Assembly (NCBI GenBank): GCA_017451025.1
Contig: JAFSSM010000008.1
Location: forward strand, 1 to 64,000
DNA length: 64,000 bases
DNA from: Synergistaceae bacterium
Lineage (GTDB): Bacteria > Synergistota > Synergistia > Synergistales > Aminobacteriaceae
Direction: 5' to 3'
The notes beneath the pieces are model-generated. The model worked only from the letters and a program-made list of their open reading frames with translations. It had not been told where the DNA came from and did not search any database. Of the stretch, positions 1 to 64,000 are shown one piece after another. A program made the position numbers and the translations under genes. Within the stretch, counting starts at the first letter, position 1. Each line of letters starts with the position of its first letter.

Positions 1-31
1 GTCGTAGGTTCGAACCCTGCTTCGCCCACCA
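1..31 (+). tRNA. 3' end of a tRNA, cut by the window edge (possibly tRNA-Val)
   Basis: Only the T arm (5-bp stem around the loop TTCGAAC), the 3' acceptor strand TTCGCCC and an encoded CCA are present. The anticodon lies outside the window, so the identity is not readable. Val is only a guess from the common gene order Val-Asp-Phe-Gly. Confidence 0.85.
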
Positions 32-48
32 GAGATTTTGACCAATGC

Positions 49-126
49 GGGGTCGTAGCTCAGTCGGTTTAGAGTGTCGGCCTGTCACGCCGAAGGTCGC
101 GAGTTCAAGTCTCGTCGGCCCCGCCA
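49..126 (+). tRNA. tRNA-Asp (GTC)
   Basis: The acceptor stem GGGGTCG pairs with CGGCCCC (one G-T pair), followed by discriminator G and an encoded CCA. The anticodon loop CTGTCAC carries GTC at 84-86. It is the second gene of a four-tRNA cluster and lies 17 bases after the partial tRNA. Confidence 0.97.
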
Positions 127-151
127 TTAAAATCTAGGGTAGAAAGTGCAG

Positions 152-227
152 GGCGGGATAGCTCAGATGGTAGAGCAATGGACTGAAAATCCATGTGTCC
201 CCGGTTCGATTCTGGGTCCCGCCACCA
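152..227 (+). tRNA. tRNA-Phe (GAA)
   Basis: The acceptor stem GGCGGGA pairs perfectly with TCCCGCC, followed by A and an encoded CCA. The anticodon loop CTGAAAA is closed by the ATGGA/TCCAT stem and gives GAA at 185-187. Confidence 0.97.
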
Positions 228-270
228 AAAATGATAACTGATTGTCATTTTTTAAGCGACAATGACGATT

Positions 271-345
271 GCGGAAGTAGCTCAGGGGTAGAGCACAACC
301 TTGCCAAGGTTGGGGTCGCGGGTTCAAATCCCGTCTTCCGCTCCA
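271..345 (+). tRNA. tRNA-Gly (GCC)
   Basis: The acceptor stem GCGGAAG pairs with CTTCCGC, followed by T and an encoded CCA. The anticodon GCC is at 303-305 in a stem of AACCT/AGGTT type. It is the last tRNA of the cluster and is followed by a terminator at 362. Confidence 0.97.
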
Positions 346-361
346 AGTAATGAAGATTACA

Positions 362-398
362 GCCTTAAGGTAAAATTAAGACCTTGAGGCTTTTATTG
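362..398 (+). terminator. Rho-independent terminator of the tRNA cluster
   Basis: A 10-bp stem (362-371 with 381-390, one G-T pair) encloses a 9-base loop and is followed by the T-rich run TTTTATTGT. It separates the tRNA operon from the lipoprotein gene downstream. Confidence 0.8.
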
Positions 399-422
399 TA
401 CCCATAGGAAGGATGATTGATT

Positions 423-995
423 GTGAACAAGATGAAGTTCTGGAGTATATTGCTTGTGCTTGGCCTTGCCGTGTTTGCGTTCTCGGGATGCGGAGGAAGT
501 GCGGACACAGAAACCCCCGGCGAAAATGGAGACATACCCAACAATACGCCAGACACCTACGAAACAGCGGATGTTCTTGGCGGCAGATGGGATGTCATAG
601 ACCAGTCAATTACGATTGATGCAGATTATACGGACGGTACTACGCTGGAATTAATGCTGTCCACTGCGTCGCTGACTTTCGCGGACACGGAGATAATAGG
701 CACTCGCGGGCTGTCCACAATCACCCTTCATGAGACGTGGAATGCATATCTTAATGCCGATGTGCGTACGTACATGGGAATAATCCCCGTCAACATTGAC
801 GACCAGGTAATCAGCCTGATAAAGCAGGGTGCGGACAATTGGAGATGTGAAATGATGGACACGTACAGGACAGTCATGAACATCGAGATACTCGCCGCTA
901 ACCTGATAAAGCTCACGGAGCACAGGATAGCCCCCTTAAGCGGGGATGTCCTCATCGAGTACGACAACGAATTAACCTTCAGGAAGAAGGAATGA
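423..995 (+). CDS. Small secreted lipoprotein of unknown function
   Basis: A 190-residue protein with a short basic start, a hydrophobic segment and a lipobox-like FSGC, so it is probably lipid-anchored after signal peptidase II cleavage. The mature part begins with a Gly/Ser/Asp/Thr-rich spacer and is mostly polar. No known domain is recognised. Three start codons compete: TTG 417, GTG 423 and ATG 432. The ribosome site AGGAAGG at 406-412 sits 10 bases before GTG 423, which I chose. The 3' end overlaps the end of the convergent AAA+ ATPase gene by 17 bases (979-995). Confidence 0.8.
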   Translation: MNKMKFWSILLVLGLAVFAFSGCGGSADTETPGENGDIPNNTPDTYETADVLGGRWDVIDQSITIDADYTDGTTLELMLSTASLTFADTEIIGTRGLSTITLHETWNAYLNADVRTYMGIIPVNIDDQVISLIKQGADNWRCEMMDTYRTVMNIEILAANLIKLTEHRIAPLSGDVLIEYDNELTFRKKE

Positions 996-2232
996 TCTTC
1001 TCGCGTATAACACGCTTTAGACCGTCGCTAAGCTGTATGGGTTCTCTTTTTGAGGCCGTGTAGTCTTCAGCCTCATACAGGTTTTTGGATTCGGAGATCA
1101 GCTGCTCGCATGACCGCACAAAATCTTCCTGAGCGACTGTATCCTTTCCGTTTATTGCCGCAGTTACGCAGGCATCACGTACCGCCTTCTTTATGTCCCT
1201 TCCGCACAGCTCGTACCGTTCAGCAAGTTCTGATGTGTTTACGCCGTCAGAGAGCGGTATTCTTATGCCTTCGCCGCGTATATGCTGTTCCCAGATTTCC
1301 CGCCTTGTCTCAGAATCAGGAAGCGTAAATTTTATGTTTACCAGCCGCGAGTTAAAAGCCTTGTCGTTAATCTGCGGCATGTTGGTAGCGAATATTACCG
1401 TTCCGCTGAACTGTTCAAGCAGTATAAGCATCTGGCTCTTCATAGCGTTCGAGGATTCTGATGAGGAGTCTCCGGCATCAGCAAAACGTTTCGAGAGCAG
1501 TGCTTCGGCCTCATCAATGAACAGCACGGCATCTTGTTTCTCTGCGGCAAGAAACAGTGCCTTCACCATCTTCTGACCCTGCCCCTTGTACTTGCTAACT
1601 ATGTCGGCGTACGATGCCCTGATAATCTTTTTGCCGAGTTCGTCAGCTATTGCCTCAGCCGCCATCGACTTGCCGGTGCCTGGAGGCCCGTAAAAACTCA
1701 TTGCACAAGTCGCAAACGGCATAATGTTTCGCAGGCCCCATTCATCGAAGACTTTTGCTTCAACCTGAATCACTGCCAGTGCGTTCCTGATCTGAGTCAT
1801 TATTGGGGCGGGAAGTACTACTCTGGTGAAGGAATAGCGCGGAGATTCTGCCTTGTAGTTCAGGACTAAATGTTCGTAGTCAAATTCTTTGAGGTCCTCG
1901 CTTTTCGGAGAGGCCGGAACAGTTCGGGGAGGACTGAAGTCAACCGGCATTCCCTGCCAGCCGAGCCTTACGTTTGCCTCAGCTCCGTATGCTGTGTGTA
2001 TTATTCTGCGGATAGCTGTGATGATTTCTGAGGCTGTTTCGGACGAGAAACTGCGGGCACTGCCCATGACGAAGACATCAACAACTTCTGAATACCCCTC
2101 GCGGAAAATTACGTCGAAGCGCGTGAATATACGGTAAAACCTCCTAAGCTCTAGGGCAAAGGAGGTTTGTACTCTTTCCTGAATATATGGAGAATTGAGG
2201 AGCCGGCCGCGAATGCATACGCAGATTTTCAT
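979..2232 (-). CDS. AAA+ ATPase, last gene of a small-membrane-protein operon
   Basis: A 417-residue protein. The AAA+ module starts near residue 165: Walker A GPPGTGKS at 182-189, Walker B with D240-E241 in LFIDEAEAL, a sensor-1 region ATNMPQ and a sensor-2-like RDIKKAVRDA. The first 160 residues match no domain I recognise. Closest in style are SpoVK/FtsH/proteasome-activating type AAA ATPases, which remodel proteins, but there is no protease domain. Its ATG overlaps the stop of the upstream gene by 4 bases (ATGA), so the two are translationally coupled. The upstream genes encode small proteins with N-terminal membrane segments, suggesting a membrane-associated ATPase. The substrate is unknown. 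Confidence 0.9.
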   Translation of the reverse strand: MKICVCIRGRLLNSPYIQERVQTSFALELRRFYRIFTRFDVIFREGYSEVVDVFVMGSARSFSSETASEIITAIRRIIHTAYGAEANVRLGWQGMPVDFSPPRTVPASPKSEDLKEFDYEHLVLNYKAESPRYSFTRVVLPAPIMTQIRNALAVIQVEAKVFDEWGLRNIMPFATCAMSFYGPPGTGKSMAAEAIADELGKKIIRASYADIVSKYKGQGQKMVKALFLAAEKQDAVLFIDEAEALLSKRFADAGDSSSESSNAMKSQMLILLEQFSGTVIFATNMPQINDKAFNSRLVNIKFTLPDSETRREIWEQHIRGEGIRIPLSDGVNTSELAERYELCGRDIKKAVRDACVTAAINGKDTVAQEDFVRSCEQLISESKNLYEAEDYTASKREPIQLSDGLKRVIREKIIPSS

Positions 2233-2594
2233 ACGCCTACCAGGACTCCGTTTCCTCTGTCCATAGCAAGCCTGACGCTCTCTTCGACTTCTTCAGCCTC
2301 TATGCCCTCAGCCCTGCCCGTTATATCTCCGTCGGAATCCACTCCGAAGGTGAGCACCTTTACGTTCCGCCTCTTAAGCTCCTTAAACCTGTTGCGCAGG
2401 TCATCAGTATAAAACTCCTTCCCCTCCTTCTCCGCTTCTTCCATCAACCTCTCTATTGCTACTGACACTACACGCGGTGCTTTCTGTTGCAGCTTTATTT
2501 CACGCATCTTGCTCTTCAGCAAGTCCAACGTCAGCATTACTACAGCACAGAGCACAAGAGCAGCACCAATAAGTCCGGCTATTGTAAGTAACAT
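2229..2594 (-). CDS. Membrane-anchored small protein in the AAA+ operon
   Basis: A 121-residue protein with one N-terminal hydrophobic helix (about residues 3-26), then a charged, helical cytoplasmic part rich in Glu, Arg and Lys. The last third could fold as a small alpha/beta domain (VKVLTFGVDSDGDI). No family is recognised. The ribosome site AAGGAGGG lies 9 bases before the ATG. The stop overlaps the ATPase start by 4 bases, so it probably works with the ATPase, for example as a membrane adaptor. Confidence 0.85.
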   Translation of the reverse strand: MLLTIAGLIGAALVLCAVVMLTLDLLKSKMREIKLQQKAPRVVSVAIERLMEEAEKEGKEFYTDDLRNRFKELKRRNVKVLTFGVDSDGDITGRAEGIEAEEVEESVRLAMDRGNGVLVGV

Positions 2595-2616
2595 AATTTA
2601 TTTCCCTCCTTGCTGG

Positions 2617-2780
2617 CTAAAACGATATTATGTTAGATGAACTGCTCAACTCTCTTATTATGTCCTTGAACACATAGTCGGGATTGAGCCTCTTATAGCT
2701 TCATCCTTCTCCTTCATCTGCATAACTGACCAAACAATACCGCCGATTACTGCCGCTCCTGCAAGAATAAATATCAACAT
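2617..2780 (-). pseudogene. Small single-helix membrane protein, frame broken near 2702
   Basis: Translation from ATG 2780 (ribosome site GGAGGGG 7 bases upstream) gives a hydrophobic helix, then MQMKEKDE, and stops at 2658 after 40 codons of increasingly unlikely sequence. The -1 frame continues sensibly from the same point (SYKRLNPDYVFKDIIREL) to a TAG at 2617, just before the ribosome site of the next gene. The joined product would be about 54 residues. No slippery heptamer is visible at the junction, so I favour a one-base deletion (real or a sequence error) over programmed frameshifting. Its function is unknown; the layout resembles the other small membrane proteins of this operon. Confidence 0.6.
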
Positions 2781-2783
2781 GGT

Positions 2784-3320
2784 TTATCCCCTCCGACGAG
2801 GTTTAGCATTGAAAAAGCCGTTGTTCTCATCAAGGAACTGCTCGAACTCCGGCGTAAGATTCTCGTATTTCACTACAGCCCTTTCCGTAATCTTTCCTGA
2901 TTCGTCCATGACAGCAAGAAGAAGGCTCTTGAAGAACTTATCAGCCTCAAAGTCTATGCTGTAGCCCTCGTCCCGCTGCTCTTTCACCATCAAGTCAAAG
3001 ACTTTGTTGTTTATCCTGGCGACTAATACTTTCCCCATGCCCGCGTGTGCGTCAACCCAATTGAGCATGTCATCGTCTGAGTATGTGCTTACGTAAGAGA
3101 CACTGCCCATCGCCTTCATCAAAATATCTGTTTCCCTGCGGGTAATTTCCGCCTGCTCTTTGCGATGAGCTATGTACTCATACGCCGCAAATCCCGCGAT
3201 TCCCAAAAGCACTACTGCTACAGCGGCAATTGGATGCCCGGCAGCTCCCAGAGCAAAAACACACAAACCTATTCCCGCAATGTAGAGAATCTGCTTCCAC
3301 ATTTTCGCAATGAAACTCAT
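2784..3320 (-). CDS. Membrane protein, first gene of the AAA+ operon
   Basis: A 178-residue protein starting at ATG 3320, with ribosome site GGAGGG 10 bases upstream; a longer start at 3353 has none. Two hydrophobic helices lie near the N-terminus (ILYIAGIGLCVFALGAAG and PIAAVAVVLLGIAGFAAYEYI). They are followed by a soluble domain of about 110 residues and a basic end AKPRRRG. No family is recognised. It leads the operon 2784-2617-2229-979 and is preceded by a promoter with a G8 tract in the spacer. Confidence 0.85.
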   Translation of the reverse strand: MSFIAKMWKQILYIAGIGLCVFALGAAGHPIAAVAVVLLGIAGFAAYEYIAHRKEQAEITRRETDILMKAMGSVSYVSTYSDDDMLNWVDAHAGMGKVLVARINNKVFDLMVKEQRDEGYSIDFEADKFFKSLLLAVMDESGKITERAVVKYENLTPEFEQFLDENNGFFNAKPRRRG

Positions 3321-3359
3321 GAAACGTAAACCCTCCAAATAAGTAATTTGCATAACGCA

Positions 3360-3386
3360 ATTATGGGGGGGGTATTAATTTGTCAA
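3360..3386 (-). promoter_or_regulatory. Promoter of the AAA+ operon with a homopolymer spacer
   Basis: On the minus strand a perfect -35 TTGACA (3386-3381) is followed by a -10-like CATAAT (3365-3360). The spacer is 15 bases and contains a run of eight C (plus-strand G8 at 3365-3372, overlapping the -10 by one base). The spacing is two bases short of the usual 17. Addition or loss of bases in the run would tune promoter strength. Confidence 0.5.
3365..3372. repeat. G8 homopolymer tract in a promoter spacer
   Basis: Eight consecutive G on the plus strand lie in the 84-base gap between the helicase stop and the first gene of the AAA+ operon. I noticed no longer G/C run in the window. Confidence 0.9.
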
Positions 3387-3404
3387 GCAGTCATTGCGGC
3401 TGAT

Positions 3405-6400
3405 TTACGTCCTCTCGCAGTAAAACCTGAACACACAATCCTTGCAGGTCTCGAGGTCTTGCGTCCTGTGCTCGAAGTCCTGCGCAATAATCCTGTCCAC
3501 AGTTCCGTCAATGTTCTGCATAATCCCTTCAGCCTCGTTTTCGTCGTAAGGATAGACTATCTCGGGAGTGCTGCTCTCCTCTCCGGTGTAATACAGCTTC
3601 ATGCTGTTCACGGTCAGCCCCAGCGATTTCACGGCCAAGTATGCGTAGACGTTGACCTGCCGGCGGTTGTTCTCCAGGCGTTCACGGTCGCGGTTGATGT
3701 TGATGTTGGGCTTCGGGCCGGTCTTGAAGTCGATAATCTCCGTCTCGTCATCACGGACACGGATCAGGTCTATCTTCCCCTCAAGAATATACCTGTTACG
3801 CACAAGGCTAACGTCAGATTCCGCCATCAGGATACCGCTCCAGTCGCTGCCCTGCCGGTGCACGTAATGCATAACCTGTCCCAGAGCGTTCCTTCTCGAT
3901 GCTTCGTTGAGATATGCACGCTCCATTCTGGAGAGCCTTTCGTAGTTGCTGTTGAACCACTCGGCAATATTGGACCCGGTAATCTTCTTCTCCTCCTGAT
4001 TCAGGACTGCCCTGTGAATGTCCTCGATTGTGGCGTGTACCAGCGTCCCCATGAATGTGCTCTGAGAAAGTGCAGGCATAAACTCCAGCTCACGGAAGAA
4101 CTTGTACTGCATAGGGCACGACTCGTAGAGCAGAATGTTCGACGTGAAGGAATACGTGCTGCGCAATCCCGAATCTTTGGGCTTGGCCAGCTCAACATCG
4201 CTTGACGGCGAAAATACCTCGTCGGCATCTTCAAGTTTGTTGTACGCTTCCTCCAAAAATGAGCTGGGAGTTTTGTTGTCCTCGTTGCACGTCAGAATTA
4301 AGAGGTTCTGTGCACGAGTGAACGCCACGTAGAACATTCTCCAGAAGTCAAAGTATTTTATCGAGCTGTCTGGCTCAAACGCAGGCCGCCGCGAGTAATT
4401 GTGCGCTATTTCCGCCATAAGCGAATTGTTCCTGTCCATCCGAAGCTCACTGTCCGGCACAGACCAGAGCGAGTCCACGAACACCACCGGAAACTCTCTG
4501 CCTTTAGCCTGGTGTATCGTCATGAACGCAACGTGTCCGGGAGGAACTGCCTCGTAGTCGCTCTCGTACTCGTCGAGGCCCTCGTCGATCCTGAACCGGA
4601 TAAATATGTTCATGAGCATCTGGAACTGCGAGGCTATGTTTTTCGCGTGAAGGTTGTTGATGTTGTAGCTGTGCTCGTAATCCCGGAAAATGCTTATCAG
4701 CTTTGAGAGGTTGCGGGCAGGACGAAGTTCCTTGACGTTCCCGCCGATTTTTGCGTCCAATGCATGAGGAAACGGAGTGAACGCGAACAGCTCATAGAGC
4801 AAGTCGCTGTACGTGTAGCCGGTGTAGCCTTTAAGTTCGGCGTGATGATTTCGCTTCTTGAGGAGCCATTTTTTGAGGTCTGCATACTGGGGCTTGTCGA
4901 TGTATCTTGCAACTGTGGCCAGGCAGTCCCGGTAATAGGCGATATAGTCCGGTTCTTTGCCCTGAAAGCTGAAAGCACCTGCCTCGAGTGCCCTCAAGTA
5001 GTCCGGAAACATCGAGATCAGACAGCCCAGCGCAAAATATATCTCGGTTCTCTTGAAGAAGAGGTTGGAGCGCGGAGAGTAGACGCTTATGTTGTTATTC
5101 TCGAGGTAGTGCGAAAGTTCCTGCACGGTCTTGGCCTTAACTGACCTGAAGAGAAAAGCAATCTGGCTGTAGTCGGCGAGCACTCCCGAATCCTTCAGGG
5201 ATTTTATGAAGGCGGCCAATTTTTCGTGCCAGCCCTCTTTGTCGTGAACTCCTGCAAGCCTCATCACTGAAGGGTATTGCGTGTCGGGCTTGAAGGCTTC
5301 GGGGCGTTTGGGGTGCCTGAAGTTTCCCCACGAGAATTTGTCGCCGGTATCCTCGATCCATTCTGAGGCAAATTTGACGATTGCGGGAGTTGACCTGTAG
5401 TTCAGCATGAGCTTGACGGTTTTGCACTCGTTCTTGCCCCATCTGTCAGCGAACTCCAGAATATTCCTGACCGTTGCACCGCGAAAACGATAAAGGCTCT
5501 GGTCGTCGTCGCCAACAACGCAGATATTCCGGCTCTCAGTTCCCAGCAAAAAGATTAGCTGTTCCTGCACGTAATTAGTGTCCTGGTACTCGTCGATCAT
5601 GATGTACTGTATTTTGTGCTGGAGCGACGCAAGAATCTCCGGGTTGTCGCGCAGCAGCCTGTAAGTCTCGGCGAGCAGTGCGGAATAGCTGAATGCGTTA
5701 TTGTCCGCGAGCATTTTGCTGTGGACGAGCATTGCCTTTCCGAGTGCACGTACTGCCTGGTTATCGCTTCGCACAAGCTCCTCCGGGTCAATCAGTTCTT
5801 CGGAGACTGTGCTTATGTAGTCGCGAAGTTCGCAGGCCCTCTTCCACTTTCCGGAATTTCTGAACACTTCATCGATGTCCTCTATGCTCTCGTAGAGCCT
5901 GTAGTTCTGGAGAATCATGTATGCGTGGCCGAAGTCGTCGAGTATCCTGAAGTTCTTTCCCCTGTCTGTGAAATCGGAGTATTCCTTCAAAATTCGCTCG
6001 CATATCACGTGAAAAGTCCCGGTGTACATTGCGCCGGTATCTGCCAGAATTTTCCGTGAAGACAGCTCCTCAGCAATTCGGGTAATCAGCTCCTGCGCGG
6101 CCTTGTCGGTGAAAGTTGCGAGCATAATTGCGCCGGGCTTGACGTGCTTCTTCTGGATGAGGAACACCGCCCTCTGAACGAGAGTGTAGGTTTTTCCTGT
6201 TCCCGGCCCCGCAATGATGAGTAACGGGCCGCTGGTGGTGGTGATGGCTTCCTTCTGGGCTTCGTTGGCACTGCCGAAATCGAAGTCCGAGAAATCTTCA
6301 GGCAAAAATCTTTCCTGTTCGGACTGCTGCGGCTGAGACAGCTTTTCGTCCTCGCCCAAATATGACAGCAAGGATTCTTTGGGTTCGGTGTCCTCGCAGA

Positions 6401-7583
6401 ATCGCACAATGGATTTGTCCGCACCCCTGATGTCCTTTCGGGAAATGAGCATAATGCATTCTGCCTTCTGGCCGTCGAGTCCTGCGGAGTTAATCTCCTG
6501 AGAGTATGCGGCCAAGTTTTCGGGCGGGTCATAGTGAATCACGAAGCGGATATCTTTGCGCTCAATTTCGCCGTAAAGCACCGAAGGAAGAATAGTGATT
6601 TTGTCGCTGATAGTTCCGAGCGCCTCGCTGAGTTTGTAGACAGTTTCGGGGGTTGAGCAGAATATCACGCCAGGCTGTCCTTTTCTGTGCGCTAGAATTT
6701 CGTTGACCGCAGATAGTTTATCCTCCTTGCGCAGGACTGTGAACGACACGTCCGGCCTGTTGAAGCCGGTTATGACTCTAAGCGGAGAGCGCAAGGCCCT
6801 GAACATGTCCTGACGTTCCAGCGGAGAGGTTGACTGCGCGAAGATGCCTCTGCTTATGCGTTTTTTGCTGATTGCATCCAGAAAAGCACCGGAGTCCTTG
6901 ATGTTGCCGAGCACCGCCGCAAAAGATATTTCTGTGCCGGAAAGCGCAGACTTGATGTCGTCGGCCTGCAGTTCTTCCAGTGCAGAATAGAGTATCTTGC
7001 AGGAGGAGTTCCTGATGTTGCGAAGGAGCGAACGTTTCTTTGCCGCAGAGAGTGATGACGAGAGAATTTCGCTGTGAGAATCTTTCGGGACGATTACGGG
7101 TTCGGACGGAGTGATTACGAGAGTCAGGCCAGGCATCAGCAGGGCGGGCAGGCGGAAGCAAATGCTCATGCCGTAGTGGGCGGGCATAGAGCAGAAAATG
7201 TCGCGTCCGGAAAGTATTGCGTCGATTATCTCTTCCTGGCCGGGCCTGAAGGCATCCAGACCGAAATGCTGGCGCAAAAGCGAGACAAGATATGTGGGTT
7301 TTTGCGGCTGGGGTATGGGCTGTGCAGGCTGGGGCTCTGGTTCCGGCGCGGGTTCGGGTTCCGGGCGGGATCTCAGGGCTTCCAGTTCGGACATCAGGGC
7401 GGAATTTTGCTCTTGGGACTCCGCGAGCCGGGTTTTTAGTGTGTCAAGCTCTTTATCCTTGTCGTCAAGCTGGGAGGACAGATTCGCAATCTGTTCTTCC
7501 TGAATGGATATGCGCTCATTTAGCAATTTTGTCCTGGCAGTGATGATACTCTGGACTTGTTTCTGTTCTTCGGGGGTCAACAT
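3405..7583 (-). CDS. RecQ-like (degenerate) / UvrD helicase / PD-(D/E)XK nuclease fusion
   Basis: A 1392-residue protein. Residues 1-72 form a predicted coiled coil, 73-95 a Pro/Glu linker. Residues 97-400 resemble RecQ (FRPGQEEIIDAILSGRD; IRFVIHYDPPE) but lack its catalytic motifs: Walker A has become MPAHYGMS, no DEAH is seen, and the GRAGRDG motif reads NSAGLDG. From 440 a complete UvrD/PcrA-type superfamily 1A helicase follows: Walker A GPGTGKT at 459-465, IDEYQDT, GDDDQSLYRFRG, NYRS, and TIHQAKGREF. The last 260 residues are an AddB/Cas4-like nuclease with EGKID, IDFKTG, RRQVNVYAY and four Cys (in YESCPMQ, then 1380, 1383 and 1389) fit for an iron-sulphur cluster. Ribosome site AGAGGATG precedes the ATG. 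The role is probably DNA end processing or defence; the exact pathway is inferred. Confidence 0.93.
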   Translation of the reverse strand: MLTPEEQKQVQSIITARTKLLNERISIQEEQIANLSSQLDDKDKELDTLKTRLAESQEQNSALMSELEALRSRPEPEPAPEPEPQPAQPIPQPQKPTYLVSLLRQHFGLDAFRPGQEEIIDAILSGRDIFCSMPAHYGMSICFRLPALLMPGLTLVITPSEPVIVPKDSHSEILSSSLSAAKKRSLLRNIRNSSCKILYSALEELQADDIKSALSGTEISFAAVLGNIKDSGAFLDAISKKRISRGIFAQSTSPLERQDMFRALRSPLRVITGFNRPDVSFTVLRKEDKLSAVNEILAHRKGQPGVIFCSTPETVYKLSEALGTISDKITILPSVLYGEIERKDIRFVIHYDPPENLAAYSQEINSAGLDGQKAECIMLISRKDIRGADKSIVRFCEDTEPKESLLSYLGEDEKLSQPQQSEQERFLPEDFSDFDFGSANEAQKEAITTTSGPLLIIAGPGTGKTYTLVQRAVFLIQKKHVKPGAIMLATFTDKAAQELITRIAEELSSRKILADTGAMYTGTFHVICERILKEYSDFTDRGKNFRILDDFGHAYMILQNYRLYESIEDIDEVFRNSGKWKRACELRDYISTVSEELIDPEELVRSDNQAVRALGKAMLVHSKMLADNNAFSYSALLAETYRLLRDNPEILASLQHKIQYIMIDEYQDTNYVQEQLIFLLGTESRNICVVGDDDQSLYRFRGATVRNILEFADRWGKNECKTVKLMLNYRSTPAIVKFASEWIEDTGDKFSWGNFRHPKRPEAFKPDTQYPSVMRLAGVHDKEGWHEKLAAFIKSLKDSGVLADYSQIAFLFRSVKAKTVQELSHYLENNNISVYSPRSNLFFKRTEIYFALGCLISMFPDYLRALEAGAFSFQGKEPDYIAYYRDCLATVARYIDKPQYADLKKWLLKKRNHHAELKGYTGYTYSDLLYELFAFTPFPHALDAKIGGNVKELRPARNLSKLISIFRDYEHSYNINNLHAKNIASQFQMLMNIFIRFRIDEGLDEYESDYEAVPPGHVAFMTIHQAKGREFPVVFVDSLWSVPDSELRMDRNNSLMAEIAHNYSRRPAFEPDSSIKYFDFWRMFYVAFTRAQNLLILTCNEDNKTPSSFLEEAYNKLEDADEVFSPSSDVELAKPKDSGLRSTYSFTSNILLYESCPMQYKFFRELEFMPALSQSTFMGTLVHATIEDIHRAVLNQEEKKITGSNIAEWFNSNYERLSRMERAYLNEASRRNALGQVMHYVHRQGSDWSGILMAESDVSLVRNRYILEGKIDLIRVRDDETEIIDFKTGPKPNININRDRERLENNRRQVNVYAYLAVKSLGLTVNSMKLYYTGEESSTPEIVYPYDENEAEGIMQNIDGTVDRIIAQDFEHRTQDLETCKDCVFRFYCERT

Positions 7584-7621
7584 GGCTTCATCCTCTCGTG
7601 TGAATAAAGCTATTATACCCG

Positions 7622-7656
7622 CAAAAAAAATTCCCCCTCTTTTGAGCGAGGAGGAA
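7622..7656 (-). terminator. Terminator of the dTDP-rhamnose operon
   Basis: Read on the minus strand, a 9-bp stem (7656-7648 with 7639-7631, one wobble) encloses an 8-base loop and is followed by eight or nine T. It lies 9 bases after the rfbB stop. Confidence 0.8.
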
Positions 7657-7664
7657 GTGGGAAG

Positions 7665-8648
7665 TCAGGCTTTTACCAGCGGCCTCCACCATGACTCATT
7701 TTCCAGGTACCAGCGGATAGTTTTCCTGATACCGTCCTCAAATTTTGTCTCCGGCAGCCACCCGAGCCGTGAGTGTATCTTCGCTGGATCAATCGCATAA
7801 CGCAGATCATGCCCCTTCCTGTCCGTAACAAACTGTATCAGGCTCTCAGGCTTCCCAAGTTCACGGCAGATCAGCTTCACAATATCTATGTTGCGCATCT
7901 CGTTATGCCCGCCTATGTTGTAGATTTCTCCGACCGACGCTTCGTCGTGAATTATCATGTCGATTGCGCGGCAGTGATCCTCAACGTAAAGCCAGTCCCG
8001 CACGTTAATTCCCTCGCCGTAGACCGGAAGGGGCTTGTCGTGCAGAGCGTTGATTATCATCAAGGGAATTAGCTTCTCCGGAAAATGGTACGGCCCGTAA
8101 TTGTTGGAACAGCGGCTTATGCTTGCAGGAAGGTTATACGTCCTGTGATAGGCATTCACCAGCAAATCAGCTCCGGCCTTCGACGCTGAATACGGCGAAG
8201 ATGTCTTTATTGGCGATGTCTCGGTGAAGAACATATCGGGCCTGTCGAGCGGCAGATCCCCGTAAACTTCGTCGGTGCTCACCTGATGATAACGCCTTAT
8301 CCCGAACTTTACGCAGGCATCGAGCAATACACCAGTTCCAAGCGTATTTGTGAACAGGAATATTCCCGGATCATTAATCGAGCGGTCTACGTGGGACTCC
8401 GCCGCAAAATTCACAACCATATCGGGCTTCTCGCGCTCAAACAGTCCGTAAATTCTTTCCCTGTCGCATATGTCCAGCCTGAAGAAGTCTATCTTTCCGT
8501 CAGCGATAATCTCCTTCAGGGTGTTAATGTTTCCGGCGTAAGTCAGCTTGTCTATGCAAATTATCCTGTCTTCGGGGTGAGCGGCCAGCATGTGGAAGAT
8601 AAAGTTGCTCCCGATGAAACCTGCCCCTCCTGTTACGATTATCTTCAC
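7665..8648 (-). CDS. rfbB: dTDP-glucose 4,6-dehydratase
   Basis: A 327-residue extended short-chain dehydrogenase that converts dTDP-glucose to dTDP-4-keto-6-deoxyglucose, the second step of dTDP-L-rhamnose synthesis. The NAD site GGAGFIGSN is at residues 7-15, the active-site STDEVYGDL is near 120, and the catalytic YSASK is near 153. Length is normal for RmlB. Its ATG overlaps the rfbC stop by 4 bases. It is the last gene of the operon as transcribed (rfbA-rfbD-rfbC-rfbB) and is followed by a terminator. Confidence 0.97.
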   Translation of the reverse strand: MKIIVTGGAGFIGSNFIFHMLAAHPEDRIICIDKLTYAGNINTLKEIIADGKIDFFRLDICDRERIYGLFEREKPDMVVNFAAESHVDRSINDPGIFLFTNTLGTGVLLDACVKFGIRRYHQVSTDEVYGDLPLDRPDMFFTETSPIKTSSPYSASKAGADLLVNAYHRTYNLPASISRCSNNYGPYHFPEKLIPLMIINALHDKPLPVYGEGINVRDWLYVEDHCRAIDMIIHDEASVGEIYNIGGHNEMRNIDIVKLICRELGKPESLIQFVTDRKGHDLRYAIDPAKIHSRLGWLPETKFEDGIRKTIRWYLENESWWRPLVKA

Positions 8649-9202
8649 GGCAGAACAGCCTCCTTCAGTCGCGGCAAAACTTTATCCTTGTCCGAGAAGT
8701 TCAGGGGCACGTCTACACTTGGCCACGCAATATTTATGTCCGGATCATTCCAGATTATGCCGCCCTCGTCGTTGGGGTGATAGAAGTCATCGCACTTATA
8801 GCAGAACTCCGCAAAATCCGACAGCACAATAAATCCGTGAGCAAACCCGCGCGGAATAAATAGCTGCTTGTGATTTTCCTCCGACAGCTCTATTCCGTAA
8901 TACTTCCCGAAAGTTGCACTGCCCTTCCTGATGTCAACAACCACATCAAAGACTTTTCCCCTGATTACCCGCACCAGCTTGGCCTGCGGATAATTTATCT
9001 GATAGTGCAGTCCCCTCAAGACTCCCTTTGTGCTGCTGCTCTGGTTGTCCTGAACGAAAACTGTATCGATTCCGGCCTCCTGCATATCCCGCAGGTTGTA
9101 GGTCTCTGTGAAATATCCCCTTCTGTCTCCGTGTACAGTCGGAGTAATCACGCAAAGCCCTGCTATTCCTCCCGAATCTCTCTCAACGCTAATCTGTCCC
9201 AT
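8645..9202 (-). CDS. rfbC: dTDP-4-dehydrorhamnose 3,5-epimerase
   Basis: A 185-residue RmlC-type cupin that epimerises C3 and C5 of the keto sugar. Seen are RGYFTETYN, the substrate loop FVQDNQSSS, and the catalytic His in VLRGLHYQ. RGFAHGF follows. Length is normal. The start overlaps the rfbD stop by 14 bases and the stop overlaps the rfbB start by 4, so the three genes are translationally coupled. Confidence 0.97.
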   Translation of the reverse strand: MGQISVERDSGGIAGLCVITPTVHGDRRGYFTETYNLRDMQEAGIDTVFVQDNQSSSTKGVLRGLHYQINYPQAKLVRVIRGKVFDVVVDIRKGSATFGKYYGIELSEENHKQLFIPRGFAHGFIVLSDFAEFCYKCDDFYHPNDEGGIIWNDPDINIAWPSVDVPLNFSDKDKVLPRLKEAVLP

Positions 9203-10097
9203 TCGCTGCTAAGTACCTCCTCAATGCATCTCTCCAGTCAGGAAGCGGCGTAAATCCTGCCTCAACCAGTTTGCTCTTGTCGAGGCGTGAATTATAGGGC
9301 CGCATTGCCTTCGAGAGACCGTATTCCTGTGTAGTTACGGGTATAACGTTCACTGTTTTTCCTGCCTGAGCGAAAATTTCACGCGCAAAGTCATACCAGC
9401 TGATGAACCCGCCCTCGTTCGTTGCATGGTAGATGCCGAACTTTTCGGACTCGTTCATGTCCGCCAGAAGCCTGGCCAAGTCCGGAGTGTATGTCGGTGT
9501 ACCGATCTGGTCATTCACCACGCGCAGGGTGTCGTGATTCTGTGAGAGCTTCAGCATTGTGCGCACAAAGTTGGTGCCGTTCTTGCCGAACACCCACGCA
9601 ATCCTGACGATGAAGAATTTTCCTGACCGCAAAAACTTCTTCACCGCAAGTTCACCCTCAAGTTTTGTCTGTCCGTAATAATTCAGCGGGGAATAATTTT
9701 CGTCGTCAGGCTTCCAGGCTCTTGTGCCAGTCCCGTCAAAAATGTAGTCGGTGCTAATGTACGTCATCACCGCGCCAATTTCTGCGCAGGCTCTCGCAAT
9801 GTTCTCCGTACCATCTGCGTTTATAGCGTGAACTTTTGCACGGTTAGCCTCTTCTTCCGCCGAGTCAACAGCCGTCCACGCCGCACAGTGTATTACACGT
9901 TCGGGCCTTGCCTCAGCGATTGTGCGAGTTACTGTCTCTGAATCCGTGATGTCCATCTGAATGTACCTGCACCGCTCTTCGCCCAGAAACTCGCTCTGAA
10001 TGTCCGACGCTATGCATTCCGTTCCGCGTCCCGAAAGTTCGTGCACCAAATCCCGGCCAAGCTGACCGTTCGCTCCTGTGATTAATGTCCTATGCAT
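9189..10097 (-). CDS. rfbD: dTDP-4-dehydrorhamnose reductase
   Basis: A 302-residue RmlD-type reductase that makes dTDP-L-rhamnose with NAD(P)H, the last step of the pathway. Seen are the nucleotide site [11 protein letters not shown] at the N-terminus, [10 protein letters not shown], and the catalytic [10 protein letters not shown] (Tyr-x3-Lys). The order rfbA-D-C-B differs from the classical rfbB-D-A-C but the set is complete. The start overlaps the rfbA stop by 8 bases. Confidence 0.97.
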
Positions 10098-10980
10098 CTA
10101 TGTATTTCCCCTCCAGAACGTCGCGCAGATATTGCCCGTATTGGTTCTTGCGGAGTTTATCCGCAGTCATCATGACCTGTTCGCGCGAAACCCAGCCGTT
10201 GAGATAGGCTATTTCCTCGAGACAGGCTATCTTTCTGTGCTGGTGAGTCTCCAGCGTACGCACAAAGTTAGTAGCGTCCGCAAGGCTCTCGTGCGTCCCT
10301 GTATCCAGCCACGAAAACCCCTGCCCCAGAAGCTCAACGTTAAGCTCTCCGCGCTCAAGGTATATCCTGTTCAGATCAGTAATCTCAAGTTCGCCGCGCT
10401 TCGACGGTTTCAGCGACTCCGCAAACTCTACGACCCTGTTGTCGTAGAAATACAGCCCTGTAACGCAATAATTGCTCTTGGGATGTTCGGGCTTCTCCTC
10501 GATTGAAATTGCGTGCCCCTGCGAGTTGAACTCCACGATGCCGAATCTTTCAGGGTCATCGACATAGTAGCCGAATATCGTTGCTCCGCGTCCTTCCTCT
10601 GCGTTGTGCACAGCCTCGCGCAGTCTCTTGGCGATACCGTGTCCGGCAAAAATATTGTCGCCTAGAATCATTGCCGCGCAGTCGGAACCGATAAACTCTT
10701 TCCCGATGATGAATGCCTGAGCCAGTCCGTCGGGTGATGGCTGCTGTGCATACGAAAACCTGACTCCGAACTGAGAGCCGGTTCCTAACAGTTTCTCGAA
10801 TCTCGGCAGGTCTTCCGGTGTGGAAATTATGAGTATGTCGCGGATTTTTGCCCGCATAAGAACTGAAACAGGGTAATATATCATCGGCTTGTCATAAACT
10901 GGAAGAAGCTGCTTTGATGTTACAAGAGTCAGAGGGTAAAGCCGAGTGCCGCTGCCTCCTGCAAGAACTATACCCTTCAT
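10090..10980 (-). CDS. rfbA: Glucose-1-phosphate thymidylyltransferase
   Basis: A 296-residue RmlA-type nucleotidyltransferase that joins glucose-1-phosphate and dTTP, the first step of dTDP-L-rhamnose synthesis. The signature [14 protein letters not shown] is at the N-terminus, followed by [16 protein letters not shown] and later LGDNIF. It is the first gene of the operon. A purine-rich AGAGAGGA lies rather far (about 14 bases) before the ATG. The pathway product normally feeds O-antigen or other cell-surface polysaccharide; no glycosyltransferases using it are adjacent here. Confidence 0.97.
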
Positions 10981-11020
10981 GTTTTTGTGTGTAATCCTCT
11001 CTAATTGGGAAAATGATTGA

Positions 11021-11103
11021 TGGTGCGGAGGAGGGGACTTGAACCCCTACGTCATAGACACCAGATCCTAAGTCTGGCGCGTCTGCCATTCCGCCACCCC
11101 CGC
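11021..11103 (-). tRNA. tRNA-Leu (TAG)
   Basis: An 83-base class II tRNA with a long variable arm. On the minus strand the acceptor GCGGGGG pairs with CCTCCGC, followed by A and an encoded CCA. The anticodon loop CTTAGGA is closed by CCAGA/TCTGG. It lies between the toxin gene and rfbA, all on the same strand. Confidence 0.96.
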
Positions 11104-11135
11104 AGAATGTCCACTATTTTATCATGGACAGTGTT

Positions 11136-11402
11136 TTACTTGTAGACTTTGCTTCTGTGTCCAATTTTCACAACTTCAACTACAAGCACGTTATCATGAA
11201 TTGAGCATATCAGCCGGTAATCGTCTATGCTGTATCTCCATAAACCTGAAAACTGACCTTTGAGTGATTTTCCGACGCTGCGGGGACTAGGATAGCCCGG
11301 CAGTCTCTTCACAAATCGTTCTATAGTCAGCCTTACAGAATTGCCAAGTTTACGCATCTGACGTTTAGCTTCGTCAGAGTATTCAACTCTCCACTGCGGC
11401 AA
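11136..11402 (-). CDS. RelE/ParE-family toxin
   Basis: An 88-residue basic protein with the compact RelE fold pattern: a helical N-terminus (YSDEAKRQMRKL), then GQFSGLWRYSIDDYRLICSI and the final strand VVEVVKIGHRSKVY. This matches RelE-type ribosome-dependent mRNA interferases, although ParE-type gyrase inhibitors look similar. The start lies inside the end of the antitoxin gene (20-base overlap). The reading frame is intact, unlike the second toxin gene near 20091. Confidence 0.9.
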   Translation of the reverse strand: MPQWRVEYSDEAKRQMRKLGNSVRLTIERFVKRLPGYPSPRSVGKSLKGQFSGLWRYSIDDYRLICSIHDNVLVVEVVKIGHRSKVYK

Positions 11403-11607
11403 GACAATTCAGCTCCTTATGCACTTCTTCAGCCGGATATGTCTTCATTTCGCCCGCTTGTATCAGTGCTTCCAGCCTGTCGGCATCATCACAGTCATCG
11501 AAGTATTCTTCAAGAAGCTCAACTGCAAGCTCCTCACCTGGCCGATTGCTCGCAAGCCCCCATTCTTTCACGCGGGCCTCTAGTTCCGGACTAAGCTCTA
11601 TTATCAC
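11383..11607 (-). CDS. Antitoxin partner of the RelE-like toxin
   Basis: A 74-residue acidic protein. The N-terminal part ([18 protein letters not shown]) resembles a ribbon-helix-helix or short helical DNA-binding module. The C-terminal half is acidic and ends in EEVHKEL, as expected for the toxin-neutralising tail. The start is GTG 11607, inside the last codons of purF (17-base overlap), with GGAGGTG just upstream, also inside purF. Its expression is therefore tied to purine-operon transcription unless an internal promoter exists. Confidence 0.85.
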   Translation of the reverse strand: MIIELSPELEARVKEWGLASNRPGEELAVELLEEYFDDCDDADRLEALIQAGEMKTYPAEEVHKELNCLAAVES

Positions 11608-12991
11608 TCACTTCACCTCCGCTCACAGGAACCTCCATCGGATATTTGCCGTCAAAACATGCCTTGCAGTACAAGTCCTCACCGCAAACATCACGAAGAC
11701 TTTCCTCACTAAGATATGTTACTGAGTCCGCACCCAAATACTCGCATATCTCTTCAGGAGACTTCTGCACTGCTATCAGCTTCTCCCTGTGCGGAGTGTC
11801 TATCCCGAAATAGCACGAATATCTCACTTCCGGCGAAGCCGCACAAACATGAATCTCCTTTGCCCCTTCATCACGAAGCAGCTTCACGATTCTGCGCAGA
11901 GTAGTTCCCCTCACAATAGAGTCGTCAATCAGCACAAGCCTCTTGCCCTCGATATTGTGCTTAATCGTTGCCAGCTTTATCCGTACCGCCGCGTCCCGCT
12001 GTTCCTGATCCGGCAGAATAAACGTACGTCCCATGTACTTGTTCTTGATGAGGCCCTCGCCGTAAGGAATCCCTGAAGCCTCCGCGTAACCTATCGCCGC
12101 AGGAATCCCGGAGTCCGGCACTGCCATAACCACATCTGCATCTATTTTTCTCTGGCCTGCTAACTTCATACCGCAGCGTCTCCGGAAATCGTACACGCTT
12201 ACTCCGTCAACGATTGAGTCCGGACGGGCAAAATACACCAGCTCGAACACGCACAGGTTCTTCCTGGAGAGGTGCGAAGGCTCCAGCGCGTGAAGTCCTT
12301 CACGGTCAATAATCACTATTTCGCCGGGCTGGACATCCCTCACAAATTCGGCATCAAGTGCCTCGAGCGCACACGTCTCCGACGCGAGAACATAACCCTC
12401 TTCCTTAGTGAGTTTGCCGATGCACATCGGGTGAAGACCGTACGGGTCTCTGACTCCAATCAGCTTGTCGCCTATCGTCAGCACAAGAACATATGCTCCC
12501 TTGATGAGGCTCATTGCGTTTCGGATACCTGACTCGATCCCGCGCGTTCCGTGCTGGCAAATCAGGTTCAGGATTGATTCTGAGTCCGTCGTCGAGTGGA
12601 AGATTGCCCCTTCATCCGTCAGCATCTCCCTGAGGCTTTCGGCATTCACCAAATTTCCGTTGTGGGCTAACGCTAATTCTCCGAGCCTGCATATCGCCGC
12701 TAAAGGCTGTGCACTCCTAACGCTCTGGTCGCCCGCCGTCGAGTAGCGCACATGCCCTATCGCGATATTTCCGGCCAAGTTCAGCGCATCTCCCCTGAAC
12801 ACTTCTCCGACAAGCCCCAAGCCTTTTCGCAGCTCAATGCTTCCGTGATTGTTGGCGGCGATGCCTGCGGATTCCTGGCCTCTGTGCTGCAGCGCGTAAA
12901 GTCCATAATAGACGAGGGGCGCAGCGTTCCTGGTCTCGTCCATGCGATATATTCCGATCACTCCGCACTCCTCGTGTAATTCATCAGCCAT
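11591..12991 (-). CDS. purF: Amidophosphoribosyltransferase
   Basis: A 466-residue glutamine PRPP amidotransferase, the committed step of purine synthesis. Residues 1-8 are a propeptide; Cys9 becomes the N-terminal nucleophile (CGVIGIY). The PRPP loop is [12 protein letters not shown]. Cysteines at the positions of the iron-sulphur ligands of the Bacillus-type enzyme are present (in LCVFEL, YSCYFG and YCKACF), so it should be oxygen-sensitive. Start overlaps the purC stop by 8 bases. The 3' end contains the ribosome site and start of an antitoxin gene. Confidence 0.97.
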
Positions 12992-13706
12992 TTTTCCCTG
13001 TTATCCTGCCGAAAATTTCATGATAGGCTTCTTCGACTCCGCCCAAATCTCTCCTGAAACGATCTTTGTCGAGCTTCTCGTTGGTCTTCGCGTCCCAGAA
13101 ACGGCACGTGTCAGGGGAAATTTCGTCCGCCAAAATTATCGTCCCGTCAGGGAGTCTTCCCGCCTCAATCTTGAAGTCGATTAACTTAACGCCGATCCCC
13201 GCGAAAAATTCCTTCAGGGCATCGTTCACGCCGTAAGCCAGTGCACTAATTTGCTTCAGCTCCTCTTCCGTCGCAACTCCCAGCGCAATTATGTGGCTGT
13301 CGTTGATGAGCGGGTCATTCAGCGCGTCGTCCTTCAGGGAAAATTCCAGCGTCGGGCACTTCAGCTCGCGGCCTTCCTCTACTCCGTAACGCTTCGAGAA
13401 TGATCCTGCCGCTACGTTCCTGATGATAATTTCCAGCGGGACAATTTTTACGGCACGTACTACTGTCTCGCGGTCGGAAAGTTCCTCCACAAAATGAGTC
13501 TTTATACCCTTCTGCTCAAGCATTCTGAACATGATATTGCTCATCCTGTTGTTGATTACGCCCTTGCCCGAAATTGTGCCCTTCTTGAGGCCGTTGAAGG
13601 CTGTAGCGTCGTCCTTGTACTCAACAATGTAGTATGCAGGGTCAGAAGTTGCGTAGACTTTCTTGGCCTTGCCCTCGTAAATCTGATTCTGCTTTGTGAT
13701 GTTCAT
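12984..13706 (-). CDS. purC: SAICAR synthetase
   Basis: A 240-residue phosphoribosylaminoimidazole-succinocarboxamide synthase that joins CAIR and aspartate using ATP. The N-terminal YEGKAKKVY loop, the conserved [15 protein letters not shown] and the nucleotide-site segment [12 protein letters not shown] are seen. Ribosome site AAAGGA lies 10 bases before the ATG. It leads a four-gene unit purC-purF-antitoxin-toxin. A -10-like TATAAT is at 13745-13740 without a clear -35. Confidence 0.97.
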
Positions 13707-13740
13707 GCAGATTAAGTCCTTTCACGTGGAATGCGCAATA

Positions 13741-13959
13741 TTATACAGCGTTGTTATCATCATCGTAGTCGAAGAAATCTTTGCGCTTCCAGTACCACAA
13801 AACCATAGCAGCACCTCCGCACAAAAATCCTCCCATCAGTCCGTTGAACACATAATCCACTCGCACAGGATTACCCAGCAGTGAAGTACCATATCCCGCC
13901 AAAGCATAACCGAAACCGATTACGCTCAAAAGTGATAATGTCGTGATAAACAGCCTCAT
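13741..13959 (-). CDS. Small membrane protein of unknown function
   Basis: A 72-residue protein starting at ATG 13959 (ribosome site GGAGG 11 bases upstream; a start at 14013 has none). Two hydrophobic helices flank a short loop, and the C-terminus is basic then strongly acidic (KRKDFFDYDDDNN). No family is recognised. It is divergent from the papain-like protease gene. Confidence 0.7.
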   Translation of the reverse strand: MRLFITTLSLLSVIGFGYALAGYGTSLLGNPVRVDYVFNGLMGGFLCGGAAMVLWYWKRKDFFDYDDDNNAV

Positions 13960-14067
13960 AAATATTCTGGCCTCCTTCAGAATTTGTGCAGTTATAATAA
14001 ACCACAATCTCATTTATTCCGAGAATTAACTAATCTCACATAAATTCATGCAAAGGAGTTTTTTGTT

Positions 14068-17000
14068 ATGCGCAGATTATTCAGCGTTATCATTCTGTCT
14101 GTAATGGCGGTGATTCTTCCCGCATGTGGATATGCAGAACCTCAACCCTCAGTTGCTCCGTTCTCTCAGGCCTATATGGAGTGGCTGGCACAACAAAATG
14201 AACCATCAGTACCGGACAATAAGTCTGCACCAGGACAAGAAGAACACGCCAACACTTACATTCCGTTCCATATCGATATGTCGCACCTGGCGGACAATCC
14301 TCCGATAGACCCCTACCCTAATTACAGAGCAGGTTCTGCGAACGATTCATCGTATGACCTCCGCAAATACGGCAAGACCACGAAAGTTAAGGATCAGAAT
14401 CCTTACGGGACATGCTGGGCTCATGCCGCTATCGGTGCAATGGAGAGCAATTACCTCGTGCAGAGCAAAGATAAACTCTTGGGTGACGGGAATGAACTTG
14501 ACCTGTCAGAGATGCATCTTGTCTACTTCTCATTCATCAACCCGACAAAGTCTAAGGCCTTTCACAACACCACAAGCATAAATTCAGCTCTGGATAACGG
14601 CGGAAATGCCTTCTATCCAACTGCCCTGTATTCACGACTTGACGGCCCAATCCTTGAGGACAACATCAATATTCCCTACGGCAACACAACGCCTAAAAAA
14701 AATACTCCGGAAAGTTACACCAGAGTCCTCCGCCTAAAAGATGTCTTCTACCTCGCAATGCAGACAAGAAGCAATGCCTCAACAACAGCAAATCTAGTAA
14801 ACTCCAACAAAGCCGTCATCAAGCAGAGAATCGTTGAGAACGGCGGAGTTATGGCGAGCTATCATGACGCAACCAGCAATTACCAGAAGACTGAAACCGG
14901 AGGCACTGCCTGCTACGTTACAACCACAAGCACAAACCACGCAGTCCTCTTAGTCGGCTGGGATGATAATTATTCACGCAATAACTTCAAGAGCAAGCCC
15001 AAAAGTGATGGTGCATGGCTGGTCAAAAACTCGTGGGGCAATACTTGGGGAGATGACGGCTATTTCTGGATGTCCTACGAAAGCTACATGACCGACGGAA
15101 CTGCTTTTGTGGTCGATGATGTTGACGATGACCTGGAAGTATATTACTACGACGCTCTGGGCTGGACATCAAGCTGGGGTTATAGCAGCGAAATGACCGC
15201 CGCTAACGTCTTCAAGGCCACGCGCGACGACGAAGTCCTCAGCGAAATAGGCATCTACACTCCCGACAACAACGTAACCTGCGTGATTAACATCTACACA
15301 GGACTCGGAACATCAATGCCCTCTTCACCTGTATCATCAGGCGGACCAGACCTCACGCAAACCGTAACTATTCCGTATGCGGGCTACCACACGATAGAGC
15401 TTGAAGATACCGTAGCACTCACCAACGGAGAATATTTCTCTGTGTCGGTAACCTACAAGGGACAGGGAATTATCCCGGTAGAAATGAAGAGCACTATGTC
15501 GCCCAATGCTTCAATCGAGGCAGGCAGCTTCTTTTCGTACGCCGGCGGCTGGGGCTGGATTTCGGGCACATCGCAAAATGTCAACGCTACAATCAAAGCC
15601 TTCACGACTATTGATGCAGGAGACACTCCCCCCTCAATTTCGACGACATCTCTTCCTGACGGCACAAAGTCAACAAAATATTCGGCCAAGCTCAGGGCAA
15701 AAGGAAAGAAGCCAATAGTCTGGCTCCTAAAAGGAGATCTTCCTGCAGGACTCAGCTTGAGTTCCAAAGACGGCACAATTTCAGGTACTCCTTCTGCTGA
15801 GGGAACCAGCACATTCACAGTTATAGCGAGCAATGATCTCGGTTCTGCCGATAAGAGTCTCAGCATAACGATAACGAATCTCCCGGTAATTACTACCAAA
15901 GAAATAACAGGCTATGCTGGCTATGCGCTAAACACCCAATTTGCACTGAATACAGGTGCTTCTGCGACGTGGGGATGCGGGGATCTCGCGAGCAACAAGA
16001 ACTTGAAGGGCCTCAAGCTCTCGACATCAGGGACACTCACAGGCAAGCCCAAGAAGGCAGGGACTTACTACCTGAACGTTACAGCAGACACGGACGCGGG
16101 CACTTCGACGGCAACCGTAACGCTAATTGTTCAGGAAAAGCCGGTTAAGGCCGCAATCAAGACCTCAAAGCTGACCCAGATAAACATCGGCGAAAGCGTA
16201 AACGATGCACTCGAATACACAGGGACTGAGCCGGTAACTTTCGAGGTAATCGGCCTTCCTGACGGGGTATATTTTGACGAAAGCACAGCCACATTTTCGG
16301 GCACTCCTTCGAAAACAGGAACTTTCGTAATAGAGGTAACGATCTCGAATATCGTCAATGAGCTAACAGGAAAAGAAGCAAAGCCCAAGAAACTAAAGCT
16401 CGTGGTCAAGGCGAAACCTCCTGTGATAGCTGCTCCGGAATCACTGCCAGACGGTGAAGTGAACGTAGCGTACAGCGAAACTATAACTATTTCTCAGGGC
16501 TCAGAGCCGGAAAAATGGTCTGCTTCCGGTCTGCCTAAGGGACTTACGATGAATAAGGATACCGGCGTAATTTCCGGCAAGCCCGAAAAAGCCGGGACGT
16601 TCAACGTTACGATTCAGGCACAGAACAACGGAGGCAAGGACAAGACGGGCAAGATTCCGCTGGTGATTTACGCGAAGCCCGAGATAACAGTAAAGAAGCT
16701 CAATAACGGTACTACGGGCAAGGCATATTCGGCGAAACTCACAGCAACCGGAACGCCGACAACATGGATCGTCGAGAATTTACCTGACGGCCTGTCTGCG
16801 AGCGAGGACAAGAAGGGAAATAAGGTGATTGCCGGTATACCGACGACACCAGGCAAAAGCAGTGTCAGGCTTATTGCCAGGAACAAGACCGGCTCCGACG
16901 ACAAAACCTTTGATCTGACAATCAAGGGAGTAGCTCCGAAAATCAAGCCGACGTTCCCGAAAGGTACAGTAGGAAGCGAATACTCGGCCAAGATTGAGGT

Positions 17001-17937
17001 AACAGGGACATTGCCGCTAACAGAACTGAAGTATGAGATTGCGGCGGCTGACCTGGCGAAAGCGGGGATAAGTTCGCTCGAAGAACTTGGCCTTACGTTT
17101 GTACCCAGTTTTGATGACGGTATTGCGCTAATCAAGGGTACTCCGAAATATTCGGTGAAGGGTCTTGCTGTGCAGATAATAGCCAGCAATGCAGAGAAGA
17201 AGGACGTGAAGAAGAAAGCCTCGCTCAAGATTGCAGGGACAAAGCCGGCGTTCACGACACCTTCAGGCAAAGATTACAAGAGTACTCTTAGTTCGGGAAC
17301 AGCGGTGAATATTCCTCTTGTGTGCACTGGCAGTGAGAAGCTGACGTGGAGCATGAAGGATGTTAGCGGCTTCAAGCTGACGCAGGACGCTTCTGAACCG
17401 CACAAAGCAGCGTTAACCGGGACTATGCCTTCCTCCGGAAAGGTCAGCACGACAATAACGGTTGCGAACGCTGACGGCAAAGCCTCGATGAAGGTAACGC
17501 TCGAACTTCCAGCGAAAGCGTCCAGCGTTGAGGACAACGCAGAGCTGACTACTGAGCATGAGGAAGAAGAGCTTGAACTTGAGGAGTCTGGCTTGAGGAT
17601 TGGAGCTGAACGTTCAGCCGGAGATATTGGGCAGGCCGAACAGGAAGCGATTGCGCGTGAGGGATATACTGTGATTGCGGTTCTGCCGGAGATTCGTGCG
17701 GACTCTGATGGAATGTACGACTTCGACGTTGAGCTGATCGAGGACGCGGAAGTCGGGCGGAGTATGGTGTGGCTGGCGTTTCCGCAGGATGCAGAGGCTT
17801 CGGAGGACGACGGGATTGCGGAGTTCTTCGACGAGAACGGTGCGGAGATTTCTGCGGTGCCTTCAAGCCGCAAGGTGAAAGTCAGCGTGTGGCTTAGGGA
17901 AGGAGTAACATACGCACCTGTGATTGCGGTGAAGTAG
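14068..17937 (+). CDS. Secreted papain-family (C1A) cysteine protease with Ig-like repeats
   Basis: A 1289-residue exported protein with an N-terminal signal peptide. The catalytic set is complete: oxyanion Gln110, Cys116 in YGTCWAHAA, His291 in TNHAVLLVGW and Asn321 in KNSWGNTWG. A lectin-like beta domain follows (about 345-515). Then come seven or eight Ig-like repeats of the He_PIG type, each with LP.GL....G.I.G.P...G...F, to about residue 1150. An acidic segment (EHEEEELELEE) and a final small domain end the chain. There is no Synerg-CTERM signal and no other anchor. Ribosome site AAGGAG lies 10 bases upstream. It probably cleaves host or dietary protein at or beyond the cell surface. A terminator follows. 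Confidence 0.93.
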   Translation: MRRLFSVIILSVMAVILPACGYAEPQPSVAPFSQAYMEWLAQQNEPSVPDNKSAPGQEEHANTYIPFHIDMSHLADNPPIDPYPNYRAGSANDSSYDLRKYGKTTKVKDQNPYGTCWAHAAIGAMESNYLVQSKDKLLGDGNELDLSEMHLVYFSFINPTKSKAFHNTTSINSALDNGGNAFYPTALYSRLDGPILEDNINIPYGNTTPKKNTPESYTRVLRLKDVFYLAMQTRSNASTTANLVNSNKAVIKQRIVENGGVMASYHDATSNYQKTETGGTACYVTTTSTNHAVLLVGWDDNYSRNNFKSKPKSDGAWLVKNSWGNTWGDDGYFWMSYESYMTDGTAFVVDDVDDDLEVYYYDALGWTSSWGYSSEMTAANVFKATRDDEVLSEIGIYTPDNNVTCVINIYTGLGTSMPSSPVSSGGPDLTQTVTIPYAGYHTIELEDTVALTNGEYFSVSVTYKGQGIIPVEMKSTMSPNASIEAGSFFSYAGGWGWISGTSQNVNATIKAFTTIDAGDTPPSISTTSLPDGTKSTKYSAKLRAKGKKPIVWLLKGDLPAGLSLSSKDGTISGTPSAEGTSTFTVIASNDLGSADKSLSITITNLPVITTKEITGYAGYALNTQFALNTGASATWGCGDLASNKNLKGLKLSTSGTLTGKPKKAGTYYLNVTADTDAGTSTATVTLIVQEKPVKAAIKTSKLTQINIGESVNDALEYTGTEPVTFEVIGLPDGVYFDESTATFSGTPSKTGTFVIEVTISNIVNELTGKEAKPKKLKLVVKAKPPVIAAPESLPDGEVNVAYSETITISQGSEPEKWSASGLPKGLTMNKDTGVISGKPEKAGTFNVTIQAQNNGGKDKTGKIPLVIYAKPEITVKKLNNGTTGKAYSAKLTATGTPTTWIVENLPDGLSASEDKKGNKVIAGIPTTPGKSSVRLIARNKTGSDDKTFDLTIKGVAPKIKPTFPKGTVGSEYSAKIEVTGTLPLTELKYEIAAADLAKAGISSLEELGLTFVPSFDDGIALIKGTPKYSVKGLAVQIIASNAEKKDVKKKASLKIAGTKPAFTTPSGKDYKSTLSSGTAVNIPLVCTGSEKLTWSMKDVSGFKLTQDASEPHKAALTGTMPSSGKVSTTITVANADGKASMKVTLELPAKASSVEDNAELTTEHEEEELELEESGLRIGAERSAGDIGQAEQEAIAREGYTVIAVLPEIRADSDGMYDFDVELIEDAEVGRSMVWLAFPQDAEASEDDGIAEFFDENGAEISAVPSSRKVKVSVWLREGVTYAPVIAVK

Positions 17938-17954
17938 TTCTGAATGAACGGTGA

Positions 17955-17994
17955 ATGCCCTGCGGGTCAAGAAAAGCCTGCGGGGTATTTTTTT
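17955..17994 (+). terminator. Terminator of the papain-like protease gene
   Basis: A 12-bp stem (17955-17966 with 17977-17988, three wobble pairs), a 10-base loop and a run of seven T. Confidence 0.85.
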
Positions 17995-18051
17995 GCTGTC
18001 TGGCATGCTATTATTCGGGTGCAATCCCATAATTAATGGAGGTTTTAGGAA

Positions 18052-19115
18052 ATGAAGAGGCATACTGCTGCGCTGATACTGCCTTACTACGGAAAATTCC
18101 CGAATTATTTTCCGCTGTGGCTGAAGAGTGCGGGAGCTAACCCGGATTTTACGTTCATGATCTTCACGGATATAGACATGTCCTGCTACAAGCTCCCGGC
18201 AAATGTTCAAGTTCACACGATGAGGCTTGAGGAAATTCGGCTGAGGGCATCGCTGCACCTGAACTTTGAGCCGGTTCTTGGGACTCCCTACAAGTTGTGC
18301 GACTACAAGCCGATGTTCGGGCTTATCTTTCAGGATTATCTGGAGGGTTATGATTTTTGGGGATATTGCGACTGCGATTTGATCTGGGGCAGAATGAGCA
18401 GGTATATCACTGATGACATGATGGACAGGTACGACAGAATTTATCAGCACGGTCATCTTCAGCTGTTCCGTAATAACGGAGAGATATGCGGATTTATTCT
18501 GCATAAGCTGCCCTATTGGAACATATCCTACATGGATGCGTACAGCACGAACAAACATTTGGGAGGCTTTGCGGAATTTGAGCTGCCTGCAAATTTATTC
18601 AGCACTTTTACTCATGGGGGGTGGGGCAATATTACGTATACAACTTCGCGGACATATTCCCCTTAACAAAAGAGTTCAGACATTGGGGATGGGAAAAAGC
18701 AATACCCGCATTCAGATGGAAGGACGGGAAAATTATTGCACTGTCCTTAGGCGGAATACCTGGCCTTAACTTGGAATACCTGTACCTTCACCTCCAGAAA
18801 CGAAACATGAAGTTCACGCCAGGCCTTGAGAACGAAAACAGCTTTATGGTAATTCCCAACGAGTTTGTGAAAGATCATGAACTCACTCAGGAAGAAATAG
18901 ACTCCCTTATGACCCCTGACCCGGAATTTGAACAGGCACAACGGGAAAAATATCCCATATTGTGGAAACACCCCAAGCCCTCATTGTTCCGCCGCGCAAA
19001 AAATTTCGTCAAGACATTGATCAAGCGTGCCGTCAACAATGACCCCGAGAAAATTCTTGCTCTCAAACAGCGTTGGAACAGGTTCACAGGCCGGACACTC
19101 CCGAGCAAATGGTGA
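18052..19115 (+). pseudogene. DUF6625-like glycosyltransferase-type protein, frame broken at a G tract
   Basis: Two overlapping frames make one protein of about 354 residues. The first (from ATG 18052) begins HTAALILPYYGKFPNYF and contains FTDIDM, GYCDCDLIWG and DRYDRIYQHGHLQLFRNN; it ends at 18666 in a senseless tail. The -1 frame takes over at GVGQYYVYNFADIFPL and runs to 19115. The switch sits at six G (18616-18621) followed by TGGGG. The family is known from capsule and polysaccharide loci; the DxD-like DCD supports a nucleotide-sugar enzyme, but activity is inferred. A seventh G would restore one frame. Phase variation, decay and sequence error are all possible. Confidence 0.75.
18616..18621. 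repeat. G6 tract at the frameshift of the glycosyltransferase-like gene
   Basis: Six G followed by T and four more G. Adding one G joins the two halves of the gene into one frame. Confidence 0.8.
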
Positions 19116-19126
19116 AGCATGTGTTA

Positions 19127-19143
19127 TATAATATGAACGTTCA
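19127..19143 (+). promoter_or_regulatory. -10 element and palindrome before the peroxidase gene
   Basis: TATAAT at 19127-19132 is followed at once by the 10-base perfect palindrome TGAACGTTCA (19134-19143). The palindrome would cover the transcription start and could be a repressor site. No good -35 is seen at the right distance. Confidence 0.4.
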
Positions 19144-19172
19144 CCATAAATTTAGCGATGGAGGTTTACGCA

Positions 19173-19718
19173 ATGAGCACCGTCTACGATTATTCCGTGT
19201 ACACTCCCAAAGGCGAAGAGGTCAAGCTATCCGCCTTCAAGGGCAAAGTCCTCGTTATCGTCAACACCGCAACCGGATGCGGTTTCACCCCGCAGTACGA
19301 ACAGCTCGAGGGCATGTACGAGAAGTACCACGACAAGGGACTCGAGATAATCGACATTCCCTGCAACCAGTTCGGAGGGCAGGCTCCAGGCAGCGACGAC
19401 GAGATTCACGAGTTCTGCGCACTGCACTTCAACACAGCATATGACCAGTTCAAGAAGTCTGACGTGAACGGCGAGAAGGAGCTTCCGTTGTACACGTTCC
19501 TGAAGGCACAAAAAGGCTTCGAGGGATTCGGCGAACACAAGCTGACCCCGATTCTGGAGGACATGCTCGGGAAAGCTGACCCTGATTACGCGAAGAAGCC
19601 CGACATCAAGTGGAATTTCACGAAGTTCATCGTTGACCGTTCGGGGAATGTCGTAAAACGCTTTGAGCCTACTGCGGACATGAAAGCAGTAGAAGATTTC
19701 GTTGCGTCGCTGTTATAG
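19173..19718 (+). CDS. Glutathione peroxidase family protein (Cys type)
   Basis: A 181-residue thioredoxin-fold peroxidase. The peroxidatic Cys is in NTATGCGFTPQY, followed by the conserved CNQFGGQ and WNFTKFIVDRSG. It has Cys, not selenocysteine, like most bacterial homologues, which are usually reduced by thioredoxin. The thioredoxin gene 12 bases downstream supports that. Start is ATG 19173 with GGAGG 8 bases before; an upstream start at 19158 would overlap that site. It detoxifies hydroperoxides in the cytoplasm. Confidence 0.95.
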   Translation: MSTVYDYSVYTPKGEEVKLSAFKGKVLVIVNTATGCGFTPQYEQLEGMYEKYHDKGLEIIDIPCNQFGGQAPGSDDEIHEFCALHFNTAYDQFKKSDVNGEKELPLYTFLKAQKGFEGFGEHKLTPILEDMLGKADPDYAKKPDIKWNFTKFIVDRSGNVVKRFEPTADMKAVEDFVASLL

Positions 19719-19730
19719 GAGGACTGAGAG

Positions 19731-20051
19731 ATGGCAGTAAAAGTTATCGAGAATGATGATCTTTCTGCGGTAGAGGCTGCTCCTGTTGCACTGCTGGATG
19801 TTTGGGCGACGTGGTGCGGGCCGTGCAAGATGATTGCGCCGATAGTTGAGGCACTCTCGGAAGAATTTGCGGATAAGGCTGAGTTCTTCAAGGCGGACGC
19901 TGACGAGAACAAGGGGATTGTGAAGAAGCTGCGTGTAATGAGCATTCCGAACATAGTAATGTTCAAGGACGGGAAGGTAGCTGCGCGGCATGTAGGGTTT
20001 CAGGGCGCAGAAGAGATGCGCGAGTGGTTTACGTCGAACCTGCAGCACTAA
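19731..20051 (+). CDS. trxA: Thioredoxin
   Basis: A 106-residue thioredoxin with the active site WCGPCK and the cis-proline segment MSIPNIVMF. Ribosome site AGGAGG lies before the ATG. It forms an operon with the peroxidase gene and probably supplies its electrons. A hairpin terminator follows directly. Confidence 0.97.
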   Translation: MAVKVIENDDLSAVEAAPVALLDVWATWCGPCKMIAPIVEALSEEFADKAEFFKADADENKGIVKKLRVMSIPNIVMFKDGKVAARHVGFQGAEEMREWFTSNLQH

Positions 20052-20090
20052 AAAAAGGCCCTCTCCTGAAAAACAGGGGAGGGTATTTTT
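20050..20090. terminator. Bidirectional terminator between trxA and the broken toxin gene
   Basis: A 10-bp stem (20059-20068 with 20074-20083) with a 5-base loop. It has T runs on both sides when read from either strand (seven T at 20084-20092 broken by one A, seven A at 20050-20056), so it can end transcription of both convergent units. Confidence 0.85.
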
Positions 20091-20377
20091 TTATGCGTTG
20101 AACAAGTCGCTGTGAGTCCCGGTGTGAATGAGATAAAGTATGAGTTCTTTCTTGTCCTTTCTGTACACCAGGAGCCAGTCAGGATTGATGTGGCACTCAC
20201 GGCAGCCTTTGCGGCGCCCTTCAGAGGATGATCGCAATATTTGCGCTCGAGCTGTTCATCGTTACGCAGTTTCAGGACAACGGTATCAAGTTCCCTTGTA
20301 TCAAGGCCGCGTTTCTCTGCTCTCAGGACTTCCTTGTCGAAGCGCGGAGTACGCTTAACAGTGTACTTGTGCTTCAT
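20091..20377 (-). pseudogene. YafQ-type toxin gene, frame broken near 20215
   Basis: From ATG 20377 the frame encodes a typical YafQ/RelE-superfamily N-terminus (TVKRTPRFDKEV, LERKYCDHPLKG) and then runs into unrelated sequence. The -1 frame continues the family exactly (RKGCRECHINPDWLLVYR; HTGTHSDLF with the catalytic His) to a TAA at 20091. The joined length, about 95 residues, is normal for YafQ. The break lies in GGCGCCGC at 20211-20218. As it stands, the toxin would be inactive. The antitoxin gene lies 4 bases upstream. Confidence 0.8.
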
Positions 20378-20381
20378 GATT

Positions 20382-20660
20382 CTAATCGTCAGGAATGTTG
20401 CTTACGTCGAGACCTATATCCCTGAACATCTCCTTGACGGAATCGTAGGCCTTATACTTCTCCGGGTGAAGCTTCATATCCTCAATTTCTGCTTCAACCT
20501 CATCCATTATCTCAGCGAACTTCTTGCTGTGGTACAGGTCATAATCGAACCAGTAGTATTCACCGTACTCCTCATGAAAATTGTCCGTTTCGGGGTTCAT
20601 GGGGAGATTGTCGGCATGGAATTTTTCTTCTGTCTTGCACCATACTTGATAGGGTGTCAT
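20382..20660 (-). CDS. Probable antitoxin of the YafQ-type module
   Basis: A 92-residue acidic protein directly before the toxin gene. Its end (HPEKYKAYDSVKEMFRDIGLD) resembles the toxin-binding tails of DinJ/RelB-like antitoxins. The N-terminal 50 residues are Tyr/Glu/Asp-rich and do not show a clear ribbon-helix-helix. Start is ATG 20660 with GAGGTG 8 bases upstream; GTG 20663 is also possible. The call rests mainly on position and the tail. Confidence 0.65.
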   Translation of the reverse strand: MTPYQVWCKTEEKFHADNLPMNPETDNFHEEYGEYYWFDYDLYHSKKFAEIMDEVEAEIEDMKLHPEKYKAYDSVKEMFRDIGLDVSNIPDD

Positions 20661-20692
20661 CACTAAATCACCTCATTTTTTATTGTACAACA

Positions 20693-23600
20693 TCACAGGT
20701 ACTTTTTCAGGATTGCGGCCTTCCTGCCTGAGAGTGCCTGCAAATCTGTCTTGGCCTGTGTGATTTGTGTTTCGAGGTTCAGGACTTCATTCATTGCCCT
20801 GTTCTGAGCCTCAATGTCCGGAACGTCAAATGTTATCCGTCCCACACGGTCAAGTGATGCCCTATAGCTTCGGGAAAAGCCCTGCCGTCTGCCTTCACGT
20901 TCGAGGACTCTTGCGGCGTAACGCGGGTGAATTTTTGCGTTTATGACTCTGATGACTCCGCAGTGGTCAGTCGGGTAGAAGGGGGAATCTTTGTGCATGA
21001 AGTTCACCATGAAATCGCCGTCGATGCCCCAGAGTATGGAGTCGCTGGTGAAGTCCTCAAAGCCCCGCAGGAGTTCGCTGACATGTCCGAACGGCTCGAA
21101 GACATTTGCGCTGAACACTGGGATTTTGCCGCTGTCGATTAGGTCAGAGTTCAGGACGCGCTTGCCGATGGCGATGGTGAAGGCGCGTTTGTCGTCGAAG
21201 GCGAGGCGGTTAGCGGGAGGCAGGGCTTCTACTTCGCGGAAGATGGACTCGATTTGTTGGTGGCAGGAGGAGATTTTTGCGTTGAGGGAGTCGGTTTGGG
21301 AGTCTATGGCCTGGCATTCTGAGGAGATGGCTTGCTGGATGTCCATAGGCGGAAGCGGAATAATGTAATCGAGTATGTGCTCGCGTTTACCCTGCGGCAT
21401 ATTTAGCCCCTTCGTGTTTAGCATAACGTAGTCGAAAAACTCGGGCTGTGCCAACACGTTGAAGACATATCTGCCGTCGCAAACTTCACCGTCCTTCACA
21501 CGCAATACAAATACGTTAGTAGAGCACCCGCCCTCAAAGTCTGCGAGCCACAGCTTGCGGAGATACGGCCTGATGTTAGACAGCAGAATATCACCTCGTC
21601 GGAACTGGTACACACTGCCATTCGGAAGATTGCCCGTGAATGTCTCGATACCTTTACAGTCCTTCAACATCGTTTCTGTTGTAACATACTGTGCAGGATG
21701 TAGCTGTTCTGTCTCCACACGTTCCGTAATAACGTCAAGAATTTTGGCAAGAGCCGTTTTTCCGTTCATGTCTTTAACCTTCTCTGACGGTTGCAGGTTA
21801 ATCGACGCGTCAAACCCCACACGCGAAAAATCCAGCATTTCAACCGTCCTCACTACCCGCGAATACCTCCCAGCATCTCCCCTCATCTCCACTTCACCGC
21901 CGCCGAACGCCTGCCTCACCACATCCGCCAGCGTCCCCTCCGCCTCTCGATCCACATTCACATACATCTTCCCCCCGCGAGGTTCCACATACTGAATCCC
22001 CTCATGCCCCTTCTTGCTGCTCCAGTCATACCCCAAAAATTCCTTCTGACCCGCATTGTCCGAAGGCGCAAGTATCACCGCTGTCCTCTGCCTGTACGTC
22101 ATCCCATAGTAGAACAGCTTTTCTCCCTCAATCTTCCGGACATACTCCCAGAATTTCCGGCAATATTCCTCCGGCTTCAGACCATGATTATCCTTCCGGC
22201 CGTCAAACGCTTCACGGTAATTCCTGAAGTAGTCCGGCAAATCCTCAAGCTCACTACTCCGGTTCACCAGCTTTCCCCATTCCTCCGCGCTCAATCCCTG
22301 CAGTTCAAGATATCCCCGCAGAATCTCCTCATCCTCCCAGTCCGTCAAGTCCCGGCCCTCAAGAATCGCGTCCCGGCTGTCCTTCACGAGCGAGCTCCTC
22401 TCAGGCGGATATGCATATCTTTCCAGAAACATTATCACCGTGTTCGTCCCCGTAGCCCCGAAAGTCTTGCTCCCCAGCTTCACGATCGCACGGAGCATGA
22501 ATTTTCCCAGAAGCTCCTTGCGCGCTCCCGTGTAGCTATCCGAACTGTTGCTCAGAATACTTGACGGCAATATCACCGCCGCTATTCCCTCTGAGGCCAG
22601 CAGCTGCCCTATCCTCTCCACAAACAGCACCTCAATTTCACTCCCGCTGTTGCCAATCGAGTCCAGCAGGGCAAACGAATTTTCCTTCAGGGTTAAGTGC
22701 GGCTTGAACGACGCAACTGAATACGGCGGATTCGCTGTCAGAATGTCAAACGTTCCGGGAGTGATTAGCTCGCTGTTCTCCAGGCCGTCCCCAAAAACTA
22801 TGTTGCTCTCACCCGCTCCGTTCATGAACATCGAGACTTTTGACACGCGCGCAAGCCGGTAATCCTTCTCGATGCCGAAAATCGAGTCCCGCGTCCAGTA
22901 ATTATTGCCGTCTGGATTCGGGATGAAGTGGTTGATCGCCTCGACCGCCTCAATCAGGAAATGCCCCGCTCCGCAGGCGTAATCGATGACCTTCGGCCAA
23001 GTCTCAAAGCGTCTCAGCGGCAGAGAGTCCCAGATAAACCGCGTCAGGGGAATCGGCGTGAAGAACTGGCCCTCGTTCTGCTTGAACCCCTTATCCAGCA
23101 ATTGCTCGAACAGGTCGCCGAGTATCTGCTGCCTGCCCTCGTGGACTATCCTGTAATTCTGGAAGAGCTGTACTACCTCCACTAAAACCTTGCCGTTCTG
23201 GTAAAACAGCTTCTCGTTGTGCACATCGACAAACGCAAAATCGTTGTTCGTGAAGTACTTCAACTTCCTGAACGCCGCCTTGAGTTCATCGATTGCGTTC
23301 TTTCTGTCCGCTCCGTTGTAGTTCGCGAATAACCGTTCGGGGTAATCCGCCGAAATGTAGGTAATATCCTCACGCATAAACTCCTTCATGCCCTGAGTGT
23401 AGAGCAGCTGCAGCCTGTCCTGCAGTGTCTCGTAGCTGTCCGCTCTTGGCCGGTACTGGAAGGCTAATTCTGAATCTTCGTCCTTCGTCAGTTCATCGAC
23501 CAGCTTGCAGATAAACAGGGCGATTAGGCGGTTAAACGCGTTCTCCTTGTCGCTGACGCTGTTATGCCGCAAAATCTCCTCGAACCTGTTCACAATGCCC

Positions 23601-24322
23601 TCCGCTTTCTCAAACGGAATCAGGTCTCTTTTCCGCAATGGCTTCAACCCTACATCATATGCCTGTGAATTTTCGGAGAATATCACGTTGTCGTAGAGTT
23701 CGAGGTTGTACGTTTCCTGCCACACCGTGAATTTCTCAACGACAGAATGCGCATCCCTGTAGAGCTTTACGCTGTCGTCATAGTCTGCCCGAATTATGAG
23801 GTTGTTGTCGTCTGAGCAGTTCACAGCAGGAGACTTGAAGGTGATTGCTCCGTCCTTGATGTCTGACGCGTAGAGCACAAGCCACTTGGCCGAATTTTCC
23901 TGCTGCCAGTACGAGAATAACTGCGCTCCGTCGTTCAGGGTATCGGCTTTGGCTTTGTCGAACTCACGCCCCCAAGTCTTGCACTCAATAATCATCAGGA
24001 CATCATCAGAATCTTTTTCGTAGACGCAAATATCTGCGCGCCCTCCCTTCTGGGTACGGCCAAGAGACCATGCTTTCTCCAGCTCTATATCTTCAGGCCG
24101 ATAACCCTTAGTGAGGAGCCTGAACACACACTCAAACACTACGAAGTTCTCGGGTGCGGTGAAGGAAGTGTTGTGCTCCCTGCCTCTGAGTTTCGGCGGG
24201 TAGATTAATTTTTTTGCGTTGAAGTCTACGGACATTTCTCCGTCCGTGAAAACAGAGCTGTATATGTCTGCAGAGAAGCCCATAATTTTTAGGAGTTCTG
24301 CGAAATTTTCAACGGTTATCAT
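20693..24322 (-). CDS. Single-chain restriction-modification enzyme (nuclease-methylase-specificity)
   Basis: A 1209-residue protein. The N-terminus is a PD-(D/E)XK nuclease of the HsdR_N type: Asp97 in RADICVY and E113-x-K115 in IIECKTWG. A helical region follows, then an HsdM-like N6-adenine methylase: GQFFTP near 418, SAM motif I DYACGAGHF near 447, and catalytic NPPY at 531-534. The last 400 residues carry two specificity half-domains, each ending in a helical spacer, as in HsdS. There is no helicase/translocase, so it fits type IIG/IIB-like systems that cut near the site and not type I. A bipartite recognition site is expected. Start ATG 24322. It neighbours a toxin-antitoxin module. Confidence 0.88.
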   Translation of the reverse strand: MITVENFAELLKIMGFSADIYSSVFTDGEMSVDFNAKKLIYPPKLRGREHNTSFTAPENFVVFECVFRLLTKGYRPEDIELEKAWSLGRTQKGGRADICVYEKDSDDVLMIIECKTWGREFDKAKADTLNDGAQLFSYWQQENSAKWLVLYASDIKDGAITFKSPAVNCSDDNNLIIRADYDDSVKLYRDAHSVVEKFTVWQETYNLELYDNVIFSENSQAYDVGLKPLRKRDLIPFEKAEGIVNRFEEILRHNSVSDKENAFNRLIALFICKLVDELTKDEDSELAFQYRPRADSYETLQDRLQLLYTQGMKEFMREDITYISADYPERLFANYNGADRKNAIDELKAAFRKLKYFTNNDFAFVDVHNEKLFYQNGKVLVEVVQLFQNYRIVHEGRQQILGDLFEQLLDKGFKQNEGQFFTPIPLTRFIWDSLPLRRFETWPKVIDYACGAGHFLIEAVEAINHFIPNPDGNNYWTRDSIFGIEKDYRLARVSKVSMFMNGAGESNIVFGDGLENSELITPGTFDILTANPPYSVASFKPHLTLKENSFALLDSIGNSGSEIEVLFVERIGQLLASEGIAAVILPSSILSNSSDSYTGARKELLGKFMLRAIVKLGSKTFGATGTNTVIMFLERYAYPPERSSLVKDSRDAILEGRDLTDWEDEEILRGYLELQGLSAEEWGKLVNRSSELEDLPDYFRNYREAFDGRKDNHGLKPEEYCRKFWEYVRKIEGEKLFYYGMTYRQRTAVILAPSDNAGQKEFLGYDWSSKKGHEGIQYVEPRGGKMYVNVDREAEGTLADVVRQAFGGGEVEMRGDAGRYSRVVRTVEMLDFSRVGFDASINLQPSEKVKDMNGKTALAKILDVITERVETEQLHPAQYVTTETMLKDCKGIETFTGNLPNGSVYQFRRGDILLSNIRPYLRKLWLADFEGGCSTNVFVLRVKDGEVCDGRYVFNVLAQPEFFDYVMLNTKGLNMPQGKREHILDYIIPLPPMDIQQAISSECQAIDSQTDSLNAKISSCHQQIESIFREVEALPPANRLAFDDKRAFTIAIGKRVLNSDLIDSGKIPVFSANVFEPFGHVSELLRGFEDFTSDSILWGIDGDFMVNFMHKDSPFYPTDHCGVIRVINAKIHPRYAARVLEREGRRQGFSRSYRASLDRVGRITFDVPDIEAQNRAMNEVLNLETQITQAKTDLQALSGRKAAILKKYL

Positions 24323-24407
24323 GCTGACTCAATCCTTTAACTCTATTGATGGTAATATAATATCCCAATCATGACAAAAATTTTTCATAGAGGAGAGATT
24401 CTGTTTC

Positions 24408-25139
24408 ATGCCCCCTGATGTTGTACTTGAAGAAATTGAACACGAGCTTGAAAGTTTCTATGATCCGGACGAATTTCACAGAGAAGTTGTCTACTATGAT
24501 GTGCATTCTCCCGAGTCTGTCTCCAGAGAAGAAGCACGCGAAGCCGACAAGCGCGCAATGGAGACCTTCGGAATCCCCAGCATATTATTGATGGAGAATG
24601 CGGCAATAGCTGTCCTGCGCGAAATCAAGGATTATGCTGTGTTCGCGATTGTGTGTTCGCCAGGGAGCAACGGCGGAGACGGCCTCGCTCTCGCACGCCA
24701 CCTGTGCATTCTCGGAAAAGATGTGCGAGTCTTCATTGTAGGCGACCCAAACAAGGGCAGTCCTGACTTCAAGACTAACCTAAAAGTCATGAGCAAACTT
24801 GCACCCGAAGTTCTGCACACAGTCAGCGACGAAAACTTCGAGGACTTGGAGAGCGCATTACGCGGCTGTGAAACATGCATTGATGCTCTGCTCGGGACAG
24901 GGCTTAACCGTCCGGTTGAGGGCATATACCGGCGCGTAATCGAGGCCATGAATGACCTGGCAATGCACATCACGAGCGTCGACATTCCTTCGGGGCTGGA
25001 CTGCGACACCGGCGAACCCTTAGGCGTGTGCGTCAGGGCAACTAAGACCGTAACGTTTCACCGGATGAAGAAGGGACTGGACATTTCTCCGCAGTGGGGC
25101 GGAGATGTTGCGGTAACATACATAGGCATTCCAAACTAG
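24408..25139 (+). CDS. nnrE: NAD(P)H-hydrate epimerase
   Basis: A 243-residue YjeF N-terminal-type protein that interconverts the R and S forms of damaged NAD(P)H hydrates. The core motif GSNGGDGLALARHL, the helix AMETFGIPSILLMENAA, and the catalytic segment DALLGTGLNRPVEG and VDIPSGLDCDTGEP are seen. About 40 acidic residues precede the domain and are unusual. The ADP-dependent dehydratase half (NnrD), often fused, is absent and not elsewhere in the window. Ribosome site GAGGAGAG is present. Confidence 0.92.
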   Translation: MPPDVVLEEIEHELESFYDPDEFHREVVYYDVHSPESVSREEAREADKRAMETFGIPSILLMENAAIAVLREIKDYAVFAIVCSPGSNGGDGLALARHLCILGKDVRVFIVGDPNKGSPDFKTNLKVMSKLAPEVLHTVSDENFEDLESALRGCETCIDALLGTGLNRPVEGIYRRVIEAMNDLAMHITSVDIPSGLDCDTGEPLGVCVRATKTVTFHRMKKGLDISPQWGGDVAVTYIGIPN

Positions 25140-25158
25140 GAGGATGATTATTATTACT

Positions 25159-27951
25159 ATGCTCAAAAGATTTTCGGCGGCAATGCTTTTCTTGGCCGTG
25201 ATGTGCTCTGTTTCTTGGGGATATGACATCAACACGAACTACAACCCCTACTACCTCTATCCCAATTATGTTGACGACGGAGACGATTGGACGCAGTACG
25301 TATATTCGCGTTACGGCAACTCGGACATCGGTTTTCTCTACCAGCTCAGGGATGTTACCGGAGCCTCACGTTCCGAGCAGGTAGCAGGGCCTCAGTGGTT
25401 CGCAACTGTCTTCGAGAATTATTACTACTACTTCCATTACCCGGAGGACGAAACTCACGCAGGAATGTACCGGCGCACGATGGGCGGAGAATCTCCGACG
25501 GTACCCTTCTCAGTTGTGGGTGATGTGATTGACGGTTTCAACTTCGTGCACGCAGAAGAACCACAGCCCTATGAATCGTGGATGCGCAGAGGACTCATCA
25601 ACACAAGCCTCTACGACCCGTACCCTGACCCGGTCGAAAGTATTTTTGTTGTGCTTCCTGAAGGACAGGGAGATTTTGCGGTTAGGTTTGCCAATCCTTA
25701 CGCAAGGCATTTCCCGTTCTGGTGGGGATGGGGAGTTGACACTACAGCTAATCCCCGCTGGTGGGACTATTACGACTGGAGGGAATACGGCTACGTTACT
25801 GCTGACCCGATAAACTACATTGCTTACGACAACACTGTATACGAGCGCGGAATTGACAGGCGTTACACCGAAAAGTACAAGTATGTGCTGTCGGAAGATA
25901 TATCCGGCGACGTAGTCCTGAAGTCAGAACAGTATATCCTTGATGCTTCCGGCGCAACAGTCTACACGGTCTCCGGAGATATTAACGGCTATCACGCGTT
26001 CTACGACACCGACAAGAATTTAGCCTACACAGTCTCAGGCGATGAAGTGTATAACTCTTCCGGGAACCTCGCCTTCACAATCGAGCACAGCACCAACGGC
26101 GCAGAGTACTACGTCTGCGAAGTCAGGAACATAGCAGAGTCAATAACCTTTGACACATTCGACGGCTATTCCGTGAACGTAAGCCCGGCGAGCGAACAGA
26201 GCATTGCTTCAGGGAATTACCTTGACGCTAGAATCAGGTTCAGGGCGGACGATTCTTACGGTTACGGCAGCAAATTGGGATATATAACTTTTCGTCAGAG
26301 GGCGAGCTTCGCCACTGGTTATAGCAACTACCGTGAATTTACGACTATTCCGATTGTTGTTGCCAACGTCTCAAACGGCAACGCCTCCGAGAATCCGCTT
26401 AACTTCGATATGATAGTTTTCGGTGAGAGCGGGGATGTCATCAACCGCATAAAATTCACGTGGGACGCTCAGCAGGACATGCCGGACCAGGATTTGGGTA
26501 CGTTCTTCATGATGAGGCAATACAACTCATCGATGCCTACCTATAACCTCGAAACCAGAATCACCAACAACACCGGCACCCGCTACGAGCTCTTCAGGTA
26601 TGACCAGTACGGTGCAACGCGCTACACATCTCCTGATGTCGAGTACAGACAGCAATACGCCAGCATCAAGCCCGCTCACTGGAAGTACAACCTCACGCAG
26701 GATTTGTACGGCACTCTGCCCGATACCTTCATGCTGGACGCTCACAGCCAGATTGCTCCGGGACTCGTTACCGTCTACAAGAACGATGTTTACGGCACCG
26801 TCAACATGGAGAACGACACGAGCGAGTCCTTCAGGCTCTACGAATACGCCAGTCCTTCACCGAAGAACTTACGGCTGAATTACCGCCGCATTGCCGGAAT
26901 GATTACGGCAGGTGCTCCCGTGAAACTCTCGAATGATATTGCGTCAACTCAGGGATTCAGAATGCAGTTCACCGACATTATCCGCAACGACGAGGAAACT
27001 GAATACGAGCTGACTAACCTTATGGGCAAGGCTCCCGCTATGGTTGACGCAGCGGACAGCGCAGTTGCTCCGTCTAACACCTACATAGGCTCAACGGCAT
27101 TGAACGCTTTCCGGATCATCAAGGATGTACCCGAAGCACTGCAGGCTATAGTCTCTTACGACGAGGTAGTTTCTGCGGAGCCGGAGCCGGAAAATCCCGA
27201 CGAACCTGTGGAGAATCCGGAAGAACCTGCAGAGAATCCGGAAGAACCCGCAGCAGAGCAGGAACCCGAGCAAGAACAAGAAGCTCCTGCTGAGACAGCG
27301 GATTTTCGTGCATCAGTGGAGTACACCACCGACAAAGCAGCGTTACAGCCCGTAGCTATTCGCCTGAGGATTCCGAGACAGAGCCAGCTTTTGGTGAATA
27401 GATGGGAAGAATTGGATGCGGCGGCAAATGCCCGTGAACTATTCACGATATTTTCACGCTTCGGGACAGTTTGGGTGAGATCTTCGGCAACAGCTGAGAG
27501 AGATGCTAATTTGTTCACAGCCATCAACAACAAAGGCTCCAGTCTGGGCGTAAGTGCGGCTGACTGCGTGAGGGCGTTCACATACGATAATGCTCTGTAC
27601 CTGGACTTCATAATCGTTATGGCTGATGCAGTGAGCAAGAACAACGGCAAGACTGCTTTCGTCGAGGTCTTCAAGGACGACAACGTACCGTATGTGCTTA
27701 TCGGCGACGGCAACATCGATAAACGCTGGGAGCTTGAGTTCTACGTGGGAGCAACAGGCTCAAACCCGGACACGCGAGTCACTGAGCCTGCTTCTCCTGA
27801 CGTGAGCAACAACGCTAACACCGAGCCAGAACCCGAAAATAACGGCAGCAACAGTAACAGTGTCGGTTCTTCCGGGGGCGGCGGAGGCTGTTCACTCGGC
27901 CTTGCCGGTTTGTTGGGAATGATGTTAGTGATTAGGAAACTTTACAGGTAA
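25159..27951 (+). CDS. Large secreted protein with Synerg-CTERM sorting signal
   Basis: A 930-residue exported protein of unknown function. Signal peptide MLKRFSAAMLFLAVMCSVSWG. The mature part is very rich in Tyr, Asn and Asp and likely all-beta, with no catalytic domain recognised. Near residue 675 is a repetitive Glu/Pro/Asn linker (EEPAENPEEPA type). A second domain of about 160 residues follows, then an Asn/Ser/Gly spacer. The end has GGGGGC, a hydrophobic stretch and IRKLYR: a Synerg-CTERM signal for surface sorting. AGGAGG ends at 25143; ATG 25144 is too close to it, so I chose ATG 25159, although its spacing (15) is long. A terminator follows. Confidence 0.85.
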   Translation: MLKRFSAAMLFLAVMCSVSWGYDINTNYNPYYLYPNYVDDGDDWTQYVYSRYGNSDIGFLYQLRDVTGASRSEQVAGPQWFATVFENYYYYFHYPEDETHAGMYRRTMGGESPTVPFSVVGDVIDGFNFVHAEEPQPYESWMRRGLINTSLYDPYPDPVESIFVVLPEGQGDFAVRFANPYARHFPFWWGWGVDTTANPRWWDYYDWREYGYVTADPINYIAYDNTVYERGIDRRYTEKYKYVLSEDISGDVVLKSEQYILDASGATVYTVSGDINGYHAFYDTDKNLAYTVSGDEVYNSSGNLAFTIEHSTNGAEYYVCEVRNIAESITFDTFDGYSVNVSPASEQSIASGNYLDARIRFRADDSYGYGSKLGYITFRQRASFATGYSNYREFTTIPIVVANVSNGNASENPLNFDMIVFGESGDVINRIKFTWDAQQDMPDQDLGTFFMMRQYNSSMPTYNLETRITNNTGTRYELFRYDQYGATRYTSPDVEYRQQYASIKPAHWKYNLTQDLYGTLPDTFMLDAHSQIAPGLVTVYKNDVYGTVNMENDTSESFRLYEYASPSPKNLRLNYRRIAGMITAGAPVKLSNDIASTQGFRMQFTDIIRNDEETEYELTNLMGKAPAMVDAADSAVAPSNTYIGSTALNAFRIIKDVPEALQAIVSYDEVVSAEPEPENPDEPVENPEEPAENPEEPAAEQEPEQEQEAPAETADFRASVEYTTDKAALQPVAIRLRIPRQSQLLVNRWEELDAAANARELFTIFSRFGTVWVRSSATAERDANLFTAINNKGSSLGVSAADCVRAFTYDNALYLDFIIVMADAVSKNNGKTAFVEVFKDDNVPYVLIGDGNIDKRWELEFYVGATGSNPDTRVTEPASPDVSNNANTEPEPENNGSNSNSVGSSGGGGGCSLGLAGLLGMMLVIRKLYR

Positions 27952-27955
27952 GGAA

Positions 27956-27990
27956 AATCCCCTCAGCTTTGGACTGGGGGGATTGCTTTA
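27956..27990 (+). terminator. Terminator of the Synerg-CTERM protein gene
   Basis: An 11-bp stem (27956-27966 with 27974-27984, one wobble) with a 7-base loop and a T-rich tail that runs into the end of lysC. Confidence 0.75.
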
Positions 27991-29307
27991 TTCTTCTTTG
28001 TCCACAAATATGTGATAGATTGACCGTATTGCTCGTTCAAAGTCCTCGTTCAGAACTCCCACAATGATATTCAGCTCGCTTGCTCCCTGATCTATCATTC
28101 GGACGTTGATTCTCGCTTCGGCGAGTGCCCGGAAGATTTTTGCGGCTGTTCCTGTCTGCGACTTCATGCTCCGTCCGACAACTGCAATCAACGCAATTCC
28201 CGACTCTACTTCCAGAGATTCGGGCTGTACTATCTTGGCGATTCTGCTCAACACTTCCTGTTCGTGCTCGATGAACTTTCCCTCCTGAACGATTACCGTC
28301 ATTGTGTCTATCCCTGAAGGCAGATGTTCAAGGGGTATTGCATTCTCGGAGAAGCACTGCACAACTTTCGTGTAGAAGTCTGGCTGTGAATGCATCAGGT
28401 CCTTAGCGATTACGATTGAGCAGAAATTTTTGCGGCCCGCTATTCCTGTGATGGTGTACTTGGAACGTCTGGCAGTGTTAGCGACTATCCACGTGCCGGG
28501 GTCTTCCGGAGAATTGGTGTTGCGTATGTTAATAGGGATGCCCGCTTTCTTCACCGGGAATATCGCGTCCTCATGCATAACGCTGGCTCCCATGTAGGAC
28601 AGCTCCCGCAATTCCTTGTAGGTGATGTTCCTCATGACTGCGGGACTGCTCACGATATGCGGGTCTGCCATCAGGAGGCCGGATACGTCCGTCCAGTTCT
28701 CATAGACCCCTGCTTTGCACGCACGCGCAACTATTGAGCCGGTGATGTCGCTCCCTCCGCGTGAGAAGGTTTTTACGTGGCCGTCTGCACCAATTCCGTA
28801 GAAACCGGGTATCACTGCACGTTCGCACTCGCTGAGCTTCTGGCCAAGTACTGCGTCGGTCTTCGTCTGGTCGAAATTACCCGCCTCATCGAAGAATATC
28901 ACTTCCGCCGCGTCAATGAACTCATACCCAAGATAACCGCTCATGATTAACCCGTTGAGGTATTCGCCACGTGATGCAGTGTAGTCCTTCTCCGGCTCAT
29001 GAAGCAATTTATCCTCGATCGCGTCAAACGCCTCTGCTAAGGAGAGGTTTAACCCGAGTCCCTGTATAATTTCGTTGTACCTGTCCTTCACGGCGAGGAA
29101 CGGCTCGTAGAAATTCTGACCCTTTGACGCTAATTCGTAGCACTCGTAGAGCAAATCCGTAACCTTAATATCTCCGTCATGTCTTTTGCCAGGAGCTGAA
29201 GGCACAACGTAAACTCTGGCCTCATCACTGCGGATAATTGCCCCGACTTTCTGGAATTGTCCGGCAGAAGCAAGCGAACTCCCGCCGAACTTCACAACCT
29301 TCTTCAT
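27988..29307 (-). CDS. lysC: Aspartate kinase
   Basis: A 439-residue aspartokinase, the first step of the aspartate pathway (Lys, Thr, Met, diaminopimelate). The N-terminal KFGGSSLAS, the FSRGGSDITGS segment and two C-terminal ACT domains (GRSMKSQTGTAAKIF, then NVRMIDQGASELNIIVGV) are seen; ACT domains normally bind inhibitory amino acids. It is the last gene of asd-hom-lysC and overlaps hom by 4 bases. Confidence 0.96.
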   Translation of the reverse strand: MKKVVKFGGSSLASAGQFQKVGAIIRSDEARVYVVPSAPGKRHDGDIKVTDLLYECYELASKGQNFYEPFLAVKDRYNEIIQGLGLNLSLAEAFDAIEDKLLHEPEKDYTASRGEYLNGLIMSGYLGYEFIDAAEVIFFDEAGNFDQTKTDAVLGQKLSECERAVIPGFYGIGADGHVKTFSRGGSDITGSIVARACKAGVYENWTDVSGLLMADPHIVSSPAVMRNITYKELRELSYMGASVMHEDAIFPVKKAGIPINIRNTNSPEDPGTWIVANTARRSKYTITGIAGRKNFCSIVIAKDLMHSQPDFYTKVVQCFSENAIPLEHLPSGIDTMTVIVQEGKFIEHEQEVLSRIAKIVQPESLEVESGIALIAVVGRSMKSQTGTAAKIFRALAEARINVRMIDQGASELNIIVGVLNEDFERAIRSIYHIFVDKEE

Positions 29308-30326
29308 TCACCAAGCACCCGGAATTTCTGTCCTGCTGGCTTGGCCGGAGGCTCTGAGACGTTCGCAGGTTCAAGGTCAGCAAAGTTATTCGGGATATTG
29401 CGGCCGATGTTCTTTGCACACTCGATTACGTCGGACACAACCGCGCTGGCTGTCGGGAGTTTCCCTGCTCCCCTGCCGTAGAACATCAGGTTATCCACTT
29501 GAGTCCCGTGCACCATTATTCCGTTGAACACGTCGTTGACACCGTAAAGCGGTGAACTCTGCGGCACAAAATACGGTGCAACGTTCACACTACCCTTCAC
29601 CGCGTCGTAGACTCCCAGCAGCTTAATTGACATTCCGAGAGCCTCAGCGGTCGCGAAATCTTCCGGCGTAATGTTGGTGATGCCCTCACACGCTACCTGC
29701 TCATACGAATACTTTTTTCCTGACACCAGCGACGCAAGAATAGCTATCTTCCTTGCCGTGTCGTGCCCCTCAACATCTGCGGCGGGGTTGCGTTCCGCAA
29801 AACCCTTCTCCTGAGCTTCCTTCAGGGCTGAAGCGAAATCCTTACCGGCCTTCATGTTGGTGAGTATGTAGTTGCACGTGCCGTTGAGGATTCCGGCAAT
29901 GAGGGTAATCTTCTCGTGTGCACAGCTCTCACGCAACGGACGGATTATTGGTATTCCGCCGCCGACGCTCGCCTCGAACAGGTACGAGCAGTTATGCTCG
30001 CGGGCAATCGCGCTCAGTTCCACTCCGTAAGCGTCGACCAGCTCCTTGTTGGAACTGCACACGGATATTCCGCGCTCAAGCGCAAGGTGTGTGTAGGTGT
30101 AGGCAGGCTCTTTTCCGCCCATTGTCTCGCACACAACTTTTACGTCGGGGTCATTCACGATGACGTTTATATCGTTCACAACGCCGGGAATATCCCTGAT
30201 GTCCAGAATGTATTTGACGTGAAGGGTATCACCCAGCACGCGCTTAATCTCCGCAGAGTTCTTCTCGATGACCTCGCCGACTCCGCTGCCTATATTTCCG
30301 TAGCCCAGTATCGCAATGTTTATCAT
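29304..30326 (-). CDS. hom: Homoserine dehydrogenase
   Basis: A 340-residue NAD(P)-dependent enzyme that reduces aspartate semialdehyde to homoserine. Nucleotide site LGYGNIGSGV at the N-terminus; the catalytic region has GTCNYIL, then NPAADVEGHDTARKIAILA. The chain lacks the C-terminal ACT domain found in about 430-residue versions, so feedback inhibition by threonine at that site is not expected. It lies 3 bases after asd and overlaps lysC by 4. Confidence 0.96.
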   Translation of the reverse strand: MINIAILGYGNIGSGVGEVIEKNSAEIKRVLGDTLHVKYILDIRDIPGVVNDINVIVNDPDVKVVCETMGGKEPAYTYTHLALERGISVCSSNKELVDAYGVELSAIAREHNCSYLFEASVGGGIPIIRPLRESCAHEKITLIAGILNGTCNYILTNMKAGKDFASALKEAQEKGFAERNPAADVEGHDTARKIAILASLVSGKKYSYEQVACEGITNITPEDFATAEALGMSIKLLGVYDAVKGSVNVAPYFVPQSSPLYGVNDVFNGIMVHGTQVDNLMFYGRGAGKLPTASAVVSDVIECAKNIGRNIPNNFADLEPANVSEPPAKPAGQKFRVLGE

Positions 30327-30329
30327 GTT

Positions 30330-31418
30330 CTACTTCGCCTCGATGTACTTCATGTGCACTAAAAGTTCTGCGCACTCAACCGCTCCGCCCGCTGCCCCTC
30401 TAAGAGTGTTGTGCGACAGTCCGACAAATTTCCAGTCATAGATATTGTCCGGCCTGAGCCTTCCGATATTGATTCCCATTCCGCCGCCGAAATTCACGTC
30501 AAGTGCAACTTGCGGCCTGTTGTCCTCCTCGAAGTACCTGATGAACTGTTCGGGAGCTGTCGGGAGTTTTGCCTGCTGGGGGATTCCTGCAAAAGTGTTG
30601 AGCTTCTCGATGAGGACTTCCTTGCTTGGCGCGGGCTTCCTGAATTTTACGAAAGCCGCCGCTGTGTGGCCGTAGAGCACCGGAATCCTGATGCACTGTG
30701 CAGAAATTACAGGCTCACTCGCCGGGACTATCTGGACTCCCTCAATTTTGCCGAATATGCGCAGGGGTTCTTTCTCGGACTTCTCTTCCTCGCCGCCGAT
30801 GTAGGGGATAACGTTTCCGACCATTTCCGGCCAAGTGTTAAAGTTCTTGCCAGCTCCGGAGATTGCCTGATAGGTTGTAACGATTGCCTCGTAGGGTTCG
30901 TACTCTTTCCACGCCGCAAAAGCAGGTGCATAACTCTGAATTGAGCAGTTGGGCTTGACGGCAATGAAGCCCCGAGAAGTTCCTAGCCTCTTTCTCTGGA
31001 AGGCGATAACCTCTGCGTGTTCGGGGTTTATCTCAGGAATTATCATCGGCACGTCAGGAGTCCAACGGTGTGCTGAGTTGTTGGATACTACGGGGGTCTC
31101 GGTCTTTGCGTACTCTTCCTCAATGGCCTTGATCTCTTCCTTTGTCATGTTGACCGCGCTGAACACAAAGTCCACATTGTCGGCGATGCCTTTAACGTCG
31201 TTCACGTCATCGAGCACCATATTTTTGATGTTGGCAGGCAGAGGCTCATCGAGAAGCCAGCGTCCCGCCATAGCTTCCTCGTAGGTTTTGCCCTTGCTGT
31301 TTGGGGAAGCGGCAATTACCTTAACGTCAAACCACGGATGATTGTGAAGTATCTGGATGAATCTCTGTCCGACCATGCCCGTAGCTCCGAGCACTCCGAC
31401 GCGTAACTTATTCTGCAA
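30330..31418 (-). CDS. asd: Aspartate-semialdehyde dehydrogenase (archaeal/fungal type)
   Basis: A 362-residue enzyme that reduces aspartyl phosphate to the semialdehyde. Nucleotide site VLGATGMVGQRF at residues 9-20; active-site Cys158 in KPNCSIQ. The segment NHPWFDVKVIAASPNSKGK and overall length match the archaeal/yeast form, not the E. coli form. The start is TTG 31418 with AAGGAG 10 bases upstream. It is the first gene of a compact threonine/lysine pathway operon. Confidence 0.95.
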   Translation of the reverse strand: MQNKLRVGVLGATGMVGQRFIQILHNHPWFDVKVIAASPNSKGKTYEEAMAGRWLLDEPLPANIKNMVLDDVNDVKGIADNVDFVFSAVNMTKEEIKAIEEEYAKTETPVVSNNSAHRWTPDVPMIIPEINPEHAEVIAFQRKRLGTSRGFIAVKPNCSIQSYAPAFAAWKEYEPYEAIVTTYQAISGAGKNFNTWPEMVGNVIPYIGGEEEKSEKEPLRIFGKIEGVQIVPASEPVISAQCIRIPVLYGHTAAAFVKFRKPAPSKEVLIEKLNTFAGIPQQAKLPTAPEQFIRYFEEDNRPQVALDVNFGGGMGINIGRLRPDNIYDWKFVGLSHNTLRGAAGGAVECAELLVHMKYIEAK

Positions 31419-31491
31419 AGTTGCAACACTCCTTGCTGTGAATCGTCAAAAAATTTCTGCATAGTATACCATTGACACAAAGCACTTATTA

Positions 31492-32601
31492 CTATTTCAT
31501 TGCCAGCAAATCAATGTAGAAGTCCCAGAATGCTTTTTTGTCAATCTTCATAACTATCTGCGCTTTGTTCACTCCTTCAGGGAAGCCGGTACCTTTAGCC
31601 ATATCGTTATGATCATTCTGCTGCCAAGTAACTGCACGCCCTGAATTAATGCCCGGTGTTGTGTCAACAGTTATGTAACGCGTCTGAAGGTCTGTAATGA
31701 GTTCCGGACGAAGAAATACAGCAGGCACCACTACATCCCAGACATAATTTGCAGACTCAAGTGTAAATGTTCTTTTATCAGAGAGAATTAATTTCGTTAT
31801 CGCGTTAGGTTCTTTCTCTGCGAGACGTTCATAAAATTCGGAGGTTAATATTATTTGTTGAGCTAAATCATCAGGCACAATAATCTGGCTCTTCCAGTTC
31901 GCGGCAAGACAGAATTTTATTGCGTCAGGGTCATAATACCAGTTCATTTCTGCCGCTGGTGTAGCATTTCCGGGAACGTCAATATCTCCTCCCATGTAAA
32001 TTATTCCTGCTACTTCCTCAGCTAGTGCCGGGTATTTCTTCAGGGCAACAGCAATGTTTGTAGCTGCTCCGACAGCCATAATCGTAACTTCTCCGGGATT
32101 GGCTTTCACGCTCTCAATGATGAAATCCCACGCAGGAAGGTCCTGCGCTCTTGTCTCAGGGTAGCCGAACATCGGATCACTGTTCAGATGCAGATAATCC
32201 TTCGGACGCTTCGACAAATCAGCGAAGTCATCTTTGCTGAAATCCCAGTAAGCCCCGCAGAAATTAGGAATACCGTAAAGTCTGCTTTCTTCCTCCATGT
32301 TCCTGAAACCTGCAAGCGGTTCATCTGTTCCCTGATACACACGAATATCATTACGGCCTATAAGTTCAAGCTGACGGAGTGCTGCCGTTGTAGCTTCAGG
32401 AACGAATACGTTGCTGCTTGCAGTAGTTACGCCTAAGAGTTCAAGCATTCCGGCCTTGTCTGCCTGAGCAAGCATGAAGACAGCAAGAGCATCGTCGTTC
32501 AGGTATGCAATGTCAGTATCAATTATGACTTTACGGGCTGCCTCCCCATTATTAGCAGAGAGACTAATAACAAGGAGCGCAATATAAATTTTTCTGTACA
32601 T
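31492..32601 (-). CDS. Exported inosine-uridine nucleoside hydrolase family protein
   Basis: A 369-residue protein with a signal peptide (MYRKIYIALLVISLSANNGEA), so it acts outside the cytoplasm. The metal site is a variant of the family pattern: DTDIAYLNDDALAVFML near residue 28, where the usual form is DTD-x3-DD with a shorter gap. Later VGAATNIAVALKKYP and the WYYDPDAIKFC segment support the fold. It probably frees bases from nucleosides for uptake. Monocistronic between asd and the transporter fusion. Confidence 0.88.
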   Translation of the reverse strand: MYRKIYIALLVISLSANNGEAARKVIIDTDIAYLNDDALAVFMLAQADKAGMLELLGVTTASSNVFVPEATTAALRQLELIGRNDIRVYQGTDEPLAGFRNMEEESRLYGIPNFCGAYWDFSKDDFADLSKRPKDYLHLNSDPMFGYPETRAQDLPAWDFIIESVKANPGEVTIMAVGAATNIAVALKKYPALAEEVAGIIYMGGDIDVPGNATPAAEMNWYYDPDAIKFCLAANWKSQIIVPDDLAQQIILTSEFYERLAEKEPNAITKLILSDKRTFTLESANYVWDVVVPAVFLRPELITDLQTRYITVDTTPGINSGRAVTWQQNDHNDMAKGTGFPEGVNKAQIVMKIDKKAFWDFYIDLLAMK

Positions 32602-32680
32602 TTACTGACAAATTCCTCCGTGCGACAAAAATTTTCTGCAAAGTATATCATCCGAAAAATTGTGAACAGAAATTTAGTCG

Positions 32681-32710
32681 TTGCAATAGAATCATTACAT
32701 TAGCTATAAT
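32681..32710 (+). promoter_or_regulatory. Promoter of the binding-protein/permease fusion gene
   Basis: A -35 TTGCAA (32681-32686) and a perfect -10 TATAAT (32705-32710) are separated by 18 bases. The expected start lies near 32717, just before the direct repeats. Confidence 0.7.
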
Positions 32711-32720
32711 ACTCGCACCC

Positions 32721-32755
32721 AATCATTCATTATTTACAGAATCATTCATTATTTA
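32721..32755 (+). repeat. Two 16-base direct repeats, 19 bases apart, in the leader of the transporter gene
   Basis: The same 16 bases (AATCATTCATTATTTA) occur at 32721-32736 and 32740-32755. They lie between the promoter and the ribosome site AGGAGG (32758-32763). They could be a leader regulator site or a duplication of the 5' untranslated region. Confidence 0.9.
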
Positions 32756-32772
32756 TAGGAGGTAAAACTATC

Positions 32773-35112
32773 GTGAAACGTTTCACACGTATATTCTTCA
32801 CGGCACTTCTTGCACTCCTGATGTGTGCGTCTCTAGTCATGGCTCAGGACGCAGACTCCCCCTCAGCTCCGGCAGAGTCCGCAGGCTGGAAGTTCGACCG
32901 TCCCATCACCATTGTTTGCCCGTGGGGTGAAGGCGGCGGAGCAGACGCAACACTTCGCGCGCTTGTTCCAATCATCAAGGCAGCAACAGGCCAGGAGATT
33001 AATGTAGTCAACGTTACTGGCGGCAACGGTGTAAACGGTGCATCGTATGTCCGCGAACAGCCCGCAGACGGCTACACGTTCATGCTGGGAACACAGAGCC
33101 TGCTCATTCAGGATGTCATGGGTGAGATGAAGTTCAAGTTCCTGAACGAGTTTGTGCCTGTCGCAAGACTGGTCCACGCAATTGACGTTATCGCAACTTC
33201 GCGTTCGGCTATGGAGAAACACGGCTTCAGGGCCTTCAACGAAATGCGCGACTACATCAAAGATCACCCCTTCAGCATCAGCGTCGGAATGCTTACCAGA
33301 GTAGGCGTTGACGGCTTATCGTTCCAGCAGGCCACGAAGGGACTGAATATCCTTGAAGTCGATTACCCGACAGGTGCAGGAATGACAGGTGCACTTCTCG
33401 CCGGACAGATTGACCTTATGATTACTGGTACTCAGGAGATCGAGGCTCAGATTCAGACAGGCGAAATTATCCCGATGCTTGCTCTCTCAGAAAAACGCAT
33501 GAACCGTTACCCGAATGTTGAGTGCTCAAAGGAACTGGGCATAGCGGCGTATTTGGGATCTGAGCGCGGAATTTTCGCGAAGAAGGGCACTCCGCAGGAA
33601 GCTATTGATGCACTCGGAGCAATAATCGCCGAAGGTGTGAAGACTACAGAGTGGAATGATTTCCTGCAGCAGGGCGGCTATGATGAGAGACCCGGTTTTG
33701 CCCCAGCCGCAGAGTACCAGAAGGCTCTTGATGAAGAGTACAAGTCATTCACCGACATGCTGAAGCCCGCCAAGTCTTCCGACAAGAAAGCCGCCGCCGC
33801 TCCTTCAACAAAACTTGCGGTAATCGGTTTCCTTATGGTGTTAGTGCTGATAGTCTGCCTCATCAAGAAAATCATTATCCCGCCGATCGCGTTCATTCTT
33901 CTTCCGACAATAGCGGCACTGGTTGCAGGATTTGACCCGCTGGTCATCAACAAGTTCGCGGCTTCCGGAATCAGCAAGATGGTATCTACCGTGTCGCTGT
34001 TTGTGTTCTCGATTTCGTTCTTCTCGCTGATGAGCGATCAGGGAGTGTTTGACCCGGTCGTCAACTTCCTCATCAAGAAGGCAGGAACGAACGTAACGCT
34101 CGTCCTTCTCGCAACTGCGGCTGTGGCAGTAATCGGACACCTTGACGGTTCAGGAGCTACGACATTCATCATCACGATTACGGCAATGCTTCCGCTGTTC
34201 AAGAAGCTCAAGATGGACAACAGGGCGTTAATGATGCTCATCTGCGTTGCAATCGGAGTTATGAATGTCTGCCCGTGGGGCGGCCCGACTATTCGTGCGG
34301 CAACAGTCCTCGAGACAGACCCCAATCTGCTTTGGCACAGGCTGCTTCCGGTTCAGGGTGCAATGCTGGTTATAACATTTGCGATTGCGATTCTGCAGAG
34401 CGGCATTCAGAGGAGACGCATCAAGAAACTCGGTCTCACTGCTGATGATACCGTCGAAGAGGCAGCTGCTGAGGAAGCAAAGGGGCCGAAAGTTTCTACA
34501 GCCCTTCAGTGGTACAACTTCCTGATTGTCGTTGCGGTTATCGCTATCCTTATGATGGGACTGCTCAACCCTGCGTACACGTTCATGCTCGCTCTTGCGC
34601 TCACTCTTCCGTTCAACATCAAGTCCCTCAAGGAGCAGAACGGCAAGCTCAAGAATTACGGAGTTGCGGCAATGTCGATGGTCGTTACGCTGTTTGCGGC
34701 AGGAATTTTCACCGGAGTGCTTTCCGGAACAGGAATGCTTAACGCGATGGCCAGTGCAGTTGTTACGATAATCCCGCCGGATCTTGGCCGCTACACTCAC
34801 TTCATCGTGGCGTGCTTCGCAGTTCCCCTCATTATGTGCTTGGGCACGGACAGCTTCTATTTCGGACTTCTGCCCGTCGTTGTGGGGATTGCCTCGCAGT
34901 TCGGCGTGAACCCGATGGATGTTGCGTGCGTGCTGCTCGTTGCTGAGAACGTCGGCGTAATGATTTCCCCGCTTTCACCAGCAATGTACTTAGGCTTAGG
35001 ACTTCTTGAGATCGACGTAGGCGAACACATCAAGTACTCGCTTGTGTGGATTTGGAGCGTGAGCCTTCTTGCGATTGCGGCCTGCATAGTTCTGGGAGTT
35101 ACTCCGCTGTAA
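32773..35112 (+). CDS. TctC-type solute-binding domain fused to a CitMHS-type permease
   Basis: A 779-residue protein. After a signal peptide (residues 1-24), residues 40-340 are a Bug/TctC-type binding protein (RPITIVCPWGEGGGADATLRAL; VNVTGGNGVNGASYV; QPADGYTF). These normally work as separate proteins with TctA/TctB for tricarboxylates. After a Lys/Ala linker (about 340-350), a hydrophobic permease with about 11-12 helices runs to the end. It resembles CitMHS citrate transporters (GHLDGSGATTFIITITAMLPL; CPWGGPTIRAA; SPLSPAMYLGLGL). The start is GTG 32773 with AGGAGG 9 bases upstream. Citrate or another carboxylate is the likely substrate; the fusion as a one-chain transporter is inferred. 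A terminator follows. Confidence 0.9.
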   Translation: MKRFTRIFFTALLALLMCASLVMAQDADSPSAPAESAGWKFDRPITIVCPWGEGGGADATLRALVPIIKAATGQEINVVNVTGGNGVNGASYVREQPADGYTFMLGTQSLLIQDVMGEMKFKFLNEFVPVARLVHAIDVIATSRSAMEKHGFRAFNEMRDYIKDHPFSISVGMLTRVGVDGLSFQQATKGLNILEVDYPTGAGMTGALLAGQIDLMITGTQEIEAQIQTGEIIPMLALSEKRMNRYPNVECSKELGIAAYLGSERGIFAKKGTPQEAIDALGAIIAEGVKTTEWNDFLQQGGYDERPGFAPAAEYQKALDEEYKSFTDMLKPAKSSDKKAAAAPSTKLAVIGFLMVLVLIVCLIKKIIIPPIAFILLPTIAALVAGFDPLVINKFAASGISKMVSTVSLFVFSISFFSLMSDQGVFDPVVNFLIKKAGTNVTLVLLATAAVAVIGHLDGSGATTFIITITAMLPLFKKLKMDNRALMMLICVAIGVMNVCPWGGPTIRAATVLETDPNLLWHRLLPVQGAMLVITFAIAILQSGIQRRRIKKLGLTADDTVEEAAAEEAKGPKVSTALQWYNFLIVVAVIAILMMGLLNPAYTFMLALALTLPFNIKSLKEQNGKLKNYGVAAMSMVVTLFAAGIFTGVLSGTGMLNAMASAVVTIIPPDLGRYTHFIVACFAVPLIMCLGTDSFYFGLLPVVVGIASQFGVNPMDVACVLLVAENVGVMISPLSPAMYLGLGLLEIDVGEHIKYSLVWIWSVSLLAIAACIVLGVTPL

Positions 35113-35134
35113 ACTTCAAGCTGACATCAATTTT

Positions 35135-35173
35135 AAATGCCGTTGTCTGTGAAAATGGACGGCGGCATTTTTG
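35135..35173 (+). terminator. Terminator of the transporter fusion gene
   Basis: A 13-bp stem (35135-35147 with 35158-35170, wobble pairs included), a 10-base loop and a short T run that abuts the next gene. Confidence 0.8.
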
Positions 35174-35179
35174 CTGTAT

Positions 35180-35821
35180 ATGGCCGTGAATACTTCGTTC
35201 CGTTCACCCGACAGCCCCGAAGTTGAGGAAGCTATGATGGTTTCTCTCGAAGCATTGCGCCGGACGAACTACCGCGAAATTCTGGAGCATATCCGCGCGA
35301 AACTGGGAGACCGGGAAACTCACAGGCTGGATGTCGGGTGTGCGAGGGGATGGTTCCTCGACGAAGCGGCAAAACAAGGCATCGCTATGGACGGGATAGA
35401 GCCGGAGCATAATTTCTTCATTGAGGCCGGTAAATACAGCCCTAACGTGATAGAGGGACTCTTCCCGCAGGATTTCACCATCACTCGCAAGTACGACTTC
35501 ATAATCTTCAACGACGTGTTCGAGCATCTTCCTGACTTGGACTCGGTGCTCAGGAAATGCAGCGAACTTCTCAAGCCCGAAAGCCTGCTCATCATCAACT
35601 GCCCCGACAGCAGGGGAATATTCTTCAGGATTGCGAAGCTCATGATGAAGCTGGGTGTTCCGTCATACTGGCGGAGGCTGTGGCAGATGGACTTCTATTC
35701 TCCGCACCTGTGGTACTTCGACAGGGAGAACCTCACGCAAATTGTGGCTGGCTACGGATTTTTGTGCTCTGGTTATTCTACTCCCGAAGGACATAATGTG
35801 CCTGTTTTTCACCAAGCATAA
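35180..35821 (+). CDS. SAM-dependent methyltransferase
   Basis: A 213-residue class I methyltransferase of the Methyltransf_23 type. SAM motif I is RLDVGCARGWFLDEAAKQG near residue 51; motif II acidic IEP; then YDFIIFNDVFEHLPDLDSVL as the post-II region. The substrate is unknown. It ends soon after the last core strand, so no substrate domain follows. No good ribosome site is seen; ATG 35180 follows a terminator directly, and ATG 35235 is a possible later start. Confidence 0.85.
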   Translation: MAVNTSFRSPDSPEVEEAMMVSLEALRRTNYREILEHIRAKLGDRETHRLDVGCARGWFLDEAAKQGIAMDGIEPEHNFFIEAGKYSPNVIEGLFPQDFTITRKYDFIIFNDVFEHLPDLDSVLRKCSELLKPESLLIINCPDSRGIFFRIAKLMMKLGVPSYWRRLWQMDFYSPHLWYFDRENLTQIVAGYGFLCSGYSTPEGHNVPVFHQA

Positions 35822-35848
35822 AGAGCTGTAATCTACAGAAATATTTGG

Positions 35849-35889
35849 CTGTCCCTGCTGACCCAAACGGCGGGGGCAGTATTTTTTTT
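35849..35889 (+). terminator. Terminator of the methyltransferase gene
   Basis: A 10-bp stem (35849-35858 with 35870-35879, two wobble pairs) with an 11-base loop, followed by TA and eight T. Confidence 0.85.
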
Positions 35890-35945
35890 GCTTATGTGGT
35901 GTATGATTAGCATATCCCGAATTTTACGTAAGGAGGAGATTTATC

Positions 35946-36578
35946 ATGATGAAAAAGTATCTTTGGGCTTTAGTGCTTCTTGTTGCAATATGCCCGTGTG
36001 CTCATGCCGCAATCAACGAAGCTACAGTCGAACGTGCCTGGAAGAAAATCGCCAAAGCTGACGGCTTCAAGACAATAGCTGTTACATACGTGGACGATGC
36101 CTCGCCGAATGCGTGGGTAGCCTTCAAGTCCGCCGACGACTTCACCATCAACGTAACGCGCGGCCTGATGAAGATTCTGAACACTGAGGAAGAGATGGCC
36201 GGTGTGTGGGGCCACGAGATAGGCCATGTCAGGCTCGGACACTACAACAAAAGCCAATGGCGCAATGTCGGCTGGAACATCGGAAGCGCAATTCTCCAGA
36301 AGAAGACCGGCCAGATTGGGCAGACGCTCGGAGCTGTGGGAATGAACCTCGCAGAAAACGGTTTTTCCCGCCGCCAGGAGACCCAGTCCGACGAATACGG
36401 AGTGAAGCTGCTGGTGAAGGCAGGCTATAACCCGATGGGCCTCTACAATGCGATGAAGGCCTTCAAGGATAACGGTTACGGCACGAAGTCGGGCATCACT
36501 AACTGGTTCAGCACACATCCGGCAACTGATGACAGGCTAGCGAAACTTCAGGAGTTCGCGGCCAAGTACGGGAAGTGA
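35946..36578 (+). CDS. Exported M48-family metalloprotease, copy 1
   Basis: A 210-residue protein with a signal peptide ending in AHA (residues 19-21). Zinc site HEIGH at residues 90-94, third ligand in SDEYGVKLL, and the downstream STHPATDDRL typical of M48. It consists of the catalytic domain only, without membrane helices. About 100 residues share an almost identical layout with copies 2 and 3 (LMKILNTEEEMAGVWGHEIGHVRLGHYNK). Ribosome site AGGAGG lies 9 bases upstream. Likely periplasmic. It may act on envelope proteins, as BepA and LoiP do in other bacteria. Confidence 0.93.
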   Translation: MMKKYLWALVLLVAICPCAHAAINEATVERAWKKIAKADGFKTIAVTYVDDASPNAWVAFKSADDFTINVTRGLMKILNTEEEMAGVWGHEIGHVRLGHYNKSQWRNVGWNIGSAILQKKTGQIGQTLGAVGMNLAENGFSRRQETQSDEYGVKLLVKAGYNPMGLYNAMKAFKDNGYGTKSGITNWFSTHPATDDRLAKLQEFAAKYGK

Positions 36579-36583
36579 TTCGC

Positions 36584-37204
36584 ATGAAGAAGAGAATAAT
36601 TTTTGCGGTTATGTTTTTGCTGTGGAGTTCGTGTGCATTCGCCGCAATCTCTGAGGATGTAGTTCAAGCGGCTTGGGCGAAAATTTCTAAGGCTGACGGC
36701 TTCAAGACTGTACCCATCACCTACGAGAAGGACACTTCGCCGAATGCGTGGGTGAAGTTCAAGTCGCAAAAGGACTTCAGCGTTCACGTAACGAAAGGGT
36801 TGATGAAGATTCTGAACACTGAAGAACAGATCGCCGGAGTACTTGGCCACGAAATAGGGCACGTCAGACTTGGCCACTACAACAAGGGAGTCGGACGAAA
36901 TATCGGCTGGACGGTTCTGGGGTATGCACTCGGCAGAGCCGGAGGGATTGCTCAAGCTGTCGGAAGTGTTGGAATGAATCTCGCGGAGAGTGGTTTTTCC
37001 AGAGGCCAGGAAGTCGAGGCCGACGATTACGGCACTGAATTGCTGAAGAAGGCAGGGTATGACCCGATGGGACTTTACCGCGCGATGAAGGCCTTCGCCG
37101 ATAACAAGTATGTTACTCAGCCCAACGGATTCAACTCTCATCCGCCGACTGCCAGAAGATTGAAGCACCTTATGGATAAAGCTAAGGAGGTACGCGGAAA
37201 TTGA
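36584..37204 (+). CDS. Exported M48-family metalloprotease, copy 2
   Basis: A 206-residue close paralogue of copy 1, also with a signal peptide and only the catalytic domain. HEIGH zinc site, EADDYG third-ligand region, and SHPPTARRLKHL near the end. I chose ATG 36584, six bases after the previous stop; GTG 36575 would overlap. The tandem arrangement and similarity indicate duplication. The last codons overlap the TTG start of the Synerg-CTERM gene by 4 bases, so the three genes form one coupled unit. Confidence 0.93.
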   Translation: MKKRIIFAVMFLLWSSCAFAAISEDVVQAAWAKISKADGFKTVPITYEKDTSPNAWVKFKSQKDFSVHVTKGLMKILNTEEQIAGVLGHEIGHVRLGHYNKGVGRNIGWTVLGYALGRAGGIAQAVGSVGMNLAESGFSRGQEVEADDYGTELLKKAGYDPMGLYRAMKAFADNKYVTQPNGFNSHPPTARRLKHLMDKAKEVRGN

Positions 37205-40200
37205 CGGCAAGAAAATTTGCGCTGGTAGTTGTGATGCTGCTGGCCTGTGTCTCGTGTGCATTCGGCGCAACCTATAACATCAGCTCTTATGAACAGTTCA
37301 GGACTTACATGCTCGACGAAACCTACACCAGCGACGCAAGCAGCGTGTTTGTCCTGAACACGGACATCCAGCTTGCAGGCTATAGCAACTGGCCGGGAAT
37401 TGGCAGCAGTGCTTCTCCGTTCAGGGGACGCTTCAACGGCAACGGGCACAAAATCTACGTGAATATCCACCCTCTTCCGCCAACAGGAGCATCCTACAAG
37501 CCGATAGCCAGCGACAGGGCATTATTCGTGTATGTCGGCGAAAATGCACTTATCGAGAACCTCAAGGTTGAAGGCAGCGTTTACGGCTACAATGCCGGCG
37601 GAATTGCGTCAATAGTGGACGGCGGAACAATCACGAACTGCAGTTTTTCGGGCGACGTTGAGGCAGTTACGCGAGAAGGCGACGACAGAATCGCCAAGCT
37701 CGTACTTGAACTCGATGATGACCAGATCGAAGGTGCAGATGACATTGAGCGTTTCGACACCCTGACTTCACACTCAACTCATAGAGGAAGGATTAACGCA
37801 GGCGGTCTCGTCGGAGTGCTTGAGAAAGGAACTATTTCCGAGTGCAGTTTTCGGGGTACGGTTAATGCTTCGTCGAATGAGACTTATGCAGTGGCGGGAG
37901 GAATAGCCGGAAGATTCTTTGAGGGGAGTATTTCGAGCTGTGATGTGGTCGGTGATTCCAGCATTGAGGCTTCAACTGTAACTACAACGAGCAGTTCCTT
38001 CGCAGAGGCCGGAGGAATTGCAGGGTATGCGGTTACTCCGCTGGACAGCACAATAGAGTACTGCACGTTTGAGGGCAGCGTCGAGAGTACATCTTACGCC
38101 GGAGGAATTGCAGGGTATGTTCGCGGGACGGAGCTTTACGGAAATTCCGTGCTGGCTAATTCTGACGTGGCAGGAGCTTATTCCGCAGGAGGAATTGCCG
38201 GGTATCTTGCTTCGGGAGGAACTGCGACGAGCAACGACGTGGAAGCAGGAGCTATAGTCATTGCGGATTCGTACAGTGCCGGAGGAATTGTAGGCTATCT
38301 TGACACAGGCGGGCAGGCAGTCGCGAATAACAATTCAGACGCGGCAATCAGGGGAAATGCCAGCTACTTGGGCGGAATAGTCGGAGCACTCAGCAACAGC
38401 ACGAACGCAAACTCAGCAGTCGGTACGGGCAACACCTACAGCGGAGCAGATGCCGGAATAGGCCGCGACGAGTACAACCGTTCAACTGACGGTAACACTA
38501 CACCAAAACAGGACGTAACCTACTCGATAATCACGGCAAGCCTGGCAGAAGCAACAGTAGGCGTGAAGTATGAGGCCAAGCTCGAGACGAATGCGGCTCA
38601 GACCAGAACTGTAACTTATGCTTACAGCGGCACGCTTCCCGGCGGCCTGAATTTCGGGGCTAACGGTGTAATTGCCGGAACTCCCACCGAAGCGGGAACG
38701 TTTGCCTTTTCGGCGCGCGGCAACATCCAGAACATAGGCTACACCGACAGCAAAGATTTCACGCTGACCATCACAAAAAAATTCGAGATTACGCCGGAAA
38801 TAGACAGCGAACTTAGCGCAACAGAAGGAGCATTTTTTGAGCAGGTATTTTCCGCCACAAACGGAGCAGTCCTCTCAGCCAAAGGCAGCCTTCCAGCAGG
38901 AATAACAGCCACACACCCGGCTTCGCAGTCAAGCATCACGATTTCAGGCTATCCGCAAAAATCCGGGACGTACACGTTCAGCGTTGAGGGTACGAGCGGC
39001 GATGTTACAGCCAGCACCGGGACAATTACGCTCATTGTGAATCCGGCGATAGAGTTTGCGACTACGGCACTGAGTCCTGCTTCTGCGGCTAGGGGCACAG
39101 ATTATTCTGCGGGTCTGGAAGTCTACCTGAACATTCCCAGAGATTCACTTAATGAGAACAGCCTTGTGTGGAGCATCTCGAGCGGTACGCTTCCCGGAGG
39201 GCTGGCAATATCCGGAGGATTAAGCGGAGGCAGAATTTCGGGTAAGCCCGCGCGTACAGGGGAATTTACTTTTACGGTGAAGGCGGAGCTGAGTTTCACG
39301 GCAGGAACTACGGCGATGAAGACTTCTGTTACGGAGGAATTTAGTTTGACGGTTGAAGAAAGTTCCGACGTAACACCGACCACGCCGACAAGTTCCGACA
39401 CAACGCCGACGAGCGGAGATACCACAGTAACCAGCGACGACGAAACTGTGTACGGAATGAGCATCACGACCGACTCACTGCCCGACGGCAAAGAGGGTGT
39501 TGCGTATAAATCCACGCTCGAATCTACAACGTCGTATTACACGAACGAAGTAACGTGGAGTCTGGCCGCCGGGACTCTGCCTCCAGGATTATCACTCGAT
39601 ACTTACGGCACAATCTCAGGGACTCCGACACGGGCAGGCGAATACACATTCAGCGTCAGGGCACAGCAGGTACGGAGTTATCGTTATGGCGGCAGCTACA
39701 CAGTCTCGGGCAGAAAGAGACTCACAATTACGATTGAGCCGGAGTTCATGATAGTTACAGACGCAGAACTGGACAGCGCAAAGGTCGGCGAATATTATTC
39801 CTACACGCTGCTCACGGACAGAACGCAGCACCTAACGGTCAGGTGGACTCTGCTCTCAGGAGACCTTCCGGCCGGATTAACCCTTAACTCTCAGAACGGG
39901 ACTATCTCCGGAACTCCGACAAAGGTAGAAATTTCCACGTTCACCATTCAGGCGGCGGCGGGGAACTTTCTGGCGGTCAAGCAGTTCACGTTAGCTGTAG
40001 GGCCTGCTATTGAGATTACGGACACCAGCCCTTTGGAGAACGGCAAGGTAGGGGCGGAATACACCCACACGTTCAGCGCAGACACGCAATACCCTGTGCG
40101 CTGGACGCTGGAGAACGGGACTCTGCCTGATGGTCTGAGGTTTTCGGATGGTGTGCTCTCCGGGACTCCTACGGATGACGGCGAATATACGTTCACGCTT

Positions 40201-41709
40201 GGGATCGAGAGCGGCGGCATGAGTTCGAGCAAGGAGTTCACCCTAACGATTGACTCTGCTTTGACGATAACTACAGAAGCGGTTCTGCCTGCCGGCAGAA
40301 TCGGAAAACCTTACTCCTTAACGTTTCAGACTGATGCGGTAAACACTAGTGCAGTTCTTTGGTCGGTAGGGTATTACACATTAACGGAAGAAGAAACTCA
40401 GCGTAATTATTATGGTTCTCTTCCTTCCGGAATGTATATTGAGGAGACAACCGGAACAATTTACGGTACTCCCTCGAGTAATGGCATTCACAGATTTACC
40501 GTTCATGCTGTTATGGGAAATTTCTCCGCTTCAAAAGTCTTCACGCTCAACGTGAGGCCCGTTTTGGAGATACTAACAGAAAGTCCACTTCCTCATGCAG
40601 ATGTCAATGAACTATACCGTGTGACTCTGATTGCCGACTCAGAAGAAAGCCAGGATGTAACCTGGTCAGTAACCGGCGGAAATCTCCCGCAAGGTCTTAC
40701 TCTCGACAAAGATAGCGGCTTAATCTCCGGCTATCCTATGAACGAAGGCGAATATACATTCACGGTTGAAGCTTCTTGGAATGGTCTAACTGTCTCCAAA
40801 AATTTCACGCTGACTGCCGGGCCGATAATGAGCATCACCACCGACGGAGTTATCCCTGTCCTCGATGCTGGAGCCGCGTTCACGCTCTCGCTTGAGACCG
40901 ACAGGCCAAGCACAAATTCTGTCTGGTCGCTGAAGGACGGAAGACTCCCTCCTGGTCTCTCGCTCGACGCATCAACCGGCGTAATTTCCGGTACACCAGT
41001 CCGTGCAGGAACGTACACATTCGTGATTCAGAACGTCTCGGGCTATTCTGAGGCGGTCAAGGAATTTACGCTGATGGTCGGTTTCGTGATCACGACGGAG
41101 GTCTATCTTCCGAGCGGAACTTCCGGCAAAAGCTACAGCTACAGGTTCACGGCGGACGGCGTAAGTTCTGGAGCAGTTCTGTGGTCTGCATCTCAGGATG
41201 TCTTCCCGACCGGAATAACACTCGGAACTGACGGACTGCTCTCCGGAACGACAAACGAGGCAGGAACTTTCAGCTTTATGGTGAGTGCGTTCGTGAGCAA
41301 TGACGTTTACGCGCAGAAGTTCGTAACGCTGACGATAAGCTCATATTCAACTCTGCCGATAGTAACTGCAGAACTTCCGGACGGCCAGGTAAGTCAGGAC
41401 TATTACGCAGAAGTCAGGAGCACTCTGGAAGGAGTTGTGTGGTCTCTGGCTGACGGTGAACTGCCTCCTGGTTTGAGCCTTAACCCTCAGGGCGCAATTT
41501 TCGGTGTACCTTATGAGGCCGGGACATATTATCCGGTCATTCAGGGTACATCAGGAACACGTACCGGCTCAAAACGTTTCGTAATAACGATTGCGGCGGA
41601 ACCGGCATATGCCGAAAATACTTCTTCTGGCGGCGGCGGAGGAGGCTGTAATTCGGGGTTGGGAGTGTCGATGCTTTTGCTCTTGGCCGGATTATTCAGG
41701 AAACGTTAG
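37201..41709 (+). CDS. Very large surface protein with GLUG-type repeats, Ig-like repeats and Synerg-CTERM signal
   Basis: A 1502-residue exported protein. The start is TTG 37201 with AAGGAGG 10 bases upstream and a signal peptide ending CAFGA. Residues 30-420 form a beta-helix-like region with repeats of the form AGGIAGYV, similar to GLUG motifs of bacterial surface proteins. From about 440 follow roughly ten Ig-like He_PIG repeats of about 90 residues (LPPGLSL, G.ISGTP...GTYTF). A Thr/Ser-rich linker lies near residue 725. The end SGGGGGGCNSGLG, a hydrophobic run and FRKR is a Synerg-CTERM signal. An adhesin or surface-layer role is likely. It is coupled to two M48 protease genes. Confidence 0.92.
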   Translation: MTARKFALVVVMLLACVSCAFGATYNISSYEQFRTYMLDETYTSDASSVFVLNTDIQLAGYSNWPGIGSSASPFRGRFNGNGHKIYVNIHPLPPTGASYKPIASDRALFVYVGENALIENLKVEGSVYGYNAGGIASIVDGGTITNCSFSGDVEAVTREGDDRIAKLVLELDDDQIEGADDIERFDTLTSHSTHRGRINAGGLVGVLEKGTISECSFRGTVNASSNETYAVAGGIAGRFFEGSISSCDVVGDSSIEASTVTTTSSSFAEAGGIAGYAVTPLDSTIEYCTFEGSVESTSYAGGIAGYVRGTELYGNSVLANSDVAGAYSAGGIAGYLASGGTATSNDVEAGAIVIADSYSAGGIVGYLDTGGQAVANNNSDAAIRGNASYLGGIVGALSNSTNANSAVGTGNTYSGADAGIGRDEYNRSTDGNTTPKQDVTYSIITASLAEATVGVKYEAKLETNAAQTRTVTYAYSGTLPGGLNFGANGVIAGTPTEAGTFAFSARGNIQNIGYTDSKDFTLTITKKFEITPEIDSELSATEGAFFEQVFSATNGAVLSAKGSLPAGITATHPASQSSITISGYPQKSGTYTFSVEGTSGDVTASTGTITLIVNPAIEFATTALSPASAARGTDYSAGLEVYLNIPRDSLNENSLVWSISSGTLPGGLAISGGLSGGRISGKPARTGEFTFTVKAELSFTAGTTAMKTSVTEEFSLTVEESSDVTPTTPTSSDTTPTSGDTTVTSDDETVYGMSITTDSLPDGKEGVAYKSTLESTTSYYTNEVTWSLAAGTLPPGLSLDTYGTISGTPTRAGEYTFSVRAQQVRSYRYGGSYTVSGRKRLTITIEPEFMIVTDAELDSAKVGEYYSYTLLTDRTQHLTVRWTLLSGDLPAGLTLNSQNGTISGTPTKVEISTFTIQAAAGNFLAVKQFTLAVGPAIEITDTSPLENGKVGAEYTHTFSADTQYPVRWTLENGTLPDGLRFSDGVLSGTPTDDGEYTFTLGIESGGMSSSKEFTLTIDSALTITTEAVLPAGRIGKPYSLTFQTDAVNTSAVLWSVGYYTLTEEETQRNYYGSLPSGMYIEETTGTIYGTPSSNGIHRFTVHAVMGNFSASKVFTLNVRPVLEILTESPLPHADVNELYRVTLIADSEESQDVTWSVTGGNLPQGLTLDKDSGLISGYPMNEGEYTFTVEASWNGLTVSKNFTLTAGPIMSITTDGVIPVLDAGAAFTLSLETDRPSTNSVWSLKDGRLPPGLSLDASTGVISGTPVRAGTYTFVIQNVSGYSEAVKEFTLMVGFVITTEVYLPSGTSGKSYSYRFTADGVSSGAVLWSASQDVFPTGITLGTDGLLSGTTNEAGTFSFMVSAFVSNDVYAQKFVTLTISSYSTLPIVTAELPDGQVSQDYYAEVRSTLEGVVWSLADGELPPGLSLNPQGAIFGVPYEAGTYYPVIQGTSGTRTGSKRFVITIAAEPAYAENTSSGGGGGGCNSGLGVSMLLLLAGLFRKR

Positions 41710-41717
41710 CGGAATTG

Positions 41718-41753
41718 CACTCCCTCGAAAAACAAGAGGGGGTGTATTTTTTT
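41718..41753 (+). terminator. Terminator after the Synerg-CTERM protein gene
   Basis: A 9-bp stem (41718-41726 with 41736-41744, one wobble), a 9-base loop, then TA and seven T. It ends the M48-M48-Synerg-CTERM unit. A -10-like TATAAT at 41776-41781 may start the next unit. Confidence 0.85.
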
Positions 41754-41817
41754 GCGCGCATCTTGCTAATTGGGCTATAATGTGGCACATTCACAAATCA
41801 GGAGAGACATTAAAACT

Positions 41818-43494
41818 ATGCGCAAAATTTCAGCAGGAATAACACTAATAATTATGCTGTGTTCAAGTGCTCATGCATCAATTAGCCGTGAAGTAGTTGA
41901 AGCGGCGTGGAAAAGGATGACGGAAGCGGATGGTTTTCCTCAAGTTCCGATAAATTACGAGAATGATTCTTCAGCGAACGCATGGGTGAGGTTCAGGTCT
42001 CAGAATAATTACACTGTCCACGTAACGGCAGGTCTAATGAATATACTGAACAACGAGGACGAAATGGCCGGAGTCTGGGGTCATGAAATTGGACATGTCA
42101 GGTGCGGCCATTACACTAAGGATGTCAGCAGGGCGCAAGGGTGGAATGCTTTAGGTGCAGCTTTGGGCACTCTTGGAGGGACTGGCGGAGCTGTCGCGCA
42201 GGCTGCAGGCGGTGTAGGAATGGAACTTGCGGAACAGGGATTTTCTCGCGGAGAAGAAGTAGAAGCTGATGATTACGGCGTAACACTTCTCAAAAAAGCA
42301 GGGTATGACCCTTACGCATTGTACCGTGCAATGAAAACTATGGCAGATAACGGAGTTATAACTCAGCCGAGCGGATTTTCTTCGCACCCGCCGACCGAGA
42401 GGCGTTTAGTTCATCTGCAGGATAAAGCTCAAGAGGTCAGCGGAATAACCGCAGCTTCGCTTCCGGAAGAACCTGCGAAAAAAAGCACGGCCAAGCCCCG
42501 CACAGCACGTTCCTCACGTTCTGCTGTTGCCTCGAAACCGAAAACTACAAGCATTGCGCCGAAGCCTGCCTCAGAGCCGGAAACAGCAAGCCCTGTTAGA
42601 GCATCAAGCCCTGCGGTAGCGACACTGCAGGCATCTCCCCGCCCGGCAATCACTACACGCACTGCCTCGCGCCCATCTGCAACCCGGACATTAGCTGAAC
42701 GTCCAGCAGCAGCAGTCCCGGTGTCCGAACGACTCACAGTTCAGCCCGGAGGAGTCAGGCTTGAAGGAGCACGTACATATTCCGGTGCAGTAATCGGTGC
42801 TTACCAGAAAGTTTATGCTATGAACTTTGAGGTCTGGAAGCCCGCAGACCTACCAGCAGGATGGTACGCAACCTTCGACGGATTCCCTGTCGCGCAGATC
42901 GCCGAGAACAGGTGGGTCTACGGCCAGCTCGGCATTGACGGAGCAATTCACCCTACTAATATTCTTGTCGGGTCAGTAGTTCCGTCGAGCGTACCGGGAA
43001 TTGCCCGCGTCGCCGCAGTCTGGAGTTACGGCAAGGCTATTGATTCTAAGGAGTTCCAGAGAATACGCGACATGATGTGCAACCGGATGGGCTGGCTCAA
43101 CGATAATTACGTCAACACGATTATTGCCTGGCACACAAACAGAATCGGTGTGTGGGTGTGGCTCGGAGACCGCTGGAAGAGATTCGAACCGAGAAGCGGC
43201 GAATACACATGGCAGATGCTCAAGCGAGTCAGTCCCTACATTGCGGACGAACTCAGGAAAAATCATGCGTGGTATCAGGGCGGTGAACCTATGGAGATTG
43301 CTGACTTGGCCAGGCAGTGGGGCTATATCTGGAGCGGAAGGGTTATTCTTCAGAGCTTAAAGGCTTTCAAGGACAGCGGAGGCGACAGAACAGAACGTGT
43401 AACGTCGATGCGCGAGTCGAGTCCTTCCGGCGGAGATAACAGCCAGACACCGCAGGAACCCGAGCAGAGTTCCCCGCAGTGGGATGTGGATTAG
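41818..43494 (+). CDS. Exported M48-family metalloprotease, copy 3, with linker and C-terminal domain
   Basis: A 558-residue protein starting at ATG 41818 (GGAGAG about 12 bases upstream, signal peptide ending AHA); an earlier start would only add sequence from the promoter region. The first 210 residues repeat copies 1 and 2, with HEIGH and EADDYG. A Lys/Ser/Ala/Pro-rich linker of about 100 residues follows. The last 250 residues form a domain with many Trp (VWVWLGDRWKRFEP) that I do not recognise. The linker may span peptidoglycan. It leads a plus-strand run of genes: this gene, a TPR-like gene, a Lon-type gene and nth. Confidence 0.9.
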   Translation: MRKISAGITLIIMLCSSAHASISREVVEAAWKRMTEADGFPQVPINYENDSSANAWVRFRSQNNYTVHVTAGLMNILNNEDEMAGVWGHEIGHVRCGHYTKDVSRAQGWNALGAALGTLGGTGGAVAQAAGGVGMELAEQGFSRGEEVEADDYGVTLLKKAGYDPYALYRAMKTMADNGVITQPSGFSSHPPTERRLVHLQDKAQEVSGITAASLPEEPAKKSTAKPRTARSSRSAVASKPKTTSIAPKPASEPETASPVRASSPAVATLQASPRPAITTRTASRPSATRTLAERPAAAVPVSERLTVQPGGVRLEGARTYSGAVIGAYQKVYAMNFEVWKPADLPAGWYATFDGFPVAQIAENRWVYGQLGIDGAIHPTNILVGSVVPSSVPGIARVAAVWSYGKAIDSKEFQRIRDMMCNRMGWLNDNYVNTIIAWHTNRIGVWVWLGDRWKRFEPRSGEYTWQMLKRVSPYIADELRKNHAWYQGGEPMEIADLARQWGYIWSGRVILQSLKAFKDSGGDRTERVTSMRESSPSGGDNSQTPQEPEQSSPQWDVD

Positions 43495-43505
43495 GGGGTG
43501 AGGCT

Positions 43506-44399
43506 ATGACTGACAGAAACAGAATAAACCAGCTCCTCGAGATGGCCTGGAACACAAAGAGCAAGGCACGTACCCTCGCAATCGTGAACCAGATACTCGA
43601 GATGTCCCCGAATAATGTTGACGCATTGATCCTTAAGGCCGACAACACCGAGAACGCTCCCGAACGGACGCAGCTGCTGCTCCATGCACTCGAGGCACTG
43701 AACACTCCCGGAAATTTTGTGCCGGAAGACGAGGAAGTTCTGCGTTTCGTCGTGAACCATAGGTTAGCCTTTACGGCCTTCTATGATAACAAGTTCAGGG
43801 AGGCCGTCGCGTACTGCAAAACAGCTATGGAATACGCTCACTGTGATGGTGACGACGAAGACCTTGCTCTCGGAAGATCCTCTGTGAAGTCCCTTTACTA
43901 CAGGCTGCTTATTGAGCTTAAGGACTGGCAGGGCACGTTGAGCGAAACTATGCGCGACGACGAACACAATCTTTCGTGGGGATATTCACGGCTCGTTGCG
44001 GCGTGGATGCTGGCACCTGAGGACAAACGCGGAGTATGTGCCGGAATGTTCTGGGATGTTCTGATGATGGGGCCTGATGTCCCGTTCTACATGCTGGGGT
44101 ATTTCCCGGAGCCGGACGAAAATGCAGGAGACAAAGCCCACGATGAATTTGAATTTGCACTGCTCTACTATGATGCTCTGTCTGCCTCAGAGGAGTTCTT
44201 CAACTGGTTTTCCAGAGGAACAATCTTGTTCGGGCTTCTGTCCGGAAGATTCAACGAGCGCGAACGTGAATACATGCTTGATGTTCTGGACACGCTTGGA
44301 GGCTGGGACGAATACGAGAAGATGAGCAGCATAATAGTTGAGGGCGATGATGAGGCAGTGATAGAGATGCTAGCAGCGAATAAATGTCTTGCAGAATAA
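43506..44399 (+). CDS. TPR-like helical repeat protein
   Basis: A 297-residue protein starting at ATG 43506 with GTGAGG close upstream. The first part has TPR-type helices (AWNTKSKARTLAIVNQILEMSPNNVDALILKAD, shortened here in meaning to one repeat). The rest is helical and acidic, with DEHNLSWGYSRLVAAWML typical of tetratricopeptide proteins of the ST7 or DUF type. No catalytic motif. It lies 11 bases after the M48 gene and 9 before the Lon-type gene, so the three are probably co-transcribed. Confidence 0.7.
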   Translation: MTDRNRINQLLEMAWNTKSKARTLAIVNQILEMSPNNVDALILKADNTENAPERTQLLLHALEALNTPGNFVPEDEEVLRFVVNHRLAFTAFYDNKFREAVAYCKTAMEYAHCDGDDEDLALGRSSVKSLYYRLLIELKDWQGTLSETMRDDEHNLSWGYSRLVAAWMLAPEDKRGVCAGMFWDVLMMGPDVPFYMLGYFPEPDENAGDKAHDEFEFALLYYDALSASEEFFNWFSRGTILFGLLSGRFNEREREYMLDVLDTLGGWDEYEKMSSIIVEGDDEAVIEMLAANKCLAE

Positions 44400-44408
44400 G
44401 GAGAAAGA

Positions 44409-46865
44409 ATGAGGAATATTAGGCTTGCACCAGACAAACTGAGAAAGATTAAGCCCGCTGAGTCGTGGAAGTTCAGCACAACGGATGAAATTGATGCGGC
44501 CAGGCCAAGAAAACCTGAACCGCTGATAGGCCAGCATAGAGCGGTAGAAGCTATAGAGTTCGGACTTGCTGTTAAGGGCAAGGGCTATAACATTTTTGTG
44601 GTCGGACAGCCCGGAAGCGGAAGAACCAGCTATGTGCTTGAGAGACTCCAGAATCTTGCGCTGACACTTCCTGCTCCTGATGACTGGGTATATCTCTACA
44701 ATTTCACCAAGCCGGGCGAACCTGTGGCGGTGAATGTTCCTGCTGGAAAGGGAAAGAAACTCTGCGAGGAGCTTGACGAACTGATTAAAGACCTGAAATC
44801 AGCGATAAGCAAGGCGTTCGAGCAGAGCCAGTACGAGGACGCAAAGGCATCACACATCCGGGCATTTCAGGAGAGGGCCGGTGCAATCATGGACAAGCTG
44901 AGGGCACAGGCGGCAAAGCAGCATTTTTCCCTGAAGCGCACTCCGCAGGGGTTCATCAATGTACCTATGGTGAAGGACAAGGACGAAAACGGCAAGGTAA
45001 TTATCCGCGAGATTAAGCCTGAGGAATACGAGGCACTAGACGAGAAAAAGCAGAAGAAGTATCAGGCGGCCAGCGAGAAAATTTCCCAGCGTACCCTTGC
45101 GGGAATGCGCGAGATCCGGGACATGGAGAAGGCTCTTAAGGAAAAGCTCAGCGAACTTGAGGCGGAGATATGCAGAAGCGTGATTGAGCCGAGCATGAGG
45201 GAATTGCGCGACGAATACGCCGGAAATGATGTCTTGCTGGAGTGGTTCGCAAAAATGTCTGAAGACGTAATCGAGAACTCCGGAGCGTTCGTTACGTCAG
45301 CACGGGACGAGAACGCCGACGTGGACTTCTCGCGCTATCAGGGAAATCTTTTCGTGAGCAATGACCCGGCGAAAGGTGCTCCGGTAATCCGCGAGACCAA
45401 CCCGACATACTACAATCTTTCGGGCCGTGTAGAGTACGAGAGTCATCAGGGATATTTGTACACCGACTTCAAGAAGATTGCGGCGGGGGCCTTCCACAGG
45501 GCTAACGGCGGATTTTTGGTGATAGATGCCGAAAAAGTCCTGATGAACTTCATGAGCTGGGAGGCAGTCAAGAGACTTCTGCGCACCGGCGAAGCATCGA
45601 TCGAGAACTTGGGAGAACAGTACGGAGCACTGCCTATTTCCTCGCTGAAGCCTGCACCGATAAAGATTGATATGAAGGTTGTGATGACAGGCTCGCCTTA
45701 TATTTACGAGCTGCTGCAGTATTACGATGCGGAGTTCAGCAAAATCTTCAAGATTAAGGCGAGCTTCGACTACGATATGCCCAGAACTGCGGGCAATGAG
45801 CGCTGGATGGCACGCTACATCGCCGAAGTCATCCGCAAGGAAAACCTGAAGCCCTTTGATGCTTCCGCGCTGTCGGAGATAATCGAGTGGGCGAGCCGTG
45901 AAGCCGAAGACCAGAATCTTCTTTCGGTTGAGGTCGGCAGTCTCCGTGAGCTTCTGACCGAGTCCAATGCGTGGTCGCATTCTGAGGCAGTAACCCGCGC
46001 AAACGTCATCAAGGCCATCGAACACAAGAATTACCGTTCGGGACTCTACAGGGACAAGCTCGCGCGTGCTTTCCGTGATGGAGTGATACACATTGACACG
46101 TCAGGCGAGGCCGTCGGACAGATTAACGGTCTGAGCGTGATTGACCTGAATGATTACAGATTCGGGCATCCCTCCAGAATCACAGCCAATGTCTTCATGG
46201 GGCAGGAAGGAGTCGTGAACATTGAGCGCGAGGTCAAGATGACCGGGCCGATCCACAACAAGGGAATGATGATTCTCTCGAGTTATCTGGGCCGCAAATA
46301 CGCTCAGGATATGCCGCTGAGTCTGAGTGCACACATAACGTTCGAGCAGAATTACTCGGGCATCGAGGGAGACAGTGCAAGTTCTACGGAGCTGTACTGC
46401 CTGCTGTCGGCACTGTCCGGCCTGCCGCTGAAGCAGGGGATTGCGGTTACTGGTTCAGTTGACCAGTTCGGGACAGTCCAGCCAATCGGAGGGGTCAACG
46501 AAAAGATAGAGGGCTTCTTCGAATACTGCAAGATAGCGGGATTAACCGGAGAGCAGGGCGTGATGATTCCGGAGGCGAACGTGAGGCACCTGATGCTTAG
46601 CAATGAGGTGATTGACGCTGTTCGTTCAGGGAAATTCTCGGTGTGGGCGGTCAGCGACATCGACGAAGGGATAGAGCTTTTGACGGGAGTGAAGGCCGGA
46701 ACTTTGCACAAGAACGGCTCTTACACTGAAGGGAGCGTTCACGGTCTGGTGAAGGCACGCTTGAAGAAAATGCTGGCTGACGGAATGAAGCTCGAAAAGA
46801 AATTGACGAGGTCTCCGCGCAGTAAGAGGAAGAATGCAGAGCACAAGAGTACTCCGTCTGCTTGA
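44409..46865 (+). CDS. Lon-family ATP-dependent protease (LonB-like)
   Basis: An 818-residue protein. An N-terminal AAA-type region has Walker A VVGQPGSGRTSY near residue 70. A long helical insertion follows (about 130-290), then Walker B-like NGGFLVIDAEKVL. The C-terminal Lon protease domain has the catalytic Ser in EGDSASSTEL and Lys in GGVNEKIEGFF. It lacks the Lon N-terminal substrate domain, matching the AAA_32/LonB-type group. It degrades unneeded or damaged cytoplasmic proteins. Its end overlaps nth by 32 bases. Confidence 0.93.
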   Translation: MRNIRLAPDKLRKIKPAESWKFSTTDEIDAARPRKPEPLIGQHRAVEAIEFGLAVKGKGYNIFVVGQPGSGRTSYVLERLQNLALTLPAPDDWVYLYNFTKPGEPVAVNVPAGKGKKLCEELDELIKDLKSAISKAFEQSQYEDAKASHIRAFQERAGAIMDKLRAQAAKQHFSLKRTPQGFINVPMVKDKDENGKVIIREIKPEEYEALDEKKQKKYQAASEKISQRTLAGMREIRDMEKALKEKLSELEAEICRSVIEPSMRELRDEYAGNDVLLEWFAKMSEDVIENSGAFVTSARDENADVDFSRYQGNLFVSNDPAKGAPVIRETNPTYYNLSGRVEYESHQGYLYTDFKKIAAGAFHRANGGFLVIDAEKVLMNFMSWEAVKRLLRTGEASIENLGEQYGALPISSLKPAPIKIDMKVVMTGSPYIYELLQYYDAEFSKIFKIKASFDYDMPRTAGNERWMARYIAEVIRKENLKPFDASALSEIIEWASREAEDQNLLSVEVGSLRELLTESNAWSHSEAVTRANVIKAIEHKNYRSGLYRDKLARAFRDGVIHIDTSGEAVGQINGLSVIDLNDYRFGHPSRITANVFMGQEGVVNIEREVKMTGPIHNKGMMILSSYLGRKYAQDMPLSLSAHITFEQNYSGIEGDSASSTELYCLLSALSGLPLKQGIAVTGSVDQFGTVQPIGGVNEKIEGFFEYCKIAGLTGEQGVMIPEANVRHLMLSNEVIDAVRSGKFSVWAVSDIDEGIELLTGVKAGTLHKNGSYTEGSVHGLVKARLKKMLADGMKLEKKLTRSPRSKRKNAEHKSTPSA

Positions 46866-47493
46866 TATTCTGGAGGCAGAATACCACAATGAAGCCCGTC
46901 CTCCTGAACTTGGCCACGCCGAGCCTCTGGACGGGCTGATACTTACCGTGTTATCGCAGAACACCAACGACAGGAATCGTGATAGTGCATATGCGATGAT
47001 GAGGGCGAAATTTCCGTCGTGGGAGTCTGTCGTTGAAGCAGGAGCAGAACAGCTCGAAGGAGTAATCAGGACCGCCGGGCTTGCGCACACTAAAGCGGCC
47101 AGGATAATCACGATTCTGAAGAGGGTATATGCTGACTTCGGGGAATATTCGCTGCGTGAGCTTGCAGAATGGGAGACCGGACGGATACGGGAATATTTGC
47201 GCGAACTTCCTGGTGTCGGGGCGAAGACGGTTGCGTGTGTGTTGCTGTTTGACCTGAAGAAGAAGGCATTTCCGGTTGATACGCACGTGGGGCGTGTGGC
47301 GCACAGGACAGGAGTTGTTTCGGCCAAGTATTCGCCGGAAGAGATATGCGCGAAATTTGAGCATATTGTTCCTGAAGGGCGGTGTTTGGGCGGGCACGTG
47401 AATATGATTGCGCACGGGCGTGCAGTGTGTCATTCGCGGAAGCCGGAATGCAATATATGTGTATTGTCCGGTTTTTGCGACAAAAATATATAG
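46834..47493 (+). CDS. nth: Endonuclease III
   Basis: A 219-residue DNA glycosylase/AP lyase for oxidised pyrimidines. The helix-hairpin-helix LPGVGAKTVACV has the catalytic Lys, and the Asp is in FPVDTHVGRVAHRTG. The C-terminal iron-sulphur cluster Cys pattern is complete: C-x6-C-x2-C-x5-C from CHSRKPEC on. The start lies inside the Lon-type gene, with AGAGGAAG before the ATG. Confidence 0.95.
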   Translation: MQSTRVLRLLDILEAEYHNEARPPELGHAEPLDGLILTVLSQNTNDRNRDSAYAMMRAKFPSWESVVEAGAEQLEGVIRTAGLAHTKAARIITILKRVYADFGEYSLRELAEWETGRIREYLRELPGVGAKTVACVLLFDLKKKAFPVDTHVGRVAHRTGVVSAKYSPEEICAKFEHIVPEGRCLGGHVNMIAHGRAVCHSRKPECNICVLSGFCDKNI

Positions 47494-47503
47494 CAAGAAA
47501 GAG

Positions 47504-47532
47504 TTGACATCATCAATGGAGATTAGTACAGT
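47504..47532 (+). promoter_or_regulatory. Promoter before the disrupted sulfatase-type gene
   Basis: A perfect -35 TTGACA (47504-47509) and a weaker -10 TACAGT (47527-47532) with 17 bases between them. The start would fall near 47539. Confidence 0.55.
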
Positions 47533-49272
47533 TTGGTGTTCGGGCATCCTTTAACTTTTTCTGACACCATTAACCACCCCTCAGTACAAAAAGTCCATCA
47601 AGTACAGTTTCGCTTTCTGCCTCACTCTTTGCGTTCTGACTCTAATCGCTGATGTGTGCTTCTTCTTCACAATGTTTATGGAAAACACTCTGAATTTTGC
47701 GCCCCTTCACGGATATTTCTGGGGAATTTTCGTAGCCGTAACGTCAAACCTGTTCGCGCTGTCGGCATTTACCGGCCTGTTCATGTTCCTGCAGGCAGTA
47801 CCGGTATTCGGTGCGGCGTTAATGTGGCTGGCGTGGTGCGTGCTGACTATCCCAACAAGAATGTACTATCTTGTTACAGGCATTATGCCAAATTCTTTGG
47901 ACATACTTAACCTCTTCGGGGTAAAGCCTCAGACGGCATTCGACACAATTGCGACGTTCCTTAGCGTTAAGAATGTCATTGCGGCCTGCCTGCCAAATGC
48001 AATAGTTTTTGCGGTAATGTGCCTTATTTTCAGGAAGAAGCGGGCGGAATCTTTCAGGCTGTACAAGTTAGCTGTGGGAGGGCTGATATTTGCGGCATAC
48101 TGCATTAATCCTAAAGGAGAGTCGGTGCTCAGGGACTCGATGGGCTACAGCTTGAAGATTCTGAAGGGTGCGATGGTAAGCTGCGTAAATTACTTCATCC
48201 CTCGTGAAAAGTTTACGGCAGACGTGCTCAGGAAGGCTCCAGCTGATAATGTAGTACTTATACTCGATGAGTCTATACGCGGTGATTATCTGACCGTGGA
48301 ATAATCCAGGCATAAACACTACGCCAGCACTCGCAAAGTATGTCCGTGATTATCCCGCTAACCTGTTCAACTACGGACTGATGCTCTCAACAGCTACGAC
48401 CAGCTTCGCATCACGAATAGCCATTATGACCGCATTAACCAGGCTTCCAGATTCAGAACTGGCCGAATACAGAAATCCCGACATTATAGGCATTGCGAAG
48501 GCAAACGGTTACAAGACTATTCTGATGAATGTTCAGGGAGATCTGCCCGATATGGTGTTCAGGGCTTCGGACGTTGAAGAGGCTGATGAAGTGTATCTGA
48601 AGGATAGTGAATTTGTCTCGCAGACTGATAACAGAGTAGATATTAGAGCGGCTGATTTTCTGCACAAACGCCTTGCTGAAGAACACGGGCTGTTTATTTT
48701 CCTCGAGAAGATCGGAGCGCACGTGCCTTATCAAAAACGTTATCCGGTCAATGAACCAGAACATGACATCTTCAAGCCAAGCCTTGCACCCGATGAATTT
48801 TACTCGGTTTCCAAACGCCGCCGGATCATCAACAGCTACAAGAACGCTCTGCGCTACAACATCGACGGATTTTTTGCGCACCTCTTAGGTGAAAATCCCC
48901 TGAGCCTCAAAGACTGCACGATACTTTACACGTCGGATCACGGCCAGAGCTTTATGGAATACGGCCAGCTGGAATCGCACGGAACTACATACCTTGAGCA
49001 GGCATTAGTGCCATTCCTGATTTTTAGCACGGACCCTTGGGTGCTCGAGCACCTGAAGAAGCCGCCGGAAATTCCTTTTACGCTGCATCACATGAATATC
49101 ATTCCGACACTAAGGGCCTTGCTGTGCAGAGATGAAGGCTACGATCCCGGAGTGTATTCCTCGCTTGTGCACAACGGAGAGTTCAGGAAGCCGGAATTGC
49201 GCTACATAACGAGAGGCTCGCCGGCTGACTGCGAACTGTCCGGTATAATTTCGGCAGACACTGACGGAAAAA

Positions 49273-53655
<4,383 letters not shown>

Positions 53656-53802
53656 ATATTTACTTTCTCCTTAGTGAATGTTAATGCGCTAAGGATACCA
53701 CGTTTATTTTGCTGATACACTATTCATGAGTTTATGAGTTGGGATGAATTATTTTTCTGCGGGGTATAATGCTCCTTAATTTCAAGGAGGTGTTATCTCT
53801 TT

Positions 53803-54504
53803 ATGTTCAGGAAATTTTTACTGCTGTCTGCTGTTCTCGCCCTTGTCATTCATGGCTGTGCTTATGCCTCTGACGTTGAAGTATGGCACGACGATTCGCT
53901 CAAGCTGTCTGACCTCAAGAAAATATTTATTCTGCCGGTAGAACCTCAGCTCAAGGCTGGAGACTCCCTTATGCCCGCTAAGAAGCTCGGAAATCAGCTC
54001 AACACTTGGGCAATTGACGGCATAAATTCTGCTGTGAAAAAGGGGAAAATGACCGTTAAAGGACTGGATGCACTGCAGGAGGATATGAACTTCATCTACA
54101 GCGACAATATTTCGTCAGGGGATTTATTCTTCAAGAGGGCCGCCGAAATGGGCTATAAGGCGTTCGTGAAAGTAAATGTGTCTCAGGAGTTCAAGACCGG
54201 GCACGTCCCGGAGAGCACCCGTACCTGGACTGAGTACAGGGAAATCCAGAAGAAGGACAGCAAGGGCAGAATCATTGAGACTATACGCATTCCGGAGGAG
54301 AAGACGGAAATTATTCCTGCACACGACGTAACTTACTTATTTACCGACTGCGAACCAAGACTATACTTGACGGAAGACTGGAATGGTGATTATGCGGGGG
54401 CTGTGAGCTACAAGATTTACAGGGAATATCAGGGCGGACCGGTGATGAAGGTTGTCGAAAACATCATCAAGGCCGCAATGAAGAACCTGTTCACGCAAAA
54501 ATAG
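53803..54504 (+). CDS. Secreted protein of unknown function
   Basis: A 233-residue protein with a signal peptide ending AYA (a Cys in HGCAYA is not in a good lipobox). Most of the chain is alpha/beta with [10 protein letters not shown] near the start, as in some LPS-assembly or curli-associated lipoprotein families, but I do not recognise it. AAGGAGGTG lies upstream, with a -10 TATAAT at 53765-53770. The 3' end overlaps azlD by 14 bases, tail to tail. Confidence 0.8.
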
Positions 54505-54838
54505 CCTGCACCAAAAACATATACACTCCTGTTCCGGCAATTATGCTCAGGAGTGTATTGCGTTTCCACACGTGCAGAACAACCACAACAATACATCCTG
54601 CAGCTTCCGGTATTCCGTGAGAACCTGCCAGAATATTCACCCCGCGAAGGCAATACACCGCAAGCATCGCCATCACCGCAGGAGGCAGGACCCGCCCGAG
54701 ATACACCACAAATTCCGGCCTGGCCTTCCCGAACGCAACAAACGGCAGAAAACGCAGAGCCATAGTTACCGCGCCGGAAACCAGCACAATATATCCAGCG
54801 TGAACGTCAAACATTCTCAATCCTCCTCCTGAACGCAA
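54491..54838 (-). CDS. azlD: AzlD-type branched-chain amino acid exporter subunit
   Basis: A 115-residue protein with four hydrophobic segments, typical in size for AzlD ([22 protein letters not shown]). It forms the two-part exporter with AzlC, whose gene overlaps by 32 bases upstream. Confidence 0.9.
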
Positions 54839-55472
54839 ACAGCATCACAGTGATAATTATCATTGACGGTATCAAGAAATTTTCCGCACCGAATACCAGC
54901 AGGCATATCACACTCGCAAGAAGCCCGATAACCGCAGGAGTATGTTCTTCCGAAGCCTGCCACTGCTCAACGCAAATGCTCACGAATAATGCCGTCAGCG
55001 CAAAATCTATTCCCCTTGTGTCAAACGGCAGCACCCGGCCAAGCAGAGCACCCGTTACGCTCCCGAATACCCAGCAGCAATGATCCATCAGGGACACCCA
55101 GAAGCAATATTCTTCATCGTCTGACCGGCACACGAGCGAATACGTCTCATCAGTCAGCGCGTAAATCAGGTATGCCTTCTTCAGGCCGTGAATGTCCTTG
55201 TAGCGTTCGACCATAGAGATACCGTAAAACAAATGCCGTGCACTCACCATCAATGAAGTTAGGGAGGCAGCCCCTATCGAGGCCCCTCCCGTGAACATTT
55301 CCGCCGCGACAAACTGCATGGTTCCGGAATAAATCACTATTCCCATCGCGAAAGCCCACAAAGCTCCGTAACCCTTCGCGCTTAACAAAATACCGAAACC
55401 TATTCCAAGAACTACATAGCCCGACATCACAGGGATTGTGTCGCGAAAAGCACGGGCTACACTACTTCGCAC
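54807..55472 (-). CDS. azlC: AzlC-type branched-chain amino acid exporter subunit
   Basis: A 221-residue protein with the AzlC pattern ([39 protein letters not shown]). Together with AzlD it exports branched-chain amino acids or their analogues. The start is GTG 55472, inside the last codons of clpC (16-base overlap), so it lies in the ctsR-clpC-azlC-azlD unit. Confidence 0.92.
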
Positions 55473-57910
55473 TTCAGTTCCTCCCCGTCAAGGTTGACGC
55501 TTATTTTCGAGTCGCCCTCTTTAAGTTTTCCTGAGAGCATAAAGTCGGAGAGCTTGTCCTCAAGCATGGACTGAATCGCACGCCTCAACGGACGAGCACC
55601 ATACTTCGGGTTGAAGCCCTTGTCGAGAATTTTTGCCTTCACGTCGTCCGAGACGTTTATCTTCACGCCCTTAGTGTCGAGCCGGTCAGACAGATCATCA
55701 AGCATGGTATCAATAATCTTGAGCAGGTTATCGCGCGAAAGGGGCTTGAACACAGCCATTTCGTCAATTCTGTTGAGGAACTCAGGCCTGAACAATTTAT
55801 TGGCTTCCTCAAGGATTATGCTCTTTACCCTGTCCCAATCACGAGTGCTCTGGCTCTCCGCACTCATCCCGAAACCAAGCGAATTACCCTGCTGTGCTTC
55901 CTTCGCGCCGACATTGCTCGTCATGATTATTACCGTGTTCCTGAAGTCTACTTTTCGGCCCTGCCCGTCAGTCAGTTTCCCGTCATCAAGTATCTGCAGC
56001 AATATGTTGAACACGTCGGGATGAGCCTTCTCGATTTCGTCGAACAGTATCACGCTGTAGGGTTTGCGCCTTACCATTTCGGTGAGCTTTCCGCCGGACT
56101 CGTGGCCGACATATCCGGGAGGAGCTCCTACCAGTTTTGCGACTTCGTGGCGTTCCATGTACTCGCTCATGTCAACGCGAATCATTGCGTCCTCGCGCCC
56201 GAACATGAAGCGGGCCAAACATCTCGCGAGCTCCGTCTTGCCGACTCCTGTCGGTCCCATGAACAAAAAGCTCCCTATGGGCCTTCTAGGGTCGCGCAGT
56301 CCTGTACGTGCTCTGCGTATTGCCCGGGCTACTGCACTCACCGCTTCATCCTGGCCGATAAGCCTGCGTGAAATTTCCTCCTCCATTTTCAGGAGCCTGG
56401 TCGTCTCCGCTTCCGTAAGCTGTTTCACAGGAATACCCGTCTGTTCTGCCACTACTGCCGCAATATCTTCGGCGGTAATTTTGTGCCTTCCGTTCTTACG
56501 GCTGGATTGCCAGTCCTTCACCGCGTGATCCAGCTTGTCCGAAATTTTGCGTTCCTTGTCGCGAAGTTCCGTCGCCAGATCGTACTGCTCGGAGAGGACT
56601 GCTTCTTCCTTTCTGCGCTGGATTGCTTCAAGCTCGCCGCGAATTTCGTTGATGTATTCAGGTGTCTCGAGGGACAGGAGCCTTGTCCTTGCGCCCGCTT
56701 CGTCTATGAGGTCAATTCCCTTGTCGGGCAAAAACCTGTCCTGAACGTAGCGTGATGATAATTTTGCGGCGGCATCTATTGCGTCGTCCGTGAAGATGAC
56801 GTTATGGTGATTCTCGTATTTGTCCTTGAGGCCACGCAGAATCAGCACAGCATCGTCAACGCTGGGTTCATCAACCTGCACGGGCTGGAAGCGTCTTTCG
56901 AGTGCAGCATCCTTCTCGACGTATTTCCTGTACTCGTCCTGAGTCGTTGCGCCGATAAGCTGGAACACTCCGCGCGATAATTCCGGCTTGAGTATGTTTG
57001 CCGCGTCAGTAGACCCTTCGGCATTTCCTGCGCCTATTATCGTGTGAACCTCATCGACGAACAGGATAACTTCTCCCTTGCTGTCGGTGAGTTCCTTCAC
57101 GATTCGCCTTAGCCTGTCCTCAAATTCTCCCCTGTACTTTGTTCCGGCAACCAGTGTCCCCATATTCAGCTGGACTATGCGCTTCTCTCTGAGGGGTTCG
57201 GGAGCAATGCCCATAGCTATCTGCTCTGCAAGGCCCTCCACAACAGCAGTTTTTCCCACGCCAGGGTCTCCTATCAGTACAGGGTTGCTCTTAGTCCTTC
57301 TGCACAATACCTGCATCACTCTGCGGATTTCCTTATCCCGGCCTATAACAGGGTCAAGCTCGCCGTTGCGTGCCCTTTCGGTTAAGTCTATTCCAAGATG
57401 ATCCAGCGTAGGAGTTTTGACCTTAACCTTGCGCTTGCTGTCCTGGCTTGTGCTTTTGGCGGTGCCTGTGTTATCCGTGCGGATATCATTTATCTGCTTG
57501 CGGACTGCAAGTGAAGTCAGACCCATAGCTTTGAACTGCTTGGAGGCAAGCCCTCCGTCGTCCGCGAGTATACCGAGCAGAATGTGTTCCGTGTCGACGT
57601 AGTTATCGCCCATTTTCCGGGCTTCGGACACAGCTACGTCCAATGTCCTGGTCATTCTCTGGCTGAGGGGCAGGTCTGCAGGTTTGGCCAGAATGTCCTG
57701 CGAGCCGCCGATAATGTCCCTGATGTGTGCCGCGAAATTTTCGGGGTCAATCCCAAGTTCTGCGAGTGCCTGTCCTGCTACGCCGCCGCCCTCCTGAAGA
57801 ACTCCAAGCAGAAGATGTTCAGGCTCGACCATTGTGTGCCCCATGTTCAGGGCTTCATTTTTGGCGAGCTGAATTACTCTTTTTCCTCTTTCTGTGTAGA
57901 ACTGCCACAT
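55457..57910 (-). CDS. clpC: ClpC-type ATP-dependent chaperone/unfoldase
   Basis: An 817-residue Hsp100 protein. N-terminal repeat domain with MVEPEHLLLGVL and VDTEHILLGIL; first ATPase with GDPGVGKTAVVEG; a middle UVR-like segment; second ATPase with GPTGVGKTELARC; C-terminal domain with KYGARPLRRAIQ. It unfolds substrates for ClpP and for protein quality control. The gene follows ctsR by 3 bases; mcsA and mcsB are not between them. Confidence 0.96.
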   Translation of the reverse strand: MWQFYTERGKRVIQLAKNEALNMGHTMVEPEHLLLGVLQEGGGVAGQALAELGIDPENFAAHIRDIIGGSQDILAKPADLPLSQRMTRTLDVAVSEARKMGDNYVDTEHILLGILADDGGLASKQFKAMGLTSLAVRKQINDIRTDNTGTAKSTSQDSKRKVKVKTPTLDHLGIDLTERARNGELDPVIGRDKEIRRVMQVLCRRTKSNPVLIGDPGVGKTAVVEGLAEQIAMGIAPEPLREKRIVQLNMGTLVAGTKYRGEFEDRLRRIVKELTDSKGEVILFVDEVHTIIGAGNAEGSTDAANILKPELSRGVFQLIGATTQDEYRKYVEKDAALERRFQPVQVDEPSVDDAVLILRGLKDKYENHHNVIFTDDAIDAAAKLSSRYVQDRFLPDKGIDLIDEAGARTRLLSLETPEYINEIRGELEAIQRRKEEAVLSEQYDLATELRDKERKISDKLDHAVKDWQSSRKNGRHKITAEDIAAVVAEQTGIPVKQLTEAETTRLLKMEEEISRRLIGQDEAVSAVARAIRRARTGLRDPRRPIGSFLFMGPTGVGKTELARCLARFMFGREDAMIRVDMSEYMERHEVAKLVGAPPGYVGHESGGKLTEMVRRKPYSVILFDEIEKAHPDVFNILLQILDDGKLTDGQGRKVDFRNTVIIMTSNVGAKEAQQGNSLGFGMSAESQSTRDWDRVKSIILEEANKLFRPEFLNRIDEMAVFKPLSRDNLLKIIDTMLDDLSDRLDTKGVKINVSDDVKAKILDKGFNPKYGARPLRRAIQSMLEDKLSDFMLSGKLKEGDSKISVNLDGEELKCEVV

Positions 57911-57913
57911 AAA

Positions 57914-58405
57914 TTATTTGCCGCCTTCTTCCTCATTCATGAGCATTATCCCCTTGAGCATTCGTTTGAGCAGGTCTGCTATCAGGTGTTTGCGGCGGAA
58001 CAATGGTTCATCCTGCCACAGATAATTTGAATGCCGGAGTGCTATTTCTATGAGCAGGTGTTCTCTCTGGGAGATGAAGTCCCGGTTTACGAGGTTCTCG
58101 AGCAGTCTGTGGGCTTCATTCATTGAGATTGCTTCGCCTATTATGTCTTCGGTGTGCTGTGCTCTTTCCTGCGGGGTAATGCACGAAATCCTGACTATCT
58201 TGATATAGCCGTGTTCTCCTCGTCTGCTCTCAATGATATAGCCGTGTTCGGGAGAGAATCTGCTTCTCAGCACGTAGTTTATCTGACTGGGAACGCACCC
58301 GAAAAATTCGGCGAGGTCTTTTCGCCTGAGGCTGACGTAATTCACCGGTTCATCATTAAGTTTGCTGATTATGTATTCTTCAATATCCTGGCTCAAGTTC
58401 TGCAT
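57914..58405 (-). CDS. ctsR: CtsR transcriptional repressor of clp genes
   Basis: A 163-residue protein with the CtsR pattern: a winged helix-turn-helix (EFFGCVPSQINYVLRSRF) and wing ESRRGEHGYIKI, then a C-terminal dimer domain. In firmicute CtsR the wing has four Gly (RGGGGYI), which is the heat-sensing loop. Here the two middle Gly are Glu and His. It represses clp genes. A CtsR-like operator lies in its own promoter (58445-58472), suggesting autoregulation. Ribosome site GGAGATG is upstream. Confidence 0.93.
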   Translation of the reverse strand: MQNLSQDIEEYIISKLNDEPVNYVSLRRKDLAEFFGCVPSQINYVLRSRFSPEHGYIIESRRGEHGYIKIVRISCITPQERAQHTEDIIGEAISMNEAHRLLENLVNRDFISQREHLLIEIALRHSNYLWQDEPLFRRKHLIADLLKRMLKGIMLMNEEEGGK

Positions 58406-58444
58406 GAGCGATCATCTCCAATCTGTAAATGTAAGCAATGTGAA

Positions 58445-58472
58445 AGTTTAACCTATTTTGCTTTTTTGTGAA
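58445..58472 (-). promoter_or_regulatory. ctsR-clpC promoter with a CtsR-like operator
   Basis: On the minus strand -35 TTCACA (58472-58467) and -10 TAAACT (58450-58445) are separated by 16 bases. Between them, and overlapping the -10, lie two heptads AAGCAAA and GGTTAAA, 3 bases apart, close to the CtsR consensus of two (A/G)GTCAAA heptads (11 of 14 positions). Confidence 0.45.
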
Positions 58473-58495
58473 TTTGCGTAAATGGCGTATTTTTG

Positions 58496-58526
58496 CGAAA
58501 AAAATATCCCGCTGTTATTCTGCGGG
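58496..58526 (-). terminator. Terminator downstream of zapA
   Basis: On the minus strand a CCCGC/GCGGG stem with a 9-base loop is followed by ATA and a run of seven or eight T. It separates zapA from ctsR. The stretch 58527-58595 between it and zapA holds nothing I can name. Confidence 0.65.
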
Positions 58527-58595
58527 CCTTTTAAACCAGGACAATGCTGCCTGATGCTGACATCTTCCCTTCTTTTCGGGCAGATGCCTGCAGCT

Positions 58596-58841
58596 TTATT
58601 CAGCCCTGTCCATCCTGCTGATAATTACCTTCAGCTTCTCGTTCACAGCGTCCAAACTATACGCCAGCCTAAGGCACGTCAGCATCAATATATCTTCCTG
58701 CTTCGCCCCCTTGCTGACCTCGCCGCATGCCTCGTCTATCAGACCCTTCACACGGTCAATCGCCTCATTGTCCAACGGAGTATTTATCGTGTAAACTCCC
58801 TTGCCGATATTCAGCGCAACATCCCTAGAATTTCTCATCAT
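58596..58841 (-). CDS. zapA: ZapA-type cell division protein
   Basis: An 81-residue protein that bundles FtsZ filaments. A short beta start (DVALNIGKGVYTINTP) is followed by a helix and a long coiled coil (LTCLRLAYSLDAVNEKLKVIISRMDRAE). Start ATG 58841 with GGTCAGG upstream. The preceding ATG 58838 is also possible. It is the second gene of a two-gene unit. Confidence 0.85.
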   Translation of the reverse strand: MMRNSRDVALNIGKGVYTINTPLDNEAIDRVKGLIDEACGEVSKGAKQEDILMLTCLRLAYSLDAVNEKLKVIISRMDRAE

Positions 58842-58845
58842 GATA

Positions 58846-59073
58846 TTACCTGACCAGAAGCATGTGTTCCAGCCTGGACGCTCTCTCTGCCGCACAGCAG
58901 TTATCGATAATCGCGTTCCTGTACGACTGCACAAACGCCTTTTCCTGTTCAAGCGACCCGTCTGACTTCCGAGCCAGTTCTTTGCGCAGAAAAATTCGTT
59001 CGCTCAATAATTGGTCTAGTTTATGTGAAATAGTGTCTGCAAGATATTCTGCCCCTTTGAGATTAGCAGCCAT
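58846..59073 (-). CDS. Small coiled-coil protein upstream of zapA
   Basis: A 75-residue, almost fully helical protein (DTISHKLDQLLSERIFLRKELARK) with two adjacent Cys near residue 59. No family is recognised. It lies 4 bases before zapA, so a role in cell division or septum placement is a fair guess, in the way ZapB works with ZapA, but sequence similarity to ZapB is not visible. Confidence 0.75.
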   Translation of the reverse strand: MAANLKGAEYLADTISHKLDQLLSERIFLRKELARKSDGSLEQEKAFVQSYRNAIIDNCCAAERASRLEHMLLVR

Positions 59074-59175
59074 AAAAATATCACCACCCCGTGAGATTCT
59101 AGCAGAGAATATCCCTTCATCGTGATAATATATTCACTCACACCAAAAATTTAGCACAGGCAATGATGATTAACC

Positions 59176-60462
59176 ATGACAGACATTAAGATTATTGGTG
59201 CAGGTTTAGCCGGGTGCGAAGCAGCTTATCAGCTCGCAAAACGCGGATTTCACGTCTCGCTGTACGAAATGCGCCCAAACCTGATGACCCCGGCACACAA
59301 GACCGGCCAGCCCGCAGAAATAGTCTGCAGCAATTCGCTCGGCTCTGAAAATAAAGACGGCAGAATCTCAGCGGCAGGCATTCTCAAGGAAGAATTAACC
59401 ATGCTCGATTCCCTGATACTTTCCTGCGCAGTTCAGGCAAGAGTCCCGGCAGGAGGAGCGTTAGCAGTTGACCGCGACAAGTTCTCCGCTCTGGTCAGTG
59501 AACGCATAACTCATCACCCGAACATCACTCTGATTCGTGAAGAGTTCACCGAAATTCCCGACAGCCCCGCAATAATCGCTACCGGCCCCCTGACCTCAGA
59601 CGCTCTCGCCGAAAACATCAAAGCACTTGCCGGTGAGCGCATACACTTCTACGACGCAGTTGCTCCAGTGATTACGCGCTCGAGCATCGACATGGAAAAA
59701 GTATTCATCTCCGGGCGTTACGGACGCGGCGACGACTACATTAACTGCCCGCTGAACCGCGAAGAGTATTCTGCATTCTATGAGGCACTGGTTCACGCGG
59801 AGCGCAATATCCCTCATGACTTCGAGAAGGGCAAATACTTTGAGGGGTGTATGCCTGTCGAGGCAATTGCTGACAGAGGAACGGACACTCTGAGGTTCGG
59901 GCCGATGAAGCCTCGCGGCCTCGTTGACCCGCGAACCGGGCATGAACCATATGCGGCAGTCCAGCTCAGGCAGGATAATTCCGAAGGGACGCTGTATAAC
60001 CTTGTGGGCTTCCAGACAGGCTTGAAGTGGGGCGAACAGAAACGGGTATTCTCGATGATACCGGGACTTGAACACGCAGAGTTTGTGAGGCTGGGAGTTA
60101 TGCACAGGAACACTTCGGTGAATGCTCCTATTGTGCTTGACGAATGGCTCAGGCTCAAAGGAAGGGAGAATGTGTTTTTGGCGGGGCAAATTACCGGGGT
60201 TGAGGGATACATGGAGAGCACGGCGATGGGGGTTGTTGCGGGCATGAATGCTTTGCGCGAAAATCTTCCGGCTTGGCCGCGCGATACCGCAATAGGTTCA
60301 CTTCTGCACTACCTGAAGACTGCAGAGCCTAAACACTTTCAGCCGATGAATATCAATCTCGGACTTTTTCCGGAGGTAAATCTTCGCGGCAAGAAAGAAC
60401 GTGCACAATTCCACAGGAATAGAGCAATTAATGCAATGAAGGAGTTTTTAGACACGCTATGA
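59176..60462 (+). CDS. trmFO: Methylenetetrahydrofolate-tRNA-(uracil-5-)-methyltransferase
   Basis: A 428-residue flavoprotein that makes m5U54 in the T loop of tRNA with methylene-tetrahydrofolate. FAD site GAGLAGCEAAYQLA near residue 8, EIVCSNSLGSENKDG, and the C-terminal GQITGVEGYMESTAMG are diagnostic. Length is normal. The stop overlaps the cobJ start by 4 bases. Confidence 0.96.
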   Translation: MTDIKIIGAGLAGCEAAYQLAKRGFHVSLYEMRPNLMTPAHKTGQPAEIVCSNSLGSENKDGRISAAGILKEELTMLDSLILSCAVQARVPAGGALAVDRDKFSALVSERITHHPNITLIREEFTEIPDSPAIIATGPLTSDALAENIKALAGERIHFYDAVAPVITRSSIDMEKVFISGRYGRGDDYINCPLNREEYSAFYEALVHAERNIPHDFEKGKYFEGCMPVEAIADRGTDTLRFGPMKPRGLVDPRTGHEPYAAVQLRQDNSEGTLYNLVGFQTGLKWGEQKRVFSMIPGLEHAEFVRLGVMHRNTSVNAPIVLDEWLRLKGRENVFLAGQITGVEGYMESTAMGVVAGMNALRENLPAWPRDTAIGSLLHYLKTAEPKHFQPMNINLGLFPEVNLRGKKERAQFHRNRAINAMKEFLDTL

Positions 60463-61184
60463 TATGTGTAGTAGGGATAGGACCGGGAGGAATTGACGAG
60501 GTTACCCCCCGCGCAATGGAAGTCATCAAGAAATGCGACGTTATCGTCGGCTACACAAAATACATAAATCTTCTCAGGCCGGCACTGGCAGGAAAAATAC
60601 TCTACTCTTCCGGAATGACTCAGGAACGCGACAGGTGCAATATGGCCCTGATGTTCGCACAGGAGTTCGGGAAAACTGTTGCGGTAATCTCAAGCGGCGA
60701 CGCAGGTGTTTACGGAATGGCGGGCCTCATGCTGGAAATCGCAGAAGGAAGCGGCCAGGAGGTCAAAGTTATTCCTGGAATTACTGCGGCTAATTCTGCG
60801 GCGGCTATTCTCGGTGCACCATTGATGAATGACTACGCAACAATCAGCTTAAGCGATATTCTGACGGACTGGAGAACTATCGAGCGCAGACTAGTTGCCG
60901 CGTGTGATGGGGACTTCGTGATATGCATGTACAACCCTGCGAGCGAGCACAGACCTAAACATTTCAGGAAGGCTTGCGGGATTCTGCTTGATAACGGCAA
61001 ATCTCCGGAGACTCCCGCCGGGTACGTCAGGAACATCGGGCGCGAAGGACAGCAGTACGAAGTTATGACGCTGGTGGAACTCATGAAGCGCAAGATAGAC
61101 ATGCTGTGCACGGTGATAATCGGCAATTCGCAGAGCTATATTCTTGACGGAAAGATTATCACTCCCAGAGGCTACAGGGCGTGA
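60459..61184 (+). CDS. cobJ: Precorrin-3B C17-methyltransferase (CobJ/CbiH)
   Basis: A 241-residue tetrapyrrole methylase for ring contraction in cobalamin synthesis. The SAM-binding VGIGPGGIDEVTPRA is at the N-terminus; SGDAGVYGMAG, PGITAANSAAAILGAPLMNDYATISLSD (given here only as a region near 105-130) and CMYNPAS follow. It is the only cobalamin gene in the window. It is coupled to trmFO by a 4-base overlap, an unusual neighbour. A -10-like TAAAAT at 61185-61190 for the RNase P RNA overlaps its end. Confidence 0.93.
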   Translation: MICVVGIGPGGIDEVTPRAMEVIKKCDVIVGYTKYINLLRPALAGKILYSSGMTQERDRCNMALMFAQEFGKTVAVISSGDAGVYGMAGLMLEIAEGSGQEVKVIPGITAANSAAAILGAPLMNDYATISLSDILTDWRTIERRLVAACDGDFVICMYNPASEHRPKHFRKACGILLDNGKSPETPAGYVRNIGREGQQYEVMTLVELMKRKIDMLCTVIIGNSQSYILDGKIITPRGYRA

Positions 61185-61197
61185 TAAAATTACGGAC

Positions 61198-61594
61198 GCG
61201 GGTAGTTCAGACGGCCGCTGTATAACCACAATACAGAGGAAAGTCCGGGCTTCACAGGGCAAGGATGCCAGCTAATTACTGGCCGGAGCAATCTGAGGGA
61301 AAGCGCAACAGAAAATACACAGCCGGATTTTAGGGACATAGGGATAAGGGATAAGGGATAAGGGAGTATAACCTAACCCCTATCTTTACGGCGAAGGTGA
61401 AATGGTGCCGGCAAGAGCCCACCAGTCATGAAGCAATTCATGAGCTATGCAAGCCCCATCCGAAGCAAGGTCAAATAGGGAGAATATGAAGCGGCCCGCT
61501 GATCTCCGGGTATTGACCGCACGAGGCATTCCGCAAGGAGTGTCCAAGATAAATGGCCGTCTCTCACACAGAACCCGGCTTATGAACTGCCCGC
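61198..61594 (+). ncRNA. rnpB: RNase P RNA (bacterial type A)
   Basis: About 397 bases. The 5' GCGGGTAGTTCA pairs with 3' TGAACTGCCCGC (P1). The core motifs GAGGAAAGTCCGGGC, GGTGAAATGGTGCCGGCAAGAGCCC and ACAGAACCCGGCTTA are in order. A variable helix holds three copies of a 7-base repeat at 61341. A -10-like TAAAAT lies 7 bases before the start. It forms the catalytic RNA for tRNA 5' processing. Confidence 0.95.
61341..61361 (+). repeat. Three tandem copies of GGGATAA in the RNase P RNA
   Basis: Perfect 7-base repeats at 61341-61347, 61348-61354 and 61355-61361, in the arm that pairs with the CCCCTATC region near 61377. The arm is a variable part of the RNA. Confidence 0.9.
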
Positions 61595-61628
61595 ATTATT
61601 TTTCACTCACATAAAGGATATTCACGAA

Positions 61629-63209
61629 TTGGACAGCATAGCATTTTACGACTGGCAAATACGAGCTTTCGAGCACATCAAGAATCACAGCGCAGTACTC
61701 TCCGCACCTACAGGCTCAGGCAAAACTTTAGTGGCCTATCTGTGGGCAGGAATATTATCGCTGGACGGCAAGATTAACCCTAACCTCGACGCGGAACGCA
61801 TAATCTTCACCGCACCCATTAAGGCACTTAGCAACGAACGCTACCTTGACCTGCGCAGAATGGGCCTTGATGTAGGACTTGAGACCGGAGACTTCAAGCG
61901 CAACGAAGGAGCAGGAATAATCTGCTGTACTCAGGAAATCTACACGATGAAGTATGCACGCATTCCAGGCCAGAAACTAATCATCGACGAGTTTCACTAC
62001 ATCTTCAGCGATTCAGACAGAGCACGAACATACATTGACGGCATCAGGAACACTAACCCGGAGACCGAAATTCTGGTGATGTCGGCAACACTCGGAAGCA
62101 TAAGGAGCGTCGGAAAATATCTCTCTGGAATATGCCAGAGGGATTTTGTTATTCACGCGGCAAAGAAGAGAATCACCGAGTTAATCTTCAAGCCGGATAA
62201 TCCCGTCAAACTTTTCGAGATACACGATGCTTTGGTGTTCCTGTTCTCACAGCACGGAGTGATGGACATTGCCGGACAGATAGCGGCAACGCGCAAACGC
62301 ATTCCGCCTCAGAACGTGAAGAGGCTCAACGAGTTAGCGGCGATTCTCGAGGTGAAGAGCGTAGCGTCGTTCTTGCTGAAGGGTGTCGGGACTTATCACG
62401 GAAGTATGCTGCCTAAGGAGAAGCTGTTAGTGGAGTCAGCGTTTCGTGAGAGACTGCTTGATGTGGTGTGCGGGACAAGTGCGCTGTCGCTGGGGGTGAA
62501 TCTTCCTGCTCAGTCGGTGATATTTGCCCAGCTCGTGAACTTCTACAACTACAAGCCGATAACTCACGGTGAATTTATGCAGATGTCAGGACGTGCAGGA
62601 AGAAAGGGGCTGTTTGACCCGGGCTATGTTTCGTGGCTGAAGGACTCCGAGTTTGAGTGCGAGCACTACCACACCGGACGCGTGTTCAAGAAGCTGATGG
62701 ATATGAAGCTCGAGCCGCCGGTAGTAAAACTCAGTCCGTCATTCGGAAGGTTGTTGCGCAAACAGATACTCATTGAGGACGAGGCAGAGTACATTGCGGA
62801 ATACTCTATGCCTGCACTTAGGGCAGATGACGTTCTGCGGAGCCTGAACTTCGACATGAAGAAGATAGACCGTGAGGCCAAGAGAATCGCTAGGGGGTCC
62901 AGCCGAAAGACATTCATGAAGATATTGGCGGAAATATGGTACGACGAGATGGAGGCAGACGAGAATCTGGAGATGGCGCGGTTGTTCCTTGAGGAGCCTA
63001 TGCCGAGCGCACTGATGGCCGCGAAATTAATTATCCAGTATGAGCGCAACTATCTGCAGTCCCTCCTGAAGATAAAGCGTTTCGCTAATCAGCTCCCAAG
63101 AAACCGCAGGTTCAGGCTGATGGATGAACTGAACAGGACAGTGGACAGCATTGACCCTACTATCTACGGTTTCGAGGAGAAGCTGGGGGAAATTGAGGCA
63201 GGCCGTTAA
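61629..63209 (+). CDS. Ski2-like DEAD/DEAH-box helicase
   Basis: A 526-residue superfamily 2 helicase. Motif I APTGSGKTLVAYLW near residue 25, motif II IDEFHYIF, motif III MSATLGS, TSALSLGVNLPAQSVIF, and motif VI QMSGRAGRKG. This is the pattern of Ski2/Mtr4/Hel308-type helicases. It is short, with a C-terminal helical region of about 150 residues and no clear RNA-binding or ratchet domain. Start TTG 61629 with AAGGAT upstream. It lies 34 bases after the RNase P RNA, so an RNA substrate is attractive but unproven. Confidence 0.88.
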   Translation: MDSIAFYDWQIRAFEHIKNHSAVLSAPTGSGKTLVAYLWAGILSLDGKINPNLDAERIIFTAPIKALSNERYLDLRRMGLDVGLETGDFKRNEGAGIICCTQEIYTMKYARIPGQKLIIDEFHYIFSDSDRARTYIDGIRNTNPETEILVMSATLGSIRSVGKYLSGICQRDFVIHAAKKRITELIFKPDNPVKLFEIHDALVFLFSQHGVMDIAGQIAATRKRIPPQNVKRLNELAAILEVKSVASFLLKGVGTYHGSMLPKEKLLVESAFRERLLDVVCGTSALSLGVNLPAQSVIFAQLVNFYNYKPITHGEFMQMSGRAGRKGLFDPGYVSWLKDSEFECEHYHTGRVFKKLMDMKLEPPVVKLSPSFGRLLRKQILIEDEAEYIAEYSMPALRADDVLRSLNFDMKKIDREAKRIARGSSRKTFMKILAEIWYDEMEADENLEMARLFLEEPMPSALMAAKLIIQYERNYLQSLLKIKRFANQLPRNRRFRLMDELNRTVDSIDPTIYGFEEKLGEIEAGR

Positions 63210-64000
63210 GATTCCTTCCTGCCTCTCAAGTACACGAACCAGTAGACAGCCCCGACAAACCCTGCACCTCCCGCGATATTCCCCAGCGTTACCGGAATTA
63301 TGCTGCGCGTAAACATTGAGTACCAGTTCAGAGAGTCTATTGCGGCCTGGCTCACTCCAAGCTCAACGGCTTTTGCGGCGTATGTGCACTTGGCCAGAAT
63401 ACCCGCAGGAATGTAATACATGTTGGCGATGCTGTGCTCGAACCCTGACGCTATGAACACCCACACAGGGAAAAATGCCAGCACCGCCTTGCTGATGCCG
63501 TCCTTTGCGCCGAAAGATGACCACACAGCCAGACACACCAGCCAGTTGCACAGCACTCCTAGCACAAATGCCCTGCCGAATGACAGGCTGATTTTTCCAG
63601 CCGCCGCCTTTATCGTGAATCCGCCTAACAGTCCTCCAGTTGTGTCGAGCTGTCCTGACCACGAGATGAGAATTGCCGCGAGAACTCCTCCTGCTAAATT
63701 CCCGATGTAGACTGCCAGCCATGAACGCAACAGCTGAAACAGAGTGATTTTGCGCTCAAAAAGTGCAGCGGACATCAAGCAGTTGCCGGTAAAAAGTTCT
63801 GCTCCTGCGGTCAGCACAAGAATCAGCCCTGCAGGAAAAATTAACCCTGCAATGAATTTTGCTGTGCCTGCATCGCTTATCGTGTGGGTTGCGAAATTTG
63901 CGGCCTGTGCTCCGAACGCAATAAACACTCCCGCTAAAACTCCAAGCACAAACTGGTTAATTGCTGGCAGTTCCGCTTTCTTCACTCCCGCTTTAACGGT
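63206..64000 (-). CDS. Formate/nitrite transporter (FNT) family channel, 5' end cut by the window
   Basis: At least 264 residues with six membrane helices. FNT marks: GAELFTGNCLM, and GFEHSIANMYYIPAG in the second half. The open frame continues to the window end (the codons before GTG 63985 read TVKAG, typical of the FNT N-terminus), so the start is outside. It moves formate, nitrite or a similar small anion. The stop overlaps the helicase stop by 4 bases, tail to tail. Confidence 0.92.
   Translation of the reverse strand, partial: TVKAGVKKAELPAINQFVLGVLAGVFIAFGAQAANFATHTISDAGTAKFIAGLIFPAGLILVLTAGAELFTGNCLMSAALFERKITLFQLLRSWLAVYIGNLAGGVLAAILISWSGQLDTTGGLLGGFTIKAAAGKISLSFGRAFVLGVLCNWLVCLAVWSSFGAKDGISKAVLAFFPVWVFIASGFEHSIANMYYIPAGILAKCTYAAKAVELGVSQAAIDSLNWYSMFTRSIIPVTLGNIAGGAGFVGAVYWFVYLRGRKES

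Follow-up and report, generated by a model that had tools for sequence, protein, structure and literature searches.

TctC proteins have been described both as subunits of TctCBA and as orphans (reviewed in PMC5812351). TRAP and TTT were the only secondary carriers known to use a binding protein until 2025, when a TAXI binding protein was reported to be paired with GltS and, in Lachnospiraceae, fused to it (PMC12344293). That a binding protein can be recruited by another secondary carrier is already known from this work. Its authors proposed that receptor use is made possible by an elevator mechanism and wanted further classes as a test (PMC12344293). In a literature search that covered papers outside subscription, TAXI-GltS was the only published analogue found for a receptor-carrier fusion, and no paper was found that treats TctC and CitMHS as one system. 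Here, we describe a gene that joins a TctC receptor and a CitMHS carrier in one chain. It is this combination that appears to be new, and from its sequence it looks like a new class of receptor-assisted transporter.

The gene lies in a 64,000-nucleotide stretch of DNA (contig JAFSSM010000008.1, Synergistaceae bacterium), which was analyzed as a whole and is referred to as the window. In the window sequence it is an open frame with a GTG start (Table 1). Pfam placed TctC (PF03401) on residues 71–305 (E = 1.3e-18, 67.9 bits; cut-off 27 bits) and CitMHS (PF03600) on residues 366–724 (E = 1.1e-20, 74.5 bits; cut-off 31.9 bits). The NCBIfam model for citrate:proton symporters, TIGR00784 (citMHS), matched residues 348–776 over model positions 2–427 of 431, with 270.2 bits against a cut-off of 259.7 bits. 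The first-pass annotation of this DNA had read one intact frame composed of a signal peptide, a TctC domain and a CitMHS-type permease, and the 779-residue frame and the three profile matches, all over cut-off, confirm that reading. The matching families in Pfam and NCBIfam are thus TctC and CitMHS, and neither TAXI nor GltS. The permease region gave, in addition, a secondary end-to-end match to DctM of TRAP transporters (E = 9.8e-7, over the Pfam cut-off). Neither tctA nor tctB, nor a gene for a DctQ-type subunit, is present at the locus. Because the gene has its own AGGAGG, a promoter-like site and a strong hairpin right after the stop codon, it is probably transcribed alone, as a single-gene unit.

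Table 1. Features of the fusion locus (window coordinates) and tandem-TctC genes of the same genus (locus coordinates)
Feature	Position	Strand	Basis
Promoter-like site TTGCAA-18-TATAAT, sigma-70-like	32681..32710	+	Consensus scan, 10/12 matches; alone no proof of function
Shine-Dalgarno AGGAGG, 10 nt ahead of GTG	32757..32762	+	Sequence
TctC-CitMHS fusion gene, 779 aa	32773..35112	+	Pfam and NCBIfam; kept in 32/43 genus genomes
Sec signal peptide, aa 1-24, VKRFTRIFFTALLALLMCASLVMA	32773..32844	+	Sequence; n-, h-, c-region pattern common to homologues
TctC/Bug receptor domain, about aa 41-331	32893..33765	+	PF03401; predicted fold
Flexible Ala/Pro/Lys linker, 16 residues, aa 332-347	33766..33813	+	Indel-variable in homologues; pLDDT < 50
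CitMHS-type permease, aa 348-779	33814..35109	+	TIGR00784; start = solo CitMHS start (alignment)
Terminator-like 16-bp hairpin, then T-rich tail	35135..35170	+	-23.9 kcal/mol, z -6.2
Tandem-TctC genes in G076/G078	L138 2903-5635 (+); L140 331-2994 (-); L139 2133-3956 (+)

A scan of genome contigs returned 27 further fusion loci with 70–88% identity, hosted by uncultured Synergistaceae ("Fretibacterium") from the digestive tracts of goat, deer, sheep and reindeer or from unnamed metagenomes. When 188 Synergistota genomes were searched, the fusion turned up in 32 of the 43 that belong to the genus of the window (rumen Synergistaceae, "Fretibacterium"), whereas the 145 genomes outside this genus had none; among the 32, at least one fusion is ended by a contig edge, and one genome has two copies. 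Many homologues therefore share the two-domain order. All are free of stop codons, and dN/dS against the window gene was roughly 0.03–0.15 for the receptor and permease halves alike, values that, with synonymous sites near saturation, are rough. By this measure both halves are under purifying selection. In the homologue alignment, mean column identity was 0.92 for the permease and 0.78 for the receptor and was low for the signal peptide, and the Ala-, Pro- and Lys-rich linker varied in length. The source genome is a draft assembly of 62 contigs, which might suggest that the architecture is an assembly artefact or a chance read-through. However, the same uninterrupted architecture recurs in at least 30 other species, whose genomes were assembled independently. 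This rules out an assembly joint or frameshift in the linker near position 33790, a risk raised in the first-pass annotation, and, with the low dN/dS and the gene's own start and terminator signals, it leaves the probability of an artefact vanishingly small. Chance is excluded as an explanation.

A Sec-type signal peptide is common to all fusion homologues. Solo CitMHS proteins start straight at the first helix, with positive residues after it (e.g., MMLLAAIGFVMVLLLVFCLVTKR in L074), and the fused protein has the same first helix, KLAVIGFLMVLVLIVCLIKK, immediately behind the linker. No extra helix was seen at the junction, which in the alignment coincides with the point where solo CitMHS proteins naturally begin. 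The positive-inside rule predicts that this N-terminus lies outside, so that an exported receptor could be joined to it without an added helix. The earlier proposal of a receptor held outside and tethered to its carrier thus agrees with the topology predicted from the signal peptide, the absence of an added helix and the position of the junction. In the AlphaFold model, the TctC fold is confident (pLDDT about 80–90 in blocks) and has TM-scores of 0.85–0.87 against BugD, MatC and TphC; the linker is disordered (Table 1). The permease model, for which close homologues only served as input, was poor (mean pLDDT about 40–45), and its fold is unreliable. A search with the CitMHS profile found no related PDB structure, and a scan of viral contigs for distant CitMHS found none. 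The match of the fused permease to DctM points to an ancestry common with a binding-protein-using carrier family; an elevator fold is conjectural. A weak match to the dctM model TIGR00786 was also given by a CitMHS of another genome of the genus (G060).

In the trees, all fused receptor domains form one clade (100/100), which lies beside the TctC of tctCBA operons from the same genus and near relatives. All fused permeases also form one clade (100/99), and their nearest relative is the solo CitMHS of G160 (L074, 54% identical). The simplest reading of these trees is a single fusion event within the rumen genus lineage, in which a CitMHS gene would have been joined once to a copy of the citrate-type TctC found in that lineage. 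Two apparent cases were rejected: a candidate fusion on contig C40 of G081 (query 15–362, one TAA) consists of the TctC and then the TctB of an ordinary tctCBA operon, and a long frame on C20 of G105 is citF followed by CitMHS.

Other arrangements of these families were seen in the genus. G060, which is without the fusion, carries an unfused CitMHS gene (7806–6508) and a TctC gene (6492–5503) separated by 15 nt (L063 5503–7806, minus strand). This pair belongs to another CitMHS subfamily and another TctC branch than the fusion, and is an independent unfused version of the pairing. G076 and G078 encode proteins of 910, 887 and 607 residues with two or three tandem TctC domains and no permease, and the two genomes have 11 and 14 TctC matches versus 1 and 4 TctA matches, respectively. 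The window's own genome has, on contig C50 directly behind a GntP permease gene, a CitMHS gene that is missing about the first 50 residues, which contain the first helices (L003 1594–2640, plus strand); it is probably degenerate or misassembled.

The citD, citE and citF genes (citDEF) encode citrate lyase. All six tctCBA operons of this TctC type that were traceable over enough sequence run on into citD-citE-citF (L112–L117; L116 overlaps L080). In the window's own genome, tctCBA and citEF pieces are found on separate contigs (L002 close to one end of C62; L118 at the start of contig C8), which is consistent with the same operon having been split by assembly. Solo CitMHS relatives of the permease adjoin citDEF in G105 (L066) and G120 (L068). 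Relatives of both halves are thus linked to citrate independently, and because of this linkage to citrate lyase, citrate or a close tricarboxylate is strongly indicated as the ligand. The neighborhood of the fusion gene was uninformative as a guide to substrate: it consists of asd-hom-lysC on the opposite strand and M48 peptidase-like genes, and citDEF does not adjoin. In the window, three M48-peptidase-like exported proteins, named from sequence (35946–37204 and 41770–43494), flank a 1502-residue protein with repeated Ig-like stretches (37201–41709), and these genes stand next to the fusion in many species.

Twelve genomes have citrate lyase and are without a citrate-type tctCBA; nine of them carry the fusion and one (G060) the unfused CitMHS-TctC pair. 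In eight genomes (G051, G052, G063, G072, G079, G080, G082 and G083), citrate lyase has no adjoining tctCBA, no other citrate-type TctC is listed, and the fusion is present in every one; the contig of G052 stops just behind citE, leaving the genes upstream unseen. G076 also has the fusion, together with a more distant TctC beside citDEF. The latter is an orphan (44% identical, 391 residues; L095 3402–4577, minus strand) that immediately precedes citDEF, and neither TctA nor TctB intervenes. Citrate lyase, fusion and tctCBA are missing alike from G058 and G069, as judged for the lyase by citF. In G046 and G084, citF is present with none of the three candidate importers, but the G046 assembly is also without the neighboring asd gene, and the completeness of G084 is 74%. 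Since these genomes are drafts, such absences are soft.

The candidate pocket motifs of 31 fused TctC sequences were compared with those of 16 tripartite (citDEF-linked) ones. The fused receptor keeps nearly all of them (PW.GGG.D, GTQS, GML-T, YP.G, GT.E and RG), and three positions differ in charge. Position 53 is V in 16/16 tripartite sequences and E in 29/31 fused ones, position 203 is E in all 16 and G or S in all 31, and position 264 is A or W in 16/16 and E in 29/31. The three positions probably lie in cleft-facing loops, and their changes may, we speculate, serve docking to the new carrier or binding of metal-citrate. They could also point to a protein that works in the same manner on another ligand, such as tricarballylate, aconitate, isocitrate, a C4 acid or a metal-citrate that the tripartite system does not recognize. 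A different ligand would suit a gene that is not beside citDEF, and it would suit the coexistence of fusion and citrate-type tctCBA in 23 of the 32 fusion genomes, where redundancy would need explaining. Nevertheless, all other compared pocket motifs are common to the fused and the citDEF-linked receptors, CitMHS relatives adjoin citDEF, and nine genomes with citrate lyase show no citrate-type importer other than the fusion. We regard such a different ligand as possible, though unlikely.

The reading that we favor, and which we consider fairly probable, is that the fusion is a tethered, binding-protein-assisted secondary importer of citrate (or a near tricarboxylate) in one polypeptide. The signal peptide would export the TctC domain to the periplasm, where the domain would bind citrate, or else a tricarboxylate much like it, possibly complexed with a metal. 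Tethered by the linker, the receptor would stay next to the mouth of the carrier in its own chain and pass the ligand on to that carrier, which would move the ligand inward by cation/proton symport. Citrate lyase would then split the imported citrate. The fusion would in this way back up or replace the three-gene tctCBA system. That uptake would depend on the receptor we infer from architecture and conservation only.

The TctC domain could instead be an accessory scavenger or sensor, added to an ordinary CitMHS permease that does not need a receptor. Most solo CitMHS genes are not accompanied by a TctC gene, which speaks against a general receptor need of the family; even those that adjoin citDEF (L066, L068) are without an adjacent receptor gene, and conservation is higher in the permease than in the receptor. 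Against this stand the invariant pocket motifs of the receptor in the 31 compared sequences, its low dN/dS, and the finding that most fusion genomes without tctCBA show no free citrate-type receptor gene. Moreover, the fusion and the pairing in G060 arose separately, from different CitMHS subfamilies and TctC branches, and we find an accessory role rather doubtful. Every genome of the genus keeps at least one TctA, which would allow the fused TctC mainly to serve a TctA/TctB pair encoded elsewhere, with the CitMHS part mostly an anchor. This arrangement is very improbable given that nine fusion genomes are without citrate-type tctCBA, that the permease is the more conserved half, and that the charge differences between the fused domain and tripartite TctC are fixed.

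A plasmid search for other TctC-CitMHS pairs found one place in 72,556 records, on plasmid NZ_CP025064.1 of Roseomonas mucosa, where TctC is followed by CitMHS after a gap of 363 nt (L085 5911–8553). The cluster also holds HMG-CoA lyase, CoA transferase and a second TctC. As support for the pairing this is weak, given the size of the gap and the large number of TctC genes that such genomes contain. On a Bosea plasmid (L106 4091–7056) and a Sphingomonas plasmid (L108 1242–5296), CitMHS is clustered with a binding protein of the SBP_bac_6/8/11 type; neither stretch has an ABC permease or ATPase, and the Sphingomonas stretch also has a porin O/P gene. These clusters are possibly another receptor-CitMHS pairing.

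The TctC-CitMHS fusion would be a further receptor-carrier class of the sort that the TAXI-GltS authors ask for (PMC12344293). It offers a natural one-to-one receptor-carrier complex in a single chain. Its solo CitMHS relatives can serve as controls, which opens the contribution of the receptor to the carrier to direct testing. For a group of uncultured rumen bacteria, the fusion is also a likely route of citrate uptake. The first-pass annotation had proposed a new binding-protein-dependent carrier made from parts of two systems; the composition is supported and the dependence inferred, whereas the principle has a precedent in TAXI-GltS (PMC12344293).

Compared with TctCBA (TTT, TC 2.A.80), the fusion has a receptor of the same family, which in the tree is sister to the TctC of tctCBA-citDEF operons in the same genus. 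However, its membrane part is a CitMHS protein in the receptor's own chain, and since it is without TctA and TctB it is no TTT member. It matches the CitMHS citrate:cation/proton symporters (TIGR00784, PF03600) at full length and over the curated cut-off, and its nearest solo relative (L074) is 54% identical. Known members stand alone, whereas the fusion carries an exported receptor domain ahead of the first helix, and it is no ordinary CitMHS carrier. With TRAP transporters (DctPQM, TAXI-QM) it shares secondary transport that depends on a binding protein, here as predicted, and a full-length permease match to DctM, but it has no DctQ-type subunit, its receptor is TctC rather than DctP or TAXI, and its carrier is CitMHS. 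TAXI-GltS (PMC12344293) likewise has an N-terminal binding protein and a C-terminal secondary carrier whose family members otherwise act alone, and is rare and concentrated in one bacterial group, with unfused pairs elsewhere. In contrast, TAXI and GltS are other families, the parts are unrelated to those of the fusion, and the ligand is glutamate.
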